Source of the DNA: Paenarthrobacter sp. JL.01a
GTDB taxonomy: Bacteria > Actinomycetota > Actinomycetes > Actinomycetales > Micrococcaceae
DNA length: 64,000 nucleotides
Assembly: GCF_025452095.1 (NCBI RefSeq)
Contig: NZ_CP104877.1
Span: 682,001-746,000, forward strand
Reading direction: 5' to 3'
Shown: positions 1 to 64,000 of the stretch, piece by piece
How the letters are laid out: the number at the start of each line of letters is the position of its first letter
How positions within the stretch are numbered: position 1 is the first letter of the stretch
Translations under genes and position numbers: made by a program
The notes under the pieces: model-generated
Seen by the model: only the letters and a program-made list of their open reading frames with translations
Database searches by the model: none
Told to the model about the DNA's origin: nothing

Positions 1-2
1 TG

Positions 3-827
3 CGGCCGGTCCATGGTTCGGCAGCAGATGCGGTGGCCGTGGTTTCGCCGGTGGACGCTCCCGGCTACTTGTGGGAACTGCGCGGACTCGTGGCCGCCCA
101 CGGCGTCGATGTTGTCATACCGACGGTCAGCGGGGAGTTGGTGGCCGCAGCAGCGGCCAGGAAAGACTTTGCCCCCGGCGCCGAGATGCTGATTGCAGAC
201 CCTGCGCCGGTCTCAATTGCGAGCGATAAATACCTCACCATGAAGTGCTTGGACAACGTCGGCGTACCGGTACCCGATTTCGGATTACCCGGAGACTTCA
301 GCTCCATGAATGAGGCGATGGCCAGGATGGGCGGATGGTTGGTGGTGAAACCACGCGTGTCCCGGGGCGGCCGGGGAGTGCAGATCCTGGAAAGACACAC
401 CGACGGCGGCCGGAACGCCGAACGCATCTGGCGCACCTTGGACGATTCCTGGCTTGTTCAGCGCTTCGCCACGGGAACTGAATATGCGCCCATGGTGTAC
501 CGAAGTGGAATTGAAGGCGATCACCGCGACGTTGTTGTGGTGATGGAGAAATCCGAACTCAAGTACGGACGCTGGGGCAGTGCCGTCTCGGTCAAAAGGC
601 TGGCGCCGTCGTCGGCGTCCGACGTCGCCGGCACCGCAGCCGCAGCCACTGCGGCCCTGGGCCTGACGGGGGCCGTAGATATGGACATCCGGCGCATGCC
701 GGACGGAACGCCGGTGGTCCTGGAAGTGAATGCGCGGTTCGGCCCGCACAGTGCGTACGCGCCCGAACTCCTGCACCATGCCATGAAGCGATACGCTGCC
801 GGGCAGGTGGTGGGCGGCGCGGTGTGA
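3..827 (+). CDS. ATP-grasp enzyme, 3' part (5' end outside window)
   Basis: The reading frame is open from base 3, so the gene is cut by the left edge; 274 residues are visible. The N-terminal part is a Rossmann-like pre-ATP-grasp region (VVIPTVSGEL). It is followed by an ATP-grasp domain with a nucleotide-binding strand-loop (LVVKPRVSRGGRGV, bases about 340-380) and the late metal-binding motif VLEVNARFG (bases about 718-745), the equivalent of the ExNxR motif of CarB/PylC-type carboxylate-amine ligases. Such enzymes join a carboxylate to an amine or thiol through an acylphosphate. The substrate cannot be told from this fragment. A GTG at 33 gives a shorter product, but the frame continues upstream with plausible coding, so I do not take it as the start. 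Confidence 0.75.
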   Translation, partial: RPVHGSAADAVAVVSPVDAPGYLWELRGLVAAHGVDVVIPTVSGELVAAAAARKDFAPGAEMLIADPAPVSIASDKYLTMKCLDNVGVPVPDFGLPGDFSSMNEAMARMGGWLVVKPRVSRGGRGVQILERHTDGGRNAERIWRTLDDSWLVQRFATGTEYAPMVYRSGIEGDHRDVVVVMEKSELKYGRWGSAVSVKRLAPSSASDVAGTAAAATAALGLTGAVDMDIRRMPDGTPVVLEVNARFGPHSAYAPELLHHAMKRYAAGQVVGGAV

Positions 828-833
828 CTTTAC

Positions 834-856
834 GGCAGGGCGCAACAGCCTGTGCC
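834..856 (+). terminator. possible weak terminator after the ATP-grasp gene
   Basis: An imperfect GC hairpin (GGCAGGG ... CCTGTGCC) lies 7 bases past the stop codon and is followed by AAATTTT. The stem is short and contains a mismatch, so this is tentative. The remaining bases to ppc at 982 should hold its promoter, but I cannot pick a convincing -35/-10 pair. Confidence 0.3.
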
Positions 857-981
857 AAATTTTGAGACACATTCTTTGCTGGGGTTGGGGCCGGGTAAGA
901 TCCCGTAGGAAACAACAGTAATCCGGCTCACAGTATCCAGCGCAGTGTACGGGCCAAACCTCTCCCCGAAGGTATGTATCC

Positions 982-3780
982 ATGGTTCACACTGCCCATC
1001 AAGACACCGACCTCGCTGCAGAACTGCGCGCCGATGTGCGCCGCGTTTCCACCCTGTTGGGGGAGTCCCTGGTCCGGCAGCACGGTCCGGAACTGCTCGA
1101 ACTCGTAGAGCAGGTCCGCTTGCTGACCAAGGAATCAAAGGAAGCAGCGCGGGGCGGCGCTGACGCCACCGGCCCCTGGAGCGCGCACGACGTCGTTGCC
1201 CAGGTCCGCGAATTGCTCGCCTCCCTGCCGCTTGAGCAAGCCACCGACCTGGTCCGGGCCTTCGCGTTCTACTTCCACCTCAGCAACGCAGCTGAACAGG
1301 TGCACCGCGTGCGCGGCCTGCGTACCCGCCAGGAGAAGGATGGCTGGTTGGCCAAGGCCGTGTCCGAGATCGCCGGACAGGCAGGTCCCCAGGTCCTTCA
1401 GGACGTTGTCAACGAGCTGGACGTTCGTCCGATCTTCACGGCGCACCCCACAGAGGCTTCACGGCGTTCCGTGCTGGACAAGATCCGGAAACTCTCCGAC
1501 GTCCTGGCCCAACCGACGCAGGAGGGCACCTCCGCCCGCCGCCGCCAGGACCGCCAGCTCTCGGAAATCATCGACCAGATGTGGCAGACCGACGAACTCC
1601 GTCAGGTCCGGCCCACCCCTGTGGACGAGGCACGCAACGCGATCTACTACCTGAACAGCATCCTCACGGACGCCATGCCGGAAATGCTCACCGACCTCGC
1701 GGAGCTCCTTGCCGAACACGGCGTGAAGCTCCCTGCCGCCGGTGCGCCGCTCCGTTTTGGTTCGTGGATCGGTGGCGACCGCGACGGCAACCCGAACGTC
1801 ACGGCGGCAGTGACCCGCGAAATTTTGCAGCTTCAGAACCAGAACGCGGTCCGTATCGGCATCGCACTGATCGATGATCTGATTTCCGTCCTGTCCAACT
1901 CGACTGCGCTGTTCGGTGCGGACCAGGAATTGGTGGACTCCATCGAGGTGGACCTGAAGAACCTGCCGGGCCTGGACAAGCGCATCCTGGAACTGAATGC
2001 CCAGGAGCCCTACCGGCTCAAGCTCACGTGCATCAAGGCAAAGCTCATCAACACGGGCAGGCGTATTGCGGCCTCGACCCACCACGAGCCGGGCCGGGAC
2101 TACTCCACAACTCCGGAGCTGCTGGCCGAGTTCGGACTCCTGGAAACCTCGCTTCGGAACCACTCGGCAGCACTGGTGGCCGACGGTGCACTGGCACGCG
2201 TCCGCCGGGCCATCGCAGCTTTCGGCCTCCACCTGGCCACCCTCGACATCCGTGAGCATGCCGACTACCACCACGACGCCGTCGGGCAGCTGGTAGACCG
2301 GCTCGGCACCGAAAAGCCGTACGGCGAACTGACCCGCCAAGAGCGGTTCGAGTTCCTTGGCGCAGAGCTCGCTTCGCGCCGTCCGCTCTCCGGTCACCCG
2401 ATCAAGCTTGAGGGAACGGCTGACGGCACCTATGACGTCTTCCGCAGCATCCGGCAGGCCCTGCACACCTATGGCCCGGACGTGGTGGAGACCTACATCA
2501 TCTCGATGACCCGTGGTGCCGACGACGTCCTCGCCGCGACCGTGTTGGCCCGCGAGGCCGGCCTGATCGACCTCTTCGGCGCAAAGCCCCACGCCAAGAT
2601 CGGTTTTGCTCCGTTGCTGGAAACCGTGGAAGAACTGCGTGCCTCAGCGGAGATCGTGGACCAGCTGCTGTCCGATCCGTCCTACCGCGAACTGGTGCGG
2701 CTCCGCGGCGATATCCAGGAAATCATGCTCGGTTACTCGGACTCCAACAAGGAATCCGGCGTCATGACCAGCCAGTGGGAGATCCACAAGACCCAGCGCA
2801 AGCTGCGCGATGTTGCCGCCAAGCATGGTGTACGGGTGCGCCTGTTCCACGGCCGCGGTGGTTCCGTGGGCCGTGGTGGCGGACCCACCTACGACGCCAT
2901 AATGGCCCAGCCGAACGGTGTCCTTGAAGGGGAAATCAAGTTCACCGAACAGGGCGAGGTCATCTCAGACAAGTACTCGCTGCCGGATCTTGCCCGGGAA
3001 AACCTTGAGCTTTCTTTGGCCGCGGTAATGCAGGGCTCGGCACTGCACCGTACGCCGCGGACCTCTGAAGACGAGCGTGAACGCTACGCCAACGTCATGG
3101 AGACCATTTCTGACGCCGCGTTTGCCCGCTACCGCGAGCTCATCGACGATCCCGACCTTCCGGCCTACTTCCTGTCCTCCACTCCGGTGGAACAGCTCGG
3201 CTCCCTCAACATCGGATCGCGGCCCTCCAAGCGTCCGGACTCCGGCGCAGGACTCGGTGGGCTCCGCGCCATTCCGTGGGTCTTCGGCTGGACGCAGTCC
3301 CGCCAGATCGTGCCGGGCTGGTTCGGAGTCGGTTCCGGCTTGAAGGCCGCCCGCGAGGCCGGTGACACCGGGCAGCTCAGCGAGATGATGGACCGCTGGC
3401 ACTTCTTCCGCTCGGTCATCTCCAACGTGGAGATGACCCTGGCCAAGACGGACATGGAGATCGCGGGGCACTATGTTTCCTCGTTGGTTCCGAAGGAACT
3501 GCACCGCTTGTTCCACATGATCCGTGACGAGTACGAGCTCACTGTGGCCGAGGTGGAACGGCTCACCGGCGAGATTGAGTTGCTGGACGCCCAGCCCACG
3601 CTGAAGCGCTCCCTGGAAATCCGGGACCAGTACCTGGATCCGATCAGCTACCTGCAGGTGGAACTGCTCCGTCGTGTCCGCGAGGAGTCCGTTTCCGGCG
3701 CCGAGATCGACGAGCGGCTGCAGCGGGCCATGCTGATCACCGTCAATGGTGTGGCCGCCGGCCTCCGCAACACCGGCTAA
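982..3780 (+). CDS. ppc: phosphoenolpyruvate carboxylase
   Basis: 932 residues, the normal length for bacterial PEP carboxylase. It adds bicarbonate to phosphoenolpyruvate to make oxaloacetate, the anaplerotic feed of the TCA cycle, in the cytoplasm. Landmarks in order: FTAHPTE with catalytic His155; the substrate/metal loop [13 protein letters not shown] near residue 260; the glycine loop [15 protein letters not shown] near 622; NIGSRPSKR and [13 protein letters not shown] in the C-terminal half; and the C-terminal tail RNTG, which matches the family's conserved (Q/R)NTG end and lies near the active and allosteric sites. The ATG at 982 has only a weak purine-rich tract (GAAGG) about 8 bases upstream. 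It is a single gene with terminator-like repeats behind it. Confidence 0.97.
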
Positions 3781-3781
3781 A

Positions 3782-3904
3782 CCCTCTCTCACATCCCGAG
3801 CGGTAAAACGGATCCCTCCCTCACCCAGTGGGGGAGGGATCCGTTTAAAGGGCGGGGGATGTGGGGGAGGGATCCGTTTAAAGGGCGGGGGATGTGAGGG
3901 AGGG
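3782..3904. repeat. three copies of a palindrome-forming GC unit (one inverted, two direct)
   Basis: The unit GGGAGGGATCCGTTTAAAG followed by GGCGGGGGATGTG occurs twice head-to-tail (3832-3863 and 3867-3896). A diverged reverse-complement copy occupies 3782-3820. The inverted and first direct copies pair as a hairpin, and the outer CATCCC/GGGATG arms extend the pairing. The block fills the space between ppc and the next small gene. Confidence 0.8.
3806..3846 (+). terminator. ppc terminator hairpin inside the repeat
   Basis: A perfect 15-bp stem (AAACGGATCCCTCCC at 3806-3820, its reverse complement at 3832-3846) with an 11-base loop starts 25 bases after the ppc stop. There is no long U run after it (TTTAAAGG), so it may act as a transcript 3'-end stabiliser as well as a terminator. 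Confidence 0.6.
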
Positions 3905-3917
3905 TTAGGGTGGTGGG

Positions 3918-4223
3918 ATGCCGTCGTTCCAAACCAAGCTGAAGATCACTGGCCTCAAACCGGGAAACGCTCCGGAGTCCGTCATGGCCGCGGCGATCGA
4001 GGCCCTGGAAACCCGCCACCATGTGGAATCGAACCAGTTGGACATCGTGGGCGGCGTTCCGCAGATCAGCCTTCGCTTCACAGTGAATGACCGGGACTAC
4101 GCAGGTGAGAACGACGACGCCCTGACGTCGGCAGCCATGATGCGTGACGCCGTCGAACGGGTTGCTGTTACCGGCAGCCTGTACGTGCTGCGCCGCAGCC
4201 GCGGACGCTGGTCGCCCGTCTAG
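3918..4223 (+). CDS. small conserved-looking protein of unknown function
   Basis: 101 residues with no signal peptide or membrane segment. I do not recognise a family. The protein alternates predicted strands and helices ([10 protein letters not shown], then [10 protein letters not shown], then [16 protein letters not shown]), ending in an Arg-rich tail (LRRSRGRW). The codon usage matches its neighbours (G or C in most third positions), which supports real coding. The ATG at 3918 lies just after GGGTGGTGGG. Its stop overlaps the convergent DedA gene stop by 4 bases, so the two transcripts run into each other with no room for a terminator. Confidence 0.6.
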
Positions 4224-4870
4224 CTCTCTTCCGGGCGGGCAACGCTGCCGGACCCGTCGGCGTCGAACGGCTCATCCACCGGAGAGCGGGACCCGCGCCG
4301 CCGGGTGACGATCAGGCCTACCACCACGCCGATCACCAGGCCGACGCCCACCCCGATGAGCGAGCTGGCCCAGAACGGGAGTTTGGTAGCCGAGCCGGTG
4401 AAGTAGCCCAGTCCCACTTGCCACACTGCCCACAGGACGCCGCCGAGGCTTGCGCAGAAACCGAATCCGCGGATGGAGACGTTGGCGATTCCAGCTGCCG
4501 CGGACGTCGCGAGCCGGCCGCCGGGAATGAAGCGCGCACCGATGATTGCGCCGTAGGTGGACGAGCGGCCCGCTTTGGCGATCGCTTCGTGGATACCGCG
4601 GTGAACGCGGCGGCCCCACGACCACCGGTCCAGGACGTGGCTGATCCTCCGTTTGAACAGCATGAAAACCGCCATGTCACCGAGCCAGGAAGCAAATGCG
4701 GCCAAGACAAGGATCAGCCAGAAGTTGGCGTGACCGTCGGCTGCGAGCGCTCCGCCGGTGATCACCACCATCTCGGAGGGAATGGGCGGGAAAATGGCAT
4801 CGCCCAGCACAATGGGGACGATCCACAGGTAGATTGCGGATCCCCAGGTCTCCGGGGCGGTGATGTCCAT
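4220..4870 (-). CDS. DedA/SNARE-associated family membrane protein
   Basis: 216 residues from the ATG at 4870; a GTG at 4888 would add six residues, and neither has a good ribosome site. The hallmarks of the DedA family are present: the acidic/proline re-entrant region [18 protein letters not shown], then a membrane segment ([19 protein letters not shown]), a Gly/Arg loop [17 protein letters not shown] with the conserved Arg, and two C-terminal hydrophobic segments. Family members help move undecaprenyl phosphate or phosphatidylethanolamine across the inner membrane and support proton-motive-force tolerance; which lipid this one handles is unknown. The C-terminal tail is acidic and cytoplasmic. 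It is divergent from the macrodomain gene. Confidence 0.85.
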
Positions 4871-4924
4871 GCGCACAAAATACCGCACTTGCCGCGTCCA
4901 CCGCTCGGACGCGAGACTGTGGGC

Positions 4925-5461
4925 ATGCGCATCGACATCCTTCAGGGGGATATCACCACCCGTTCAGTGGACGCAATCGTCAATGCGGCCAATTCTTCGC
5001 TGCTCGGCGGTGGGGGAGTGGACGGCGCCATTCACCGGGCCGCCGGACCGGAGCTTCTTGAGGCTTGCCGCGAACTACGCCGCACCAGCCTGCCTGATGG
5101 GCTGCCCGTGGGAGCCGCAGTGGCGACGCCCGGGTTCAGGCTTCCGGCGCGCTGGGTGATCCATACCGTGGGGCCGAACCGGCATGCAGGGCAGACCGAC
5201 CCGGCGCTGCTGGAGTCCTGCTTCCGCGAGAGCTTGGTGGTGGCTGCCGGCTTGGGTGCCCGGTCGATTGCCTTCCCGGCAATCAGCGCGGGTATCTATG
5301 GTTGGGATGCCCGCCAGGTCGCCGAGGTAGCGTTCGACGCCGTTGAACGGTTTGCGACCTCTGCTGCGGCAGGCGGGACGGGGGACGGTCCACTGGAGTT
5401 GGTGGAGTTCGTGCTGTTCTCGGAGGACACGACGGCGGTCTTCCGCTCAGCGTTGCCTTAG
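4925..5461 (+). CDS. macrodomain protein, likely ADP-ribosyl hydrolase
   Basis: 178 residues, a stand-alone macrodomain of normal size. It should bind ADP-ribose and remove it from O-acetyl-ADP-ribose or from ADP-ribosylated substrates. The signature [19 protein letters not shown] (residues about 17-35) carries the catalytic/ribose-binding Asn and the Gly-rich loop; the second phosphate loop is ISAGIYGWD near residue 121. The open frame runs far upstream to 4418, but that part is antisense to the DedA gene. The product begins sensibly with [11 protein letters not shown] at 4925 (a GTG two codons earlier is also possible). Its stop overlaps the convergent pseudouridine synthase stop by 4 bases. 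Confidence 0.9.
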
Positions 5462-6393
5462 GAGGGGTGTGCTTCGCTGAGTTCCAGTTGGCTTTGGTAT
5501 TCCACGGGCTTCTTGGTGATGGGGTCCACGAAGGTGATGCCGCGGGCCAGTAGTTGGAGCGGCTTGCTGTAGTCGTCCGGGGCCTTGTCCAGCAGCTCCG
5601 GGTAGAAGGCGTCGTTGACGATTCCGAGGCCGAGTGAGGCCATGTGCACCCGCAGCTGGTGCGTTTTGCCGGTGTGGGGTTCCAGCCGGTACAGCGCGCG
5701 CTGCTGAGTGCCGGCGTCGAACGTTTTTACTTGCTCGATCCGCGTTTCCGCGTTAGGTTCGCCGTCGATGACTTCGGCCAGCAGATAGCTGCGGGACTTG
5801 GTCATGCGGTTGCGGACCGTGGCGGGAAATTCGACGGCGGGATAGCCCGCGGCGGGCGTCGCGGCCGAGACGCACTCGTACTCTTTCTGAACCTGGCGCT
5901 TTTCGAAGAGCACCTGGTACTTGCCGCGTGTCTCCGGGTTGGTGGAGAGCAGCAGCAAACCAGCGGTCATGCGGTCCAGGCGGTGCATGGGGATGAGGTC
6001 CGGCAGGTCCAGCAGGTTCCGCAGCCGGACCAGCGCCGATTCCTGGATGTAGGTGCCGCCGGGCGTGGTGGGCAGGAAGTGCGGCTTGTCCACCACGAGG
6101 ATGTGCTCGTCCTGGTGGAGGATGCTGATCTCCACGGGCAGGCGGTTTTCCGGAGGCAGGGTGCGGTAGTACCAAATGAAGGTGTGGTCCTCCAGCTTGG
6201 TGCTCCGTGTCAGGGGCACGCCGCCTTCACCCACGATTTCGCCGGCGTCGAAACGGTCCTCGATGCCTTGGGGGTCGATGTGTCCCCAGCGATGCATCAT
6301 GTAGTCCATCGCCGTGTCCCAAGGGCCCTCGTCCGGGAGGCGGAGGCGGGTGGCGTTCACGCCGTCGCGTACGGGGAGGGGGGATTGCATCAC
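5458..6393 (-). CDS. RluA-family RNA pseudouridine synthase
   Basis: 311 residues. It isomerises uridine to pseudouridine in rRNA or tRNA. The catalytic motif HRLDRMTAG sits at residues 137-145 with nucleophile Asp140, preceded by the family's [12 protein letters not shown] segment and followed by [16 protein letters not shown] near residue 240. The N-terminal 90 residues resemble the divergent leader of the actinobacterial RluA group ([19 protein letters not shown]) rather than a canonical S4 domain. Target position unknown. Two ATGs open the frame (6391-6393 and 6388-6390). Confidence 0.9.
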
Positions 6394-6448
6394 CGGACAA
6401 TTCTACTTTGCCTCGCAACAGGACCAGCGACCGAACACAAAAAAGTTC

Positions 6449-6478
6449 TTGACAAGAAAAATTGTCGGTAGGCATACT
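6449..6478 (+). promoter_or_regulatory. sigma-70-type promoter for the ArsR-like regulator, with a small palindrome
   Basis: TTGACA at 6449-6454 and CATACT at 6473-6478 are separated by 18 bases. Transcription should start at about 6485, which is the ATG itself, so the mRNA is probably leaderless. A short inverted repeat GACAA (6451-6455) / TTGTC (6462-6466) overlaps the -35 side and could be the autoregulatory operator. Confidence 0.65.
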
Positions 6479-6484
6479 GGATCC

Positions 6485-7135
6485 ATGTTGGACATCGAAG
6501 TGATCGAGGACGCGGCAGCAGCGGAAGCTTCGCTGGACCCCATCCGGACACGCATCCTCCAGGAACTGGTGGAACCGGCGTCGGCCACCCAGTTGGCCGC
6601 CAAGGTCGGCCTGCCGCGCCAGAAAGTGAACTACCACCTCAAGGCCCTGGAGCGTCATGGCTTGGTGGAACTGGTGGAGGAGCGCCGCAAGGGCAACGTC
6701 ACCGAGCGCGTACTGCGTGCGACGGCGGCGTCATACCTGATTTCGCCTGTGGCGCTGGCTTCCGTTGCGCCGGACCCCCGCCGATTCGCGGACCGCTTCT
6801 CGGCCTTCTGGTTGCTGGCGCTCGCGTCCCGCACTGTCCAGGAGATGGGCAAGCTCATTTCCGGCGCAGCCGCGGCCAAGAAAAAACTGGCCAGCTTCGC
6901 GATCGACGGCGAAATCACTTTCCGCTCGGCCGCCGAACGCGCCGCGTTCGCGGAAGAACTCGGGGTGGCGGTGACTCAGCTCGTGGACAAGTACCACGAC
7001 GGCGGTCCTGCCGCCCAGGCAGGTGGCGGGCGCAAGCACCGGCTCGTCGTCGTCCTTCACCCCGCACTGAAAACCACACCACAAACCACTCCCGCAGCAG
7101 AACAACCAGCAGACAAGGACCAAAGCAATGACTGA
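6485..7135 (+). CDS. ArsR-like winged-helix transcriptional regulator
   Basis: 216 residues. A winged HTH covers residues about 18-80 (LDPIRTRILQELVEPAS, then KVNYHLKALERHGLVELV). A C-terminal helical domain follows, with a Thr/Pro/Gln-rich tail. No metal-binding Cys pair is seen, so it is more like the HTH_20 regulators that sit beside SRPBCC proteins than a metal sensor. The frame is open upstream, but the start at 6485 is preferred because it coincides with the predicted transcription start of a near-consensus promoter. The 3' end overlaps the following SRPBCC gene by 8 bases, so the two are co-transcribed and probably translationally coupled. Confidence 0.85.
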   Translation: MLDIEVIEDAAAAEASLDPIRTRILQELVEPASATQLAAKVGLPRQKVNYHLKALERHGLVELVEERRKGNVTERVLRATAASYLISPVALASVAPDPRRFADRFSAFWLLALASRTVQEMGKLISGAAAAKKKLASFAIDGEITFRSAAERAAFAEELGVAVTQLVDKYHDGGPAAQAGGGRKHRLVVVLHPALKTTPQTTPAAEQPADKDQSND

Positions 7136-7820
7136 CAACCGGAACTTCGAAATCGTGGCGGATACCGAGCTGCCCGGCACCCCCGAGCGCGTGTGGAACG
7201 CCGTCACCGCCGATACCGCGGCCTGGATGTTCCCCACGGATCAGTGGCCTGCCGTGCGAAATGTGGAGGAGTACCCGAATCACCTCGTGTCGCGGATGGA
7301 CGGCCCTGATGGCTGGTTCAACCAACTCGAGCACGTTCTTGAGCCGCTCGAAGGTGGGCGCGCCAAGCTGCATTACGTGCACAGCGGGATCTTCGCTGAC
7401 AACTGGGACGAGCAGTACGACGGCGCCAGCAAGCACACCCGCTTCTACCTGCACACCTTGGGCCAGTACTTGCAGTTCTTCGACGGCAAGCCCGTGACAT
7501 TCACGGACATCCAGGCGCCTGCGTCGTCGCAAACGCCGGATGGTTTCGTTCAGCTGAAGAAGGCTCTGGGGGTTGATGGAACCACTGCGGGGACTACTGT
7601 TGAGTTGGAGCTCGACGGCGTTGGGCGGCGCAGCGGCGAGGTGGACTTCTCGGATGAGAACTTCCTCGGCCTCCGGACGGCAGATGCCATGTACCGCTTC
7701 TTTGGCCGCAATGTCTTTGGCGCTCCCGTGGGGATGACCGTGCACGACTTCAGTGGTTCGGCAGACCCGGAGCTGACCGCGAAAACCTGGGGTGCGTTCC
7801 TGGAGAAGGTATACGCGTAA
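7128..7820 (+). CDS. SRPBCC (AHSA1/START-like) domain protein
   Basis: 230 residues. It starts with the typical SRPBCC opening (ELPGTPERVWNAVTADTAAWMFP), whose hydrophobic cavity binds lipids or other small apolar ligands; the second half repeats a similar fold (VELELDGVGRRSG, then VHDFSGS). ArsR-like regulator plus SRPBCC protein is a common pair in actinobacteria and the regulator usually controls its partner. The ligand is unknown. It overlaps the regulator by 8 bases and ends at a strong bidirectional terminator shared with the convergent TetR gene. Confidence 0.8.
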   Translation: MTDNRNFEIVADTELPGTPERVWNAVTADTAAWMFPTDQWPAVRNVEEYPNHLVSRMDGPDGWFNQLEHVLEPLEGGRAKLHYVHSGIFADNWDEQYDGASKHTRFYLHTLGQYLQFFDGKPVTFTDIQAPASSQTPDGFVQLKKALGVDGTTAGTTVELELDGVGRRSGEVDFSDENFLGLRTADAMYRFFGRNVFGAPVGMTVHDFSGSADPELTAKTWGAFLEKVYA

Positions 7821-7829
7821 GGGCCGGGT

Positions 7830-7865
7830 CCCGCGCCTGGGTTCCTTACGGAGCCCAGGCGCGGG
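7830..7865. terminator. bidirectional terminator
   Basis: A perfect 12-bp stem CCCGCGCCTGGG (7830-7841) / CCCAGGCGCGGG (7854-7865) lies between the convergent SRPBCC and TetR genes and overlaps the last codons of the TetR gene. Confidence 0.8.
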
Positions 7866-8421
7866 CAACTCCATCAAGGGCGGCATCGTAGATGGCCGCC
7901 CAGTCGGTGTCCGGCTGGTTCATCTGTGCCAACTCCAGGCTTACCAGGCCGTGGACCTGGCCCCAGATGGCCATCGCGATCACCATGGGATCCCCGGCCC
8001 GGAGTCTTCCGGCCTCCTGCGCTGAGGTGACCGCCTCAACAAGGGGAAGCATCGAGTCCGAGGCGACATCCGGCGTCGGGCTGCATTCAACATAGGACGC
8101 CAGAGCGCCGCCGAACATGAGCCGGTACAGGGCCGGATGCTCCAAGGCCCAGGTGCGATAGGCCCGCCCGAGATTTGGCAGTCCGCCTTCTGCCGCCGCG
8201 CGCTGGGATTCGCCGAACGATCGGAAGCCGTCGTCGATGGCGGCCGTGAGCAGTTGGGCCTTGCCGCCAAAGAGCGAGTAGATGGCCGTAGTCGAGGTTT
8301 CTGCAGCGGAGGCGACGTCGCGCAACGTGACGCGGGCGGGGCCGTCCCGGTCGACGAGATCGGCGGTGACTGCCAGCAGCCGTTGCTGGACCAGGTGATC
8401 GTGGACGATGGGTCTTGCCAT
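7846..8421 (-). CDS. TetR-family transcriptional repressor
   Basis: 191 residues from the ATG at 8421. N-terminal TetR HTH at residues about 8-55 (LLAVTADLVDRDG, VTLRDVASAAETSTTAIYSLFGG), then an all-helical ligand domain of the TetR_C_33 kind (WALEHPALYRLMFGGAL). The open frame extends to 8505, but that extension lies across the palindromic operator and the divergent gene's start. The likely start is 8421 (MARPIVHD) or 8430, with a GGGAA tract just before 8421. It is divergent from a DUF4188 protein, whose expression and its own it probably represses through the palindrome at 8445-8467. Confidence 0.88.
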   Translation of the reverse strand: MARPIVHDHLVQQRLLAVTADLVDRDGPARVTLRDVASAAETSTTAIYSLFGGKAQLLTAAIDDGFRSFGESQRAAAEGGLPNLGRAYRTWALEHPALYRLMFGGALASYVECSPTPDVASDSMLPLVEAVTSAQEAGRLRAGDPMVIAMAIWGQVHGLVSLELAQMNQPDTDWAAIYDAALDGVARAWAP

Positions 8422-8431
8422 GTTTCCCATT

Positions 8432-8467
8432 GTTTCATAACATCGTTTCATAACGCTGTTACGAAAC
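8432..8467. promoter_or_regulatory. TetR operator between divergent genes
   Basis: GTTTCATAAC (8445-8454) and GTTACGAAAC (8458-8467) form a 10-bp inverted repeat with one mismatch and a 3-base spacer. An extra direct copy of GTTTCATAAC lies at 8432-8441, 13 bases earlier. The location between the TetR and DUF4188 starts fits an operator controlling both. Confidence 0.75.
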
Positions 8468-8498
8468 TGGGTTACATTCCACAAACATAAGGATCGCC

Positions 8499-8993
8499 AT
8501 GGCACAGGAAATCTTCCCCGGCCGTTTCACAGCCGACATCGGGCGCAGCGAAGTGACCGTGTTCCTCATCGGAATGCGGGCCAACAGGTGGTGGAAGATT
8601 GGCAGGCTTGCCCAAGTGGCCTCGGCCATGCCCGCCATGATGCGTCACCTTGCCACCAACCCGGACGCGGGGCTGCTCGGTAGTGAACAGTGGTTCGGGC
8701 GGACCACGATCATCGTGAGCTACTGGGAAAGCCCGGAACACTTGAGGCGATTTGCTGCGGACCGGGATTCGCCCCACCTTGGGCCGTGGCGGAAGTTCAT
8801 GAGGGAGATCGCGGGCAGCGGGGACGTCGGCGTGTGGCACGAGACGTACCAGGTGCCGGCGTCGGGTATTGAAGTGGTGTACAACGGCATGCCGGCCTTC
8901 GGCCTTGCGAAGGCAACATCGCACGTTCCCGTCGGCCCGGGTACCAATACGGCAAAGCAGCGGATGCGTTCAGCGGCCACCTCACCCAACTAG
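8499..8993 (+). CDS. DUF4188-type protein (ferredoxin-like monooxygenase/dehydratase fold)
   Basis: 164 residues. The pattern FTADIGRSEVTVFLIGMRANRW, then MRHLATNPDAGLLG and VSYWESPEHLRRFA, is typical of the DUF4188 group, which has the dimeric alpha-beta barrel fold seen in small monooxygenases and in phenylacetaldoxime dehydratase. No catalytic role can be assigned from sequence. The ATG at 8499 has an AAGGA site 6 bases upstream. It is expressed divergently from the TetR regulator. Such TetR/DUF4188 pairs suggest an inducible detoxification role, which is inference. Confidence 0.75.
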   Translation: MAQEIFPGRFTADIGRSEVTVFLIGMRANRWWKIGRLAQVASAMPAMMRHLATNPDAGLLGSEQWFGRTTIIVSYWESPEHLRRFAADRDSPHLGPWRKFMREIAGSGDVGVWHETYQVPASGIEVVYNGMPAFGLAKATSHVPVGPGTNTAKQRMRSAATSPN

Positions 8994-9049
8994 GGGACAG
9001 CAAACGTCGCTACGGAGCCTCATTGAAGCAAGTGCTGTCCCCTGGTTGG
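8986..9049. terminator. long inverted repeat, probable bidirectional terminator
   Basis: A 17-bp arm CCAACTAGGGGACAGCA (8986-9002) is matched by TGCTGTCCCCTGGTTGG (9033-9049) with one mismatch, around a 30-base loop. It contains the stop of the DUF4188 gene and faces the end of the MocR gene. The long loop suggests a mobile palindromic repeat rather than a plain terminator. Confidence 0.55.
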
Positions 9050-9082
9050 GCGGCGCCGGGGTTGGGCGGTGCGGCGGCAAGG

Positions 9083-10531
9083 TTAGGCGACGGCGGCCGG
9101 GCGCCCGGGTTTGAGGGTCCGGCGCAGCTGGGGAGAATTGTCGAGCTTCTCTTGTGCGGCACGCAAGGCCAGGACGGCGACCTCGAGTTGCTCCGGGGGC
9201 AGTGTGAACGGGACGCGGAGGTAGTGCTCGAACGCTCCGCCCACCCCGAAGCGCGGACCCGCCGCCAAGCGCACGCCGAAATCGGGGGCCAGCACCGTGA
9301 GGGCTGTGCTGCAAGGGCTCGGTAGCCGGCACCACACGGTCAGGCCACCTCGCGGCCTTTCCACGTCCCACTCTGGCAGGTGTTGCTCCAGCAGGCCCAG
9401 CAGCGACTCCCGGTTGCGGCGGAGCTCCCCGAGCCGGGCTTCCAGGGGTTCGGAGAAGGACCTGATCAGGCGCGCGGCCGCGAGCTGTTCCACCACTGGA
9501 CCTCCCAGGTCCATCACGGTCCTTGTCGCAATGAGGCGGGGGATCAGTGCTTCGTCCGCGCGTATCCAGCCGGTCCTGAGGCCGGCCCAGTGGGACTTGC
9601 TCAGCGACCCGATGGAAACCACGGCGGAACTGAATGCTGACATCGGGGAGGTGCGTACGCCGTCGAGGTTGAGGCCACGCAGCGTCTCATCCACCACCAG
9701 CACCGTGCCCGCGGCTGCGGCGGCCCGGGCCAGCCTCCTCCGCTGGAGGTCGGACATGATGCGCCCTGTCGGGTTGTGGAAGTCCGGAACCAGGTAGGCC
9801 ATTGCGGGCCGTTGCTGGCTCATGGCCGCCACCATCGCATCGATGTCCCAGGCGGGTGAGGTGTCCGGGGGCAGGGCCACCGGCAGGATCCGGCATCCCG
9901 CCGAGCGAATGGCGTCCAGTGCGTTGGGGTACGTGGGGTGTTCCACCATCACCCTGTCCTGCCTGCCGGCCAGGGTGCGCAGCACGATGTTGAGCGCGTG
10001 CTGCGCCCCGGACGTGACGAGGATTTGTGCGGGGGTGGTCGGCACGCCGTCGGCCGTGTACTTGTCCGCGATCGCTTCACGCAGGGCGGTGACACCCATG
10101 GCGTCGTATCCGAACCCCGGCAGGAGCGCCGGAAGTTCGGTGAGCGCGTCCGCGAACGAGCGGTGGACCGCTTCGCCCGCCGCGGGCAAGGAAGCATAGG
10201 CCAGGTCCAGGAGGCCTTCCGGCGCGGCCAGGCCAGGCATGCTCGCCGGCGCCGAGCGGTGAGGGATGCAGGTCCGGCCGCGGCTGCCCTGGCCCGCCGT
10301 GAGGAAACCCTGCTCGCGGAGGCTCGCATACGCCGCCGTGACGGTCGTCCGGCTGACGCCCAGTGACTGTGCAAGTGCGCGCTCGCTGGGCAAGGCGACG
10401 TCCAGCGGGATGCGGCCGTCCATCACCAGCAAACGCACGACGTCGGCAAGCTCACGGTAGGCGGGCAGGGCGCCGGAGTTCCACTGCCCCAGGAGGCGAA
10501 GCAGTGCGGTGGGATTCAAGGAGGGAGCCAT
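9083..10531 (-). CDS. MocR/PdxR-type transcriptional regulator (GntR HTH plus aminotransferase domain)
   Basis: 482 residues, normal length for MocR regulators. The N-terminal GntR winged helix occupies residues about 25-90 (VALPSERALAQSLGVSRTTV). A type-I aminotransferase fold follows, with the PLP lysine in SIGSLSKSHWAG at about residue 311 and the cofactor region VLVVDETLRGL. Members bind PLP and act as regulators, not as transaminases. It is divergent from a YczE-like membrane gene; the B. subtilis YczR/YczE pair has the same arrangement, so it most likely activates that gene. The ATG at 10531 is followed by a 61-base divergent region packed with palindromes. Confidence 0.92.
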   Translation of the reverse strand: MAPSLNPTALLRLLGQWNSGALPAYRELADVVRLLVMDGRIPLDVALPSERALAQSLGVSRTTVTAAYASLREQGFLTAGQGSRGRTCIPHRSAPASMPGLAAPEGLLDLAYASLPAAGEAVHRSFADALTELPALLPGFGYDAMGVTALREAIADKYTADGVPTTPAQILVTSGAQHALNIVLRTLAGRQDRVMVEHPTYPNALDAIRSAGCRILPVALPPDTSPAWDIDAMVAAMSQQRPAMAYLVPDFHNPTGRIMSDLQRRRLARAAAAAGTVLVVDETLRGLNLDGVRTSPMSAFSSAVVSIGSLSKSHWAGLRTGWIRADEALIPRLIATRTVMDLGGPVVEQLAAARLIRSFSEPLEARLGELRRNRESLLGLLEQHLPEWDVERPRGGLTVWCRLPSPCSTALTVLAPDFGVRLAAGPRFGVGGAFEHYLRVPFTLPPEQLEVAVLALRAAQEKLDNSPQLRRTLKPGRPAAVA

Positions 10532-10538
10532 CAGACCA

Positions 10539-10574
10539 GTATTCCAAACTGGCTATGGAATACAAGGCCAGTTT
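10539..10574. promoter_or_regulatory. two interlocked palindromes between the MocR and YczE genes
   Basis: GTATTCCA (10539-10546) with TGGAATAC (10556-10563) and AAACTGGC (10546-10553) with GCCAGTTT (10567-10574) are both perfect 8-bp inverted repeats and share territory. They lie between the divergent starts at 10531 and 10593, where a MocR operator is expected. Confidence 0.75.
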
Positions 10575-10592
10575 TGCTGGACGATAGACATC

Positions 10593-11222
10593 ATGATGAC
10601 CCGCAGAATCACGCAGCTCCTGATCGGCCTGGCAATGTACGGAATCTCCCTGGCCATGTTCGTCCGGGCCGGTCTCGGTCTGGACCCCTGGGACGTTTTC
10701 CACCAGGGCCTGGCCGGCAAGACCGGCCTCAGCATCGGCGTCGTGGTTATCGCGGTCAGCTTCCTGGTGCTGCTGCTCTGGATTCCCCTTCGGCAGATGC
10801 CGGGTGTGGGAACCATCGCCAACGCGGTATTGGTGGGTCTCTTCGCGGACCTGGGCCTTTGGCTCATCCCGGAGTTCTCGCATCTGGGCGGACAGATCGC
10901 CATGCTGGCCGGTGCGGTGATCCTCAACGGCATCGCTTCTGCCTGCTACATCGGTGCCCGGCTGGGCCCCGGTGCCCGCGATGGCCTCATGACAGGCCTT
11001 GTCCGGCGTACGGGATGGTCGGTTCGGCTGGTCCGCACCGGAATCGAAGTGGTTGTCCTTGCTGTTGGCTTCCTGCTGGGCGGTTCCGTTGGCGTGGGTA
11101 CCGTGGTGTACGCCTTAGCGATCGGCCCGATCGTCCAAGTGCTCCTGCCCAGGTTCATGGTGCCGGAGCGGGCAAAGGAAACGGCCCCCACGGAAGCCGT
11201 GGAGGCCGCAACCGCTGCCTGA
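10593..11222 (+). CDS. YczE/YitT-like integral membrane protein
   Basis: 209 residues from the ATG at 10593 (a second ATG follows at 10596; the upstream frame runs through the operator and is discounted). About five hydrophobic segments: residues 6-24 (LLIGLAMYGISLAMFVRAG), 45-62, 70-90, 95-115 and 145-175. The loop GLGLDPWDVFHQGL is characteristic of the YczE family, whose members accompany MocR regulators. The function is unproven; a role in vitamin B6 or amino-acid transport is suggested by the PLP-sensing partner. The C-terminus is an Ala/Glu-rich cytoplasmic tail. Confidence 0.85.
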   Translation: MMTRRITQLLIGLAMYGISLAMFVRAGLGLDPWDVFHQGLAGKTGLSIGVVVIAVSFLVLLLWIPLRQMPGVGTIANAVLVGLFADLGLWLIPEFSHLGGQIAMLAGAVILNGIASACYIGARLGPGARDGLMTGLVRRTGWSVRLVRTGIEVVVLAVGFLLGGSVGVGTVVYALAIGPIVQVLLPRFMVPERAKETAPTEAVEAATAA

Positions 11223-11273
11223 ACCCAGTCCTTGATGGCACCCATCGAGAGGCCGGACTGCCAGTAACGCTGC

Positions 11274-11288
11274 GCCGCTCCTAGCGGC
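11274..11288. terminator. short hairpin between convergent genes
   Basis: GCCGCT-CCT-AGCGGC forms a 6-bp stem containing the stop codon of the GH26 gene. It is a weak bidirectional terminator candidate. Confidence 0.35.
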
Positions 11289-12540
11289 ACGCCTCCAAAT
11301 CCTCGCCGTACCGCAACCAATCCGGCAGGTCCTGAGCCAGCGCGTCCCGGATGGCGGGCGATCCAGCGCTCCTCCAGTCGACGTCGTCGTTAATCTCGAT
11401 CTCGTACTTCTTCCACTCGAACCAGTTGATCATTTTCAACTGCGGATACTTTTGGTGGGTTTCGGGGGAGAAGACCTGGCGCCACCAGGTGCGCTTGACG
11501 TCCATTTCCGAGGCACCGTTGCGGGCGGGCGTGAAGATCGCCGCTGTCTCCGGGATGGCTACCGGACGGTTATGGTCGACGCCGTACACCTGGTAGAAAT
11601 CGGGCACCGGACTGTCGTTGCCGGCCGTGCCGTTGTACGTTCCCGTGAGCATCGCCAGGAACTTGCCGGGCTCGGCGATATCGTTGTTGCCCCAAGGCCG
11701 CTGGTTCCCCCAGTGATACAGCGAGACTCCTACCCAGTCCACAGCGTCATCCCCGGGATAGTAGGGCGCGTAGGTGTCATCGGCCATGGTGAGGGTGCCG
11801 TCGTGGTCGGTGTCCAGTACGGCGAAATCCGGGCTGCCCGGACGGGCCGCGTACTGCCCGCCGGTGAACGGATAGCCGCCCCCGTAGTTCGGCGCCCACA
11901 TCATGGAGGTGCCCGGCGCCTTGGTATGCACTGCAGCGGCCACCTTGCGGAAAACTTCCACATAGCGGATTGGCTGCTGGCCCCAGGCGTACCAGGAACC
12001 GTTCATCTCGTGCGCAAAGCGTACGACGACGGGCGTCCCCTGATCGTTGATGGCGCGTAAGTCGGTGGCCAGCTTGTCGATGACTTCGTCGCTCATGGTC
12101 GCCAAGCCGCCGTGCGGCTCAAGCGTCAGGAGCAGCACGCCGCCCGCGGCACGGACCTGGGTGACGGCGTTGGTGGTGTGCGACCACGTTTCGTCGTCGT
12201 AGGGGATGTCGGAGAACTGCACCACCACCGCGGGATTGTGCCCCAAATTCTGTGTGTGTTCAGCAAGGGTTTCGGAGTGCCAGTCCAGGTTTACCCCCAT
12301 GAGTACGCCGTCTTTGGGGATGATCGCTGCCGCGGCACCGGCTTTGCACAGCGATAGTGCCTGGACGATCGGGACTACTTCCTTGGAGGCGAAGCCCAGC
12401 CCGGTAGCTGCCAGGGCTGTCACGAGCAAGGGGACCAGCAGGCTCGCGCGGCGGCGTTTGCGGTTGGGATGGCCGGCGAAGGTGGGAGGCGTTGCTTTCT
12501 GCCGGGACGGGTTCGGCATCATTGTGGATGTCCGGGCCAT
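11281..12540 (-). CDS. membrane-anchored GH26-like glycoside hydrolase (beta-mannanase type)
   Basis: 419 residues from the ATG at 12540. After a basic stretch (RKRRR) there is one hydrophobic segment (LLVPLLVTALAATGLGF, residues about 34-50) acting as an anchor or uncleaved signal, so the enzyme domain is outside the cell. The GH26 signature RFAHEMNGSWYAWG carries the general acid at about Glu178, and AIPETAA holds the likely nucleophile at about Glu331, matching the two-Glu retaining mechanism of GH26. Substrates in the family are beta-mannans and mixed-linkage beta-glucans. It sits directly downstream of a STAS gene and a cellulose-synthase-like GT2, like a BcsZ-type hydrolase in a bacterial exopolysaccharide operon, so trimming the polymer made next door is the likely job. 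Confidence 0.85.
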   Translation of the reverse strand: MARTSTMMPNPSRQKATPPTFAGHPNRKRRRASLLVPLLVTALAATGLGFASKEVVPIVQALSLCKAGAAAAIIPKDGVLMGVNLDWHSETLAEHTQNLGHNPAVVVQFSDIPYDDETWSHTTNAVTQVRAAGGVLLLTLEPHGGLATMSDEVIDKLATDLRAINDQGTPVVVRFAHEMNGSWYAWGQQPIRYVEVFRKVAAAVHTKAPGTSMMWAPNYGGGYPFTGGQYAARPGSPDFAVLDTDHDGTLTMADDTYAPYYPGDDAVDWVGVSLYHWGNQRPWGNNDIAEPGKFLAMLTGTYNGTAGNDSPVPDFYQVYGVDHNRPVAIPETAAIFTPARNGASEMDVKRTWWRQVFSPETHQKYPQLKMINWFEWKKYEIEINDDVDWRSAGSPAIRDALAQDLPDWLRYGEDLEACR

Positions 12541-12541
12541 G

Positions 12542-12979
12542 TCAGCCCCAACCAAAGGTGCGATGCCGACGCATGAAGAGGTTACGCACACCGAACCGGG
12601 GCGTCAGGTGACGTGCGCGCACTGGTGTGCAGCCGCCGTCGACGGCTTCTTCCCGGCTTTCGTAGATGCGGGCGACCTGCCCAAGATGGGCCTGGAGGCG
12701 GGTGTCTTCCAGTGCCACGGAGCTGCCGAAGAGGCGCAAATCTCCGCCACGGGCGCGCAGGAGGTGCAGTACCTCCAAAAGCCCGACGACGCCGGAAGCG
12801 CCAACCGAAGTCACTGCGGTCACGTCCAACAGGACCAGGATGGGCCCGTCGGTTGCGGCGTTGGCGGAGTCGTGCCGGATGGCGAGGACCGTTGCTGCGT
12901 CCAAGGCGCCATCGAGGATCAGGTCGAATGATTTCAGTGATGTTGGCGTGGCGTTTGAGACATGGGAAAGCGTAGACAT
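12542..12979 (-). CDS. STAS-domain protein (anti-anti-sigma-like)
   Basis: 145 residues. A STAS fold covers residues about 15-110: the entry strand FDLILDGALDAATVLAIR, then ILVLLDVTAVTSVGASGVVGLLEVL, where Thr/Ser residues around position 58 are the usual phosphorylation site, then RGGDLRLFGSS. No partner anti-sigma kinase is encoded nearby. The start at 12979 has a good AAGGAG site 9 bases upstream. It lies between the GT2 and GH26 genes on the same strand with gaps of 54 bases and 1 base, so it is probably part of that operon and may control polymer synthesis by protein contact. Confidence 0.85.
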   Translation of the reverse strand: MSTLSHVSNATPTSLKSFDLILDGALDAATVLAIRHDSANAATDGPILVLLDVTAVTSVGASGVVGLLEVLHLLRARGGDLRLFGSSVALEDTRLQAHLGQVARIYESREEAVDGGCTPVRARHLTPRFGVRNLFMRRHRTFGWG

Positions 12980-13033
12980 GATGGTCGCTCCTTGCTGGGG
13001 GATGGAACGGCGTTTATTTGTGGGTTTGTCTGG

Positions 13034-14929
13034 TCAGCGCCTGGTGGCAGGCGGGGCGAGCGAATCTGTGCCAAGGAGGCTGGCGAGTTCGTCGGGCACG
13101 GGCATCGGATCTACTTCTTCCTCTCCCGGTCCGCGGTACCGGGCGGCCCCGATGACGACGCTGAGCAGGGCAAGGTCCAGGGCAACCCAGGCGAGGGTGA
13201 TGAGCGTGGGATAAAGCGGCGCCGCACCAGTAGCTGCACGGGCTATGCCCACCCCGGAGGAAATAATGAGGATGGCCATCGCCACCAGTTGGAGCCGGAC
13301 GTGGCGGAAGCCGTGGCCCGCCGCCTGCTTGCTCTTGGCCGTGACAGAGAACGTCAGATGCTTGCCCAGGAAGACAGCCGCAGCACCCGAGCAGGTGGCA
13401 GCAATCCAGGTGGGAAACAGGGCAAAGGACCACTGCTGGCCGCGCCACAAACCGCGTGATCCTTTGCCGGCAACCTGGAACAAGAGCTGGCATGAGACAA
13501 AGAACGGCAGGAACAGGCAGAAGAACACCACAGGACTTGCCGTCAGGGGATAGGTGCCGGCGAGCAGGAACACCACCGGCGCGGCGATGTAGCTCAGTGC
13601 CGCGAAGCCGTTGAGATAGCTGGTCATGGTGCCCAGGTACATAAGGCGCTGTGCAAGGGTCAGCCCGCGCAGGAACAGCGGGTTGTCGTTGAAAAACACT
13701 TGCATGGTTCCGGCTGCCCAACGATGCCGCTGCGAGAGCATGGTGGACACGTCCTCCGGGGCCAGCCCGTGGACAAGGACCTCGTGGTGGTACACGCTGC
13801 CCCAACCCATGGCATGAAGGTGCATCGCCGTGGCCATGTCCTCCGTAATGGTGGTGGTATCCATCGGATGGATGGCCAATGCCTGGTCTGTGTGGGCGAC
13901 GTCCACAGATTCGAGGACAGCGTCAAGCTCCGGCACGACATCCTCCATGGCATCCGGAACAGCCAACGCCGCCGTATGGAAGGAGACCCTGAGCTCGAAG
14001 GTGATCTCGGCGAGGACTTCACCGCGGCGAAGCTGCTGTTCGGCACGGCTGATCGCCTCCAACGCCTGCTCAACCACCGGCATCGCAGTGGGATGCCGGC
14101 GGCCCAGCTCACCCAGGAGATCCTGCAAACGCGAACGGCCCCGGCGCAATGCACTCCAGGTGTGTTCAGTGGCGGTTCGGGTGTAGCGCGTCAGGCCCAG
14201 GGCCATGAGGGCCTCCCTGCGCAGGACAGCATTTGAGCCGCAGAAGAACGCGGCATCCCACCCATCCTTGCCCTGCTGGATGGGTCCATAGAACAGCTCG
14301 GCCTGACTGCCCAGGGGATCACGGTCCGGTACATTCCAGAAATGTTGCGGGGTCTGTACGAAGGCCACTTCCTCGGCATCAAAGTAGCCCAGGACGCGGT
14401 CAAGGAACCGGGGCTCCGGAACCTGGTCGGCATCAAGGATGGCCACGAATTCACCCGTGGTCATGGACAGGGCGTTATTGACGTTGCCGGCCTTGGCGAA
14501 GCGCTGCCGGCCGTCCCACTCGGGACCTCTGGTGATATAGCCCACGCCGATCTGCCGGGCTGCGCTCGCAAAGGCGCTGCGGTTCCCGTCATCCAGGATC
14601 CAGGTTTCGTGGGGGTACTCCATGTCCCGGGCCGCGATGGCGGTCTTGAGGACGAGCTCGAGGGGTTCGTTGTAGGTGGCTATGAACACGTCCACGGTCC
14701 TGCCCGGCAGGGCAGGCGGGGGCGGTGGCCGCCGTCGTGCGTTCCACATGGCGACCGCGTACAGAGTGGACTCGCCCAGGCTGTACGTCTCAGCGGCGAC
14801 AAGCGGCAGGGAGATCCACCACGCATCCCACGCAACGGTCCCTGACCAACGCCAACTGATGTAAATCAATCCAAAAGACACCACCAGGACCGCAAGGATC
14901 CTGACCAAAATTTGCTGGCGAATGCCCAT
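13034..14929 (-). CDS. cellulose-synthase-like membrane glycosyltransferase (GT2) with an inserted helical domain
   Basis: 631 residues. The start at 14929 is fixed by a GGAGG site 7 bases upstream; the frame is open further but without a ribosome site. Two N-terminal membrane segments (ILVRILAVLVVSFGLIYISW; SLPLVAAETYSLGESTLYAV) precede the GT2 core: VFIATYNEP, DDGNR (first Asp), ILDADQVPEP (DxD), TTITED (catalytic Asp) and QRHRWAAG (QxxRW). About five membrane segments follow. These are the features of BcsA-type processive beta-glycan synthases that extrude the polymer through their own channel. No PilZ (c-di-GMP) domain is present. Between CGSNAVLRREAL and TTTITED there are about 105 extra, mostly helical, charged residues (about 247-352), where BcsA has only a short loop. 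The product polymer is unknown. Confidence 0.9.
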   Translation of the reverse strand: MGIRQQILVRILAVLVVSFGLIYISWRWSGTVAWDAWWISLPLVAAETYSLGESTLYAVAMWNARRRPPPPPALPGRTVDVFIATYNEPLELVLKTAIAARDMEYPHETWILDDGNRSAFASAARQIGVGYITRGPEWDGRQRFAKAGNVNNALSMTTGEFVAILDADQVPEPRFLDRVLGYFDAEEVAFVQTPQHFWNVPDRDPLGSQAELFYGPIQQGKDGWDAAFFCGSNAVLRREALMALGLTRYTRTATEHTWSALRRGRSRLQDLLGELGRRHPTAMPVVEQALEAISRAEQQLRRGEVLAEITFELRVSFHTAALAVPDAMEDVVPELDAVLESVDVAHTDQALAIHPMDTTTITEDMATAMHLHAMGWGSVYHHEVLVHGLAPEDVSTMLSQRHRWAAGTMQVFFNDNPLFLRGLTLAQRLMYLGTMTSYLNGFAALSYIAAPVVFLLAGTYPLTASPVVFFCLFLPFFVSCQLLFQVAGKGSRGLWRGQQWSFALFPTWIAATCSGAAAVFLGKHLTFSVTAKSKQAAGHGFRHVRLQLVAMAILIISSGVGIARAATGAAPLYPTLITLAWVALDLALLSVVIGAARYRGPGEEEVDPMPVPDELASLLGTDSLAPPATRR

Positions 14930-15226
14930 ATTTAGCCTCCGGTAACTGCTGGGGAAAAGGCAAAGGCGCGGCAGGTGTCCGGACGCCTTCACGGCGAAAT
15001 GTGGGAGGACACGGCTGACGCGCCTGGAGCATGCATCGTCGATGCTCAGCGGAAGGAATTCAGTTGCGAACGGAAGTTCCTTATCCCACTTTCTCCCGCC
15101 TGCGTTTCGTCGCCGTTACGGGATTGCTAAGTACTTTCGCGTTGATTATTTCCTTCCAGTGACGTTTCGCGTGTCACGCCCACAGGCTCTTGCGCTCCGT
15201 ATGAAAGGGCCGTCAGAGTTGCGTTC
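14930..15226. promoter_or_regulatory. divergent promoter region of the GT2 and GH16 genes
   Basis: 297 bases without a gene separate the divergent starts. Visible structure: AAGGAA/TTCCTT inverted arms at about 15050-15090 and GTGAC/GTCAC arms at about 15158-15176 closer to the GH16 gene. AT-rich stretches (TTGCTAAGTACTTTCGCG, TTGATTATTTCC) could hold promoters, but I cannot assign exact elements. Confidence 0.4.
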
Positions 15227-16489
15227 ATGAAGCGACGACTCACGCCCTTGGTGCTGGTCTTCGTCGGATTTACCCTCGTGGCGACCCTCATCGCTCCTGA
15301 GCCTCCGGCGCTGGCGGCAGCCGGAATGCCCGCTGCCGGTGCATTGGTGTGGAGCGATGAGTTCAATGGGCCCGCGGGGACGGCCCCGGACAACAGCAAA
15401 TGGGTTCATGACACGGGAGGTTCGGGCTGGGGCAACGGAGAGCTGCAGTCCTACACCGGCAGTACGCGCAACGCCGCTTTGGATGGCAAGGGAAACTTGG
15501 CCATCACGGTGCGCCGGGAAAATCCCGAGGGCTACTCCTGCCATTACGGACCGTGCCAATACACGTCCGCACGCCTCACGACTGCAGGGAAGTTCAGCCG
15601 GACCCAAGGCCGTTTCGAAGCCCGTCTCAAGCTGCCCAAGGGACAAGGAATGTGGCCCGCGTTCTGGATGCTGGGCGACAACGTCTTCACCGATGGCTGG
15701 CCCACCAGCGGCGAGATTGACGTCATGGAAAACGTCGGCAAAGAACCCGGAACGGTCTGGGGGAGCATCCATGGCCCCGGCTATTCCGGCGCCAACGCGG
15801 CCAATGGCAGCTACACACTTCCCAACAAAAAGGCCCTGGGCGACGCGTTCCACACCTTCACCGTGGACTGGGGCCCAGACTCCATCACGTGGTACATCGA
15901 CGGCATTGCCTACTCACGAAAGAGCGCGGCCGCGGTTTCCGGGGTGTGGGCCTTTGACCATGATTTCTTCCTACTGCTGAATCTCGCCGTTGGCGGCTAC
16001 TGGCCAGGCGCTCCGGATGCAGGGACGGTGTTTCCGCAATCCCTGCTGGTGGATTATGTCCGCGTTTACGAACTGGCGGCCGTGCCGTCGTCACCGGCCG
16101 CGCCGGCCTCTGTCCGAATCCAGGGTTATGCCGGCAAATGCATCGACGTTGCCGGGCGGCAGGCCGTCGACGGTTCCCAACTGCAATTATGGGATTGCGA
16201 CGCCTCCGCCTCGGAACAATGGACTTTCGCCAGCAATGGAACCATTCGATCGTTGGGCAAATGCATGGATGTGGCCTGGGGCTCCACTGACAATGGAGCC
16301 CGCATCCAGCTGGTTACATGCAACGGAAACGCAGCGCAACAATTCCAGCTGACCCACGCCGGAGATTTGGTTAATCCGCAGTCCAACAAATGCGTGGATG
16401 TGGCGGATTGGGGGTCCGCGAATGGTTCGCGTCTGCAATTATGGGATTGCGCCGGTTCCGCCAACCAGAAATGGTGGCGGATGGCGTAG
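15227..16489 (+). CDS. secreted GH16 beta-glucanase with C-terminal ricin-type lectin domain
   Basis: 420 residues. A Sec signal peptide spans residues 1-31 (MKRRLTPLVLVFVGFTLVA ... ALAAAG). The GH16 domain follows (residues about 40-285): LVWSDEFNGPAG, SARLTTAGKFSRTQGRFEAR, and the catalytic GEIDVMENVG (ExDxxE) at residues about 164-173, typical of laminarinase-like endo-beta-1,3-glucanases. The last 130 residues form a beta-trefoil with three QxW-type repeats (QLQLWDC...EQWTF; RIQLVTC...AQQFQL; RLQLWDC...NQKWW) for carbohydrate binding. It is exported and probably cleaves beta-glucan, either from fungi or from its own neighbouring locus. The ribosome site before 15227 is weak. Confidence 0.93.
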   Translation: MKRRLTPLVLVFVGFTLVATLIAPEPPALAAAGMPAAGALVWSDEFNGPAGTAPDNSKWVHDTGGSGWGNGELQSYTGSTRNAALDGKGNLAITVRRENPEGYSCHYGPCQYTSARLTTAGKFSRTQGRFEARLKLPKGQGMWPAFWMLGDNVFTDGWPTSGEIDVMENVGKEPGTVWGSIHGPGYSGANAANGSYTLPNKKALGDAFHTFTVDWGPDSITWYIDGIAYSRKSAAAVSGVWAFDHDFFLLLNLAVGGYWPGAPDAGTVFPQSLLVDYVRVYELAAVPSSPAAPASVRIQGYAGKCIDVAGRQAVDGSQLQLWDCDASASEQWTFASNGTIRSLGKCMDVAWGSTDNGARIQLVTCNGNAAQQFQLTHAGDLVNPQSNKCVDVADWGSANGSRLQLWDCAGSANQKWWRMA

Positions 16490-16711
16490 AAAAGCGTCCG
16501 ACGGCGGCGCGCAGCAAGTGCGGGTCCGGCGACTATTGCTGGGGCGGCTGGGGAGCTTCCTGGAGTAGTCGACGGGACCTTGCGCCGGGCGCGCGTCGCC
16601 GTCGCGGCGGTTACCGTTGTGCCCGGCCGGACGAAGATCCAGTACCCGGCCGGGCCGCGGTTTCAACTGGCTGTCGCAGCTGCGGGGATCATTGCAGCCA
16701 CGAGGACCGGC

Positions 16712-17545
16712 TCAGCTCGGGGCCGGCTGGCAGCGCGGGCAGAAGTAGATATCGCGTTCTTCCGTGCCGTCGGGTCCCGCGAGCAGGCCGCGCCGGATCG
16801 TGGCTCCGCAGCGCCTGCAAGGTTGACGCTCCCGGCCGTAAACCCAGTAACCGGGGCGCAGGGCACGTGGACCCAGCGTGGTCCGGCGTCCCGGGCCGAG
16901 GTTTTCGCCCAAGAGGCGTTTGGCATCCCGGACGATCTTGGTCAGATCAGGAACTTGGCCCACTGGCAGGGCAGGATGAACGCCGGACAAGAAGCATGAG
17001 TCGCAGCGGTAGATGTTGCCGATCCCGGCAAGTTTCCGCTGATCGAGCAGGGCGAACCCAACAGTAACGTCCGGCTCTGCCTTCAGCCTGCGCAGTGCCT
17101 CCTCCTCGTCCCAGTCCGGTCCAAGGAGGTCCGGTCCGAGGTGTCCAACGATCTTGTCTTCATCCGCTGTGGGCACTACTTCCAGGATGCCCAAGGAGAA
17201 CCCCACAGCATCAGCAGTCGACGTGCGAAGGACACAGCGGGCCGTGTGCCCGGGCTTGGTCCAGCGGCCTCCCGGCGGATAGATCATCCAGTTGCCCTCC
17301 ATCTTGAGGTGCGAGTGGATGGTCAGTGCGCGGGGTTTCCGGCTGGCTCCGGGCCCGGTGTCCTCCGGACCGGTCAAGCGCATGAGCAGGTGCTTGCCCC
17401 TGGGAACCACTCCGGCCATGGTCCAGCCCGCGAGATCCAGTGTGGCGAAGCGGGGCACGCGGAAGTCGGAAGCTGTGATGACCTGGCCTGCCAAGGCCTC
17501 GTGCAGTCTGTGGGCAGCCCGCCAGATTGAATCGCCTTCAGGCAC
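16712..17545 (-). CDS. nei: Fpg/Nei-family DNA glycosylase (endonuclease VIII)
   Basis: 277 residues from a GTG at 17545, chosen because the mature family begins with (Met)Pro-Glu and the sequence there is VPEGDSIWRAAH; Pro2 is the catalytic nucleophile and Glu3 the acid. The H2TH region is GFALLDQRKLAGIGNIYRCD (residues about 165-184), and the C-terminal zinc finger is CRRCGATIRRG ... CPRC. The enzyme removes oxidised pyrimidines and nicks the abasic site. The GTG start overlaps the end of lhr by 8 bases. The same lhr-nei order is known in mycobacteria (Rv3296-Rv3297), which ties both to DNA repair. After its end about 220 bases to the GH16 gene show no feature I can support. Confidence 0.95.
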   Translation of the reverse strand: MPEGDSIWRAAHRLHEALAGQVITASDFRVPRFATLDLAGWTMAGVVPRGKHLLMRLTGPEDTGPGASRKPRALTIHSHLKMEGNWMIYPPGGRWTKPGHTARCVLRTSTADAVGFSLGILEVVPTADEDKIVGHLGPDLLGPDWDEEEALRRLKAEPDVTVGFALLDQRKLAGIGNIYRCDSCFLSGVHPALPVGQVPDLTKIVRDAKRLLGENLGPGRRTTLGPRALRPGYWVYGRERQPCRRCGATIRRGLLAGPDGTEERDIYFCPRCQPAPS

Positions 17546-20500
17546 GGATCCGTAGTCCCTTCGGGGTTGAGTAAGCACCCGCGGCCGCCAGCGCAGCAGC
17601 AACGGGAGTGTCCAGGAGGTCGTGGCCGTTGACCTTCTCCATGAAAAGCTTGTCCACGGCACCGCGACGCACCACATCAACCAAGGCCTGGGCAGCTACT
17701 GCCAGCACGCCCTCGTCCTGGTTGAAGGTGAGCAGCGTCTTGCCGCCGCGTTCGACGTAAAGGGCCAGGGCGCCGTCGACCATAACCACCAACGCCCCCG
17801 CCTTCCGCCCGGGACGATGCCCCGAACCGGCGTCGACAGCCAGTGCGGGCCAGGGGAGCGCGGCACCGTAGGGGTTGGCTGGATCTGTTGCCGCGAGTGC
17901 CAGGGCGACGGGTTCCGCCTTTGCTATGCGCGCATCCTCCGTGAAAGACCTGAGCCGGTCCACAGTTGCCGGAACGGCGAACTGTGCCGCTCCAAGGTGT
18001 TCGATGAAGTAACCGCGGCGGCACCTGCCTGCTTCCTCCAGCCGGGCCAGGACCTTGTACATCAAGCCGAAGCCACCAAGGATGTTCTCCGCCATCACGG
18101 ATCCACGGGTCACTACGCCGTATCTGTCGAGCAACAGTTCGGCGGTGCCCCGGGCGTGGATGGTGGGGTCCAGCTCCGGCGCGGGCAAGGCAGACCAACG
18201 GCCGACGGCGGACGGCGGCGCGGGCGCGATGCCACCCGATACCGAACCGTAGCGTCCGCCGGTGAGGCCCGGTGACCCAAGCAACCCGGTCCCGTGTGAG
18301 CGGCCGAGCCTGCTCATCCGCGGAGCCCTTGCCCGTGGAGCCTTGGCGACCTGCCGGTGGGCCGTCTTGCCGCCGGAGATCATGGCACGGACGGGAGCAA
18401 AGGTGTCTCCGGTGACCCGCCCCGCCCACACCAGATCCCACAGCGCGGTGACGACGGCATCGTCACTGAGCACCGCATCCATGCCCCCTGCCACCTCGGT
18501 GAGCTGCCGGAAGAAGTACCCACCCCCGGCGCTGAAGTGCTCAAGGAGCCGCTGCTGGGCATCCCCGGGTTCGAACTCGGGGTCCGGGTTGAGGGTCAGC
18601 TCGGCGGAGTCGGCCACGTGGAGGCTGATCCAGCCATCGTTGCCGGGCAAGGATCCGGCCCCGGACCATAGGAGCTCGCCGGCGGCCATGAGTTCGTCGA
18701 GCATGGCGGGCTTGTAGTCGGCCACCCGGCTTGCCAACACCAACGGCTCCCACGCCGACGCCGGAATTGGTACCCCCGAGAGTTGGTCCACTGCCGTGAT
18801 GATGCCGTCGAGCCCGCGCAGCGCCTGGCTTCTGGACTTCCCCGGGGCGGTCACGTTCTGCCATGCCGGGAGGAACCGGCCATAGGCTGCGGTGTCAACC
18901 GGCTCCACCTCGGCCCGCAGCGCGGCAAGGGAGCGACGCCGCAGCTTCCTCAGCACTTCGGCATCGCACCACTCGCTGGACGGCGGAGCGTCAAGGCTCA
19001 TGAGCTCTGCAGTTGGGTCTTCAGCGGGCTGCTCTGCGACAGCGTGGGGCCGGAACTCGCCTTCCACCACGCGGCCATCCCCGGCCAGGCGCTTCAGGGC
19101 GGTATTGACGACGGCGACGCCCAGTCCCAGCCGCGCCGCAGCCTCCGCTGCCGTGAACGGCCCGTGGGTACGGGCGTAGCGGGAAACGAGGTCGCCCAGG
19201 GGATCGTTCACCGGTTCGATGAACGCCAGGGGAACGCCCATAGGGAGCGGAACACCGATGGCGTCGCGGAGTCGGGCGGCGTCTTCCACTGCCGCATAGC
19301 GTTCGACGCCGCCAATGGTCACCTTAAGCGCGCGGTTGGCTTTGTGCAGGGCAACGAGGTGGGCAGTAGCTTCAGCGGCAGTGCCGTGTGGCGCGACAGA
19401 CGGCGTTTCCTCTGCGTAATCCGGTGAGTCGGGGTCGACCGGCTGATCCAACGCGGCCAGCGGGGCGGCTGCTTCCGCTTGCTCTGTCCCCTGGAGCCGT
19501 TCCGCTACTTCCTCAACACTGAGCGGGCCCAGCAGGCGAAGGAGATCAGCGACGCCTTCCATCCCACGGACACGGCGGTCCGGGGCGAGCCGTTGCAGTT
19601 CCATTGCGGTGGAGTCGATGACTGCAGCGTCCAGGAGTTCCCGGAGTTCCACGCGGCCCAGGAGTTCGTTGAGCAAGGTGGAGTCCAGGGCCAAGGCAGC
19701 CGCCCGGCGTTCGGCCAGCGGGGAGTCGCCCTCGTATAGGAACTGGGCCACGTAGCCGAACAGGAGTGACTTTGCGAAGGGGGAGGGCTGCTGGGTGGTG
19801 GTTTCCACGATCCGCAGTTCCCGGCGTTCCACCGATGAGGCAATGTCTTTCAAAGCCGGAAGATCGTACACATCCTGCAAGCATTCACGCACAGCTTCAA
19901 GCACGATGGGAAACGAAGGGTACTTCTTGGCGACGTCCAGCAACTGTGCTGAGCGCTGGCGTTGCTGCCACAAGGGCTGCCGTTTCGCTGGATTCTGGCG
20001 GGGGAGGAGGAGGGCCCTGGCAGCGCATTCACGGAACCTCGAAGCGAACATCGCGCTGCCGCCAACCTCGGCTGTGACGATCTGCTCGAGTTCTTCGGGG
20101 TCAAAGAGGAACAGCTCGGCCCCCGGTGGCTCGTCCTCCATCATGGGCACGCGCAAAACGATCCCGTCGTCAGCTGCCATGGCGGAACCGTCCAGGCCAT
20201 AGCGCTGTTGCAGGCGTTGTCCGACGGCGAGTGCCCACGGTGCGTGGACAGGCATGCCGAAGGGGCTGTGGAGCACCACCCGCCAGTCGCCGAGTTCATC
20301 GTGGAAACGCTCGACTACCAGGGTCCGGTCGCTCGGGACGATCTCCGTGGCTTCTTTTTGTTCCCTGAGGTATTGCAGGAGGTTGCTGGCTGCGAAGGCG
20401 TCCAGGCCGCTGGCTTGGCAGCGTTCCATGGCGGGTGCCTCATCTGCCGCTGACAGTTCCCGGATGAACGCACCCAGGGCCTTACCGAGGTCGACGGGAC

Positions 20501-22511
20501 GGCCCAGGGAATCCCCCTTCCAGAAGGGGAGCTTGCCGGGCTGGCCGAAAGCGGGGGAGACCAGCACGCGATCGTGGGTGATGTCCTCGATCTTCCAGCT
20601 GGTGGCGCCAAGGGCGAACACATCGCCTACCCGGGATTCGTACACCATTTCTTCGTCAAGCTCGCCAACGCGGCGGCCGCCCTTCGCCGCGCGGGCGGAT
20701 GCCGTGGGTTCGCTGCCGTCCCCGCTGGCTGGAGAGGACGAGCCCTCGACTTCCGTGCCGATGATGTACACGCCGAAAAGGCCGCGGTCCGGGATGGTAC
20801 CGCCGGAGGTCACAGCAAGGCGTTGGGCACCGGGCCGTCCCTCGATGGTTCCGGCGTGCCTGTCCCAGATGATCCGTGGACGCAGTTCAGCGAACTCGTC
20901 GGAGGGGTAGCGTCCGGCCAACAGGTCCAACGTGGCCTCAAACGCGGAGCGCGGAAGGCTCGCGAAGGGAGCGGAGCGACGCACGGTGGCGAACCATTCT
21001 TCGACGTCGATGCTGCCCAGAGCCGTGGCGGCCACCGTTTGCTGGGCCAAAATGTCCAAGGGGTTGGCCGGAATGCTCAACCGCTCGATCTGGCCGCTGA
21101 GCATGCGTTCCACGGTGACGCTGGTGTGCAGGAGGTCTGCGCGGTGCTTGGGGAACAGCACGCCTTCGGAGATCTCGCCGACTTGGTGTCCGGCACGTCC
21201 CACGCGCTGCAGGCCGCTGGCTACCGAGGGTGGTGATTCCACCTGGATCACAAGGTCGACGGCGCCCATGTCGATGCCGAGTTCCAGGGATGAGGTGGCT
21301 ACGACGCAACGCAAGCGGCCGGACTTGAGGTCGTCCTCGATCATGGCCCGCTGGTCTTTGGAGACGGAGCCGTGGTGGGCGCGGGCAAGAACCGGATCTG
21401 CCCCGGTGGTGCTGCCGGCCTGCGCCATCATGTGTGCCGGGGTTGCCGTGGAAGCCGGAACAGCCGGGTTCTCTTCAGAGGCCCCCCATTCGCTTCCGCC
21501 TACAGCCATCAGCTGTCGTTCGGCGTAAATTTCGTTGAGCCGGGCCGTCAGGCGCTCGGAGAGCCGGCGGGAGTTGGCGAAGACAATCGTGGATTGCTTG
21601 GAAAGGACCAGATCCACGATCTGTTCCTCTACGTGTGGCCAGATGGACGCCTGCGGCTGGAGTCCGGACGCCGGGCCGGAATCGAAACCGCCGGCCGCAC
21701 CCTGCAGGTCCGACATGTCCTCCACAGGCACAGTGACCGTGAGGTTCCAGTTCTTTTTGGACGGGGGCGCGACGATCTCCACGGGAGCTTGGCCGGCCAG
21801 GAACTGTGCCACCAACTCCCGGGGCTGGACCGTGGCTGAAAGTCCGATCCGTTGGGCAGGCTTCGGCAGCAAAGCGTCCAGGCGTTCCAGTGAAACCGCC
21901 AGGTGGGCACCACGTTTGGTGCCCGCGACCGCGTGCACCTCGTCGATGATGATGGTGTCCACCTCGCTGAGCGTTTCCCGGGCACGGGAGGTCAGCATCA
22001 GGAAGAGTGATTCCGGAGTGGTGATGAGGATGTCCGGAGGGTTGGTCAGCAGCGTTCGGCGATCAGCCGCCGTCGTATCTCCCGAGCGGACACCGACCGT
22101 CACCAGAGGTGCCGGAAGGCCCAAACGCTTTGCCGTTTGCGTGATGCCGATCAGCGGCGAACGAAGGTTCCGTTCGACGTCGACACCCAACGCCTTGAGA
22201 GGCGAGATATACAGGACGCGGGTTTTGGTTTTGGGGCGCTTGGCCCGCCCTTTGCCGTTGGCAGGCACGGACTCAAGGCCAGGGAGCGTGTCAGCTGGGG
22301 TGGAGTGCAGCCTGTCCAGGGCCCATAGGAAGGCCGCGAGCGTTTTGCCGGAGCCTGTTGGCGCCACGACCAACGCGTGCGAACCCGAGGAGATCGCGTT
22401 CCAGGCACCATCCTGGGCGGGTGTGGGCTCGGAAAAAGCGCCGAGGAACCATTCCCTGGTTGCCTGGCTGAAACGGCTGATGGCGCCATCGGGCGCCTGC
22501 GGCTCCTGCAT
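17538..22511 (-). CDS. lhr: Lhr-type ATP-dependent helicase (Lhr-Core plus C-terminal domain)
   Basis: 1657 residues, full length for actinobacterial Lhr. RecA1 has Walker A (APTGSGKTLAAF, about residues 50-61) and DEVHAV (about 190); RecA2 has SLELGIDMG and QRVGRAGHQ (about 435). Downstream come the winged-helix and beta-barrel modules of Lhr-Core, then the large C-terminal domain known from mycobacterial and Pseudomonas Lhr as the oligomerisation part. Lhr is a 3'-to-5' translocase that unwinds RNA:DNA hybrids and is induced by DNA damage in mycobacteria. A low-complexity insert (SGDGSEPTASARAAKGG) lies near residue 605. The stop overlaps the nei start, so repair glycosylase and helicase are co-expressed. 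Confidence 0.96.
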   Translation of the reverse strand: MQEPQAPDGAISRFSQATREWFLGAFSEPTPAQDGAWNAISSGSHALVVAPTGSGKTLAAFLWALDRLHSTPADTLPGLESVPANGKGRAKRPKTKTRVLYISPLKALGVDVERNLRSPLIGITQTAKRLGLPAPLVTVGVRSGDTTAADRRTLLTNPPDILITTPESLFLMLTSRARETLSEVDTIIIDEVHAVAGTKRGAHLAVSLERLDALLPKPAQRIGLSATVQPRELVAQFLAGQAPVEIVAPPSKKNWNLTVTVPVEDMSDLQGAAGGFDSGPASGLQPQASIWPHVEEQIVDLVLSKQSTIVFANSRRLSERLTARLNEIYAERQLMAVGGSEWGASEENPAVPASTATPAHMMAQAGSTTGADPVLARAHHGSVSKDQRAMIEDDLKSGRLRCVVATSSLELGIDMGAVDLVIQVESPPSVASGLQRVGRAGHQVGEISEGVLFPKHRADLLHTSVTVERMLSGQIERLSIPANPLDILAQQTVAATALGSIDVEEWFATVRRSAPFASLPRSAFEATLDLLAGRYPSDEFAELRPRIIWDRHAGTIEGRPGAQRLAVTSGGTIPDRGLFGVYIIGTEVEGSSSPASGDGSEPTASARAAKGGRRVGELDEEMVYESRVGDVFALGATSWKIEDITHDRVLVSPAFGQPGKLPFWKGDSLGRPVDLGKALGAFIRELSAADEAPAMERCQASGLDAFAASNLLQYLREQKEATEIVPSDRTLVVERFHDELGDWRVVLHSPFGMPVHAPWALAVGQRLQQRYGLDGSAMAADDGIVLRVPMMEDEPPGAELFLFDPEELEQIVTAEVGGSAMFASRFRECAARALLLPRQNPAKRQPLWQQRQRSAQLLDVAKKYPSFPIVLEAVRECLQDVYDLPALKDIASSVERRELRIVETTTQQPSPFAKSLLFGYVAQFLYEGDSPLAERRAAALALDSTLLNELLGRVELRELLDAAVIDSTAMELQRLAPDRRVRGMEGVADLLRLLGPLSVEEVAERLQGTEQAEAAAPLAALDQPVDPDSPDYAEETPSVAPHGTAAEATAHLVALHKANRALKVTIGGVERYAAVEDAARLRDAIGVPLPMGVPLAFIEPVNDPLGDLVSRYARTHGPFTAAEAAARLGLGVAVVNTALKRLAGDGRVVEGEFRPHAVAEQPAEDPTAELMSLDAPPSSEWCDAEVLRKLRRRSLAALRAEVEPVDTAAYGRFLPAWQNVTAPGKSRSQALRGLDGIITAVDQLSGVPIPASAWEPLVLASRVADYKPAMLDELMAAGELLWSGAGSLPGNDGWISLHVADSAELTLNPDPEFEPGDAQQRLLEHFSAGGGYFFRQLTEVAGGMDAVLSDDAVVTALWDLVWAGRVTGDTFAPVRAMISGGKTAHRQVAKAPRARAPRMSRLGRSHGTGLLGSPGLTGGRYGSVSGGIAPAPPSAVGRWSALPAPELDPTIHARGTAELLLDRYGVVTRGSVMAENILGGFGLMYKVLARLEEAGRCRRGYFIEHLGAAQFAVPATVDRLRSFTEDARIAKAEPVALALAATDPANPYGAALPWPALAVDAGSGHRPGRKAGALVVMVDGALALYVERGGKTLLTFNQDEGVLAVAAQALVDVVRRGAVDKLFMEKVNGHDLLDTPVAAALAAAGAYSTPKGLRIRA

Positions 22512-22524
22512 TCATCCATCATGC

Positions 22525-22559
22525 CCCACGGCTCCGACAGAATAAGCCGGAACCGTGGG
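22525..22559 (-). terminator. hairpin after the DUF4232 lipoprotein gene, before lhr
   Basis: CCCACGGCTCCG (22525-22536) pairs with CGGAACCGTGGG (22548-22559), 12 bp with one mismatch. It follows the lipoprotein stop on the minus strand and lies just ahead of lhr; there is no U run. Confidence 0.5.
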
Positions 22560-22566
22560 GGCGGGA

Positions 22567-23214
22567 TCAAACAGCCTGGAAAGCGGTGACGGTCAGCAGC
22601 TTGATGCCGGCGTTGCTGCAGGCGTCGTGCGGCTCGGCGACGAACAGAGATGCCGTGTCGTTGGGCGGGTAGATGCGGAAGCCAGCCGCGGGGACCTTGG
22701 TGCAATCACCGTAGTTGCCGGCCTGCGTGTAGCGGATTTCAGCCCAGGCGGCCTTGCCCGGAGCCAACTCAATCTTGGTGACGGGGGTTGTGGACTCGCG
22801 CGTTGCGGGTTCGCCGATTGGCTCACCGTTCGCGTCAGCCGTCAGGGAAACTCCCGCGAAACCCTCGATAACGCAGGGGGCCGTCCCCGAGTTCGTCAGG
22901 ATCAACTTTTCGTAGACACTTCCGGCAGCGCCGCCGCCGGTGGAATCGGTGGCCGCGGTCAGCGAGCCGGCCTTGCATTGTCCCACTGCTGCCGGTGGCT
23001 CAGTGGTGGCTGTGGGCGTGGAAGTCTGCGAGGGCGTCGTGGTGGCCGACGCAGACGGGGAAGCCGACGTCGCGGGCGCTGAAGGAGTGGAAGATGTTGG
23101 CGGGGCACTGCTCGAGTCCGCAGGGCTGGGGCTTGGCCCACAAGCTGCCAGGAGCAGCAGCGAGGCGGCCGCCGTCGTCGTCACAAGACCGGTTTTGATG
23201 CGCTGAGTCCACAT
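22567..23214 (-). CDS. secreted lipoprotein with DUF4232 domain
   Basis: 215 residues from the ATG at 23214 (AAGG site 9 bases upstream; a longer frame reaches 23259). A lipoprotein signal ends in LLAAC, so the mature Cys is lipid-anchored outside the membrane. A Ser/Thr/Pro-rich linker of about 55 residues leads to a DUF4232 beta-sandwich (residues about 75-215) with paired Cys (GQCKAGSL, APCVIEG, YGDCTKV, HDACSNAG) that probably form disulfides. DUF4232 proteins are common actinobacterial surface proteins with no assigned function. It is preceded by the ycnI-like gene, which has its own terminator, so it is probably transcribed alone. Confidence 0.85.
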   Translation of the reverse strand: MWTQRIKTGLVTTTAAASLLLLAACGPSPSPADSSSAPPTSSTPSAPATSASPSASATTTPSQTSTPTATTEPPAAVGQCKAGSLTAATDSTGGGAAGSVYEKLILTNSGTAPCVIEGFAGVSLTADANGEPIGEPATRESTTPVTKIELAPGKAAWAEIRYTQAGNYGDCTKVPAAGFRIYPPNDTASLFVAEPHDACSNAGIKLLTVTAFQAV

Positions 23215-23276
23215 GGGCACCAGCCTTGCCCCGGCGGTGGCCCTAGTCAATTCAGCCACGGGTTACAGCGCGGATT

Positions 23277-23305
23277 GGCGCCCGGATCGTGATCTTCCGG
23301 GCGCC
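23277..23305 (-). terminator. terminator of the YcnI-like gene
   Basis: A perfect 10-bp stem GGCGCCCGGA (23277-23286) / TCCGGGCGCC (23296-23305) with a 9-base loop begins 11 bases past the stop. Confidence 0.75.
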
Positions 23306-23315
23306 ACCTGCGCTG

Positions 23316-24053
23316 TTACTTCGTCTCTGCCTTCACGGCAGCAGGCTTCGCCGAGCGGCTGCGGAAGAACGCCGCACCGCCCAGGCCGAGGCCCGCGATA
23401 CCGGCGATCAGGCCGGCCCAGCTACGGGCCTGCGAGCCGTCGTCGGTTACTGCTGCTGCCTGCTCCGTGGACTCGGTGGATGCCGCGTGGTGGTCACCCG
23501 CTGCTGCTGCCGGGGTGATGGCGATGGCCGGAGCCGGCGACTTCAGGTCGTCCTCGCTCTGGCCGTCCTTGGGGATTTCGATCCAATCCGTCTTGCCCGT
23601 TTCGCAGGTCTGGTACGTGGGGAAGTAGATGGTCTTGCCAGCAGAGTCCGGCAGCTTCACCGAAAGGACCAGTGCATCGCGCATGTGCGGATCCAGCGGG
23701 GCCTTGGCCGTGTACACGATCTGGCTGGTCCGCTTGGTGATGGACGTGCCATCCTCCAGCTTCTTGGGCTCGGCGAGGTTTTCGGTCACCTTTTCCACGG
23801 TCCAGTTCGGGTTCACAGTGGGGGTTGCATCCGTCAGTTCTTCGGGCAGGCTGATGGCCACTTTGGTGGTGCCGGACGTGCCGCAGCCGTGGGGAACACT
23901 GAAGGTCAACAGGGCGTAGGAGTTTGCCGCCGTCTTGTTCGGATCGACCGAGACGTGGGCCGAGGCACCGGCGATTCCGGCCATCATCAGGGCTGCGGTT
24001 CCGCCGGCGACGGCGGTAGCTGAGAGGGTACGGCGGAGCGTGGACTTCTTCAT
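23316..24053 (-). CDS. YcnI-like copper-associated exported protein (DUF1775)
   Basis: 245 residues. The signal peptide (residues about 1-32) ends ...GASA before HVSVDPN, leaving His as the first mature residue; in B. subtilis YcnI this N-terminal His with a Trp forms the copper site, and a Trp is present here in NPNWTVEK. The DUF1775 beta-sandwich runs to about residue 170 and includes TYQTCETGKTDWIEIP. A low-complexity linker and a C-terminal membrane segment (AGLIAGIAGLGLGGAAFF) followed by basic residues anchor it to the outer face. An AAAGG site precedes the ATG at 24053. It lies downstream of a His-containing membrane protein gene on the same strand, 98 bases apart. Confidence 0.92.
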   Translation of the reverse strand: MKKSTLRRTLSATAVAGGTAALMMAGIAGASAHVSVDPNKTAANSYALLTFSVPHGCGTSGTTKVAISLPEELTDATPTVNPNWTVEKVTENLAEPKKLEDGTSITKRTSQIVYTAKAPLDPHMRDALVLSVKLPDSAGKTIYFPTYQTCETGKTDWIEIPKDGQSEDDLKSPAPAIAITPAAAAGDHHAASTESTEQAAAVTDDGSQARSWAGLIAGIAGLGLGGAAFFRSRSAKPAAVKAETK

Positions 24054-24151
24054 GGGATTGCCTTTCGGGTGCGCCTTCTGAGGCGGCGCGGGGTACGGGT
24101 TTGAAGCCCGTCACCGTGCAAAGGCTTTTGCAGCGTTGGTGCCGGGCGGAA

Positions 24152-24772
24152 CTAGGTAAGAACGACGACGGCGGGCGGGCCGCGGCGGCTGTCTTGCCTA
24201 AGGTTCCGCCAGGGGCGGGGGATAAAGACGTCAGGTGCGCCAAGTGCGACAGGCGAGGCACCGGCGTCGGGCCTGAAGAGCAACGTGGGCAGGGCGACCA
24301 GCGGGCGCAGCCAGGCGGCAAGCTGCCACAGGGCGTCCTCACCCTTGGCCAGAAGGATCGAAGATCCAAGCGTGGCCGCGATGTGGGCAAGCAGCATCAG
24401 GACGCCCACGGTGGTGCCAACCTCGTGGGTGTGTTCAGTGACTGTGTGCAGGGCCGGATTCAGTGGCTCGTTGCCGAGGTGGTGCGCTGCTCCGGGTGTG
24501 CCGGCGGCTACGGGTCCGAGCGCGGTGAAGGCCTCGTGGAGTGCAAGCTGCCCTGCGCCCAGGAGTGCTGCCATGGTGACAAGGTTCAGCTTGAACCGGG
24601 TTGCCAACGTGGTGGCCAACGCCGTGAGGGCCAGCAGTGCCAACAGGACCGGGGCCATGGGCAGCAAACCGCCGCCGACCACGTGGGCGCCGGCCGCCAA
24701 GGCCACGATGACCAACGCTATGGCGCCGGACCGCAACGCGTGGAAGGGTGCCCGGGGCTGTGAAGTGCGCAC
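24152..24772 (-). CDS. integral membrane protein, partner of the YcnI-like protein
   Basis: 206 residues from a GTG at 24772 with a GGGAGG site 5 bases upstream; the open frame continues to 25165 but that part is antisense to the antiporter. Four hydrophobic segments: about residues 15-35 (SGAIALVIVALAAGAHVVGG), 37-58, 65-85, 120-140. Several His residues sit in loops between them (LALHEAF, AAHHLGNE, LHTVTEHTHEVG). I recognise no named family. In copper regions of actinobacteria small His-bearing membrane proteins often go with YcnI, and the gene order here suggests a copper-handling role. That is inference from context. Confidence 0.65.
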   Translation of the reverse strand: MRTSQPRAPFHALRSGAIALVIVALAAGAHVVGGGLLPMAPVLLALLALTALATTLATRFKLNLVTMAALLGAGQLALHEAFTALGPVAAGTPGAAHHLGNEPLNPALHTVTEHTHEVGTTVGVLMLLAHIAATLGSSILLAKGEDALWQLAAWLRPLVALPTLLFRPDAGASPVALGAPDVFIPRPWRNLRQDSRRGPPAVVVLT

Positions 24773-24819
24773 GGTTCCTCCCTTTTCTTGTCGCGTTGGC
24801 TTGTTGAGGCGTCTTGATT

Positions 24820-25992
24820 CTATCGGGAGTTCGGTGCCGGTCCAGTCCCGGATGGGTTGGTTACGGCTTCCTGCGCAGTAGCGGCCCGGGACCCTGCCAC
24901 GGCACTGGCTGCAATGGTGATGAGCGCGCCAAGGATCATGGCCGCGCCTTCGCCGGGCTGCAGCAGGTGCAGTTGGGATCCGATGGTGGTCGCCGCCACG
25001 GGGACTCCCAGCTGCGATGCCGAGAGGACGGCCAAGGGGAAGGGCTGACCCAGGACGCGCATTGCAGAGTGGACCACCAGTGTGCCGACGCCCAGGCTCA
25101 GGCCCAGCAGGATCATCCGTGGATCGGCGGCGAGGTCGTTCAGGTTCAGGGACGCCCCGAGCCAAACGAAGAAGACGGGGCCCAGGAAACCGTCGCTGAC
25201 GGCGAAAAGCTGGTGGGCAAGCCGCCTCGGTTCGCCTACTGCCGCCACGGCCAGGCCGAAGGAGAATCCTGCCAGCATCACGGAGACGTGGCCGAGGACG
25301 GCCAGTCCCGCCAAGGCAAACAACAACGCCAGTTGGATCCGGAGCTCGAGGGCAAACTTCCGGTCTTCGGAAACATCATGCAAACGGTCCCGTGTGCCCC
25401 TGCGCTCCAAGGCGCGAAGGACGAAGAACAGGATCAGTGCGCATGCCGCGACCGCGACCGCACCCAGGGCTGCACGTCCCGCGTTGGGCGGATCGACGGC
25501 CAGAGGCAGGGCAACGATGCACGCGATATCAGCGATGGCCACCTGCGCAATCATTGTCAGAACCTTGGGACCGCCGAGCCTCAGGGAGTCCACGATCGGC
25601 AGCACCAAGGCCGCGGAAGACGACGCCAGCAGCACAATGTACAACGGTGCATGGCCAGTCCCGAAAATGGCAGCGATACCTATGCCTGTTGCCACCGCCA
25701 ACGCAGCTGCTGCTCCAGCTCTCGCCGCACCACCACCCAGGGCCGCCCGGATCGCCTTGTCACGGACGGGGACGTGGGTCCCGGCGACGAACATGATCAA
25801 GGCAAAGCCGACATCAGCCAGCAACGTGAAGGTTGGATCCCCTGGATCCACCAGTTTCAGTCCTGTGCGTCCGATGAGGATTCCCGCCAGCAGTTGGCCA
25901 AGGACTACCGGCAGATGCCATTTCCGGGGCAACGCCAATAGTGGCCCCAGGAGGGCCACTGCGGAAATCAGGGAGAGCTGAAGGAATGTCAC
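24820..25992 (-). CDS. CPA2-family cation:proton antiporter
   Basis: 390 residues with 11-13 hydrophobic segments. Family marks: VVLGQLLAGILIGRTGL early, LLADVGFALIMFVAGTHV, the discontinuous-helix region ASSSAALVLPIVDSLR, and the ion-site region AQVAIADIACIVALPLA with an Asp. There is no C-terminal TrkA-N/RCK domain, so it is a short KefB/NapA-type exchanger (Na+ or K+ out, H+ in). It starts with GTG at 25992, overlapping the ParB-like gene stop as GTGA, so it is translationally coupled. The C-terminal tail is disordered. Confidence 0.88.
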   Translation of the reverse strand: MTFLQLSLISAVALLGPLLALPRKWHLPVVLGQLLAGILIGRTGLKLVDPGDPTFTLLADVGFALIMFVAGTHVPVRDKAIRAALGGGAARAGAAAALAVATGIGIAAIFGTGHAPLYIVLLASSSAALVLPIVDSLRLGGPKVLTMIAQVAIADIACIVALPLAVDPPNAGRAALGAVAVAACALILFFVLRALERRGTRDRLHDVSEDRKFALELRIQLALLFALAGLAVLGHVSVMLAGFSFGLAVAAVGEPRRLAHQLFAVSDGFLGPVFFVWLGASLNLNDLAADPRMILLGLSLGVGTLVVHSAMRVLGQPFPLAVLSASQLGVPVAATTIGSQLHLLQPGEGAAMILGALITIAASAVAGSRAATAQEAVTNPSGTGPAPNSR

Positions 25993-26396
25993 CTGTTTTG
26001 CTCGGGCGGGAGGTCCGCCAATTTGAGCGGGATGTCAGTGTTCTCGTCCGTGTAGTAGCTGGCACAGACGCGGTGGTACCCATCGACAATCTGGGCCGGG
26101 ATGCCACGGGACAGGTCCCCGCGCACCATGAGCACAGGTGAAAGCCTTTTGCCGCTGCGGATCTTGCGCCGGTCCGATGCCACGTGGGCGTTGTCCTCCG
26201 GCAGCAGGGTCAGCCGGGAAGCGCGGAGAATATCTTTGGCTTTCCTATGCACGATCCTCTCGTTCCGCAGGGCATCCACCAGTTGGTTCACCACATGGTC
26301 AGACCCGAGGAAGGACAGGTAGTCCGCCGCGGCCGGGTAGTCCTGTTCCTCGGGTTCGGGCAGCCAGAGGACGCTGTTCCTGGAGGCCTCGGGCAT
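25989..26396 (-). CDS. small ParB-like (ParB/Srx fold) protein
   Basis: 135 residues. The centre reads LSPVLMVRGDLSRGIPAQI then VDGYHRVCASYY, the pattern of the ParB/sulfiredoxin nucleotide-binding fold (GERRxxA-type box with DGYHR in place of DGERR). There is no HTH domain, so it is not a plasmid partition protein. Related small ParB-like proteins are enzymes or CTP/ATP-binding switches; no function is known for this one. The start is taken as ATG 26396 (AGGAAGG 9 bases upstream); a TTG at 26402 would overlap the preceding stop. It sits between an SRPBCC gene and an antiporter gene in one operon. Confidence 0.65.
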   Translation of the reverse strand: MPEASRNSVLWLPEPEEQDYPAAADYLSFLGSDHVVNQLVDALRNERIVHRKAKDILRASRLTLLPEDNAHVASDRRKIRSGKRLSPVLMVRGDLSRGIPAQIVDGYHRVCASYYTDENTDIPLKLADLPPEQNR

Positions 26397-26398
26397 CG

Positions 26399-26974
26399 TC
26401 AACGTCCTTCCTGCGTTTGTTTGCGCCGCGAGGTGAAGGTGGGACCCGGTGGGGCCGGAACGCTGCCCCGATCTGTGGTGGACCTACGACGCCGGAGCTC
26501 AAGTTTCAGGCTTTCCTCACCTCGGGCCATGGCCCAGTGGTGGTTCGCCGAGAACGCAGGTTTGAGGAGCCAACTCAGCCTGCGAAGGAGGGGTTTGGCT
26601 GTGCTGACCCGCCAGTCGTAGGTGATGACTGTTTCAGGGCCATCCGTTGCGAGGGTCCAGCGCCCCATGCCGTTCAGGTCGCCAACGGCTGTGAGTGCGA
26701 AGCCATCCAGGGTCACCGGTTCCGTGACAGTGAGCCGCCAACGCAAGGTGTAGGGGAGCCAGCCTTTGGTGTGGAGGTCGAAGGAAGCGCCCACTCCATC
26801 GGGGCCGCCCGGGGTTATTCTCGTAACGTTCAGGTAGACCGACGGCCACCACTGTTTCAGCGTCACGGCATCTCCAAGGACGTCCACTACTTCCTCACGC
26901 GTCCCCGCCACGCGCCAGACAGTGACGAATTCGTAGTCGGTACTTTTGCCTGTCTTGCTGGTCGACCCGGCCAT
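26399..26974 (-). CDS. SRPBCC-family protein (polyketide cyclase/dehydrase-like)
   Basis: 191 residues, start ATG 26974 with GGAGG 5 bases upstream. SRPBCC features: VTVWRVAGTREEVVDVLGDA, WWPSVYLNVTRITPGG, LRWRLTVTEPVTLDGFAL, GRWTLATDGPETVITYDW. This fold binds hydrophobic ligands in a central cavity. The C-terminal 35 residues are Arg/Pro-rich and probably disordered. It is the first gene of an operon with the ParB-like protein (2-base gap) and the antiporter. The ligand and the link to ion transport are unknown. The upstream region is shared with the divergent hipBA module. Confidence 0.8.
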   Translation of the reverse strand: MAGSTSKTGKSTDYEFVTVWRVAGTREEVVDVLGDAVTLKQWWPSVYLNVTRITPGGPDGVGASFDLHTKGWLPYTLRWRLTVTEPVTLDGFALTAVGDLNGMGRWTLATDGPETVITYDWRVSTAKPLLRRLSWLLKPAFSANHHWAMARGEESLKLELRRRRSTTDRGSVPAPPGPTFTSRRKQTQEGR

Positions 26975-27070
26975 TGTTGCCTCCACCGTCCGTGCGGCTC
27001 CGAGGGTGTCATTGCGGCATCCGTGAATAATGTACCGCGCTGCTGCGGGTGTCACTACGAGGTTGAAAAC

Positions 27071-27211
27071 CGGAAGTATGTTGCCGATTTCGTCCAGGGA
27101 GGGGCTGCGAGGTGAGCAACGACAGCGTTTCGGAAATATGTTGCGTAATCTCTTCATATCGGGCACCGTAGGAGGCGGTGCTAGCCAAATCAGCAACATA
27201 TTTCAGAAACG
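27071..27211. promoter_or_regulatory. three HipB-type operators upstream of hipBA
   Basis: CGTTTCGGAAATATGTTGC (27126-27144) and GCAACATATTTCAGAAACG (27193-27211) are 19-bp inverted repeats with a single mismatch, the second ending 8 bases before the hipB start. A third, less perfect site CGGAAGTATGTTGCC lies at 27071-27085 in the direct orientation, towards the divergent SRPBCC gene. This is the expected layout for cooperative autorepression by HipB/HipBA, and it may repress the SRPBCC operon too. Confidence 0.8.
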
Positions 27212-27219
27212 GTCAGCTA

Positions 27220-27423
27220 ATGGATGACGTCAAGGCTATTGGTGTGAACATCAGGAATGCCCGGAAGGTCGCCGGTATCACGCAGGGCACTCTCGCGGAT
27301 CTGATTGGCACGTCCGCTCGTACTGTCCACGCCATTGAAACGGGGACGGGTAACCCATCGCTGCAGACGGTTGTCGCGGCGGCCAATGCTGTGGGCCTGC
27401 GACTGGGGACCATTGATGGCTGA
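27220..27423 (+). CDS. hipB: HipB-like antitoxin (XRE HTH)
   Basis: 67 residues from the ATG at 27220. A single Cro/C1-type HTH fills it: IGVNIRNARKVAGITQGTLA, then GTSARTVHAIETGTGNPSLQTV. It is a short form without the C-terminal extension of E. coli HipB. It binds the kinase HipA and represses the operon through the palindromes just upstream. The frame is open to 27178, but an ATG there would place the start inside the operator. Its end overlaps hipA by 8 bases. Confidence 0.9.
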   Translation: MDDVKAIGVNIRNARKVAGITQGTLADLIGTSARTVHAIETGTGNPSLQTVVAAANAVGLRLGTIDG

Positions 27424-28603
27424 GGATCTGGCCCGGCTGAAGTTCGTCCGAAAGGCGGATGTCTACAAATCGGGGGTACTGGCCGGCCACTTGGAACGCA
27501 CGCAGCGCGGCAGTGTGGTCTTCGGCTACGTCCCGGAGTACGCAGCCAGTCCCGTCGCAAGTACGCTGCCTTTCGCGCCTGATCCGGTCGAATCCCCGAA
27601 CGGTGCGCTGCCGGCCTTTTTCGCCGGTCTCTTGCCCGAAGGCCACCGCCTGACCGTCCTCAAGGATGCCGTCAAGACGAGCCTGGCGGACGAGCTCAGC
27701 CTTCTGTTGGCCGTCGGCGCCGATGTTCCCGGCGACGTCCAGATCGTCCCAGCGGGACAGCCGCCGCTGGAGCCCGAATCCCTGGCCGACGCGTCCAGGC
27801 CTGAAGACCTCGACTTTGCCTCCTTGGCCGAGGCCGTGGACCTGCACGGACTGCCAGGTGTCCAGAGCAAGGCCAGCGCCTCGATGCTCACCACCCCGCT
27901 CGCGCTGGCAGGCCGCCGGTACCTGCTCAAGCTGGACCCGCCACTGCACCGGCAGCTTGTGGTCAATGAGGCGGCGCACCTGGCTGGGGCCAAGGCCCTG
28001 AAGATCCCCGTCGCGGCCCACAACGTGGTCCGCGACCGGTTGGGTCTGCACGGACTGCTCGTGGAGCGGTTTGACCGAATCCAGAACGACGGCGGTGACG
28101 TCCGGCGGTTGCCTCTGGAGGACGCTGCGCAGGTCATGAATCTTCCGCCGGCATCCAAGTACGCTGTCAGCTCCGAGGATGTCGTTATGGCCTTGGCGGG
28201 ATTGTGCAAGGCCAGGCCGGTGGCCGTGCGGAACCTCTATCTGCAGTTCGTGTTCGCCTGGCTTACCGGCAACGGCGACCTGCACGCGAAGAACGTTTCA
28301 GTTCTGGGTCGTCCGAAGGGTGGGCGGGCGGTGGCGCCGATCTATGACATCCCGTGCACGCTCCTCTACGGAGATGACACCATGGCTCTCCCTGTCAGTG
28401 GAAGGGCCAAGGGGCTGAGGGCGAGACACTGGCGCGAGTTTGCCGCCGCCATCGGCTTGCCTCAGCGGGCGGCGGCCGCAGCCAACGCCACAGCCCTCGC
28501 GACAGCATCGGCCATCAAGCTCGAGGAGCTGCCTTTCACCGGCTCGCCCCTGAACGGAACCCTGCGCGAGCTTCGGTTCCGCCGCGCCGAGCTGACGCCT
28601 TGA
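27416..28603 (+). CDS. hipA: HipA-like serine/threonine kinase toxin
   Basis: 395 residues starting at ATG 27416 inside the end of hipB. N-terminal couple domain: VYKSGVLAGHLERTQRG. Kinase core: the Gly/Ser loop GVQSKASASML, the ATP-lysine strand RYLLKLDP, NEAAHLAGAKAL, LLVERFDR, and the catalytic loop NGDLHAKNVSVL with the base Asp near residue 287; then PIYDIPCTLLY (metal-binding Asp). All catalytic residues are present, so it is probably active. E. coli HipA phosphorylates glutamyl-tRNA synthetase and causes persistence; the target here is unknown. GC content resembles the surrounding chromosome, unlike the second module at 35.9 kb. Confidence 0.92.
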   Translation: MAEDLARLKFVRKADVYKSGVLAGHLERTQRGSVVFGYVPEYAASPVASTLPFAPDPVESPNGALPAFFAGLLPEGHRLTVLKDAVKTSLADELSLLLAVGADVPGDVQIVPAGQPPLEPESLADASRPEDLDFASLAEAVDLHGLPGVQSKASASMLTTPLALAGRRYLLKLDPPLHRQLVVNEAAHLAGAKALKIPVAAHNVVRDRLGLHGLLVERFDRIQNDGGDVRRLPLEDAAQVMNLPPASKYAVSSEDVVMALAGLCKARPVAVRNLYLQFVFAWLTGNGDLHAKNVSVLGRPKGGRAVAPIYDIPCTLLYGDDTMALPVSGRAKGLRARHWREFAAAIGLPQRAAAAANATALATASAIKLEELPFTGSPLNGTLRELRFRRAELTP

Positions 28604-28617
28604 CCTTGTTCACGGCC

Positions 28618-28645
28618 CGCCAATCGTGTCGCGTGTGAATTGGCG
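28618..28645 (+). terminator. hairpin after hipA
   Basis: CGCCAAT (28618-28624) / ATTGGCG (28639-28645) pair perfectly with a 14-base loop, 15 bases past the hipA stop. The stem is short and lacks a U run. Confidence 0.4.
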
Positions 28646-28700
28646 TTCAGGCGTAGTCGCAACTGCGCAATGAATCCACCGTGGGGCTCTTGAAAATGCA

Positions 28701-28728
28701 GAGAACCCCCGGTTTCCCGGGGGTTCTC
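28701..28728 (-). terminator. terminator of tRNA-Ser
   Basis: A perfect 12-bp stem GAGAACCCCCGG (28701-28712) / CCGGGGGTTCTC (28717-28728) with a 4-base loop lies 2 bases beyond the tRNA 3' end on the minus strand and is followed by TGCATTTTC. Confidence 0.85.
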
Positions 28729-28730
28729 AT

Positions 28731-28820
28731 TGGCGGTGACGGTGGGATTTGAACCCACGTTGGCTTTTACACCAAACAACATTTCGAGTGTTGCACCTTC
28801 GGCCGCTCGGACACGTCACC
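28731..28820 (-). tRNA. tRNA-Ser(CGA)
   Basis: Read on the minus strand: acceptor GGTGACG pairs with CGTCACC, discriminator G, and the CCA end is encoded (28731-28733). The anticodon stem CAACA/TGTTG encloses loop CTCGAAA, giving anticodon CGA. A long variable arm and T-arm GGGTTCAAATCCC complete a class II tRNA, as expected for serine; total 90 bases. Confidence 0.95.
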
Positions 28821-28957
28821 AACTGAAATAGGGTACCGGAGTTGGACCCGGTTCCCCAAAACGAGACCCCAACACGCCAGCGCGGACACCCCGAAATCAC
28901 CCACGAAACAGCGCCAACTTCCATCCGAAGCGCCCCGCCACTAGATTCATAAGTACC

Positions 28958-29959
28958 ATGACTATTCCTCGCGAGCACGTACACCAAGCCACCGCCTACT
29001 GGGTCACCAAGTCCGGCGATGGTGAACTGCGCCCCGAAGCCATTGAGAACCCCAAAGAAGAAGAAGCCCTGGTCAGGACCCTGTACTCCGGGGTCAGCCG
29101 GGGCACTGAACGGGTGGTTCACGAGGGCCGTGTTCCCGAACGCGTGGCCGATCTGATGCAGGCCCCGCACCAGGAAGGGGAGTTCCCCGGCCCGGTCAAG
29201 TACGGCTACCTGAGCGTCGGCGTCGTCGAACAGGGACCTGAGGAATGGATCGGCAAGACCATCTTCAGCCTCCACCCGCATCAGGACTTCTACGTCGTCC
29301 CCACGAGCCAGCTGACGCCCATCCCCGCGGATGTCCCCGCGCGCCGTGCGGTGCTGACCGGCATCGTCGAAGTTGCCATCAATGCCATCTGGGAAGCCGG
29401 GCCGAGGCTGGGAGACCGGGTCGCCGTCGTCGGTGGCGGCTTGGTGGGCGGCGTCCTGGCGACACTGCTGCGGAAGTATCCCCTGAGCCGCCTGCAGCTG
29501 GTGGACGCGGACCCGGAGAAGCGAAACCTCGCCGACAAGCTGGGCATCGAATTTGCCGAGCCTGGGAACGCGGACAACGACAACGACATCGTCTTCCACT
29601 GCTCCGCCTCCAACGACGGCCTCAAACTGAGCCTGCAACTGGCCGGCGATGACTCCGACGTCATTGAGCTTTCCTGGTTCGCTGACAAGGAAGTCACCCT
29701 GCCGCTTGGTGAGGATTTCCATGCCCGCAGGCTGAACATCCGCTCCAGCCAGGTGGGCGCGGTGGCGCTGCCCCGCAGGCACCGGCGGACCAACGCGCAG
29801 CGCTTGCAGGAAGCGGCCGCCCAGCTCAAAGACCCGCTGTTCGACACATTCCTGACCAGCGAATGCCAGTTCCAAAGCCTGCCCAGCACGCTCGTTAAAT
29901 TGTTCGAACGGCCCGGCGGTTTCTGCCACGTGGTCGCGTATCCAAACCCGGAGGATTAA
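28958..29959 (+). CDS. MDR-superfamily dehydrogenase (BchC-like)
   Basis: 333 residues. The N-terminal GroES-like domain has the SGVSRGTE motif typical of the BchC-like branch of medium-chain dehydrogenases. The nucleotide domain has the dinucleotide loop VAVVGGGLVGGVLATLL (residues about 156-172) and an acidic strand end LQLVDAD pointing to NAD(H). The usual zinc-ligand Cys/His set is not evident, so catalysis may be zinc-independent. It heads a three-gene operon with a PTPS-fold protein (3-base gap) and a GT4 glycosyltransferase (no gap). An oxidoreduction step on the same small molecule is the natural inference. The upstream 137 bases to the tRNA hold the promoter, not resolved. Confidence 0.8.
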   Translation: MTIPREHVHQATAYWVTKSGDGELRPEAIENPKEEEALVRTLYSGVSRGTERVVHEGRVPERVADLMQAPHQEGEFPGPVKYGYLSVGVVEQGPEEWIGKTIFSLHPHQDFYVVPTSQLTPIPADVPARRAVLTGIVEVAINAIWEAGPRLGDRVAVVGGGLVGGVLATLLRKYPLSRLQLVDADPEKRNLADKLGIEFAEPGNADNDNDIVFHCSASNDGLKLSLQLAGDDSDVIELSWFADKEVTLPLGEDFHARRLNIRSSQVGAVALPRRHRRTNAQRLQEAAAQLKDPLFDTFLTSECQFQSLPSTLVKLFERPGGFCHVVAYPNPED

Positions 29960-29962
29960 TAC

Positions 29963-30361
29963 ATGTTCAGCCTGACCGTCCGACGCCACTTCATGATCGC
30001 CCACAGCCTTCCCCGCGAAGCGTTCGGCCCGGCCCAAGGCCTCCACGGGGCCACGTTCGTTGCCGAAGTCAGCTTCCGGCGTCGTGAACTCAACAACGAC
30101 GCGATCGTCCTGGACATCGGCGCCGCGGGCGGCATCCTGGAGGAAATCCTCGAAGACCTGAACTACAAGAACCTGGACGAGCACCCGGCTTTCAAGGGCA
30201 AGCTCTCCACCACCGAGGCCCTCGCCAAGCACATTGCGGACGCCATGGCCACCCGGATCCAGGACACCGAGGACGGACCGGCGCTGGCTGGTATCGACGT
30301 CGTCCTCCGCGAGAACCCCGACGCCTGGGCGGGCTACTCGCTGGAGCTCGCGGCCAAGTAA
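29963..30361 (+). CDS. 6-pyruvoyltetrahydropterin synthase/QueD-fold protein with altered active site
   Basis: 132 residues, a single T-fold domain of normal PTPS/QueD length. Fold marks: RRHFMIAHSL, LHGATFVAEV, LSTTEALAKHIADAM, and the substrate-binding Glu region VVLRENPDAW (Glu117). Against the canonical enzymes several catalytic positions differ: the HGH zinc motif is HGA (third zinc His replaced by Ala30), the catalytic Cys four residues before it is Ala24, and the LDHxxLN catalytic Asp-His pair reads LNYKNLD (Asn67, Tyr68). The pterin-anchoring Glu is kept. It therefore probably binds a pterin-like or other purine-derived molecule but does not run the standard reaction. It is in a tight operon between the dehydrogenase and the glycosyltransferase. 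Confidence 0.8.
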   Translation: MFSLTVRRHFMIAHSLPREAFGPAQGLHGATFVAEVSFRRRELNNDAIVLDIGAAGGILEEILEDLNYKNLDEHPAFKGKLSTTEALAKHIADAMATRIQDTEDGPALAGIDVVLRENPDAWAGYSLELAAK

Positions 30362-31357
30362 GTGCGCATCCGCTTCCTCGTCCCCGGCAACGTCCGGCAC
30401 GGCTCCGGCGGCAACAAGTACAACGCCAAGCTCGCCGAACACCTGACAACCCTCGGCGCGATGGTTGAGACAGTAACGGTCGACGGCGATTGGCCGGTGG
30501 GCAGCCCAACGGACCGGCAACTGTTCGAAGAAGCGCTCGACGGCGGCACTACCGTGATTGCCGACGGCTTGGTGGCGAGCGGCGCACCGGAAGAGGTTGC
30601 GGGCGCCGTGCAGGCCGGGACCAAGGTGTGGATCCTTTCGCACATGGCGTTGGCGGACCATCCCGGGCTTGAGGCGAAGGCGTTGGCAGCGGCGACGGGG
30701 ATCATCTGCCCGAGTGCCCACTCGGCAGCCGAATTGCGGGCAAGGCACGGCCGGTTGGACATTGTGGTGGCCACGCCGGGCGCGGAACCGGCAGACATCA
30801 GCGAAGGCTCCCACCCCAAGCACATCGTGGCCGTCGCGGCCCTCCTGCCGAACAAGAGTCAAACACTCTTGATCCAAGCCCTAAGCCAGGTCAAGGACCT
30901 GCCCTGGACGGCCGCTCTCATCGGTTCCGAGGAAGCCGACCCGGCGTACGCGGCAGAGGTGAGGGCCGCCGTCGAACATCACGGTCTGCAGGACCGCATC
31001 CGTGTCACGGGCGAACTGACCGGGCAGGCGTTGCAGGACCAGTGGCATCGGGCGGACCTGAGTGTGCTGATCTCGCAGTCAGAGTCGTTTGGGATGGTGG
31101 TGACGGAGTCCTTTGCTCACGGAATCCCGGTGATTGTGCGGCAGGGGACCGGTGCCGTGGAAGCGCTGGGCGACACCGGCGCGGGAACGGCGTGGGATCC
31201 GGGAGGGTCGTTGGCGGGAACACTCCGGGCCTGGCTCACGGACAACGCCCGTCGGCAACGCTGGCGGGACAACGCCCTTCAGGCCCGCGACCACCTTCCC
31301 GGCTGGGAATCCACTGCCAGGACTGTGCTGGGCGCCTTGGAAGCTCCACCGAAGTGA
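30362..31357 (+). CDS. GT4-like glycosyltransferase
   Basis: 331 residues from a GTG directly after the previous stop. GT-B fold: N-terminal acceptor loop VPGNVRHGSGGNKYNAKLAEHL, a middle AVAALLPNKSQTLLIQAL (entry to the donor domain near residue 160) and the donor-binding helix SESFGMVVTESFAHGIPVIV with the EX7E pattern near residue 250. Retaining transfer of a sugar from a nucleotide donor in the cytoplasm. Cyanobacterial pterin glucosyltransferases are also GT4, so glycosylation of a pterin-like product of this operon is a reasonable hypothesis. Ends at a palindromic terminator shared with tadA. Confidence 0.85.
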   Translation: MRIRFLVPGNVRHGSGGNKYNAKLAEHLTTLGAMVETVTVDGDWPVGSPTDRQLFEEALDGGTTVIADGLVASGAPEEVAGAVQAGTKVWILSHMALADHPGLEAKALAAATGIICPSAHSAAELRARHGRLDIVVATPGAEPADISEGSHPKHIVAVAALLPNKSQTLLIQALSQVKDLPWTAALIGSEEADPAYAAEVRAAVEHHGLQDRIRVTGELTGQALQDQWHRADLSVLISQSESFGMVVTESFAHGIPVIVRQGTGAVEALGDTGAGTAWDPGGSLAGTLRAWLTDNARRQRWRDNALQARDHLPGWESTARTVLGALEAPPK

Positions 31358-31360
31358 CAG

Positions 31361-31395
31361 TTAATGACAATCCCGGGCCGCCGGATTGTCATTAA
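31361..31395. terminator. bidirectional terminator between the GT4 gene and tadA
   Basis: Perfect 12-bp arms TTAATGACAATC (31361-31372) and GATTGTCATTAA (31384-31395) around a GC-rich loop. It lies 3 bases after the glycosyltransferase stop and includes the tadA stop codon. Confidence 0.75.
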
Positions 31396-31928
31396 GTGCC
31401 AACTCGCGGGGGAGAGCCGGGCACCCGGTGTGCGGCGAAGAAGTCCCTGAGAAGTACCGAGCACTCGTCCTCGCGGACTCCTGCGTAGACCTCCACCCAG
31501 TGGTTGAGGCGGCGCTCGCGGAGGATGTCGAACACGGAACCCGCTGCCCCGGCTTTCTCGTCCCACGCCCCAAACACAACGCGGGGGATTCGGGCCAACA
31601 CAATCGCACCGGCACACATGGCGCACGGCTCGAGGGTCACCACCAAGGTGCAGTCCTCGAGCCGCCATCCATCGCCCTCAGCACCGGCATCCAGGGCACG
31701 CTGCCTCAGCGCAGCGGCCGCCTGGCGGATCGCCACCACCTCGGCATGGGCGGTTGGGTCCCCGTGGGCTTCCCGTTCGTTGCGTCCGGAACCCAGCACG
31801 CCGCCGTCGGGCCCCAACACCACTGCGCCGATCGGCACATCGTCCGTTTCCAGCGCCAGCCTGGCCTCGTCCAGGGCAAGCCCCATCCAGGCCAGGTGAT
31901 CTGCGTGATACGGCTCGGTGGCGCTCAT
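31392..31928 (-). CDS. tadA: tRNA-specific adenosine deaminase
   Basis: 178 residues. Cytidine-deaminase fold with the zinc/catalytic motif HAE (His61, Glu63) and PCAMC (Cys102, Cys105), and the tRNA-arginine contact region RIPRVVFGAWDEKAGAAGS. It deaminates A34 to inosine in tRNA-Arg(ACG), an essential wobble modification. The family is about 150-180 residues. Divergent from upp with a 22-base gap, which leaves almost no space for separate promoters. Confidence 0.95.
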   Translation of the reverse strand: MSATEPYHADHLAWMGLALDEARLALETDDVPIGAVVLGPDGGVLGSGRNEREAHGDPTAHAEVVAIRQAAAALRQRALDAGAEGDGWRLEDCTLVVTLEPCAMCAGAIVLARIPRVVFGAWDEKAGAAGSVFDILRERRLNHWVEVYAGVREDECSVLLRDFFAAHRVPGSPPRVGT

Positions 31929-31950
31929 GTCTCAATGATAGTTTTGGGGG

Positions 31951-32586
31951 ATGCGCACATTCGTCGTGGACCACCCGCTGGTCGCTCACAAGCTCACCGT
32001 ATTGCGGGACAAGAACACTCCTTCACCGGTCTTCCGGCAACTCACTGAAGAACTCGTCACCCTCCTGGCCTATGAAGCCACCCGCGAGGTCAAGACGCAG
32101 CCGGTCGAGATCGAGACCCCGGTCACCAAGACCATCGGCACGGCTTTCACCAAGCCCACGCCGCTGGTGGTTCCCATCCTGCGCGCAGGGTTGGGCATGC
32201 TGGAGGGCATGACCAAACTGGTCCCCACCGCAGAGGTCGGCTTCCTGGGCATGGCCCGCGACGAAGAAACCCTGGACATCATTACCTACGCCGAGCGCCT
32301 CCCCGAGGACCTCACGGGACGCCAGATCTTTGTCCTGGACCCCATGCTCGCTACCGGCGGCACACTGCGCGAGGCCATCAAGTTCCTCTTCAAGCGCGGC
32401 GCCTCGGACGTCACCTGCATCTGCCTGCTCGCCGCTCCTGAGGGGCTGGCCAAGCTGGAAGAAGAGCTTTCGGACGCCAACGTGAACATTGTCCTGGCCT
32501 CGATTGATGAGAAGCTCAACGAAAAGTCGTACATCGTGCCGGGCCTGGGCGACGCCGGCGACCGCCTCTACGGCGTGGCCGGCTAA
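31951..32586 (+). CDS. upp: uracil phosphoribosyltransferase
   Basis: 211 residues. It makes UMP from uracil and PRPP in pyrimidine salvage. Characteristic Upp sequence from the start ([20 protein letters not shown]), the flexible loop, [11 protein letters not shown], the PRPP motif [12 protein letters not shown] near residue 126, and the C-terminal uracil-binding region [13 protein letters not shown]. The ATG at 31951 is 22 bases from the tadA start; TATAGTT-like bases just upstream suggest a very short or absent 5' leader. Confidence 0.97.
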
Positions 32587-32622
32587 GGAATACACGGTCC
32601 CGTTTCTTATGTCATAACTGTG

Positions 32623-32652
32623 GTGCGCTCGTCGTAACTGCGATGGGCGCAC
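32623..32652 (+). terminator. hairpin after upp
   Basis: GTGCGCTCGTCG (32623-32634) pairs with CGATGGGCGCAC (32641-32652) over 12 positions including two G-U pairs, 6-base loop, 36 bases past the stop. No U run follows. Confidence 0.55.
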
Positions 32653-32740
32653 ATATAGCCGTGTTCTGAAGGTTGCTTGCGTGCCGGTTCACGCCAATGG
32701 TGCTGTGATCGTTAACTGGTAACAAAGGGAGGACTCGACG

Positions 32741-33211
32741 ATGCCAAGACAGGCCGTGCACAAGTGGGTCCTGCTGGGAGCTGCCTTGTTTCCGTGGGCC
32801 TTGGGATCCTTCGCCGTTTATGTAACGTCCGCGCAGTATTCCGGTCTCGGCATCTTCGAGTCTTACCAGGCATTTGAGTCCGGGTCCCACCTAGGGAATG
32901 TCTTATGGTTCCTCATCTGGACAGGGGCCTCTGCTGCGGTTTGTCGGTATCTTGTACGAAAACCGAGCGCAATCGGAGCGATCCAACTGGCGTCTCGTGC
33001 ACTGTTTTGCTACGGCGCCCCTGCCGCCCTGTTGGTTTTTCCGGACACAGCCATGGGTTTCGCCGTATCGCACGTCCGGGCTTTCACTGACGACACTGTC
33101 TTGCATTCGCCCGTGGTCGAGTTCCTTGTCATCAGCGGCCTGGGTGCCCTGGCATGCGCTTTCCTCATGTCCCTCGTATTCAGGGTTAGGAGGCGGCGGA
33201 GGGCGGCTTAG
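32741..33211 (+). CDS. four-segment membrane protein of unknown function
   Basis: 156 residues, ATG 32741 with a strong AAGGGAGGA ribosome site. Four hydrophobic segments: residues about 8-30 (KWVLLGAALFPWALGSFAVYV), 52-68 (LGNVLWFLIWTGASAAV), 80-105 and 128-148, then a short Arg-rich cytoplasmic tail (RVRRRRRAA). I do not recognise a family; the loop EFLVISGLGALACAFLMSL is the most conserved-looking part. It stands alone between upp and a VOC-family gene. Codon usage is slightly less GC-biased than that of its neighbours. Confidence 0.65.
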   Translation: MPRQAVHKWVLLGAALFPWALGSFAVYVTSAQYSGLGIFESYQAFESGSHLGNVLWFLIWTGASAAVCRYLVRKPSAIGAIQLASRALFCYGAPAALLVFPDTAMGFAVSHVRAFTDDTVLHSPVVEFLVISGLGALACAFLMSLVFRVRRRRRAA

Positions 33212-33268
33212 GCTGTCGAAATCCGAGACCCCTACCGGTTTCCTCCCCGCGCCGTTAGCCTGTGGCGC

Positions 33269-33646
33269 ATGGACTGGAAACTTGAACTGGTATTTGTCCC
33301 TGTGTCCGACGTCGACCGGGCGAAGGATTTCTACGTCAACAAGGTTGGTTTCAACGCCGATTACGATGAGCGTCCCACGGACGGCATCCGCTTCGTGCAG
33401 TTGACCCCGCCAGGATCTGCCTGCTCCATCGCCATTGGCGAGGGCCTGAATGACGCACCTCCGGGTACGGCACCGTCGCTTCAGATCGTAGTGGCGGACA
33501 TCAACAAAGCACACGAGCAACTCAAAGCCAACGGCGTGGACGTCAGCGACATCGACATCCAGGACTGGGGCCACTTCGTGTACTTCGCGGATCCGGATGG
33601 CAACAAGTGGGCGGTCCAGTATCTGCCGCAGCGACCCAATGGGTGA
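33269..33646 (+). CDS. VOC-family (glyoxalase/bleomycin resistance-like) protein
   Basis: 125 residues made of two beta-alpha-beta-beta-beta halves: KLELVFVPVSDVDRAKDFYVNKVGF, then SLQIVVADINKAHEQLKANG and WGHFVYFADPDGNKWAV. Typical of small VOC proteins that are metal enzymes or ligand binders; substrate unknown. The HAD hydrolase gene follows 32 bases later on the same strand, so the two may be co-transcribed. Confidence 0.88.
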   Translation: MDWKLELVFVPVSDVDRAKDFYVNKVGFNADYDERPTDGIRFVQLTPPGSACSIAIGEGLNDAPPGTAPSLQIVVADINKAHEQLKANGVDVSDIDIQDWGHFVYFADPDGNKWAVQYLPQRPNG

Positions 33647-33678
33647 GTAACTCCCGCCAGGTGCGGCAGGATGGAACC

Positions 33679-34368
33679 ATGACCCACCCCGCCGCGAATT
33701 CCGCCATCGAACCACCCGCGCTGACCGTCCGCGCCGTCCTTTTCGACATGGACGGGACGTTGGTGGACTCGACGGCCATCGTCGAGCAGGTGTGGCTGGA
33801 GTTCGCCGAACGCTATGGGCTGGACTACGACGAGATTCTTCGCACCTCCCACGGCGTCCAGGCAGGGGACACTGTCCGCCGTTACGCGCCCGCAGACGCT
33901 GATCTTGAGGCGCTGACCGCAGAACTTGGCGAGATGGAGCGTTCCAGGACCCACGGCGTGATCGCGCTTCCCGGTGCCGAGGCCCTGCTTGCGGGTCTGC
34001 CGGATGAGGCGATCGCCCTGGTCACCTCCGCGGACCGCGTCCTGGCCGAGATCCGCATGAAGGCTGCCGGCCTGACCATGCCGCCCACCGCTGTCACCGC
34101 CGAATCCGTCACCCGGGGCAAGCCGCATCCGGAAGGCTATCTCAAAGCCGCGGCGCTGCTGGGAGCCGAACCGGCCGACGTCGTGGTTTTTGAAGACGCG
34201 CCCGCAGGTATTGCCGCTGCGCGCGCGGCAGGTATGCGCACCGTTGTCGTCGGTGACTCCGGCGGCGAACTGGAAGAGGGCATGTGGCGGATCCCGGACT
34301 ACACGGCGGTGACGGTCACCGCTGTGAAGGATGACGACGGCGGCCACCTCCTGACGCTGACCCTCTAG
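33679..34368 (+). CDS. HAD-superfamily hydrolase (sugar phosphatase-like)
   Basis: 229 residues from ATG 33679 (the longer frame from 33607 overlaps the preceding gene). HAD motifs: I, VLFDMDGTLVDS with nucleophile Asp near residue 23; II, LVTSADR; III, the Lys in RGKPHPEGY; IV, VVFEDAPAGIAAARAAG. An alpha-helical cap lies between motifs I and II, giving the beta-phosphoglucomutase/sugar-phosphatase subgroup. It probably removes phosphate from a small sugar phosphate. Confidence 0.92.
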   Translation: MTHPAANSAIEPPALTVRAVLFDMDGTLVDSTAIVEQVWLEFAERYGLDYDEILRTSHGVQAGDTVRRYAPADADLEALTAELGEMERSRTHGVIALPGAEALLAGLPDEAIALVTSADRVLAEIRMKAAGLTMPPTAVTAESVTRGKPHPEGYLKAAALLGAEPADVVVFEDAPAGIAAARAAGMRTVVVGDSGGELEEGMWRIPDYTAVTVTAVKDDDGGHLLTLTL

Positions 34369-34429
34369 CAAGGTTCGGCCCGGTACTGTTCGGCCTGGTC
34401 TGTTCCCGCCGGAAAACCGGAGGTACGCT

Positions 34430-35827
34430 GTGCGCATGTCTGCGATGCCGGAGGCTTACGGGGCTGCATTGGAACGGGCCATGGTCCATGCCGGTGCTTG
34501 GCTCACGTCAGTGCCTACTCGTCCTGTCCGCCCTTCATCCGACGCCGACCAAGTAGCCGGCAGCATCCTGCAGCGCCTTCCTGATGAGGCCACCGATGCC
34601 GCCGAGGTAGTGGATGAGCTTGCGGCTCTGGCTGAGCCTGGCCTCATGGCCATACAGTCTGGCCGTTTCTTCGGGTGGGTCATGGGCGGCACCCTGCCCG
34701 CGGCCATGGCCGCCGACTGGCTCGTCTCGGCCTGGGACCAGAACACCGGGCTTCGCTTCGCCACCCCGGCGGCAGCCGCCATCGAGGAATCGGCCGCTGC
34801 TTGGCTGCTGGACCTTCTTCACCTTCCCGCAACAGCCGACGTCGGATTCACCACTGGCGCTACCACCGCCAACTTCGTGGGGCTGGCAGCGGGACGGCAG
34901 TACCTGATGGACGAAGCCGGCTGGGACCTTGAGTCGCTGGGCCTGAATGGCGGGCCGAGAATCACCACCTTCGCGGGCAGGGAACGCCACGCCGCAGTGG
35001 ACCTTGCGCTGCGGTACCTTGGCTTGGGTTCCTGCGTTCCTGTCGATGCTGACCACGAGGGCCGTATCCTCCCCGACGCCCTGGCAGCAGCCATGGATGA
35101 GCAGCCGGGTCCGTCCTTGGTGTGTTTGCAGGCAGGTAACCTGCACTCCGGCGCTTTCGATCCCATGGAAGAAGCAATCGCGGTTGCCCACGACCGTGGA
35201 GCGTGGGTCCATGTCGATGGTGCTTTCGGTCTGTGGGCTGCTGTGAGCCCGACTTTGAGGCAGCGGCTGGCCGGTGTAGAGGAGGCCGACTCCTGGGCTA
35301 CCGACGCCCACAAGACCCTCAACGTCCCATATGACTGCGGACTGGCGATCGTCTCCCGCCCCGAATCCTTGCGCCGCGCCTTCAGCGTCCACACCAGCTA
35401 TTTGATTGCCAGCGAAACGGGACTGGGTGACCCTTTGGAGAAGGTCCCTGAGATGTCCCGGCGGGCACGCGGCATCCCGGTGTGGGCTGCTTTGCGGCAA
35501 CTGGGCCGGTCCGGGGTGATCGCCATGGTGGAGCGGCTGGCGGCAAACGCGCGGGCGCTCGCGGAGGGCCTGGCTGCGATTCCCGGCGTCGAAGTCCTCA
35601 ACGACGTGGTGTTCACCCAAGTCTCCGTGAGCTTCGGCAGCGACGACCGCACCCACAGGATCACGCAACGTCTCATGGCCGAAGGCGCGGTGTGGATGTC
35701 CGGCTCGTCCTGGCGGGGCCGGGAGATCCTCAGGATTTCCGTGAGCAACTGGACCACGGATGCCGGAGACGTGGCCGCGTCCATCGCGGCGGTCCGGGGT
35801 GCCGTGGAGGCAGAGCCGGAAGATTAG
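34430..35827 (+). CDS. group II PLP-dependent decarboxylase family protein
   Basis: 465 residues. The GTG at 34430 has GGAGG 6 bases upstream; an ATG two codons later is also possible. PLP-fold landmarks: DVGFTTGATTANFVGLAAGRQ, VHVDGAFGLWAA (cofactor Asp), and SWATDAHKTLNVPYDCG with the Schiff-base Lys near residue 291. Members decarboxylate amino acids such as Glu, Asp, Trp or Tyr, but many actinobacterial homologues are unassigned and could be lyases. It ends 80 bases before the second hipBA module. Confidence 0.9.
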   Translation: MRMSAMPEAYGAALERAMVHAGAWLTSVPTRPVRPSSDADQVAGSILQRLPDEATDAAEVVDELAALAEPGLMAIQSGRFFGWVMGGTLPAAMAADWLVSAWDQNTGLRFATPAAAAIEESAAAWLLDLLHLPATADVGFTTGATTANFVGLAAGRQYLMDEAGWDLESLGLNGGPRITTFAGRERHAAVDLALRYLGLGSCVPVDADHEGRILPDALAAAMDEQPGPSLVCLQAGNLHSGAFDPMEEAIAVAHDRGAWVHVDGAFGLWAAVSPTLRQRLAGVEEADSWATDAHKTLNVPYDCGLAIVSRPESLRRAFSVHTSYLIASETGLGDPLEKVPEMSRRARGIPVWAALRQLGRSGVIAMVERLAANARALAEGLAAIPGVEVLNDVVFTQVSVSFGSDDRTHRITQRLMAEGAVWMSGSSWRGREILRISVSNWTTDAGDVAASIAAVRGAVEAEPED

Positions 35828-35860
35828 AGGCCTTCGCCGAGCTCTCCGCTGGAGCATAAA

Positions 35861-35907
35861 GTAGCTATTCTGTTGTATTAGCTGCTCTAATGCTCCAAAA
35901 TAGCTAC
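35861..35907 (+). promoter_or_regulatory. operator/promoter of the second hipBA module
   Basis: GTAGCTATT (35861-35869) and AATAGCTAC (35899-35907) are a perfect 9-bp inverted repeat flanking an AT-rich centre (TGTTGTATTAGC) that can carry the -10 element. A second inverted pair GGAGCAT (35851-35857) / ATGCTCC (35890-35896) interleaves with it. The palindrome ends at the base before the ATG at 35908. Confidence 0.75.
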
Positions 35908-36192
35908 ATGACTCTTAGTGATGCCGCCCAGCGTCTAGGGGAGAATCTCCGAAGCCGAAGAATCATTCTCGGCTTGTCGCAAGAGCTTGTTGCCGAACGT
36001 GCGGACATCTCACGACAGACCTTAATGCGTCTTGAAGCGGGTGAAGGTGGAAAGGTTGAGCACCTGATGACCGTAGCGTCAGTACTTGGTGTTGCTGATG
36101 ATCTTATTAATGCTGTCGATCCTCTGAATACTGACCTTGGCAAGGCACGGGCGCATTTGCTGAACAGGCAACGTGCCCCGAGGCGGAGCTAA
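35908..36192 (+). CDS. hipB: HipB-like antitoxin (XRE HTH), second module
   Basis: 94 residues from ATG 35908; an earlier ATG at 35890 lies inside the operator. XRE HTH: RLGENLRSRRIILGLSQELVA, then RADISRQTLMRLEAGEGGKV. The C-terminal 30 residues (NAVDPLNTDLGKARAHLL) extend beyond the HTH, unlike the first HipB. AT content is clearly higher than in neighbouring genes (GATGATCTTATTAATGCTG), a sign of recent transfer. Its stop and the hipA ATG share TAATG. Confidence 0.88.
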   Translation: MTLSDAAQRLGENLRSRRIILGLSQELVAERADISRQTLMRLEAGEGGKVEHLMTVASVLGVADDLINAVDPLNTDLGKARAHLLNRQRAPRRS

Positions 36193-37568
36193 TGGCGGTC
36201 CGAAACATCAGGCAGATTGAAGTACTCGTCAACGAGGCCTTGGCGGGCACGATGGACGTTGCAACGGACGGCCATTCTTCCCGCGAACATATCTCTTTCA
36301 CATACGCTGACAGCTGGTTATCGGCAGCGGAAGCTTTCGAAGTTTCTCCAGAGCTCCCCCTGCGTCGTGGTCCCCAGACGCCCACACTGGGGCGGGACCT
36401 ATTCGGGTCATTTCAGGATGCTGCCCCGGACGACTGGGGTAAAAAGCTGCTGTTCCAGGAACTTCGCCAAAAGGCGCTCGCCGACGGTGCCCGCCGGATC
36501 CCGCCCACGGGCGAGGCGGGTTACTTGTTGCTGGTCAATGATGAAACGAGACAGGGAGCGCTCCGGTTCAGGGAGAACGGCCAATTCCTGTCGTCGTGGG
36601 GTCGGGAGGCCCGGGTCCGCGACCTCAAAGTTCTCGCTGATGAAGCCAGGCTCTTTTCTGAAACCGGTGAAGTCAAAGAGGAGAACTCTTTGCTCATGGG
36701 AGCCGGTTCTTCTCCTGGCGGTGCACAGCCCAAGGCTTGGATACGGGACCATGACGGGTCAATGCTGTTGGCTAAGTTCCCGAAGACATCGGACATCAAC
36801 AACGTACAAATGTGGGAAATGGTCGCTGTCAGACTCCAACAGCGGGCACGCATCCTTGTCGCCGAGTCGCGGCTCATGCCACTGACGGAGTTTTCCCACA
36901 TTTTCCTCACACGGCGATTCGACCGCGACGGCTCCCGGCGCATTCCTTACATGAGCGTGCGAACGGCGCTCCAGTTGGACACATACTCGCATCCCGATTA
37001 CGTAAAAATTGCCTCGGAAGTCGCACACCTATCTGCGAGTCCAGTTCAGGACGCCAACGAGTTGTTCAGCCGGGCAGCTTTTATAGCCATGGTCAACAAC
37101 ACCGATGACCACATGAGAAACCACGGACTTCTAAGGACTGGAACAGGCTGGCGTCTGTCACCGTCGTTTGACGTGAATCCGATGCCTGTGGGGACATCGG
37201 AAACTCCGCTCACTCCACACGGTGGCCTGTTCGATAGGGACGTTCGGGATCTCTTGGACTTCGCCGACGCTTTTCGGTTGACCCGGGACTCGGCCATCGA
37301 AAGACTGCAGCACGTCGCGGAAGCGGTATCCCACTGGCGGGAGGAGGCCCTCAGCCTCGGAGCTGATGCTGAAACCCTGGACTACATGGTTAGGGCCTTC
37401 GAAGGTGAGAACAGCAGGCGTGTAGCATCCTTGACTCCCGCTCCGGCAGTCATCGATATCGGCGCATCAAGTGAGTCGAAACCCCGACAATCGCATGGGC
37501 ACGTCTGGGTGCCCGAACACGTGCGTAGCGGGAAAATCATTCCGGGGCATTTCCGACGACGGAGCTGA
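36192..37568 (+). CDS. hipA: HipA-like kinase toxin, second module
   Basis: 458 residues, the longer HipA type. The N-terminal domain (residues about 20-105) ends PPTGEAGYLLLVND; the ATP loop is SSPGGAQPKAWI (about 175); LLAKFPKTSD carries the ATP lysine; IFLTRRFDRDGSRR; catalytic loop NNTDDHMRNHGLL with base Asp at about 304; metal site PSFDVNPMP. All key residues are present. The last 40 residues (ending VWVPEHVRSGKIIPGHFRRRS) form an unusual basic tail past the usual HipA end. It is unrelated in detail to the first HipA, so the two modules are independent acquisitions, not a duplication. Confidence 0.92.
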   Translation: MAVRNIRQIEVLVNEALAGTMDVATDGHSSREHISFTYADSWLSAAEAFEVSPELPLRRGPQTPTLGRDLFGSFQDAAPDDWGKKLLFQELRQKALADGARRIPPTGEAGYLLLVNDETRQGALRFRENGQFLSSWGREARVRDLKVLADEARLFSETGEVKEENSLLMGAGSSPGGAQPKAWIRDHDGSMLLAKFPKTSDINNVQMWEMVAVRLQQRARILVAESRLMPLTEFSHIFLTRRFDRDGSRRIPYMSVRTALQLDTYSHPDYVKIASEVAHLSASPVQDANELFSRAAFIAMVNNTDDHMRNHGLLRTGTGWRLSPSFDVNPMPVGTSETPLTPHGGLFDRDVRDLLDFADAFRLTRDSAIERLQHVAEAVSHWREEALSLGADAETLDYMVRAFEGENSRRVASLTPAPAVIDIGASSESKPRQSHGHVWVPEHVRSGKIIPGHFRRRS

Positions 37569-37614
37569 GCGGCCCACCCTGTCAGACGGCCCGGACTACG
37601 TCAGGTGCAAGCCC

Positions 37615-39645
37615 CTAGCCCCGGAGCTCGTACACTGTGGTTCCGCCGATGGTCTGCGCCTGATAGTTCGCGGCCACCCAAGCCGCGATCTCACTGGAAG
37701 CATCCGAACCGCCATTGCCCTGCATGAGGCGGCCTCCAATGAAGTAGTGGACCTTCCCGTCGGCCACGAGCTGCTGGAACTGCGCCAAGGTCGGTGAAGG
37801 GTCCGTTCCGTTGAACCCGCCAACGGCCATGACCGGCAGCCCGGTGGCCAGTTGGTAGCCGGCCGCGTTGTTGGAACCCACGACGGCGGCCGCCCAGGTG
37901 TAGTTGTCGGCGTCGGCTTTGAGAGCGGTCACCAGTTCGGACGACGGCGTGGTGGCACCAAGCAGCCCGCCCATGGCTCCGCCTTGCCCGCCACCATTAA
38001 TACCGCCGCCACCAAAACCCTGCCCGCCCAGCGTCTGCCCCGTGCCCTGCCGTGTGGCCGGTCCCCGAACACCCTGCGCTGATCCGTTGCGGCCGAAACC
38101 GGGCCCGAACCCCGCAGCCGTGGCCGGACCTGCGCTCACGATTGCCCCCGTGTGCGGCACGGCGGCGGTCGCCACTGAGTAGGCCAGCGGTGCGGCGAGG
38201 GCAACAGCGACGGCGAGGCCCGCCGTCGTACGCGTCAACCAGGCCCGGCGCCAGCGGCCGGTCAGGACAACGGCGGTGGCCAGCAGCACGGTGCCAAGAA
38301 TCACCACCCACCGCAGCCACGGAAGGAACGTCGGGGCTTGGCCCAGGAGGGCGAAGGCCGTGAGCCCCGCGGCCAGCAGTGACGCCCCAAGGAGCAAGGC
38401 GACAGGGAGTTGCGGGCGCCGCTGCCACAACAGCACACCGCCCAGGCCAACCAGCCCGGCAATTCCCGGAGCCAGTGCCACTGCGTAGTAGGGGTGGATG
38501 ATGCCCTGCATGTAGCTGAACACCAGGCCGGTCACCAGCAGCCACGAACCCCACACAAGGACCGAGGCCCTGACCACGTCGGTTCGCGGCGCGCGGCGGC
38601 CCAGCCACAAGAGGGCACCGCCAAGAACGAGCGCGGTCGGAATGAGCCACGCGATCTGGCCACCAAACTCCGTGCCGAACATGCGCAGCAAGCCCGGGGT
38701 GCCCCACCCGTTGCCGCCACCGCCGACACTGCCGGTCTCGTCGCCGTTGAGCCGGCCCAAGCCGTTGTAGCCAAACGTCAGTTCCAGGATCGAGTTGTTC
38801 TGTGAGCCGCCGATATAGGGTCGCAGGTTCGCGGGAACAAGTTCGACGGCGGCAATCCACCAACCAGCCGACGCCACCATTGCGCCCCCTGCGGCCAGGA
38901 GGTGGAGTACCCGCTTGCCGGGCTTGGGGTGGGCCGAAACAAGGTAGGCGAGCGCGAAGCCCGGTACCACCAGGAGGACCTGCAGTTGCTTGGCCAGGAA
39001 GCCAAAACCAAGGAATACCCCGGCAAGGATGAGCCATCGCAGTTTCCGGTCCTGGATGGAGCGGACCACCGCGTAGCCAGCAGCGGTCATCAGCAGGACA
39101 AGCAAAGCGTCCGGGTTGTTGAAGCGGAACATGAGCGTGGCAACGGGCGTGAGGGCCAGGACCGCGGCGGCCAGGAGGCCGGCGCGGTGCGCCAAGCGGA
39201 GGTTGTCCGTGGCGGGGAGCGCTGCCCGGCGGATGGCCAGGTACATGATCCACGCGGTCGCCACCCCCATCAACGCCTGCGGAACCAGGATGCTCCAGGA
39301 GCTCAGGCCGAACATTCGGACGGACAGCCCAGTGATCCAGAGTGCCGCCGGAGGCTTGTCCACGGTGATGGAATTGGCGGCGTCGGAAGAGCCGAAGAAC
39401 CACGCTGTCCAGTCCTGCGAGCCGGCCTGGGCTGCGGCGGAGTAGAACGCGTTGGCCCAACCGGAGGCTCCGAGGCCCCAGATGTACAGGACTGCGGTTC
39501 CCACAAGGACTGCCGTGAGTTCGAGGCGGTACCGGACGGGGCTTCGGTTGCTGCGACGTCCGGCCCGGCTTCCTGGAGCCACGCGGCTTTGTGCCGCGCT
39601 CGCCGGGCCCGCTGGTTCAGTCAGCGGTTTGAAGTACGTGGTCAT
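37615..39645 (-). CDS. GT39-type membrane glycosyltransferase, second of a tandem pair
   Basis: 676 residues from the ATG at 39645 (MTTYFKPL); the open frame runs on to 40647 but that stretch is antisense-free overlap with the neighbouring GT39 gene and is not used. About 12 membrane segments. ArnT/PMT-like marks: the first loop with SITVDKPPAALWI and the acidic region before it, and FRFNNPDALLVLL. The C-terminal 130 residues form an external domain (SSELVTALKADADNYTW ... AAWVAANYQAQTIGGTTVY) preceded by a Gly-rich linker, as in the YkcB family. It should transfer a sugar from a polyprenyl-phosphate donor to an envelope acceptor on the outer face. It follows its paralogue by 2 bases. Confidence 0.9.
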   Translation of the reverse strand: MTTYFKPLTEPAGPASAAQSRVAPGSRAGRRSNRSPVRYRLELTAVLVGTAVLYIWGLGASGWANAFYSAAAQAGSQDWTAWFFGSSDAANSITVDKPPAALWITGLSVRMFGLSSWSILVPQALMGVATAWIMYLAIRRAALPATDNLRLAHRAGLLAAAVLALTPVATLMFRFNNPDALLVLLMTAAGYAVVRSIQDRKLRWLILAGVFLGFGFLAKQLQVLLVVPGFALAYLVSAHPKPGKRVLHLLAAGGAMVASAGWWIAAVELVPANLRPYIGGSQNNSILELTFGYNGLGRLNGDETGSVGGGGNGWGTPGLLRMFGTEFGGQIAWLIPTALVLGGALLWLGRRAPRTDVVRASVLVWGSWLLVTGLVFSYMQGIIHPYYAVALAPGIAGLVGLGGVLLWQRRPQLPVALLLGASLLAAGLTAFALLGQAPTFLPWLRWVVILGTVLLATAVVLTGRWRRAWLTRTTAGLAVAVALAAPLAYSVATAAVPHTGAIVSAGPATAAGFGPGFGRNGSAQGVRGPATRQGTGQTLGGQGFGGGGINGGGQGGAMGGLLGATTPSSELVTALKADADNYTWAAAVVGSNNAAGYQLATGLPVMAVGGFNGTDPSPTLAQFQQLVADGKVHYFIGGRLMQGNGGSDASSEIAAWVAANYQAQTIGGTTVYELRG

Positions 39646-39647
39646 GG

Positions 39648-41726
39648 TCAGCCCACCAGCTTGTAGACGGTGGTACTGCCGACGGTTTGGGCCTGGTAGT
39701 TGGCAGCTACCCAGGCTGCGACCTCGGAGTTGCCGCCACGGCCGCCCATACCGCCACCCATTCCGCCGCCGGAGATGAAGTAGCTGATCTGGCCTTTGTC
39801 CACCATGTCCTGGAACTGGGCCAGAGTGGGGTAGGGGTCGCCGCCGTTCCAGCCGCCGAGGGCGATCACGCTGGTGTTCGTGGCGAGTTCCAGGTCGGCT
39901 GCCTGGGTGGCTCCGGAGACAATGGCCGACCATTTGGTGGTGGTGGATTTGAGCAGTGCCGTCAGCTCGGCGTTCGCGGTGCTCCCGCCGCCGGGGCCGC
40001 CGAATCCTCCGGCGCCCGGGAAGGCGTTGGCTGTCGGATCGGTCGTCCCGCCGAGGCCATTCTCCGCATCGCCAAAGTCGCGGTTCCTGCCGTCCAGTCC
40101 GGCCCGGGCGCCAAAGCCGCCGCTGGCCGCACCGGCAGGTCCCGACGTCGGAATGGAACCCGAGTGCGGAGTCGCCGCAGTAACCACTGTCCACGCCCCG
40201 GTTCCCAGCCCTCCGGCGAGCAACGACAACACGACGACGGCGGCAGCGGGCAGCCGTCGGAGGCCACCCTTGAGCTTGGAGGCACCCAGTTGATCCACAC
40301 GAAGCAGGAGTGCGGCGGCGGCGAGGACACCAAGGACCACCACGACGATCCGCAGCCACGGCAGCCATGAGGCGTCCCGGCCCAGGAGCACTGCGGACCA
40401 CAGCGCACTGCCCAGCACCACCACTGCCAGCACGATCCGGGGCATCCACGACGCCCGGCCGCGCCAGAGTTCGACGCATCCGATGCCGATAAGGGCGGCA
40501 ATCGCAGGTGCCAGGGCCACCGCATAGTACGGGTGGACGATGCCGCTCATGAAGCTGAAGATGCCGGCCGTGACGATCAGCCAGCCGCCCCACATCAGCA
40601 GGGCAGCGCGGCTTCGCGACGTGCGGGCTTCGCGGCGCGTAAACCACAGCCCCGCCACCAGCAGGATCAACGCTGCAGGCAGGAGCCAGGAGACTTCACC
40701 CCCAAAGCTGGTCCCGAACATCCGGCCCAGGCCGGCCGCGCCACCGAAGCCACCGCCACCAGCGCCACCGAAACCACCGGCGCCCCCGAAGCCACCGCCC
40801 GGCAGACCGCCGCCCGCACCGGAACCCCCGGGCATGCCGCCTGCGCCGCCTTCACCCGAGCCGGTGATGCGCCCCAGCCCGTTGTAGCCGAAGGTCAGTT
40901 CCAGGAAACTGTTGCCCTCCGAGCCGGCCATATAGGGCCTGGCCGAGGCCGGAGTCAGCTGGAAGATCGCGATGTAGGTACCCGCCACGGCAACGATGCC
41001 CGCGCCCGCAGCACCGAGGTGCAGGATCCGCTTGCGCAGGGTTGTGGGAGCTGCCCAGAGATAGGCCAGTGCAAGGCCCGGCACGATCAGGAACCCTTGG
41101 AGCATCTTGCTCAGGAACGCCAGGCCCACCACTGCGCCGGCCGCGGCCAGCCATTTCCAGCCGGCCTTCTCAATGGCGCGGGTCGTCAGGTACGCGGCCA
41201 GCACGAGGCACAAGGTCAGCATGGCGTCGGGGTTGTTGAAGCGGAACATCAGGGCAGCAACGGGTGTCAGGGCCAGGGCGCCACCGGCGAGGAGCCCTGC
41301 CGCGGGACCGGACACGCGCTTGACCGTCAGGTACAGAAGCCCGACGGCGGCGACCCCCATGAGCGCCTCCGGAACCAGCATGCTGGTAGGGGAGAAGCCG
41401 AAGATCCTGCCCACCAAGGCCGGAATCCAGAGGGACGCCGGCGGCTTGTCCACCGTGATCGCGTTGCCGGAGTCGAGGGAGCCGAAGAAGAGTGCCGTCC
41501 AGTCCTTGGTGCCTGCCTGGATAGCTGCTGCATAGAAGGAGTTGCCGTACCCGGTGGCGGCAAGGTTCCACAGATAGAGGAACGCGGTCCCCACCAGAAG
41601 CGAGGCGGCGGACGGACGTACCCAGCGTGGTTGCTGTCCGAAAGCGAGGCGCTTCAGGCGGGTTGCTGTCTCCGGGGACGTCACGGGTTCGTCAACGGCA
41701 TGGCTTGGCTGAAGGGCTGTGATCAT
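39648..41726 (-). CDS. GT39-type membrane glycosyltransferase, first of a tandem pair
   Basis: 692 residues from ATG 41726. Same architecture as its downstream neighbour: ITVDKPPASLWIPALV in the first external loop, FRFNNPDAMLTL, about 12 membrane segments and a C-terminal external domain (AELTALLKSTTTKWSAI ... AAWVAANYQAQTVGSTTVYKL). A long Gly-rich external loop (GGAGGFGGAGGGGFGG, about residues 300-345) is inserted before a membrane segment. The two proteins are clearly paralogues from a tandem duplication but have diverged, so they may use different acceptors. The start overlaps the GT2-GtrA stop as ATGA. Confidence 0.9.
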   Translation of the reverse strand: MITALQPSHAVDEPVTSPETATRLKRLAFGQQPRWVRPSAASLLVGTAFLYLWNLAATGYGNSFYAAAIQAGTKDWTALFFGSLDSGNAITVDKPPASLWIPALVGRIFGFSPTSMLVPEALMGVAAVGLLYLTVKRVSGPAAGLLAGGALALTPVAALMFRFNNPDAMLTLCLVLAAYLTTRAIEKAGWKWLAAAGAVVGLAFLSKMLQGFLIVPGLALAYLWAAPTTLRKRILHLGAAGAGIVAVAGTYIAIFQLTPASARPYMAGSEGNSFLELTFGYNGLGRITGSGEGGAGGMPGGSGAGGGLPGGGFGGAGGFGGAGGGGFGGAAGLGRMFGTSFGGEVSWLLPAALILLVAGLWFTRREARTSRSRAALLMWGGWLIVTAGIFSFMSGIVHPYYAVALAPAIAALIGIGCVELWRGRASWMPRIVLAVVVLGSALWSAVLLGRDASWLPWLRIVVVVLGVLAAAALLLRVDQLGASKLKGGLRRLPAAAVVVLSLLAGGLGTGAWTVVTAATPHSGSIPTSGPAGAASGGFGARAGLDGRNRDFGDAENGLGGTTDPTANAFPGAGGFGGPGGGSTANAELTALLKSTTTKWSAIVSGATQAADLELATNTSVIALGGWNGGDPYPTLAQFQDMVDKGQISYFISGGGMGGGMGGRGGNSEVAAWVAANYQAQTVGSTTVYKLVG

Positions 41727-43078
41727 TTCGCTGCCACCTCTGTGGTCTTGTCGGAACCCTCGGGCTGAGGGGCGGGTTTGGTGGGGCGGCGAAACACCCA
41801 CAGGCGGAACAGGAGGAACCGTGCCACGGTCGCGGCGAGGTTCGCGCCAACCACGGTTGCCACCTCAAGCCAGCGGTCCGGCGTCGTGGTTCCGTGCACC
41901 AGGGCCAGCGCGCCCGAGGTGAGTGCCAGGCCGATGCTGAAAACAATCAGGCCTTCGAAATGGTGGCGGGCGTGGTTGCCGCCCTGGATGCCGAACGTGA
42001 AGCGCCGGTTGGCCGCTGTGTTGGCGACGGCGGTCACGATCAGGGCCAGGAAGTTGGCGAGCTGCGGGTCCATGAATCCCCGGCACAGCAGGAAGATCAG
42101 CAGGTAAGCGACGGTGGACGCCGCGCCGATCACAGCAAAGCGCACCAGTTGCCCGAACAGGCTGGCGCGTGGGGTCGCTTCCGAGGTTCGCGACGACGCC
42201 GGCAACGGGCCGCGGGCCAGGGCCGCGCGCAGCTCCGGGATGGGGATCCGGCCGGTGACGAGGTCGCGCGTCAGGCGCGCCATTCCGCGGAGGTCGGCCA
42301 CGGCGGTTCGTACGACGTCGACACTTGAGTTGGGATCGTCCGTCCAGTCGACGGGGACTTCATGGACACGGAGGCCGCAGCGCTCGGCGAGGACCAGGAG
42401 TTCGGTGTCGAAGAACCAGGCGTTGTCCAGGGTGTGGGGGAGGATCCTGTGGGCGACGTCTGCCCGGATGGCCTTGAAGCCGCACTGGGCATCGGAGAAC
42501 CGGGCCCCCATGAGCGTATGCAGGAGGACGTTGTAGCTGCGGGATACGAACTCGCGTTTTGGCCCGCGGACCACTCGGGAGTTGCGGGACAGACGTGTAC
42601 CGATGGCAAGGTCTGAGTGGCCGGAGATCAGTGGAGCCAGCAGGGGCGCCAGGGCGGCCAGATCAGTGGAAAGGTCCACATCCATGTAGGCGAGCACCGG
42701 GGACGGCGAGGCGAGCCAGACCTGGCGCAGGGCGTTGCCCCGGCCCTTCTCCTCGAAGCGCATGACGCCGATTTCGGGGAGCTCGCGGGCCAGACGCTCG
42801 GCGATCTTCAGCGTGTTGTCCGTGCTGGCGTTGTCCGCCACCGTGATGCGGAACGTATGCGGGAACGACTCCACCAGGTGACCGTGCAGGCGGCGCAGGC
42901 ATTCCTCGAGGTCGGTCTCTTCGTTGTGGACGGGAATGGTGACGTCCAGGACAGGGACTGAGGTCCGCGTGTCCACGGGAAAGCGCCGCGGCTGCCGGTG
43001 GGGCAAGGCAGGAGCGGCGAAGTTCCCCGCATGGGCGGGGTTCGGCAGCGCACTGGTGGCGGGATCTATGAGCGTCAT
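41723..43078 (-). CDS. GT2 polyprenyl-phosphate glycosyltransferase fused to a GtrA-like domain
   Basis: 451 residues. Residues about 40-285: GT2 catalytic domain with VLDVTIPVHNEETDLEECL, MDVDLSTDL (DxD) and DAQCGFKAIRADV, typical of dolichyl/undecaprenyl-phosphate sugar synthases. Residues about 310-435: four membrane segments of the GtrA/GtcA type (LVRFAVIGAASTVAYLLIF, NFLALIVTAVANTAANRRFTF), which flip the lipid-linked sugar outward. One protein thus makes and delivers the donor that the two GT39 enzymes directly downstream use. It is the first gene of the three-gene operon. Confidence 0.92.
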   Translation of the reverse strand: MTLIDPATSALPNPAHAGNFAAPALPHRQPRRFPVDTRTSVPVLDVTIPVHNEETDLEECLRRLHGHLVESFPHTFRITVADNASTDNTLKIAERLARELPEIGVMRFEEKGRGNALRQVWLASPSPVLAYMDVDLSTDLAALAPLLAPLISGHSDLAIGTRLSRNSRVVRGPKREFVSRSYNVLLHTLMGARFSDAQCGFKAIRADVAHRILPHTLDNAWFFDTELLVLAERCGLRVHEVPVDWTDDPNSSVDVVRTAVADLRGMARLTRDLVTGRIPIPELRAALARGPLPASSRTSEATPRASLFGQLVRFAVIGAASTVAYLLIFLLCRGFMDPQLANFLALIVTAVANTAANRRFTFGIQGGNHARHHFEGLIVFSIGLALTSGALALVHGTTTPDRWLEVATVVGANLAATVARFLLFRLWVFRRPTKPAPQPEGSDKTTEVAAK

Positions 43079-43150
43079 GCATTCACAGTGGGGCCGCCGA
43101 TTGTGAGGGCTTTAGGCGGAAGCTGTGACGCGACTGTGTAAGTATGCAGG

Positions 43151-43189
43151 GCCCCCTGCACGCGAATAGGCGCCCCCTGCACGCGAAAA
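43151..43189. repeat. 21-bp tandem direct repeat
   Basis: GCCCCCTGCACGCGAA occurs at 43151-43166 and 43172-43187, a 21-base unit repeated twice in the gap between the lytic gene terminator and the GT2-GtrA start. Confidence 0.7.
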
Positions 43190-43217
43190 GCCGCCCCCGG
43201 AACGGGAGCGGCTTTTC
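43185..43217 (-). terminator. terminator of the lytic transglycosylase-like gene
   Basis: GAAAAGCCGC (43185-43194) pairs with GCGGCTTTTC (43208-43217); on the minus strand the stem ends in a TTTT run. It begins 15 bases after the stop of the gene ending at 43233. Confidence 0.85.
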
Positions 43218-43232
43218 GGGAAAGCTCTTGGC

Positions 43233-44090
43233 TTAGTACCAGTTGTTGGCCAGGTGGAAGGCCAGGGCAGCTGACGGGGAGCCGTAGCGTTCCTTGATGT
43301 AGTTCAGGCCCCACTTGATCTGGGTCTGGTAGTTGGTCTGCCAGTCGGCGCCGACAGAAGCCATCTTGCCGGCCGGAAGCGACTGGACAATACCGTACGC
43401 ACCGCTGGAAGCGTTGGTGGCAGTGGTCCGCCAACCTGATTCCTTCTCCCACAGCGTGTTCAGTGCCGTCATCTCAGAGGCGCTCCAGCCGTAGCTGCCC
43501 AGGATGCTGGCGGCGTAGGCCTTGGCGGCAGCGGGGTCGTCAACAGCCTTGGGGGCGGCTGCGGCGGCGGCTGCTTCTGCGGCGGCGGCAGCAGCGGCGT
43601 CGGCGGCCTGCTTGGCGGCGGCGTCAGCGGCAGCCTTTTCTGCTGCTGCCTGGTCGGCGGCGGCCTTCTCAGCTGCTGCCTGCGCAGCGGCGGCCTGGTC
43701 GGCAGCTGCCTTGTCCGCAGCGGCCTTGTCAGCTGCAGCCTTATCGGCCGCTGCTTTGTCTGCCGCGGCATTGGCGGCGGCAGCCTTTTCGTCTGCAGCC
43801 TTCTTGGCAGCGGCGGCTTCTTCAGCGGCCTTGGCGTTGCTGGCCTCGACGGCGGTCTGCGTCTCAGCCACGCGGCTGGCCTCAGGAAGGTTGAGGGCGG
43901 CGTTGGCAGCGGTTCCGAGTGATGCAACACCCAGCGCGGCGGCGATGACGCCGGCTACAACGGGCATGCGCTTGCCGGACTTGCCCTCACGGGCGGCCTT
44001 TTTGAGGACGGTCTGCGACTTGGTCAACTGGGTGTCGTTCTGGTCGCGGTGACGCGCGGAAGGGCGCGTCTGATCGTTAAGTTCAGACAT
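43233..44090 (-). CDS. secreted cell-wall lytic protein (transglycosylase-like C-terminal domain)
   Basis: 285 residues. A cytoplasmic N-terminal stretch of about 40 residues leads to a signal or anchor segment (MPVVAGVIAAALGVASLGTAANA). Then comes a roughly 110-residue Ala/Lys/Asp-rich region with repeated AAADK units predicted to be a long helix. The C-terminal 80 residues (LWEKESGWRTTATNASSGAYG ... WGLNYIKERYGSPSAALAFH) match the aggregation-promoting-factor/SLT-like lysozyme fold with the catalytic Glu in WEKESGW. It should cleave peptidoglycan outside the cell. A c-di-AMP riboswitch lies in its 5' leader, as for resuscitation-type lytic enzymes of other actinobacteria. Confidence 0.9.
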   Translation of the reverse strand: MSELNDQTRPSARHRDQNDTQLTKSQTVLKKAAREGKSGKRMPVVAGVIAAALGVASLGTAANAALNLPEASRVAETQTAVEASNAKAAEEAAAAKKAADEKAAAANAAADKAAADKAAADKAAADKAAADQAAAAQAAAEKAAADQAAAEKAAADAAAKQAADAAAAAAAEAAAAAAAPKAVDDPAAAKAYAASILGSYGWSASEMTALNTLWEKESGWRTTATNASSGAYGIVQSLPAGKMASVGADWQTNYQTQIKWGLNYIKERYGSPSAALAFHLANNWY

Positions 44091-44102
44091 GTGTGATTAC
44101 CT

Positions 44103-44262
44103 CTCAGCGCCTGCGGAGTTAGCTGTCGGGTTCGGATGAGGTCATCCGGCCGCGCGTTACGCTGCGGCTTCACCCCAAGGGCCGGCAAATGCCAGGCCCG
44201 GAGACTCTGGGTCCCCCGTCTCTGCCTCGGAGTAAGAACGGACTCCGGGATGTGGCAGAGCT
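44103..44262 (-). ncRNA. ydaO/yuaA-type c-di-AMP riboswitch
   Basis: Read on the minus strand, the 5' leader of the lytic gene contains the conserved blocks of the ydaO riboswitch in order: GGGGGACCCA (44217-44208), TTGGGGTGAA (44178-44169) and CCGAACCCGACAGCTAAC (44135-44118), followed by CCGCAGGCG. These are the near-invariant segments that build the two c-di-AMP pockets. The element ends 12 bases before the ATG. In actinobacteria ydaO elements precede rpf and other wall-hydrolase genes and are off when c-di-AMP is bound. Exact ends are approximate. Confidence 0.88.
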
Positions 44263-44391
44263 CGGCGCATCCCGGATGCGGGCCATTTGGGGCGACCCAC
44301 ACTTTCGACGGTACAGGAGGTTCCGTCAGAAGTCACATTTAGGTAACAGAGATCACGACGCCGGTGAGTCGCCTTGCCGGGGCCGTTACCT

Positions 44392-45885
44392 TCAGTCGCT
44401 AGCGACGACGGGCAGCCGGACAGCGAATTCTGTCCGCCCCGGCTTGGACGTCACTTCCACGCTTCCGCCATGGGCCGTGACGATGGATTCGACTATCGAC
44501 AGGCCCAAGCCGGACGTCCCCTCCGCCCCCGACCTTGCGGCATCTGCCCGGGCGAACCGGGAGAAAATCCTGCCCTGGAAATCTCCGGGAATGCCGGGCC
44601 CGTTGTCCGTTACGGTAACCACTGCGCTGCCGTCTGCCGAAAGCATCACCCCGGTGACCACCGTGGTTCCAGGATCTGTGTGTTTGCGGGCGTTCGAGAG
44701 CAGATTGGCCAATACCTGATGCAACTGCGTGGCATCTCCACGCACCGTGATCGGTTCGTCCGGCAACATCAGCTGCCAGATGTGGTCCGGGGCCATGACT
44801 TTCTCGTCACTCACGGTCTCGATCACCAACTGGGTCAGGTCCACGTCCGTGACCTTCAGCGGTTGGCCCTCGTCCAACCTTGCCAGCAACAGCAGATCCT
44901 CCACCAGCGTAGTCATGCGTTCGGACTGGCTTTGCACCCGGGCCAGGGACTTCCTGCCATCGTCCGTTAAGGTCTCGGTCATCCGCAGCAGCTCGGTGTA
45001 GCCGCGGATGGCCGTCAGCGGCGTCCGCAATTCATGCGAGGCGTCGGCAACGAACTGCCGCACTTTTGTCTCGCTCTCCTGACGGGCCTCCAGCGCGCTG
45101 GAGACGTTGTTCAGCATCTGGTTCAGGGCATGGCCCACGCTGCCCACTTCGGTGCCGGGATGGGAAGCCGACGGCGGTACACGCACCGCAAGTGCCACTT
45201 CACCGGCGTCGAGAGGCAGCCGCGAAACCTTGGTGGCGACATCGGACAGCTGCTCCAGGGGCCGCATGGTGCGACGGATAATCACGGTGCCTACGAGGCC
45301 GATCACCACCAGGCCGCCCAGTGACACCAGAACCATGGTCCAGACCAGCGAAGCCTCTGCTGTCTGCTTGTCCGCGAGCGGCAGGCCCGTGACGATCACA
45401 TCGCCGTAATTGGTCTTCACAGCCATGAGCCGGTAGTCGCCGTTGGACAGTGTGCGGTCCACGGGACGGTCGCCCGTCGGCAGCGCGAGCAGGACCTGCT
45501 CGTCGGCGGCAGACAAGGAAACGCGGTTGCCCCGGGCGTCGATCAGCCCGGAGCTGCGCACCGTTGACCCATCTATACGGGCGCTCAGCGTGCCGGCCGC
45601 CTGCCCGCGGGCCTCCAGCGGGTCCGGGCGTCCTGTCGGCGAATTCGGAAAGCTCGACGGCGGCCTGCCGAAGTCGTCAGCGCGGCGCGACGCCTGCTCC
45701 AGCTGCCTGTCGAGCTGCTTGTTGAAAACCATGTCCATCGAGGCGTAGCTGACCAACCCGACTGCGCCGCAAATGGCCACCAGCAAAGCCATGGCCACCA
45801 GGACCAGGCGGGTCCGCAAATGCCAGGTGGAGGGATTGAGCCAATTGCGCTGCCGGCTCCTGGCAACCCCTGAGAGTGTGCTCAA
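44392..45885 (-). CDS. sensor histidine kinase
   Basis: 497 residues. Membrane segments at about 24-48 and 180-205 enclose an external sensor region of about 130 residues; a HAMP domain follows (RRTMRPLEQLSDVATKVSRL). Dimerisation/phosphoacceptor box VADASHELRTPLTAIRGY with His284; N box LANLLSNARKHT; G boxes VTDNGPGIPGDF and SGLGLSIVES. Class I kinase of the type found with OmpR regulators, similar in layout to mycobacterial TrcS. It follows the response regulator gene by 3 bases. The leader region downstream, up to the lytic gene, has no other gene. Confidence 0.94.
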   Translation of the reverse strand: MSTLSGVARSRQRNWLNPSTWHLRTRLVLVAMALLVAICGAVGLVSYASMDMVFNKQLDRQLEQASRRADDFGRPPSSFPNSPTGRPDPLEARGQAAGTLSARIDGSTVRSSGLIDARGNRVSLSAADEQVLLALPTGDRPVDRTLSNGDYRLMAVKTNYGDVIVTGLPLADKQTAEASLVWTMVLVSLGGLVVIGLVGTVIIRRTMRPLEQLSDVATKVSRLPLDAGEVALAVRVPPSASHPGTEVGSVGHALNQMLNNVSSALEARQESETKVRQFVADASHELRTPLTAIRGYTELLRMTETLTDDGRKSLARVQSQSERMTTLVEDLLLLARLDEGQPLKVTDVDLTQLVIETVSDEKVMAPDHIWQLMLPDEPITVRGDATQLHQVLANLLSNARKHTDPGTTVVTGVMLSADGSAVVTVTDNGPGIPGDFQGRIFSRFARADAARSGAEGTSGLGLSIVESIVTAHGGSVEVTSKPGRTEFAVRLPVVASD

Positions 45886-45888
45886 GGC

Positions 45889-46629
45889 CTAGTCCGCAGG
45901 TTTGATGACGTAGCCGGCTCCGCGAACGGTGTGGATCATCGGCGCGTGGTTCGCTTCGATCTTCTTGCGGAGATAGGAAATGTAGAGTTCGACGATGTTG
46001 GCTTGGCCGCCAAAGTCGTAGTCCCACACCCGGTCCAGGATTTGGGCCTTGCTGACCACCCGTTTCGGGTTCTCCATCAGATAACGGAGGAGTTCAAACT
46101 GGGTTGCCGTCAGGGCGATGTCCTCCCCGGCGCGGGTGACCTCCCGGGTGTCCACGTTCAGGGTCAGATCACCCACCACGAGCTCAGCAGTGTCCATCGC
46201 AGCGACGCCTGAGCGCTGGACCAGCCGGTGCAGGCGAAGCAGTACTTCTTCCATGCTGAAGGGCTTGGTGACGTAGTCGTCGCCACCCGCCGCCAGTCCC
46301 ACGATGCGGTCCTGCACGGCGTCCTTGGCTGTCAGGAACAGGGCCGGAACTTCCGGGGCGAAAGCACGTATCCGGCCAAGGACTTCGACGCCGTCAAAGC
46401 CGGGGAGCATCACATCAAGCACCAGGACGTCGGGGCGGAACTCCTTGGCGAGCTTTACTGCCTGGGGTCCATCAGCGGCCACGCCCACCGACCATCCGGC
46501 CATCCGAAGGCCCATGCTCATGAGCTCGGCAAGGCTTGGTTCGTCATCCACCACCAAGGCACGGATGGGTGAGCCGTCGGGGTGGGTGAGCTGGGGAAGG
46601 TTGTTCGTCATGGAGTGCGGGGATGCCAT
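45889..46629 (-). CDS. OmpR-family response regulator
   Basis: 246 residues from ATG 46629, preferred over 46644 because GGAGA lies 8 bases upstream of it. Receiver domain residues about 20-135 with acidic pair VVDDEP, phospho-Asp72 (LVLDVMLPG), Thr in LFLTAKD and Lys in VTKPF; winged-helix output domain about 145-245 (ATQFELLRYLMENPKRVVS ... VRGAGYVIK). It pairs with the kinase immediately downstream. Divergent from a Gly-rich membrane protein, with 11-bp-spaced repeats in the shared region that look like its binding sites. Confidence 0.94.
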   Translation of the reverse strand: MASPHSMTNNLPQLTHPDGSPIRALVVDDEPSLAELMSMGLRMAGWSVGVAADGPQAVKLAKEFRPDVLVLDVMLPGFDGVEVLGRIRAFAPEVPALFLTAKDAVQDRIVGLAAGGDDYVTKPFSMEEVLLRLHRLVQRSGVAAMDTAELVVGDLTLNVDTREVTRAGEDIALTATQFELLRYLMENPKRVVSKAQILDRVWDYDFGGQANIVELYISYLRKKIEANHAPMIHTVRGAGYVIKPAD

Positions 46630-46672
46630 GTGACAACTCTCCATTCTGCTGGTTTGCCCGGGCTGAGCCGCT

Positions 46673-46744
46673 CCTGTGAGGACCCTGTGAAGTCAACACT
46701 AGCGAGGTGGGAGTCCGGGGGCACGTGGATCCACAGGTCACAGG
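46673..46744. promoter_or_regulatory. probable response-regulator binding repeats
   Basis: CCTGTGA occurs at 46673-46679 and 46684-46690, an 11-bp period typical of OmpR-family tandem sites. Its inverse, TCACAGG (46738-46744), with a near copy CCACAGG (46731-46737), lies on the other side of the divergent region between the regulator and the Gly-rich protein gene. Confidence 0.6.
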
Positions 46745-46830
46745 ATCAACTGCTCCCCAACACAGCTTCCGCACAGCCGGCGGGCTGACGCTGGGGCGTA
46801 ATCGGACAACAACAGACAAGAGAGACCATC

Positions 46831-47763
46831 ATGAGCGAGCAAATTTTCCCCAGGAACCAGCAATTCCCCCAAGACCCAGGGCCGCAGTCAACCCAGGAGT
46901 CAACTTCCGCCGGCCAGCAACCTGAAGCCATACGGCCGCAGCCTGCCCAACCCACCGACCAAAACTCCGGGTCATCCTGGGCGTGGGGCGAGGCCCGGCC
47001 TGCCCAGCCCCAAAGCGGCCAGTCCGGCAGTAACGGTCCTTCGGCAGGGTGGGGCGCGCCGTCGTCGGAAACGTCGGGGTCCGGCTGGGGGTCGGCGCCC
47101 GGTGGCAGGGATAAGGCGGGAGTGCAGAACCGGTGGTCCGTCAAGAAGACGCTGATCGTGGCGGGTGTGGCCGTAGTGGTCGCGGCAGGTACGGCCGCCG
47201 GTTTCTACTCTCTGGGCAGTGCAGGCTCCGCCGATGCTGCCAACGTTCCCTTGGGGCAGGCCGGTGGATTGGGTGGGCAGCAGGGCCAAGCCGTGCCTGG
47301 ACAGGGCCTGGGGCCGGGCGGATCAGGGCAAGATGGAACCGGCCAGGGAATGCCCGGTCAGATGGGCGGTCAGATGGGCGGAATGGCACCGGATGGGTTC
47401 GGAGGGGGCTTGAACGCCGCCATCCACTCGGAGTACGTAATCCTCCGCGACAACGAGTACGTGTCCATGGCCGATCAGGTGGGAGTCGTCAGCGAGGTTT
47501 CTTCCAACTCGCTGACCGTCAAAAGCACCGACGGGTTTACGCGGACCTACGTCCTTGGCACGGACACTGCGGTGGCACAAAGAACCAGGCAGCGTGGCGG
47601 CACCTCCAGCAGCCTGACCATAGCTGACATCACCTCCGGTGCAACGGTGCGCGTCACGGCTGCCAAGAGCGGGGACGCCTACAACGCGTCATCGGTGCGG
47701 CTGACCACCGCAACGTCGTCCACGGGGCAGGGCTCCACGTCCGGTTCAGGGACGACGTCCTGA
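46831..47763 (+). CDS. Gly/Gln-rich single-span membrane protein with DUF5666-like external domain
   Basis: 310 residues. A disordered N-terminal cytoplasmic part of about 100 residues (rich in Gln, Pro, Ser, Gly) precedes one membrane segment (LIVAGVAVVVAAGTAAGFYSL). Then follows a Gly/Gln-rich linker with GQMGGQMGG repeats and an external beta domain (VGVVSEVSSNSLTVKSTDG, then ITSGATVRVTAAKSG), which resembles DUF5666 domains. Divergent from the two-component system, so it is a likely target or accessory sensor. A 14-base tandem duplication (47753-47766, 47767-47780) spans the stop codon. Function unknown. Confidence 0.75.
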   Translation: MSEQIFPRNQQFPQDPGPQSTQESTSAGQQPEAIRPQPAQPTDQNSGSSWAWGEARPAQPQSGQSGSNGPSAGWGAPSSETSGSGWGSAPGGRDKAGVQNRWSVKKTLIVAGVAVVVAAGTAAGFYSLGSAGSADAANVPLGQAGGLGGQQGQAVPGQGLGPGGSGQDGTGQGMPGQMGGQMGGMAPDGFGGGLNAAIHSEYVILRDNEYVSMADQVGVVSEVSSNSLTVKSTDGFTRTYVLGTDTAVAQRTRQRGGTSSSLTIADITSGATVRVTAAKSGDAYNASSVRLTTATSSTGQGSTSGSGTTS

Positions 47764-47777
47764 GAACGACGTCCTGA

Positions 47778-47806
47778 GAAAACGGGCGCTGGCCGCGCCC
47801 GTTTTC
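47778..47806 (+). terminator. terminator after the Gly-rich protein gene
   Basis: GAAAACGGGCG (47778-47788) / CGCCCGTTTTC (47796-47806), a perfect 11-bp stem with a 7-base loop and TTTT on the distal arm. Confidence 0.85.
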
Positions 47807-48340
47807 AGCGCTTCTAGCAGATCGCAGGCAAAAAAATCGAGATCGGAGCCGGCGCCGATTGGACAAGAAATGTTTCAGATCGTGAGATTCCGCTGCGGAT
47901 GGGTTGGTGTGGCTTAAGGTGCGAATCATGCCTCATGGGCCGAAGAAAATTCACTGGAAGGCGAATATTTCTCTTGCTAACCGAATCTCATGGCGTTCAT
48001 TTTGGCACCCCACTGAATTGTGATTTGCAGCACAATAGACCTCCACGTCTCAAAATGTGGACGGTTCTGAGCTTTGTTACTTGCGTGTTGCCTTTGTTAC
48101 GTTGCACACTTCCAATGTGAACAAGAACTCAACAGCACCTGCAGCCGCAGCAACCTGGTCCAGCACACCCGCTGGCCGTGATGACCGCTGTTGTCGAATG
48201 CAAGCCTAACTTTCCACCCCAAGAAGTTTCAGGCATTCGCCCCCTAGCCCAGCGTTGGGCGCCCCTCCCCAAACTCATTGCGGGGACATTCAGCATTCGA
48301 AGCCGCGATGACGGCTATTCACTTTTGAGGTAAGCACTCC
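47807..48340 (+). promoter_or_regulatory. long 5' region of the winged-helix regulator gene
   Basis: About 530 bases without a normal gene, more AT-rich than the surroundings in its first half (CTTTGTTAC occurs twice, 20 bases apart, at about 48072-48101). The second half holds a possible leader ORF (48117-48209) followed by CGAATGC (48195-48201), which can pair with either of two GCATTCG copies (48233-48239, 48293-48299), plus small hairpins GCCCA/TGGGC and CCCC/GGGG. This arrangement is compatible with attenuation control. Confidence 0.45.
48117..48209 (+). CDS. possible leader peptide with tandem Cys codons
   Basis: A 30-codon frame beginning with GTG encodes a short peptide whose end reads RDDRCCRMQA, with two adjacent Cys codons (TGT TGT) near the end. 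There is no clear ribosome site, so it would have to be leaderless. Cys-rich upstream peptides act as cysteine-responsive attenuators in mycobacteria. The alternative pairing of the sequence at its 3' end supports a regulatory reading, but coding is not proven. Confidence 0.3.
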   Translation: MNKNSTAPAAAATWSSTPAGRDDRCCRMQA

Positions 48341-49207
48341 ATGTCAGTTGCATCCGGATACGTCCACATCTCCGTCCGTAACGCCAACAAGGCCGCATCG
48401 AACGCCGGGCTCCGCCCAGGCTTCGGCAACCGCCCCGGCTACTCTCCTGCTTCGCAGGGCGCCGGCCAGCAGGCTCCCGGCTACGTGCCCCAGGGTTACA
48501 ACCCCCACTCCTACGGCCAGTTGCGCGCAGTACCCACCACAGAGCCGGCACCCATTACCGCTCCCACTCCGGTAATTGCACACTCGGACAAGCTGCGCCC
48601 CGTTGCCAACGACAACGTGGCCCGCGGCTTCGTGCTCTACATGGGCATTGACGAGGAGACTGCAGCCGCGGCTGGAACGTCCATTGCAAAGCTCGCCCAG
48701 GAAATCCGAGCCTACGCTCAGTCCCTGGTGACCGGTGCGGAGAGCTACGCGGCCGTCGCCGTCGCCCCCGCCGGGGCACCCGGGTCCGCGCTCGACGTCG
48801 TACGTTCCACCTTCGGCGACCCCACCGTGGCCGCCCGCCAGCGCCCTGAAGCCGCCCGTCCGGCGCCGCAGCAGGAAGCCCGCCCCTCCGGCGTGCTGAT
48901 CGATCTTGCCCGCCGCGAGGTACACCTCGATGGCGAGTCGCTGAACTTGACCTTCAAGGAATTCGAGCTCCTGAACTACCTCGTTGAAAACGGCACGCGC
49001 ACCGTGGGCCGCGACGAATTGCTTGAGGGCCTGTGGCGCAACGCCGAGGAAGTGCCGAACGAGCGCACCATCGACGTCCACATCCGCCGCCTTCGTTCCA
49101 AGCTGGGACGCCTGGCCAACACTGTGCGTACGGTCCGTGGACAGGGCTACCGCTTCTACGAGCACCCCGAGGTCATCGTCTGGGCCGCTCCGGAATACTC
49201 GATCTGA
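48341..49207 (+). CDS. orphan winged-helix transcriptional regulator (OmpR/PhoB-type DNA-binding domain, no receiver)
   Basis: 288 residues. The C-terminal 95 residues are a complete OmpR-type winged helix (VLIDLARREVHLDGESLNLT, TFKEFELLNYLVENGTRTVG, NERTIDVHIRRLRSKLGRL, VRTVRGQGYRFYEHPE). The N-terminal 85 residues are disordered (Gly/Pro/Gln/Tyr-rich), and the middle (residues about 90-155, VARGFVLYMGIDEETAAAAGTS, then EIRAYAQSLV) is a small alpha-beta segment where a receiver would be, without phospho-Asp motifs. The signal it senses is unknown. It is preceded by an unusually long leader and followed by a strong terminator. Confidence 0.85.
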   Translation: MSVASGYVHISVRNANKAASNAGLRPGFGNRPGYSPASQGAGQQAPGYVPQGYNPHSYGQLRAVPTTEPAPITAPTPVIAHSDKLRPVANDNVARGFVLYMGIDEETAAAAGTSIAKLAQEIRAYAQSLVTGAESYAAVAVAPAGAPGSALDVVRSTFGDPTVAARQRPEAARPAPQQEARPSGVLIDLARREVHLDGESLNLTFKEFELLNYLVENGTRTVGRDELLEGLWRNAEEVPNERTIDVHIRRLRSKLGRLANTVRTVRGQGYRFYEHPEVIVWAAPEYSI

Positions 49208-49221
49208 TCTTTTGACTGCCG

Positions 49222-49252
49222 GAAGCGTCCGCCCTCCAGGGCGGGCGCTTTC
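49222..49252 (+). terminator. terminator after the winged-helix regulator
   Basis: GAAGCGTCCGCCCT (49222-49235) pairs with AGGGCGGGCGCTTTC (49238-49252) with one G-U pair and a one-base bulge; the innermost pairs open to form the loop. Confidence 0.75.
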
Positions 49253-49301
49253 GCGTTGTCCGGCCAGTGAGCATGTGCCTTCGCGGCTATAGGGTTATTG
49301 C

Positions 49302-49826
49302 ATGAGCGACCACCACATCAAGCGTCTTGTGATCATGCGCCATGCCAAGGCTGATTGGCCTGTGGGCGTGCCGGACCACGAGCGTCCCCTGGAAGAGCGC
49401 GGTCATCGCGAAGCCCCGCTTGCCGGGAAGTGGTTGCTCAAGCACGGCGTGGTTCCCGATTTCATTCTCTGTTCTTCCGCCCTGAGGACCCGGCAGACCT
49501 GCACCTGGGTGTGCGATGAACTGGGGGAGAAGGCGCCAACCCCCAAGCTTGAGGACGGGCTGTATTCGGCCTCGGCCAACCGCATGCTGACCGTGATCAA
49601 TCACGTTCCGGACACCGTGACAACGTTGATGGTGATTTCGCACATGCCGGGAGTGCAGGACCTTGCCATGCACCTGGCCTCCCGCGACTCAGACCACGAT
49701 GCCTACATGGATGCCGCTACCCGCTACCCGACCAGCGCCTTGACGGTCATGGAAACGGAAAAGTCCTGGGCTGAGCTCGATGGTCAGGACGCCCGGCTGA
49801 CGCACTTCACGGTTCCCCGGCACTAG
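49302..49826 (+). CDS. SixA-like histidine phosphatase
   Basis: 174 residues. Histidine-phosphatase fold with the RHG-type motif VIMRHAKADW (catalytic His14), LCSSALRTRQT, and the second His in VISHMPGV. SixA-like proteins remove phosphate from phosphohistidine on signalling proteins; other small members act on metabolites. Its last 20 bases overlap the end of the convergent LysR gene. Confidence 0.88.
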   Translation: MSDHHIKRLVIMRHAKADWPVGVPDHERPLEERGHREAPLAGKWLLKHGVVPDFILCSSALRTRQTCTWVCDELGEKAPTPKLEDGLYSASANRMLTVINHVPDTVTTLMVISHMPGVQDLAMHLASRDSDHDAYMDAATRYPTSALTVMETEKSWAELDGQDARLTHFTVPRH

Positions 49827-50751
49827 CGGCAGGCAGCTGCTGCCCGTGCAGTTCCGCCGCGGCTGCTTCGCGCAGCAGGCGGACGACATGCCTGATGTTC
49901 GGGCTTGCTGTCATGGTTTTCCGGTACACAATTCCAACGGACCGCTGCTGCGTGGGTTTGACCACGGGGATGGCCACCACCCCGGGCGGCAGCGCGGGCC
50001 TGCCGAGCCGTGGCACCAGTGCGATCGCCACGCCTTGTTCCACCATGGCGATGTGCGTGGAGAAGTCGGGGTCGTAGACGCGGATGTCGGGCACCCGGCC
50101 CAGTCCCGCGAAGATCTGCAGGAGTGCCTCGTTGCAGATGGCGCCCGCGGGGGTGCTGATCCAGGTCTCGTCCAGCAGGTCCTCACGCTCGACGGCGGTA
50201 CGTGCCGCGAGCGCGTGGGTGCTGTTGACCAGGACATCGGCCTGGTCGATGCAGAGGTCCTCGTGCACGAGGTTCTCCGGGATCACCAGCGGGACCGAGT
50301 TCCAGTTGTGCACCACCGCCAGTTCTGCTTCGCCTGAGGCGACCCGCTGCACGGCCTCGCGCGGGTCCTCGGCCAGGACGGTGATGTCCAGGGCGGAGCG
50401 GGTGGCGGCCATGCGCCCGAGGACGGGCCCTACCAGGCCCCGGCATGCCGTGGAGAAAGCCACCAGCCGCAACAGCCCGGACGGCTTGGCGGGATCGGCC
50501 AGCAACGTCGCCTGAAGTTCTTCGAGTTCGCCCATGATCCGTCGGCCGTAACCTGCAAGCGCCAGGCCCCGTTCCGTCAGCAGGACACCCCGGCCATTGC
50601 GCTCCAGGACGGCAACGCCTGTCTGCTTTTCGAGTTTCTTGATCTGCTGCGACACCGCGGAGGGGCTGTAGCCCATGACGTCAGAGGCCGCCACTACGGA
50701 GCCGTGTTGTTCGACGGCCACGAGGGCCCGCAAGGCCGAAATATCAATCAT
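49807..50751 (-). CDS. LysR-family transcriptional regulator
   Basis: 314 residues. N-terminal HTH at residues about 4-62 (ISALRALVAVEQHGSVVAAS, SPSAVSQQIKKLEKQTG) and a type 2 periplasmic-binding effector domain from about residue 90. Divergent from an EamA-type exporter, the classic arrangement for regulator and target. The 20-base overlap with the convergent phosphatase gene leaves no terminator. A palindrome at its own start probably is the binding site. Confidence 0.93.
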   Translation of the reverse strand: MIDISALRALVAVEQHGSVVAASDVMGYSPSAVSQQIKKLEKQTGVAVLERNGRGVLLTERGLALAGYGRRIMGELEELQATLLADPAKPSGLLRLVAFSTACRGLVGPVLGRMAATRSALDITVLAEDPREAVQRVASGEAELAVVHNWNSVPLVIPENLVHEDLCIDQADVLVNSTHALAARTAVEREDLLDETWISTPAGAICNEALLQIFAGLGRVPDIRVYDPDFSTHIAMVEQGVAIALVPRLGRPALPPGVVAIPVVKPTQQRSVGIVYRKTMTASPNIRHVVRLLREAAAAELHGQQLPAASAGEP

Positions 50752-50799
50752 GAAGCAAATCTACTTGGTTTCATGCTGAATTCAACGCTGGTGCTTCAT
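50750..50799. promoter_or_regulatory. LysR binding region
   Basis: ATGAAGCA (50750-50757) and TGCTTCAT (50792-50799) are perfect 8-bp inverted arms. Inside them ATGAA...TTCAT repeats again at 50750-50774. They lie between the LysR start (50751) and the EamA start (50824). Confidence 0.6.
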
Positions 50800-50823
50800 T
50801 CAAAAGAGCGTCAGAGTGTAGAC

Positions 50824-51735
50824 GTGAACCTTCGCCACTCTGCCCTCGCCGTTCTTGTAGCTGTCCTCTGGGGCGTCAACTTCGTCGCCATCGACCTCGG
50901 CCTGCACACGAACGGGCGGGATGTCCCACCTTTGCTTTTCGTGGCCATGCGCTTCCTGCTGGTTGTTTTTCCCTTCATCTTCTTCATCCGTAAACCTGAC
51001 GTCGGCTGGAAGGCGATTGCCGGCGTCGGGCTCTTCATGAGTGCGGGGCAGTTCGGCCTCCTGTACCTGGGCATGGCCCTCGGAATGCCCGCAGGCCTGG
51101 CCTCGCTGGTGCTGCAGGCCCAGGTCCTGTTCACCATCCTGCTCGCGGCCCGGTTCCTTGGCGAAAGGCCGAGTCGGATGCAGCTGCTTGGTGTAGTGCT
51201 GGGCATCGCGGGGTTGGGGGTGGTGGCGGTGGGGCGCAGTGCCGTGGCTCCGGTGCTTCCGCTCATGATCGTGCTGGCGGCAGCCTTGTCGTGGGCGGTG
51301 GGGAACGTTGTGGCCCGGCACTCAAAGGCAGCGTCCGGGCTGGGCTTGGTGGTGTGGTCGGGGGCCGTGGTGCCGGTTCCATTGGCTGGATTGTCGTTGG
51401 TGGTGGATGGCCCAGGCACCGTGTGGGCAACGCTGACGGACCTGCAGCCGGCCACCATCCTGAGCGCTGTGTACACCGCGGTGTTCGCGTCGTTGGTGGG
51501 GTACGGCATCTGGAACCGGCTGTTGTCCTTGTACCCGAGCTCCGACGTCGTGCCTTTCACGCTCCTGGTCCCGGTGGTGGGCATGACGGCGGCGTGGCTG
51601 GTCCTGAACGAGATTCCGACGCCCGCAGAGGTCATGGGAGGGATGATCCTGCTTCTGGGTGTGGCGACGGCAGTGCTCGGTGCCTCCCGAAAACGCCCCG
51701 GAACCCCCGTTGTGAGGCCTGCTCTGCGCGTGTGA
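50824..51735 (+). CDS. EamA-family (DMT) metabolite exporter
   Basis: 303 residues from GTG 50824 (the longer frame from 50704 crosses the LysR start and operator). Ten membrane segments in two repeated EamA halves: ALAVLVAVLWGVNFVAIDL near the start and VLPLMIVLAAALSWAVGNVV at the second half, with the typical LGERPSRMQLLGVVLGIAGL and LNEIPTPAEVMGGMILLLGV ends of each half. Members export amino acids or other metabolites; substrate unknown. Its last eight codons lie within the left arm of a dispersed palindromic repeat. Confidence 0.92.
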   Translation: MNLRHSALAVLVAVLWGVNFVAIDLGLHTNGRDVPPLLFVAMRFLLVVFPFIFFIRKPDVGWKAIAGVGLFMSAGQFGLLYLGMALGMPAGLASLVLQAQVLFTILLAARFLGERPSRMQLLGVVLGIAGLGVVAVGRSAVAPVLPLMIVLAAALSWAVGNVVARHSKAASGLGLVVWSGAVVPVPLAGLSLVVDGPGTVWATLTDLQPATILSAVYTAVFASLVGYGIWNRLLSLYPSSDVVPFTLLVPVVGMTAAWLVLNEIPTPAEVMGGMILLLGVATAVLGASRKRPGTPVVRPALRV

Positions 51736-51763
51736 GCCGTGTGTACGGCCGCAGAGCGGGCCT
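51710..51763. repeat. dispersed palindromic repeat, copy A
   Basis: Left arm TTGTGAGGCCTGCTCTGCG (51710-51728), right arm CGCAGAGCGGGCCT (51750-51763); one mismatch over the 14-bp core. It lies between the EamA gene and the convergent Pro/Ala/Lys-tailed membrane protein gene, and the left arm codes for the EamA C-terminus. Confidence 0.8.
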
Positions 51764-51778
51764 GGAAACGCAGGGGCG

Positions 51779-52465
51779 TCAGCGTTTGGGGGCCGGCTTG
51801 CGTTGGGTTGGGACGCTCGACGCCGGTCGCTTGGCTGGGGTGGCAGGCGTACGGGGCGCGGGACGCTTGGCGGGGGTTGCCTGGGGAGCGGGGCGCTTGG
51901 GAGCAGGGGTGGCCGGGCGCTTGACGGGGCGTTGGGCCTGGGCGCCCGGACGTTGCTGGCCGGCAGGGCGCGGGGGAGATTTCCGCTGGGCAGGTGCCCG
52001 TTTGGGGGCAGGTGCCGGCCGTTTCACAGGTGCAGCCGCCCGCGATCCGAACGACGGCACCACGGCTCCGAGGAACATCACGGCCAGTGTTCCCAGTCCG
52101 GCAGCGACTGCCAGGTAGAAGTAGATATCGGAGTCCTTGGTGCTGATGGCGCTGCCAGTGCCCACGGCACCGCCCAAGGCGTTGGCGTCCTGGGTGAACG
52201 CGATACCCCACATCCGCAGGAAGGCGATGCTGCAACCAATGAACAGGCTCGTGCCGACGGCGCCGAGCAAGATTACGAAGTAGCGGCGCCGGTTGAAGAG
52301 CTGAACGAGGGACGCGAGGTAGCAAAGCAGCACGCTGCCGAGGAACAGGTACAGCACCAGTTCTTCGAGCACCACCGCTGCAAGAACCAACAGCGCCAGT
52401 GCGACAAAGGCGGACACCACCGCAAGCTTCCCGCTGTTCCCCATGTGACGCATGAGGTTAATCAT
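51779..52465 (-). CDS. membrane protein with long Lys/Pro/Ala-rich tail
   Basis: 228 residues from ATG 52465 (the frame is open to 52546, but that overlaps repeat copy B and has no ribosome site). Four hydrophobic segments in residues about 10-135 (LAVVSAFVALALLVLAAVVL, LVLYLFLGSVLLCYLASLV, YFVILLGAVGTSLFIGC, YFYLAVAAGLGTLAVMFLG). The last 85 residues are a basic, disordered tail of PAKRPA/PAPKR repeats that could bind nucleic acid or acidic wall polymer. No family recognised. It is flanked on both sides by copies of the same palindromic repeat. Confidence 0.7.
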   Translation of the reverse strand: MINLMRHMGNSGKLAVVSAFVALALLVLAAVVLEELVLYLFLGSVLLCYLASLVQLFNRRRYFVILLGAVGTSLFIGCSIAFLRMWGIAFTQDANALGGAVGTGSAISTKDSDIYFYLAVAAGLGTLAVMFLGAVVPSFGSRAAAPVKRPAPAPKRAPAQRKSPPRPAGQQRPGAQAQRPVKRPATPAPKRPAPQATPAKRPAPRTPATPAKRPASSVPTQRKPAPKR

Positions 52466-52513
52466 CGCCGACCAAGTGGCCGCGCCACGCCGTCGTACAT
52501 TGCAGTTGGATAC

Positions 52514-52576
52514 CGTTGTGTGGCCTGCTCTGCGTCCAATGGCCATGCCATGGAACGCAGAGGAGGCCTCGCAACG
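52514..52576. repeat. dispersed palindromic repeat, copy B
   Basis: Left arm CGTTGTGTGGCCTGCTCTGCG (52514-52534) and right arm CGCAGAGGAGGCCTCGCAACG (52556-52576) match with three mismatches. It lies between the start of the tail-bearing membrane protein gene and the end of the TetR gene. Confidence 0.8.
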
Positions 52577-52578
52577 CG

Positions 52579-53211
52579 TTACTTGATGACGTACCCGTGC
52601 ATGATGGTCATCACCGCGGCCACGCTTTGCTCGCGGGTCCGCTCGGGGTTGTAGGTCTGCCGGTCCAGGCCCACCACGAAGATGGCTCCGAAGATGGCCG
52701 CTTCAAGGCTGCCACGGGCAATGGAAGTGTCCACCGTGTAGCCGGCCGCGACGCGCTCCACGGCGGAACCGATCACGGCCAGGAGTTCAGCCCGAAGCTC
52801 GGCAAAGACGGCACTCCATTCGCCGGGGGTCCGCCAGTTTTCGCTGACCCAGAGCCGGGCGAAGGAGGGGTAGTCGTCCATGAACTCCATGGCCTGGCCC
52901 ACCATGTTCTGCATGGACTCCAGGGGGTCGCTGCTTTGCCCCTGGACGTCCTGGAGCCTGACCAGCATGATGTCAACGCCGTGCCGCAGAAGCTGGGCGA
53001 TCAGGTCCGACTTGCTGCCGAAGTTGTAGTACACGGTCCCCTTGGACACCCCGGCCGCGGCCGCGATCTCGTCGACGGTCACTCCCGCCGCACCGCGTTC
53101 ACCGATCAGCTCCATGGACGCCTCGAACAGCCGCTGCTTGGTGGCGTTGGTGCGGCCCGGACGCAGCTTCTTCCCAGCAGTTCCGGTGGCGGCCGGCTCG
53201 GTGGTGCTCAT
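52579..53211 (-). CDS. TetR-family repressor of the yhgE-type operon
   Basis: 210 residues from ATG 53211, which overlaps the membrane protein stop as ATGA. HTH: LFEASMELIGERGAAGVTVDEIAAAAGVSKGTVYYNF split over residues about 29-66; C-terminal helices with a TetR_C domain of the type that senses hydrophobic compounds. It is the last gene of a three-gene operon whose promoter, 2.8 kb upstream, contains a TetR palindrome, so the operon is autorepressed. Confidence 0.9.
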   Translation of the reverse strand: MSTTEPAATGTAGKKLRPGRTNATKQRLFEASMELIGERGAAGVTVDEIAAAAGVSKGTVYYNFGSKSDLIAQLLRHGVDIMLVRLQDVQGQSSDPLESMQNMVGQAMEFMDDYPSFARLWVSENWRTPGEWSAVFAELRAELLAVIGSAVERVAAGYTVDTSIARGSLEAAIFGAIFVVGLDRQTYNPERTREQSVAAVMTIMHGYVIK

Positions 53212-55244
53212 ACTGCGATCTCCGGCTTCAGGGTCTTGAGGGTCCACATCTTGTGCTTGCGGACTGCCAGTGTGGACAGTGCCGCTCCCAGCAAAGTGTA
53301 TCCAAGCAGGCCCAGCACGGTAGGCCAGATCATGCTGAGTTCACCGCCATAGATCAGGTGCCGCATGCCGGTGACGACGTAGCCCATGGGCAGGACCTCG
53401 TGCACAACGTGCAGGGGCGCCGGGGTGGTCTGCCAAGGGAACGTACCACCGGAAGAGACCAGCTGCAGGACCAGCAGGATCAGGACCACGAACTTGCCAG
53501 GCGTACCCAGCAGGGCCACGATGCCTTGGATGATCGCGCTGAACGCCATCACCGCGGCCAGCATGAACAGCCACATCCCGATCGGGTGGGCCGGATTCAG
53601 GCCCAGACCCAGATCAACAACCACGGTGAGGATGGTGGCCTGCAGCACCGAGACCACGAAGAACGGCAGCCAGCCTCCTACAGCAATCTTCCAGGAGGGG
53701 GCGTTCGAAGCCAAAGCCCGCTGGGTGATGGGTCGCATCGCCTGGACAAGCATGAACACACCGATCCAGAGGGCCAGCGTCAGGAAGAATGGGGCCAGGC
53801 CTGCGCCGTAGGAACCTGCCTTCGCTTGGGAGACGTTGTTCACTGCAACGGGATCGGCGATGACCTTGGAGACGTTGCTCTTCTGCTCATCGTTCGGGTT
53901 CGGGATGTCTCCGGCGCCCTTGGCGAGTTCAGTGGCGAGCGTGTGGGAGCCATCGGCTGCCGTCACTGCGCCGCTGGCCAGCTGTCCGGCGCCGTCGTCC
54001 AGTTGGTGGGCGCCGTCGTCGAGCTTTACAGCGCCATCCAAAGCGGTCTGCTGCCCGGCGGCCAAGGTGGCCGCGCCGGAATTCAGCTGCCCTGCTCCGG
54101 CTGCCGCCTGGGAGATGGCGTCGGTCAGGGCCGGCGTTGCGCCAGCGAGCTTTTGGGCGCCGGCGCTGACTGCGGCAGAACCATCCGAGAGCTGCTGGAT
54201 CTTGGCGGCGTCACCGGAGATCTTCGCTTTGGCGTCCGTCACCGGGCTGGAAGCTGCGGCGGCATCGAAGTCGGCGAGGACCTTGTCGGCCTGCTCCTGG
54301 GTCAGCACACCGGCGCTGACAAGCCGGGCGTTGGACTCGACCACCCGGTTGCGAAGGCCCTTGTCCGCTGCGTCCAATTGCCCGACGACTTCCTGGACCT
54401 TTGCGTTCAACTCGGCGTTTCCAGCGGCCACCTGGGCGGCGCCGTCGGCGAGTTTCTGCGAATCCGCGGGGAGAGCAGCCGTCTTGTTCTTGAGCTCCGT
54501 GAGCCCCGAGCTCAACTGGCCGGCACCCGCGTTCAGCTGCACAGCGCCGTCGCGCAACTGGGTTTGGCCGGCAACCAGTTGGTCCGCGCCGGTGACCAGC
54601 TGGCCGGTGCCGGTGTGGAGGGTGGCGGCGCCGTCGCTGAGCTTTCCGACACCGGTGGCGAGCTCGGAGGCGCCGTCAGCGGCCTTCACGATGGACGCGT
54701 GGATGGTGCCAAAACCAGTGAGGAGCTGGTTGGCGGTTTCTTCGCCCACTTCCTTGGCCACGGTGGAGTGCACGGCCGTGGTGAGCTTGTCCACGATGGT
54801 GCTCAGGAGGTAGTTGTTGGCGTCGTTGGTGGTGACGTGCAGCATGGCCTGGTTGGCGGCGTCGAAGCTGCCGGGTGAAACCAGGTTGGACGAGAAGTCC
54901 TTGGGGATCCGCAGGGCGAAAGCGTATTCACCGGTTTTGACCCCGGCGTCGGCTTCTTCGGCGTTGGAGACCTGCTTCCAGTTGAAGACGTGGCCCTCCA
55001 CCAGGCTGTCCGCCACCTTCTTGCCGGCCTGCAATTGCGTGCCGTCCTTCGCGGTGGCGCCGCTGTCTTCGACCACCAATGCCGCGTCGATCTGGTTCAG
55101 GTTGCCGTACGGATCCCAGTTGGCGTACAGGTACACGGCGCCGTACAGCAGAGGCACCATGGTCAGGGCGAGGATGGTCAGCTTGGGCAGGAGCCCGCCG
55201 GTCATGCGCTTGAGTTCGGAGCGGGCAAGCCGCAGAACAGTCAC
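53208..55244 (-). CDS. YhgE/Pip-family membrane protein (ABC-2-like)
   Basis: 678 residues. One N-terminal membrane segment (LLPKLTILALTMVPLLYGAVYLYA), then an external region of about 450 residues dominated by 7- or 11-residue repeats of the LxDGAxQL / LAxGAxQL kind predicted as coiled coil (about 190-440), then five C-terminal membrane segments of the ABC-2 permease type (FFLTLALWIGVFMLVQAM and on). Family members include the Lactococcus phage infection protein Pip and the B. subtilis YhgE; they are thought to export lipids, toxins or wall components. The start overlaps the upstream ABC-like gene stop. No active ATPase is encoded beside it. Confidence 0.92.
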   Translation of the reverse strand: MTVLRLARSELKRMTGGLLPKLTILALTMVPLLYGAVYLYANWDPYGNLNQIDAALVVEDSGATAKDGTQLQAGKKVADSLVEGHVFNWKQVSNAEEADAGVKTGEYAFALRIPKDFSSNLVSPGSFDAANQAMLHVTTNDANNYLLSTIVDKLTTAVHSTVAKEVGEETANQLLTGFGTIHASIVKAADGASELATGVGKLSDGAATLHTGTGQLVTGADQLVAGQTQLRDGAVQLNAGAGQLSSGLTELKNKTAALPADSQKLADGAAQVAAGNAELNAKVQEVVGQLDAADKGLRNRVVESNARLVSAGVLTQEQADKVLADFDAAAASSPVTDAKAKISGDAAKIQQLSDGSAAVSAGAQKLAGATPALTDAISQAAAGAGQLNSGAATLAAGQQTALDGAVKLDDGAHQLDDGAGQLASGAVTAADGSHTLATELAKGAGDIPNPNDEQKSNVSKVIADPVAVNNVSQAKAGSYGAGLAPFFLTLALWIGVFMLVQAMRPITQRALASNAPSWKIAVGGWLPFFVVSVLQATILTVVVDLGLGLNPAHPIGMWLFMLAAVMAFSAIIQGIVALLGTPGKFVVLILLVLQLVSSGGTFPWQTTPAPLHVVHEVLPMGYVVTGMRHLIYGGELSMIWPTVLGLLGYTLLGAALSTLAVRKHKMWTLKTLKPEIAV

Positions 55245-56014
55245 TTTGCAGTCCTTTGGAGGGTTTCGGTTTCAGGTTCTTCTTCGGCCAGGTCCGGCGC
55301 GGTATCGGCGGCGTGCTTGGCTTTGGGCTCGACGACGACGGCTGGCTGAGTGGGTGCGGGCGCAGGCTTTGGTTCCGGTTCAGGGGGATGCCGGACCGAG
55401 TTGCCGATCACCGCTGCCGGGCCGGTCCAGTTCTCCGGGACGGCACCCACGACGGCGACGACGGCAAGCGGCCGCCCGGCGTCGGACGCCAAAGCCTGGA
55501 GCCTCGGCAGCCAGGTCCCGGGATCGGCGCTGTGGCGGTCGGGGGAGTCCACGATCAACAGGTCCGTGGCAGGGTCTGCCAGGGCCAGTGCCGTCAGGAG
55601 TTCCAGGCGCCGGGAGGCGGGGAGCTGCTCGATCCAGAGTCCGGCGATGTCTTCGAAGCTGTTTACTTTGAGCCACGGTTTGCTCAGCAGCGCGCCACGG
55701 TAGCGGCGGGGGATCAGGGAAAGGTCTTCGGTGACGAGGTCGCGGACGCTGAGGTGTTGCTCGGGTTCGTTGACGCCGGGGGAGTCCACCAAAGCGCTCG
55801 CGAGCCGGATCTTCTTGGTCTTGGTGACGTTATCCCAGCTGAGCACACCGTTGCCGGGCTTCATGCGACCGCTCAACGCCAAGGCGAGGGCGGTGCGCTG
55901 GTCCTGGCCTTCTCCGGCGACCAGCAGGAGTTCGCCGCGGTGAACTTGGAGCGACGTGGCCGGGAGGAGGTCGTCCCGGCGGCCGTTGATCTGGAGTTGC
56001 TGTACGGACAGCAC
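55241..56014 (-). CDS. degenerate ABC-type ATPase protein with disordered tail
   Basis: 257 residues. The first 200 residues follow an ABC nucleotide-binding fold (LSVQQLQINGRRDDLLP, VHRGELLLVAGEGQDQRTAL), but Walker A reads GEGQDQRT with Arg40 where the ATP-binding Lys belongs; the signature region is LPASRRLELLTALALADP rather than LSGGQ; and Walker B (LLIVDSPD) has Ser in place of the catalytic Glu. ATP hydrolysis is therefore doubtful. The last 55 residues are a Pro/Glu-rich tail. Being first in an operon with the YhgE-like permease, it may be a regulatory or scaffolding subunit. Confidence 0.8.
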   Translation of the reverse strand: MLSVQQLQINGRRDDLLPATSLQVHRGELLLVAGEGQDQRTALALALSGRMKPGNGVLSWDNVTKTKKIRLASALVDSPGVNEPEQHLSVRDLVTEDLSLIPRRYRGALLSKPWLKVNSFEDIAGLWIEQLPASRRLELLTALALADPATDLLIVDSPDRHSADPGTWLPRLQALASDAGRPLAVVAVVGAVPENWTGPAAVIGNSVRHPPEPEPKPAPAPTQPAVVVEPKAKHAADTAPDLAEEEPETETLQRTAK

Positions 56015-56048
56015 AATGAAGCCTTTCGCAGAACTGTTGTCTGCGATA

Positions 56049-56077
56049 AGTCTAACTAAACTGACTGGTCAGTTCAA
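56049..56077 (-). promoter_or_regulatory. promoter with embedded TetR operator for the yhgE-type operon
   Basis: On the minus strand TTGAAC (56077-56072) and TAGACT (56054-56049) are separated by 17 bases. Between and over the -35 lies AACTGAC-TG-GTCAGTT (56059-56074), a perfect 7-bp palindrome with a 2-base spacer, the standard size of a TetR operator. Confidence 0.8.
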
Positions 56078-56084
56078 ATAGAAC

Positions 56085-57542
56085 TCAAAGGCCGTACTTC
56101 TCCATCAGCCGGAGCCACACTTCGCTGATGGTCGGATACGACGGCACGGCATGCCAGAGCCTGTCCAAGGGAACCTCGCCAACGATCGCAATGGTTGCCG
56201 AATGGAGGAGTTCAGAAACGCCGGGGCCTGCAAAAGTGGCTCCGATGATCACCCTCCTGTCCTCATCCACCACGATCTGGGCCCACCCCTTGTAGTCCGG
56301 GGAGTGCAGCTGGGAGCCACTGACATTGATGGGAAGTTCAACCCCGGCCACGTTCTTTCCCTGCAGGAGTGCCTCCTCGAGGCCCTGTCCCACCGAGGCC
56401 ACCTCGGGGTCCGTGAAGACAACGCTGGGGACGGCGTGGTCGTTGGCTGTGTGTGCCCACGGGCTCCACGGCTGCGGGCTGCCCTTGAGCTCACCCTTGG
56501 CGCGGGCAACGATGGCGTCACCCGTAGCCCGAGCCTCGTATTTGCCCTGATGCGTCAGGAGAACCTTCCCTGCGGCATCGCCGGCAGCGTAAAGCCAGGA
56601 ACCGCTCGTGCCATCGCTAACCGGTCCTTCGACCAACCCGCTGGCATCGGTCGTGAGCCGGGGGGCTTTGCCGTTTTCACCTTCAATTCCCACGCTCTCC
56701 AGGCCCAGATTGGCCAGGGCCGGACGCCTGCCGGACGCGACGAGTATCTCGTCGGCCTGGAGTGTCTTGCCGTCGAGCGTCACGTTGATGGAGCCGTCGT
56801 CGTTCTTCCCAACCTTGGTGACGTCGGTGTGGAGGTGGACCGTCACTCCATCGGCCCGAAGCCCGGCGAGGACCAGGTTCGCCGCTTCCTCGGCGTAGCT
56901 GCTCAAGAGCCGTCCGCGGGCCACGATGGTGACGCTGGATCCGAGGCGGGCGAAAGCCTGCGCCAGTTCCACCCCTGCCACGCCACCGCCGAGGACCACG
57001 AACCGCTGCGGGATTTCCTTGGCTGCGGTCGCTCCACGGGTGGTCCAATAGCGCACGTCCTTGAGCCCCTCGATGTCCGGAATGGTGGGCATTGAACCCG
57101 TTGCCACGACGACCGCATGGTTGGCCTTGAGGGCGTAGCTGTTGCCGTCGAGCGCATCCACGTGGACCTCGCGGGGACCCGTGATCCTGCCCCGTCCACG
57201 AACCAGGTCGATGCCGGCGCTGTCCAGCCATTCGACCTGGCTGCCATCCTGCCAGTTGTTGGTGAACCAGTCCCGGTGCTTCAGGGCTGCCGGTGCGTTC
57301 AAGGTTCCGGTGATGGCTTCCGTGGCGCCGGGGATTCCTTGGGCGGCGTGCAGGACGCTGCCGGGGCGAAGGAGCGCCTTGGAGGGAATGCAGGCCCAGT
57401 AGGAGCACTCGCCGCCCACCAGTTCGCTTTCGATGATCACCGCCGACAGGCCGCCACGAACCACCCGGTCGGCCACGTTTTCCCCAACGGCGCCTGCGCC
57501 GATCACTATTACGTCGTACTCGCGGGAGCTTTCGGCAGTCAT
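56085..57542 (-). CDS. FAD-dependent pyridine nucleotide-disulfide oxidoreductase (Lpd/MerA-like)
   Basis: 485 residues. FAD loop DVIVIGAGAVGENVADR near the start; redox-active disulfide GGECSYWACIPSK with Cys46 and Cys51; NAD(P) loop FVVLGGGVAGVELAQAF near residue 185; second FAD motif WLYAAGDAAGK; C-terminal dimer interface region LWHAVPSYPTISE. The usual C-terminal HxHPT proton-relay His is changed here to HAVPSYPT, so it is not a standard lipoamide dehydrogenase; the group is seen in actinobacteria as a reductase of unknown substrate. It is convergent with nothing; the yhgE operon promoter follows its end. Confidence 0.9.
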   Translation of the reverse strand: MTAESSREYDVIVIGAGAVGENVADRVVRGGLSAVIIESELVGGECSYWACIPSKALLRPGSVLHAAQGIPGATEAITGTLNAPAALKHRDWFTNNWQDGSQVEWLDSAGIDLVRGRGRITGPREVHVDALDGNSYALKANHAVVVATGSMPTIPDIEGLKDVRYWTTRGATAAKEIPQRFVVLGGGVAGVELAQAFARLGSSVTIVARGRLLSSYAEEAANLVLAGLRADGVTVHLHTDVTKVGKNDDGSINVTLDGKTLQADEILVASGRRPALANLGLESVGIEGENGKAPRLTTDASGLVEGPVSDGTSGSWLYAAGDAAGKVLLTHQGKYEARATGDAIVARAKGELKGSPQPWSPWAHTANDHAVPSVVFTDPEVASVGQGLEEALLQGKNVAGVELPINVSGSQLHSPDYKGWAQIVVDEDRRVIIGATFAGPGVSELLHSATIAIVGEVPLDRLWHAVPSYPTISEVWLRLMEKYGL

Positions 57543-57569
57543 GGGGAAAGCCTACGCCGGACCCCTCCC

Positions 57570-57630
57570 CTTGTGAGGCCCGTTCTGCGTGCTTGGTGTG
57601 TGTTTTGGGGCGCAGAGCAGGCCTCACAAG
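57570..57630. repeat. dispersed palindromic repeat, copy C
   Basis: Left arm CTTGTGAGGCCCGTTCTGCG (57570-57589) and right arm CGCAGAGCAGGCCTCACAAG (57611-57630) match with two mismatches. It lies between the divergent disulfide reductase and rhodanese genes. Confidence 0.85.
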
Positions 57631-57697
57631 TGCGGTGCTTGTCCAAATAATGGGATAGGCGTCTTGCTATGTGGAACGCGGGACTAAGCTGCACTGT

Positions 57698-58537
57698 ATG
57701 GGTGATGAGCTGAAGCCTTTTGTCGACTGGAACTGGTGTGCGGCCAGGGCCGGAACCTTCGTTCTTGCAGATTGCCGCTGGTATCTCGATGGCGCTTCCG
57801 GGCTGGACGCGTACCAACGTGGACACCTTCCCGGTGCGGTCTTCATGGACTTGGACCGCTGGCTTTCGGGCCCGGCGTCCCCGGAAGCCGGGCGCAACCC
57901 GTTGCCCGATCCCGGGGTGTTCGCCGAAGGGATGCGGGAAGCCGGCATCAATGACTCTGACACCGTGGTTGCTTACGACGACGCCGGCGGAGTCATTGCG
58001 GCCAGGCTCGTGTGGATGCTCCGGTCTACAGGGCACAACGCGGCGATTTTGAACGGGGGAATGGGTGCCTACCCGGGGGAGCCCTCGACGGACACCCCTT
58101 CGCCGGGCAGGGGCAGTTTCACAGCCGGGGCATGGCCCTCGCGGTTCATTGCGGACATTTCGGAGGCAGCTTCAGGCGCCGCGGTTGATGCCAGGAACCG
58201 TGACCGCTTCGAGGGCCGGCAAGACCCCATCGATCCGCGACCCGGGCACATCCCTGGCGCCGTGAACGTCCCTTGCCGGGAGAACCTCGATGCCGCCGGA
58301 TACCTTCTGCCGGAACCGAAGATTCGGCAAAACTTCGAACGGGCAGGCGTTGTCTCTGCACCGGGGACCATCACCTACTGCGGCTCAGGAGTTACCGCGT
58401 GCCACAACCTGCTGATGATGGAACACCTCGGAATGGGGCACGGCAAGCTGTTCGTCGGAGGGTGGTCCCAGTACGGACATGCGATGGACAGGCCTGTGGA
58501 GATTCTGCTGAATCATTCAGTGCTGCACTTTGGATAA
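57698..58537 (+). CDS. two-domain rhodanese-type sulfurtransferase
   Basis: 279 residues from ATG 57698 (MGDELKPF; the frame is open to 57671). The N-terminal inactive rhodanese domain (VLADCRWYLDGASGLDAYQRG; no Cys) is followed by the active domain, with catalytic Cys in YCGSGVTACHN near residue 228. The CGSGVTA loop is that of 3-mercaptopyruvate or thiosulfate sulfurtransferases (SseA/CysA type). It moves sulfane sulfur to cyanide or thiol acceptors in the cytoplasm. Past its end, 58 bases to nanE hold nothing I can support. Confidence 0.92.
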   Translation: MGDELKPFVDWNWCAARAGTFVLADCRWYLDGASGLDAYQRGHLPGAVFMDLDRWLSGPASPEAGRNPLPDPGVFAEGMREAGINDSDTVVAYDDAGGVIAARLVWMLRSTGHNAAILNGGMGAYPGEPSTDTPSPGRGSFTAGAWPSRFIADISEAASGAAVDARNRDRFEGRQDPIDPRPGHIPGAVNVPCRENLDAAGYLLPEPKIRQNFERAGVVSAPGTITYCGSGVTACHNLLMMEHLGMGHGKLFVGGWSQYGHAMDRPVEILLNHSVLHFG

Positions 58538-58595
58538 CCCTGCCAGGTAGGGAAGACGCAGGATGGGTCTACGAATGATCCAGCAGAAAATGTAA

Positions 58596-59282
58596 CTAGG
58601 CGTGCATCGCGCCCTTGAACCAGCCCGTAATGCTGGCCGGATGGGTGATCGCCGTGCCCACAACCACGGTGAAGGCACCAGCGTCGAGGGCCTGACGCGC
58701 CTGGGCCGGGGTGTGGATGCGGCCCTCTGCGATGAGCGGTTTGCCCAGGTCCCCTGAAGCGATCTCCGCCAGCAACCCCAGGTCCGGACCGTCCGTCTTC
58801 GGGCGCTCGCCGGTGTACCCCGCCAGCGTCGTGCCGATGAGGTCTGCGCCGGCTTCAACAGCAGCAACGGCGTCATCGAAAGAACCGCAGTCCGCCATGA
58901 CCAGTGCATGCGATTCCGCGTGGATTCCGGCCACCGTCTCGGCCAAGGAAAGACCGTCCGGACGTGAACGCCGCGTTCCATCAATAGCCACCACATGCGC
59001 CCCGGCATTGGCCACGGCCAGTGCGTGACGGAGCGTGGGCGTGATGAAGACGCCGTCGTGCCCGTCTTTCCAGAGTCCAATCACAGGAACTTCGACGGCG
59101 GCATGCGTGAACTGCACGTCGGCAAGCCCTTGAACGCGGACCGCCGCGGCACCACCGATCACCGCCGAGGCCGCCACCTGCCCCGTGGTCCGGGGATCCC
59201 GCATGGGCTCGCCCGGATACGCCTGGCAAGAGACGATCAGCTGGGAACGCAGGGCTTCGAGGCTTTCGGACGTGAGGATCAC
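58596..59282 (-). CDS. nanE: N-acylglucosamine-6-phosphate 2-epimerase
   Basis: 228 residues. It converts ManNAc-6-phosphate to GlcNAc-6-phosphate in sialic-acid catabolism. TIM-barrel NanE sequence: LIVSCQAYPGEPMRDP at the start, GAAAVRVQGLADVQ, the catalytic Lys in VIGLWKDGHDGVFITP, VVAIDGTRRSRPDG and a phosphate-binding GRIHTPAQARQALDAGA. Starts with GTG at 59282 with GGAA 8 bases upstream, 12 bases after the nanK stop. Confidence 0.95.
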   Translation of the reverse strand: MILTSESLEALRSQLIVSCQAYPGEPMRDPRTTGQVAASAVIGGAAAVRVQGLADVQFTHAAVEVPVIGLWKDGHDGVFITPTLRHALAVANAGAHVVAIDGTRRSRPDGLSLAETVAGIHAESHALVMADCGSFDDAVAAVEAGADLIGTTLAGYTGERPKTDGPDLGLLAEIASGDLGKPLIAEGRIHTPAQARQALDAGAFTVVVGTAITHPASITGWFKGAMHA

Positions 59283-59294
59283 AGGACAATTCCT

Positions 59295-60257
59295 TTACGG
59301 GAGAACGAGTTTCGCGGCACCAACAATGGCGGCGCTGTTACCCAGGGCCGCGCGGACAACAGGAACGGCGGCCAAGGGAGCCAGCAGCTCCTGCCGTAGT
59401 GCGGCTTCCATGGGCTTCCACCACAGCTCGCCGGAATCAGCGAGGCCACCGGAAATGACCACGGTTTCGGGATCGAGGATGTTGATCAGCCCACCCACCG
59501 CTTGCCCTGCGGCTACCGCACCGAGTTCGACGGCGGTACGCGCCGCGGCCGCGACAGCACCGCCGTCGGGGGTTCCCTTGGCGAGCTCGAACACGCCACG
59601 CGTGTCCGTCGCCTTGGCCGTGGAACCGCCAAAACGAAGAAAGGACCCGTGGATTGCCGGACCGGAAGCCACGGCCTCCACGTGCCCGACGGAACCGCAC
59701 ACACAGGGTAAGGGCCGGCCCTCAAATGAGGCGAGGGGTGAAGCGAAGTGCCCAACGTGGCCGCCCACAAAACGATGCCCGAGAACAGGGTGACCGTTCA
59801 GGACAAAGCTGCCGCCGACCCCGGTCCCGAACGCCACCATGAGCGAACTTGAGGAACCAGCGGCGGCACCGATCCACGCTTCGCCATGGGCATGGGCGTG
59901 AACGTCGTTGACGGCGCGAACGGAAAGCCCCAGACGCGCCGAGAGCCCGGAAACCAGCGGGGTCCCGGCCCAGCCGAGGATGGCATCCGTGGCCGAGACA
60001 ACCACCCCGGCAGCAGCGTCGATGACCCCGGCAGAGCCCACACCGACGCCGGACACGGTCAGTCCGGCGTCGGCGGCGCGCTCCACCAAGCCCGCAACCA
60101 GCGCAGCGGTGGCATCAAGGATCGCCTCGCCACCGGCCCTGTTCAGCGTGGGAATGGTGTCCGGGAACAGCACTTCCCCGGAGGAGGAGACAACCCCGGC
60201 GGCGGTTTTGGTGCCGCCGAGGTCAACGCCGATTACGTGGGTCATGGAAGGGGGCAT
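59295..60257 (-). CDS. nanK: ROK-family kinase, probable N-acetylmannosamine kinase
   Basis: 320 residues from ATG 60257, or 316 from ATG 60245; neither has a clear ribosome site. ATP loop IGVDLGGTKTAAGVV, ROK phosphate loop MVAFGTGVGGSFVLNG, and the ROK zinc region GHVGHFASP ... CVCGSVGHVEAV (a CxCGxxG core, with His where the third Cys normally is). Position between nanE and a DHDPS/NAL-like gene points to phosphorylation of ManNAc rather than glucose. Confidence 0.88.
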   Translation of the reverse strand: MPPSMTHVIGVDLGGTKTAAGVVSSSGEVLFPDTIPTLNRAGGEAILDATAALVAGLVERAADAGLTVSGVGVGSAGVIDAAAGVVVSATDAILGWAGTPLVSGLSARLGLSVRAVNDVHAHAHGEAWIGAAAGSSSSLMVAFGTGVGGSFVLNGHPVLGHRFVGGHVGHFASPLASFEGRPLPCVCGSVGHVEAVASGPAIHGSFLRFGGSTAKATDTRGVFELAKGTPDGGAVAAAARTAVELGAVAAGQAVGGLINILDPETVVISGGLADSGELWWKPMEAALRQELLAPLAAVPVVRAALGNSAAIVGAAKLVLP

Positions 60258-60263
60258 GAATGA

Positions 60264-61181
60264 CTAGACCAGCCCGTTGCGTTCCAGGATTTCGCGGATC
60301 GCGGCAGTCTCGGACTCGTTCAGGGAAAGCATCGGCGAGCTCATCGTGTTGGACTCGATGATGCCCATGACCTGGAGGGCGGTCTTGAAAGCACCCAAGC
60401 CCGCGGCACCGCCCGACACCCGGCCACCGGGGGTGTAGACGATCTCGAAGACGTCGGCCAAGCGATCCTGCTCGCGGGCAGCGGCAGCCCAGTCGCCGGC
60501 TTGCGCGGCGTCGAAGAGGCGGCGGTAACCGGCAGGATCAACGTTGCCGAGGCCCGGAACAACGCCCTGCGCGCCACCCAGGAGGGCGCCGTCAACCACA
60601 ACTTCGTGGCCGGTAAAGATGTCGAAGTTGGGGATGTCCTTGGCCGCCAGGAGGAGCTGCCGGAAGGAAACGTCGTCGCCGGAAGAGTCCTTTACACCGG
60701 CAATGACCCCATCGCGGCCCAGGCGAACCAACAAATCGGTGGGCAGCTTGAAGTGGGTGCGGACGGGAACGTCGTAGGCAAAGATGGGCTTGTCGATGGC
60801 TTCGTGGATGCTGCGGAAGTGCGTCTCGGTTTCCGCGGCATTGCCGATCGCGTAGTACATGGACGTGACCACGATCGCGTCGGCGCCGAGGTCAACCACC
60901 TTGCGGGCCTCCTCGATGACACGGTTGGTGGTCTGCTCGTTGGCCCCTACGATCAAGGGCACGGCCCCGGCGTTGGCTTCGGCGATGGTGGTCACCACCA
61001 GCTCGCGCTCTTCGTTGGTGAGGTAGGGAACTTCGCCGGAGGACCCCAGCACGAAGAGTCCGGACACACCGCCGTCGATCAGGTGCTTGGTGACGTTCTT
61101 CAACGACTGGACGTCGATGCTGCCATCGGTGTGGCGGGGGGTAATGACCGGGGGAATGACGCCCTGGAACTGAGTGGACAC
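60264..61181 (-). CDS. DHDPS/N-acetylneuraminate lyase family protein
   Basis: 305 residues from a GTG at 61181 with GGAG 6 bases upstream; the upstream open frame has no ribosome site. Class I aldolase barrel: GLFVLGSSGEVPYL (GSSGE carboxylate-binding loop), the Tyr region AYDVPVRTHFKLP, and the Schiff-base Lys in IAGVKDSSGDD near residue 165. The family contains DapA and NanA; context with nanK and nanE favours an N-acetylneuraminate lyase making ManNAc and pyruvate. The loop after VPV differs from the classical NanA pattern, so specificity is inferred. Confidence 0.85.
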   Translation of the reverse strand: MSTQFQGVIPPVITPRHTDGSIDVQSLKNVTKHLIDGGVSGLFVLGSSGEVPYLTNEERELVVTTIAEANAGAVPLIVGANEQTTNRVIEEARKVVDLGADAIVVTSMYYAIGNAAETETHFRSIHEAIDKPIFAYDVPVRTHFKLPTDLLVRLGRDGVIAGVKDSSGDDVSFRQLLLAAKDIPNFDIFTGHEVVVDGALLGGAQGVVPGLGNVDPAGYRRLFDAAQAGDWAAAAREQDRLADVFEIVYTPGGRVSGGAAGLGAFKTALQVMGIIESNTMSSPMLSLNESETAAIREILERNGLV

Positions 61182-61218
61182 AGAAATCTCCGTTGTTTGT
61201 AACTTGTGAAAGGAAAAG

Positions 61219-62016
61219 CTAGATGTGGAGCAGGCTGGGGGCAGCGCCAAGCAGCTTGCGGGTGTAGTCGTTGCTGGGGTTATCAAAGACCTGGGCGGCT
61301 GTGCCTTGTTCGACGATCTTGCCGAAGTACATGACGCAGATCCGGTCCGAGACGTAGCGGACGGTCTGGATGTCGTGCGAGATGAACACCATGCCGAGGT
61401 TCAGCTGCGTTTTCAGGTCGGACAGCAGGTTCAGCACCTGCGCGCGGACCGAAACGTCAAGGGCCGACGTCGGCTCGTCCGCCACAATGATGTCCGGGTC
61501 CAGTGCCAGTGCGCGGGCGATCGCCACACGCTGCCGCTGACCGCCGGAAACTTGCGACGGCGTCACTTCGGCTGCCGATTGCGGCAAGCCGACAAGCGCC
61601 AACAGTTCCTTGACCTTGGCAGCACGGCTCGCGGCGGTGCCGATGCCGTGGACCTGCAGGGGATCGGTCAGGATGTCCTGGATGGTCATGCGCGGGTTCA
61701 GCGCCGTGGACGGATCCTGGAAGACCACGGAAACCGATCGGCCGAACTCGCGCCGCATGGCAGCGTTCCGCTTGATGGCCGGCTTGCCGTGGAACATGAC
61801 CTGGCCCGACGTCGGCGGCTGCAGTCCCACGAGCACTGACGCGAGGGTGGACTTGCCGCAGCCGGACTCGCCAACGATGCCGACGGTTTCGCCGCGGCTG
61901 ATGGTGAAATCCACGCCGTCGACGGCCTTGACGATGTTGGGACGGAACAGGCCGCCGGTGCGCGCCCGGTGGTAGACCTTGACGTCCTTGAGTTCAATTA
62001 CTGGGGTGGCAGTCAC
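61219..62016 (-). CDS. ABC transporter ATP-binding protein (OppF/DppF type)
   Basis: 265 residues. Walker A GIVGESGCGKSTLAS (residues about 48-60), Q-loop FQDPSTALNPRM, signature VSGGQRQRVAIARAL, Walker B IIVADEPTSALDVS, H-loop FISHDIQTVRYVSD. The DppF-type C-terminus (IVEQGTAAQVFDNPSNDYTRKLLGA) is present without the oligopeptide Fe-S extension. GTG start overlaps the upstream stop as GTGA. In C. glutamicum a peptide-type ABC transporter (SiaEFGI) imports sialic acid from the same gene set, so this is the likely substrate. Confidence 0.92.
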   Translation of the reverse strand: MTATPVIELKDVKVYHRARTGGLFRPNIVKAVDGVDFTISRGETVGIVGESGCGKSTLASVLVGLQPPTSGQVMFHGKPAIKRNAAMRREFGRSVSVVFQDPSTALNPRMTIQDILTDPLQVHGIGTAASRAAKVKELLALVGLPQSAAEVTPSQVSGGQRQRVAIARALALDPDIIVADEPTSALDVSVRAQVLNLLSDLKTQLNLGMVFISHDIQTVRYVSDRICVMYFGKIVEQGTAAQVFDNPSNDYTRKLLGAAPSLLHI

Positions 62017-64000
62017 TTTGCATCCTCCTTCAGGTGGCTCGCCCAGTAGTGGTCGGCATCGTCACCGTTCGCCGCCGCGACAGTGGTGAGGACCAGCTTC
62101 TGGTTGGGGTCGGCGTCGGGCCGCAGCGAGCGGGCCGCGAAGCGGTCTCCCACAGCGAAATCGTGTGGTGAAGGAACCGTGCCGGGGATCTGGTGGAGCC
62201 TGGCGGCGTCGGCCTCGATGGAGAGAACAGCGCCCAGCAGGCCACGGGTGTACTCGTGCTTGGGGTTCTGCAACAACTCCGAAGCCTGTGCCGATTCCAC
62301 CACCTGCCCGGCGTACATCACCGTGATGCGGTGCGCGAGCGAGGCAACCAAGGCGAGGTCGTGGCTGACGAACACCATGGCAAAACCGAGCTGTTCCCGC
62401 AATTCGTTGAGCAGGTCCACCACTTGCTTCTGGACGGTGACGTCGAGTGCCGTGGTGGGTTCGTCCGCAACCACGATCTTCGGCGAACGGGACAACGCCA
62501 TGGCAATCAGCACACGCTGGCGTTGGCCTCCGGAGAGTTCGTGAGGGTAACTGGCCAGAGTCCGGACCGGGTCCAGCTTGACCATTTCCAGCAGCTCCGT
62601 GGGGGTCTTGCGGCCGCCACGCTTGGTGAGCTGTTCCAGCTGTTCCTTGATCTTCATGGACGGGTTCAGCGAGCTCAGCGCATCCTGGTAGACCATGGCG
62701 ATCTGCTCGCCGCGCAGGCCAACGTAGGCCTTGGGGTTGCTGTGCTGCGTCTTGGGGTCCAGCAGTTCCTTGCCGTCAAAGGTGATTGAGCCAGTGACTT
62801 GGGCGGTTTTCGGCAAGAGCCCCATGACGGCCAGGGAGGTGATGGACTTGCCACAGCCGGACTCGCCAACCAGGCCCATGGTTTCGCCCTCCCGGACCGT
62901 GAAGGACACGTTGTCCACGATCGGGATATCGCCGAAGCGGCCGGGGAAGCGGATGGACAGATTCTTTACCTCAAGGACGTTGCGTGCGCCTGCCGGTACC
63001 TGGGGGAGGCGGTCGCTGCGCTTCGCTTCGATCGAGGCAAGGAGTTCCAATTCGCGGTCCAGGAGGAGATGCGGGTTGGCTGCGGCGGTGCGCACATCGG
63101 TGAGCAGGGCGGACTGGCCGGCCTCGGAAGTGGCACCCAAACCGGAAGCCGCGCGGACGCCGTCGAGCTCGTGTTCCTCAACAACGGAAGGCTGGGCAAC
63201 TGACGTAGCCACCTCGGTGTCCACGGCCACGGAAGCCGAGGAGCCGTCGTCGTCCTTCACCACGGGAGCCTTGCGGAGCCGGGGGTTCACCATCGCATCG
63301 GTGAGGCCCTCGGCGAGGATGTTCAGGGACAGGACGGTCAGCAGGATGGTGAGGCCAGCGAAGGTGGTGGCCCACCAGCCGCCAGAGAGGACGAGGTTGC
63401 GTCCGTAGGAGATGACGTTGCCCCAGGAGGGAGCGGGATCCTGCACGCCGGCACCCAGGAAGGACAGGGATGCCTCGAGGATGATGGCATCGGCCACCAT
63501 CACCGTGGCGAACACCAGCACCGGCGCTGCGGTGTTGCGGACGATGTGCTTGACCAGGATGTAGAACCGGCCGGCGCCGATCACACGCTCGGCGCGGACG
63601 TAGTCTTCACCGTATTGGGCCAGGACATTGGCCCGGACCACGCGGGCCAGCTGCGGGGTGTAAATGATGGCGATCGCAATGATGATGGTCGGGACCGAGT
63701 TGCCGAAGGCCGCCAGGAGTACGGCGGCCAGCGCGATACCCGGGAACGCCATGAGGATGTCCATGATCCGCATGATGATTTCGTTGACGGACTTGCTCGA
63801 AGTCGCGGCGAACGAGCCCAAGAGCGCGCCCACCAGGATCGCCAGGCCCACGGCGCCGAGGCCGATCATGAGCGAGGACTGGGCTCCGAACAGGAGCCTG
63901 GAGAAGATGTCGCGGCCCAGGCGGTCCGTGCCGAAGAAGTGCTCGGCGCCCGGCGGAGTTGCCGGGGTGAACGTCTCCAGCGGATCGTGCGGTGCCAGCA
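62013..64000 (-). CDS. fused ABC permease (DppC type) and ATP-binding protein (DppD type), 5' end outside window
   Basis: At least 661 residues, running off the right edge (the frame is open at 64000). The permease part is visible from FFGTDRLGRDIFSRLLFG onwards, with the EAA-type loop ARVVRANVLAQYGEDYVRAE and SFLGAGVQDPAPSWG. A linker of about 100 residues rich in Asp/Ser/Ala leads to a complete ATPase: LVGESGCGKSITSLAV (Walker A), YQDALSSLNP (Q-loop), LSGGQRQRVLIAMAL, VVADEPTTALDVT, FVSHDLAL. This single-chain permease-ATPase is a known actinobacterial variant of the peptide transporters. Partner permease and binding protein should lie beyond the window. Confidence 0.9.
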   Translation of the reverse strand, partial: LAPHDPLETFTPATPPGAEHFFGTDRLGRDIFSRLLFGAQSSLMIGLGAVGLAILVGALLGSFAATSSKSVNEIIMRIMDILMAFPGIALAAVLLAAFGNSVPTIIIAIAIIYTPQLARVVRANVLAQYGEDYVRAERVIGAGRFYILVKHIVRNTAAPVLVFATVMVADAIILEASLSFLGAGVQDPAPSWGNVISYGRNLVLSGGWWATTFAGLTILLTVLSLNILAEGLTDAMVNPRLRKAPVVKDDDGSSASVAVDTEVATSVAQPSVVEEHELDGVRAASGLGATSEAGQSALLTDVRTAAANPHLLLDRELELLASIEAKRSDRLPQVPAGARNVLEVKNLSIRFPGRFGDIPIVDNVSFTVREGETMGLVGESGCGKSITSLAVMGLLPKTAQVTGSITFDGKELLDPKTQHSNPKAYVGLRGEQIAMVYQDALSSLNPSMKIKEQLEQLTKRGGRKTPTELLEMVKLDPVRTLASYPHELSGGQRQRVLIAMALSRSPKIVVADEPTTALDVTVQKQVVDLLNELREQLGFAMVFVSHDLALVASLAHRITVMYAGQVVESAQASELLQNPKHEYTRGLLGAVLSIEADAARLHQIPGTVPSPHDFAVGDRFAARSLRPDADPNQKLVLTTVAAANGDDADHYWASHLKEDAK

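Follow-up and report, generated by a model that had tools for sequence, protein, structure and literature searches.

The closest described relative of the operon analysed here lies in Streptomyces coelicolor, where the T-fold protein SCO6650 (3d7j) is 52% identical to the T-fold protein of the window (the whole 64,000-nucleotide stretch of Paenarthrobacter sp. JL.01a DNA that was analysed), shares its FGPAQ...LHGAT motif and shows the same residue losses. Loci of the SCO6650 type resemble the window in having a dehydrogenase gene upstream and a GT4 glycosyltransferase gene downstream, but they additionally hold a GTP cyclohydrolase II (GCHII) whose residue 120 is Met, along with a creatininase, a methyltransferase and membrane proteins, none of which occurs at the window locus. 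Such T-fold proteins fall in PTPS-IV, which Phillips et al. are said to have described in 2012 as a subfamily of COG0720. FGPAQ is the signature of PTPS-IV within COG0720, and its neighbourhood with GCHII and RibD_C was reported in 2017 (PMC5445326); the PF00925 domain beside PTPS-IV is labelled 'GTP cyclohydrolase I/FolE2' there, while in Pfam PF00925 is GTP cyclohydrolase II. The window protein shares FGPAQ with PTPS-IV and its relatives have the PF00925 and PF01872 neighbourhood, but the source genome has neither a dedicated GCHII nor a dedicated RibD_C. In Sinorhizobium, a creatininase-family protein deformylates the formylated GCHII intermediate (PMC9478397). The archaeal ArfA-ArfB-ArfC route and the bacterial BrbF formamidase (PMC9478397) have in common with the creatininase-bearing clade of loci described below the conversion of GTP to a formylated pyrimidine, a separate deformylation and a RibD_C-type reduction. 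These routes serve riboflavin (and in archaea also F420), whereas in the creatininase clade a T-fold protein, a GT4 enzyme and a dehydrogenase stand alongside, and the source genome lacks the deformylase. Finally, the pteridine glycosyltransferase PsBGluT (9v0l) shares the GT4 fold of the third window protein, for which MshA, BshA and SenB are equally good or better matches.

The genome from which the window comes is Paenarthrobacter-like and measures 4.40 Mb. The operon occupies positions 28958-31357 and consists of three open reading frames separated by 3 and 0 bases, exactly as an earlier note on this DNA had placed them:

28958..29959, plus strand: MDR-family dehydrogenase-like protein of 333 aa with a predicted polyol-dehydrogenase fold lacking the catalytic zinc ligands (open reading frame, fold match)
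29963..30361, plus strand: PTPS-IV (FGPAQ) T-fold protein of the SCO6650 type, 132 aa, with HGA replacing HGH (PF01242, match to 3d7j)
30362..31357, plus strand: GT4 retaining glycosyltransferase of 331 aa with E241-x7-E249 and a GTG start (PF00534)
31362..31392, no strand: 13-base inverted repeat TTAATGACAATCC...GGATTGTCATTAA between the convergent GT4 and tadA genes

In the comparison with ten Arthrobacter/Paenarthrobacter relatives none of the three genes contained a stop and all were under purifying selection, which was strongest on the middle gene (dN/dS 0.03-0.15, against 0.09-0.26 for the dehydrogenase and 0.17-0.25 for the GT4 gene). The middle protein is 100% identical to that of locus L002 (P. 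nicotinovorans). A terminator shared by the three genes had been proposed. The hairpin at 31362-31392 is indeed present (fold z -4.6) and intact in L002 and L005; it has no T run, was absent from the plus-strand list of the terminator scan and is decayed or missing in the other relatives, and a role as a (bidirectional) terminator is only plausible. The sigma-70 promoter scan found no promoter. Just upstream of the operon lies the sole tRNA gene of the window, a tRNA-Ser (CGA) on the minus strand (28731-28820), and HipA-like kinase genes flank the operon on both sides (27305-28603 and 35890-37568), the latter with an HTH partner directly upstream. A role in anti-phage defence was rejected, as PADLOC gave no meaningful match.

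The middle protein scored 85.8 bits against the Pfam PTPS profile (PF01242; curated cut-off 22.4), and its sole strong relative of solved structure was SCO6650 (E 2.3e-32), which places it within the T-fold, as proposed. It carries FGPAQ at residues 21-25 and was therefore assigned to PTPS-IV; FGPA was present in all aligned members of 62 related loci. The standard catalytic residues are missing from this family, again in agreement with the earlier proposal: the catalytic Cys is replaced by Ala in 61 of 61 aligned sequences and the catalytic His by Tyr at 60 of the 62 loci, while the catalytic Asp varies. The third zinc His has become Ala in 53 and is still His in seven, all from one deep family of the phylum (f18), and a zinc-keeping cousin occurs in another class. 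Four QueD controls retained the triad, the zinc ligands and the Glu. Glu117, which we take to be the pterin anchor of PTPS enzymes, was kept at 62/62 loci, and judging from this residue the pocket may still be able to bind a pterin-like base.

The Pfam match would also suit an ordinary QueD, PTPS or folate-shunt (PTPS-III) enzyme that has been misannotated. This is very unlikely given the residue replacements and a score against the QueD equivalog of 36.7 bits, where the cut-off is 89.25; the cut-off of 6PTHBS was likewise not reached. In place of the PTPS-I/QueD motif CxxxHGH the protein has AQGLHGA, in which the Cys and the last His are both Ala, and neither CxxxxxHGH nor ExxHGH, the motifs of PTPS-II and PTPS-III (PMC5041015), was found in it. 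A role in queuosine or archaeosine synthesis was rejected, since there is no QueD motif, the gene is the only PTPS gene of the source genome and company of the QueE type was seen at the control loci only; a role in BH4 synthesis was unsupported.

For the dehydrogenase, no Pfam match was obtained at E 0.001, while its relatives match ADH_zinc_N. Its model (pLDDT 93.9) superposed best on polyol dehydrogenases (4ej6, Z 31.4, rmsd 2.3 over 293 residues), among them TarJ, and the protein is thus predicted to have the two-domain polyol-dehydrogenase (MDR) fold. Zinc-dependent MDR enzymes require Cys, His/Glu and Cys/Glu ligands. The window protein has S47, G49, T50 and E51 at the expected zinc Cys motif, with SRGTE at the first ligand and KYGY at the second, and no Cys was invariant among 46 dehydrogenase sequences. 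The suggestion that the enzyme is BchC-like did not hold, as it reached 24.8 bits against TIGR01202 over residues 24-62 only, far under the cut-off of 291.25. The third protein was recognized as a compact GT4 glycosyltransferase, as had been suggested, by PF00534 (Glycos_transf_1; 86.1 bits) and by E241 and E249, which form the invariant E-x7-E. Its model (pLDDT 97.2) matched MshA with a Z of 32.4 over 319 residues. A match to the tetrahydrobiopterin glucosyltransferase 9v0l (Z 28.2 over 310 residues, 16% identity) was outranked by MshA and BshA, so the fold singles out no pterin acceptor and 9v0l is a precedent only.

When a profile of the middle gene was run against the 395 genomes of the class and the 149 of the family, the SCO6650 type turned up in 57 and 40 of them, respectively. 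The distribution is patchy and reaches far outside close relatives; neither outcome that the earlier note had named as refuting its reading was obtained. Neighbourhoods were read at 62 SCO6650-type loci, and the neighbour counts are lower bounds because gene calling picked wrong-strand ORFs at L112, L116, L134 and L144. The MDR gene lay directly upstream of PTPS-IV at no fewer than 57 and the GT4 gene directly downstream at no fewer than 56 of these loci, and pairwise distances of the trio proteins correlate at 0.87-0.88, to which shared ancestry contributes. At L077, tadA directly follows the PTPS gene and the GT4 gene is missing from the locus. Fuller loci hold at least the following partners: GCHII (PF00925) at 33 and RibD_C (PF01872) at 32 of the 62, a neighbourhood that is a tendency of PTPS-IV, not a defining rule, and is absent at the window; a family-3 methyltransferase at 27; LPG_synthase_TM at 26; and a CDP-OH transferase (CDP-alcohol phosphatidyltransferase) with conserved motif residues at 18. 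Creatininase also occurs among the partners, as do, at many fuller loci, sulfatase-like membrane proteins. The earlier note had named GTP cyclohydrolase and methyltransferase genes as the company to look for in relatives; with both present, a glycosylated, GTP-derived product of the pterin type is the best reading, while the deazapurine it had also considered found no QueC or QueE company.

Two kinds of fusion tie these pieces to one pathway: GCHII-RibD_C in Micrococcaceae relatives, and a GT4-SAM methyltransferase directly after the PTPS gene (L119:10016-11941, L121:7394-9322 and, weakly, L149:10253-12157). Among the family genomes, 16 have a full-length GCHII-RibD_C fusion, 13 of them with PTPS-IV. 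The cluster-type CDP-OH transferase was present in 22/149, all among the 40 with PTPS-IV (Fisher p 1e-15, ignoring relatedness), and in many genomes the two genes are unlinked. A GCHII-RibD_C fusion was also observed in three genomes of one genus (G568, G716 and G775, g199; L189, L190) in which no PTPS-IV gene was detected.

A lipid or envelope product would suit the membrane partners equally well. The CDP-alcohol transferase, the LPG-synthase-type protein and the GT4 enzyme might make a membrane glycoconjugate, with the T-fold protein only a binding or regulatory subunit; the conserved motif residues of the transferase, the LPG_synthase_TM and sulfatase-like proteins at many fuller loci and an MDR fold nearest to polyol dehydrogenases, including TarJ, agree with this. 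We nevertheless consider such a glycolipid or envelope-precursor locus improbable, as a plain glycolipid has no role for GCHII and RibD_C and the trio persists at Arthrobacter loci without membrane genes.

The GCHII sequences of the fuller loci bear on the origin of a pterin-type product. The Streptomyces-like cluster GCHII has Met120 where the aligned E. coli enzyme (2bz0) has Tyr105; at related loci of family f89 the equivalent residue is His or Leu. The link between this Tyr and CREATININASE was consistent: the equivalent residue is Met, His or Leu in 11 loci and Tyr at all creatininase-less loci. In whole-genome searches a creatininase orthologue (E below 1e-90) was found in 11/11 non-Tyr genomes and in 0/17 others; in that of L137 it lies ~14 kb from the locus. 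Spoonamore and Bandarian reportedly found that SCO6655, the third S. coelicolor GCHII, stops at the formylated intermediate owing to this Met. Such a stop and deformylation by a creatininase would together fit as a split GCHII reaction, and the matching of Tyr loss by creatininase ties the locus to GTP-derived pyrimidine or pterin chemistry. In the GCHII trees the non-Tyr enzymes formed a single clade (support 0.97-0.98), which rules out many independent events; Tyr loss and creatininase gain therefore represent one event, not eleven, after which the freed site drifted. Taken together, the GCHIIs encoded in the clusters formed three supported clades, and housekeeping RibAs branched between these. 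This pattern suggests repeated recruitment of GCHII, although the deep nodes are weak.

All 14 of 14 Arthrobacter s.l. loci examined were bare, without these partners nearby. The only GCHII of the source genome is the RibA within the ribD-E-B-A-H operon, and searches of this genome found no fused GCHII-RibD_C, no creatininase orthologue (whole-genome search), no CDP-OH transferase at 1e-15, no family-3 methyltransferase (in a search run without a positive control) and no stand-alone RibD_C orthologue, of which Streptomyces-like genomes have one elsewhere. With the dedicated partners missing from both genome and locus, the operon is a minimal variant, either fed from housekeeping metabolism or repurposed. 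In the latter case the Arthrobacter s.l. trio would be a trimmed module outside the GCHII pathway, modifying a housekeeping pterin (dihydroneopterin, from folate synthesis) or another heterocycle. The absence of dedicated GCHII, RibD_C, methyltransferase and CDP-OH transferase from a genome whose trio is under strong purifying selection favours this, but the PTPS residues are the same as at fuller loci, and some trio-bearing Arthrobacter s.l. genomes have an unlinked second GCHII (G008, G552) or an unlinked CDP-OH transferase, as if the pathway were scattered. We regard repurposing as rather unlikely. In two trio-positive Arthrobacter s.l. genomes an unlinked GCHII is fused to an acyl-CoA dehydrogenase-like domain (L179:8858-10690, L177:6866-8749), its GCHII part being ~70% identical to a Micromonospora-like cluster GCHII. 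Trio genomes of genus g201 (L185, L186, L187) have an unlinked second locus with a CDP-OH transferase, a second GT4, a methyltransferase and an LPG-type protein.

Synthesis of F420 or another deazaflavin was also weighed. A role of PTPS-IV in it was suggested in an unpublished remark (PMC5041015), and the archaeal riboflavin/F420 route has steps similar to those of GCHII, formamidase and RibD_C. This is nevertheless extremely unlikely, as no CofH/FbiC was found in the source genome, and CofH occurs in 5/149 family genomes, only one of which, with a match below the cut-off, belongs to the 40 that have PTPS-IV.

We judge it somewhat better than an even chance that the operon is the minimal core of an actinobacterial locus which makes a glycosylated pterin- or diaminopyrimidine-type molecule from GTP through the GCHII branch. 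From the gene content, conservation, residue losses and co-occurrence observed, we infer the following chemical steps and product. GCHII would open GTP to 2,5-diamino-6-ribosylamino-pyrimidinone phosphate (APy); in the Tyr-less clade it would yield the formyl form, to be deformylated by the creatininase-type formamidase. For the fuller loci, this first stage starting from GTP has good support. The RibD_C reductase would then reduce the ribosyl chain without deamination of the ring, which would thereby retain the 2-amino-4-oxo pattern found in pterins. PTPS-IV may bind the heterocycle via Glu117, either as a triad-independent cyclisation or lyase enzyme of another type or as a binding partner, after which the zinc-free MDR enzyme would alter the redox state of the side chain and the GT4 enzyme would add a sugar; the order of these three is a presumed one. 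At fuller loci the methyltransferase, the CDP-alcohol phosphatidyltransferase and the LPG-synthase-type protein may finish or anchor the product. The source genome would have dedicated genes for the PTPS-IV, MDR and GT4 steps only, with RibA of riboflavin synthesis, or another housekeeping pterin, as the source of the precursor; supply from RibA in Paenarthrobacter is a guess.

The pathway had been put forward as undescribed. This needs qualification, as PTPS-IV and its GCHII/RibD_C neighbourhood are already published (PMC5445326). For SCO6650, SCO6655 and COG0720 no paper assigning a product was found in the literature searched, which was covered in part, and a description may exist elsewhere; within the same partial coverage nothing was found on the constancy of the trio, on the link to creatininase or on the bare three-gene form. 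A wider reading, which we offer tentatively and at somewhat less than even confidence, is that actinobacteria make from GTP, via the riboflavin-type cyclohydrolase II and not I, an undescribed class of pterin-type metabolite or cofactor that carries a sugar, is methylated in many lineages and is probably handled at the membrane, with the triad-less T-fold protein central to the pathway and the window operon as its irreducible three-gene core. SCO6650 has a solved structure with no function in the record found, and loci of its type were seen repeatedly, in Streptomyces-like, Micromonospora-like and Micrococcaceae genomes. With the loss of the GCHII Tyr and the accompanying gain of creatininase, the first half of the pathway becomes concrete and open to testing; the three-gene form marks the indispensable genes and offers the smallest unit for a hunt for the product.
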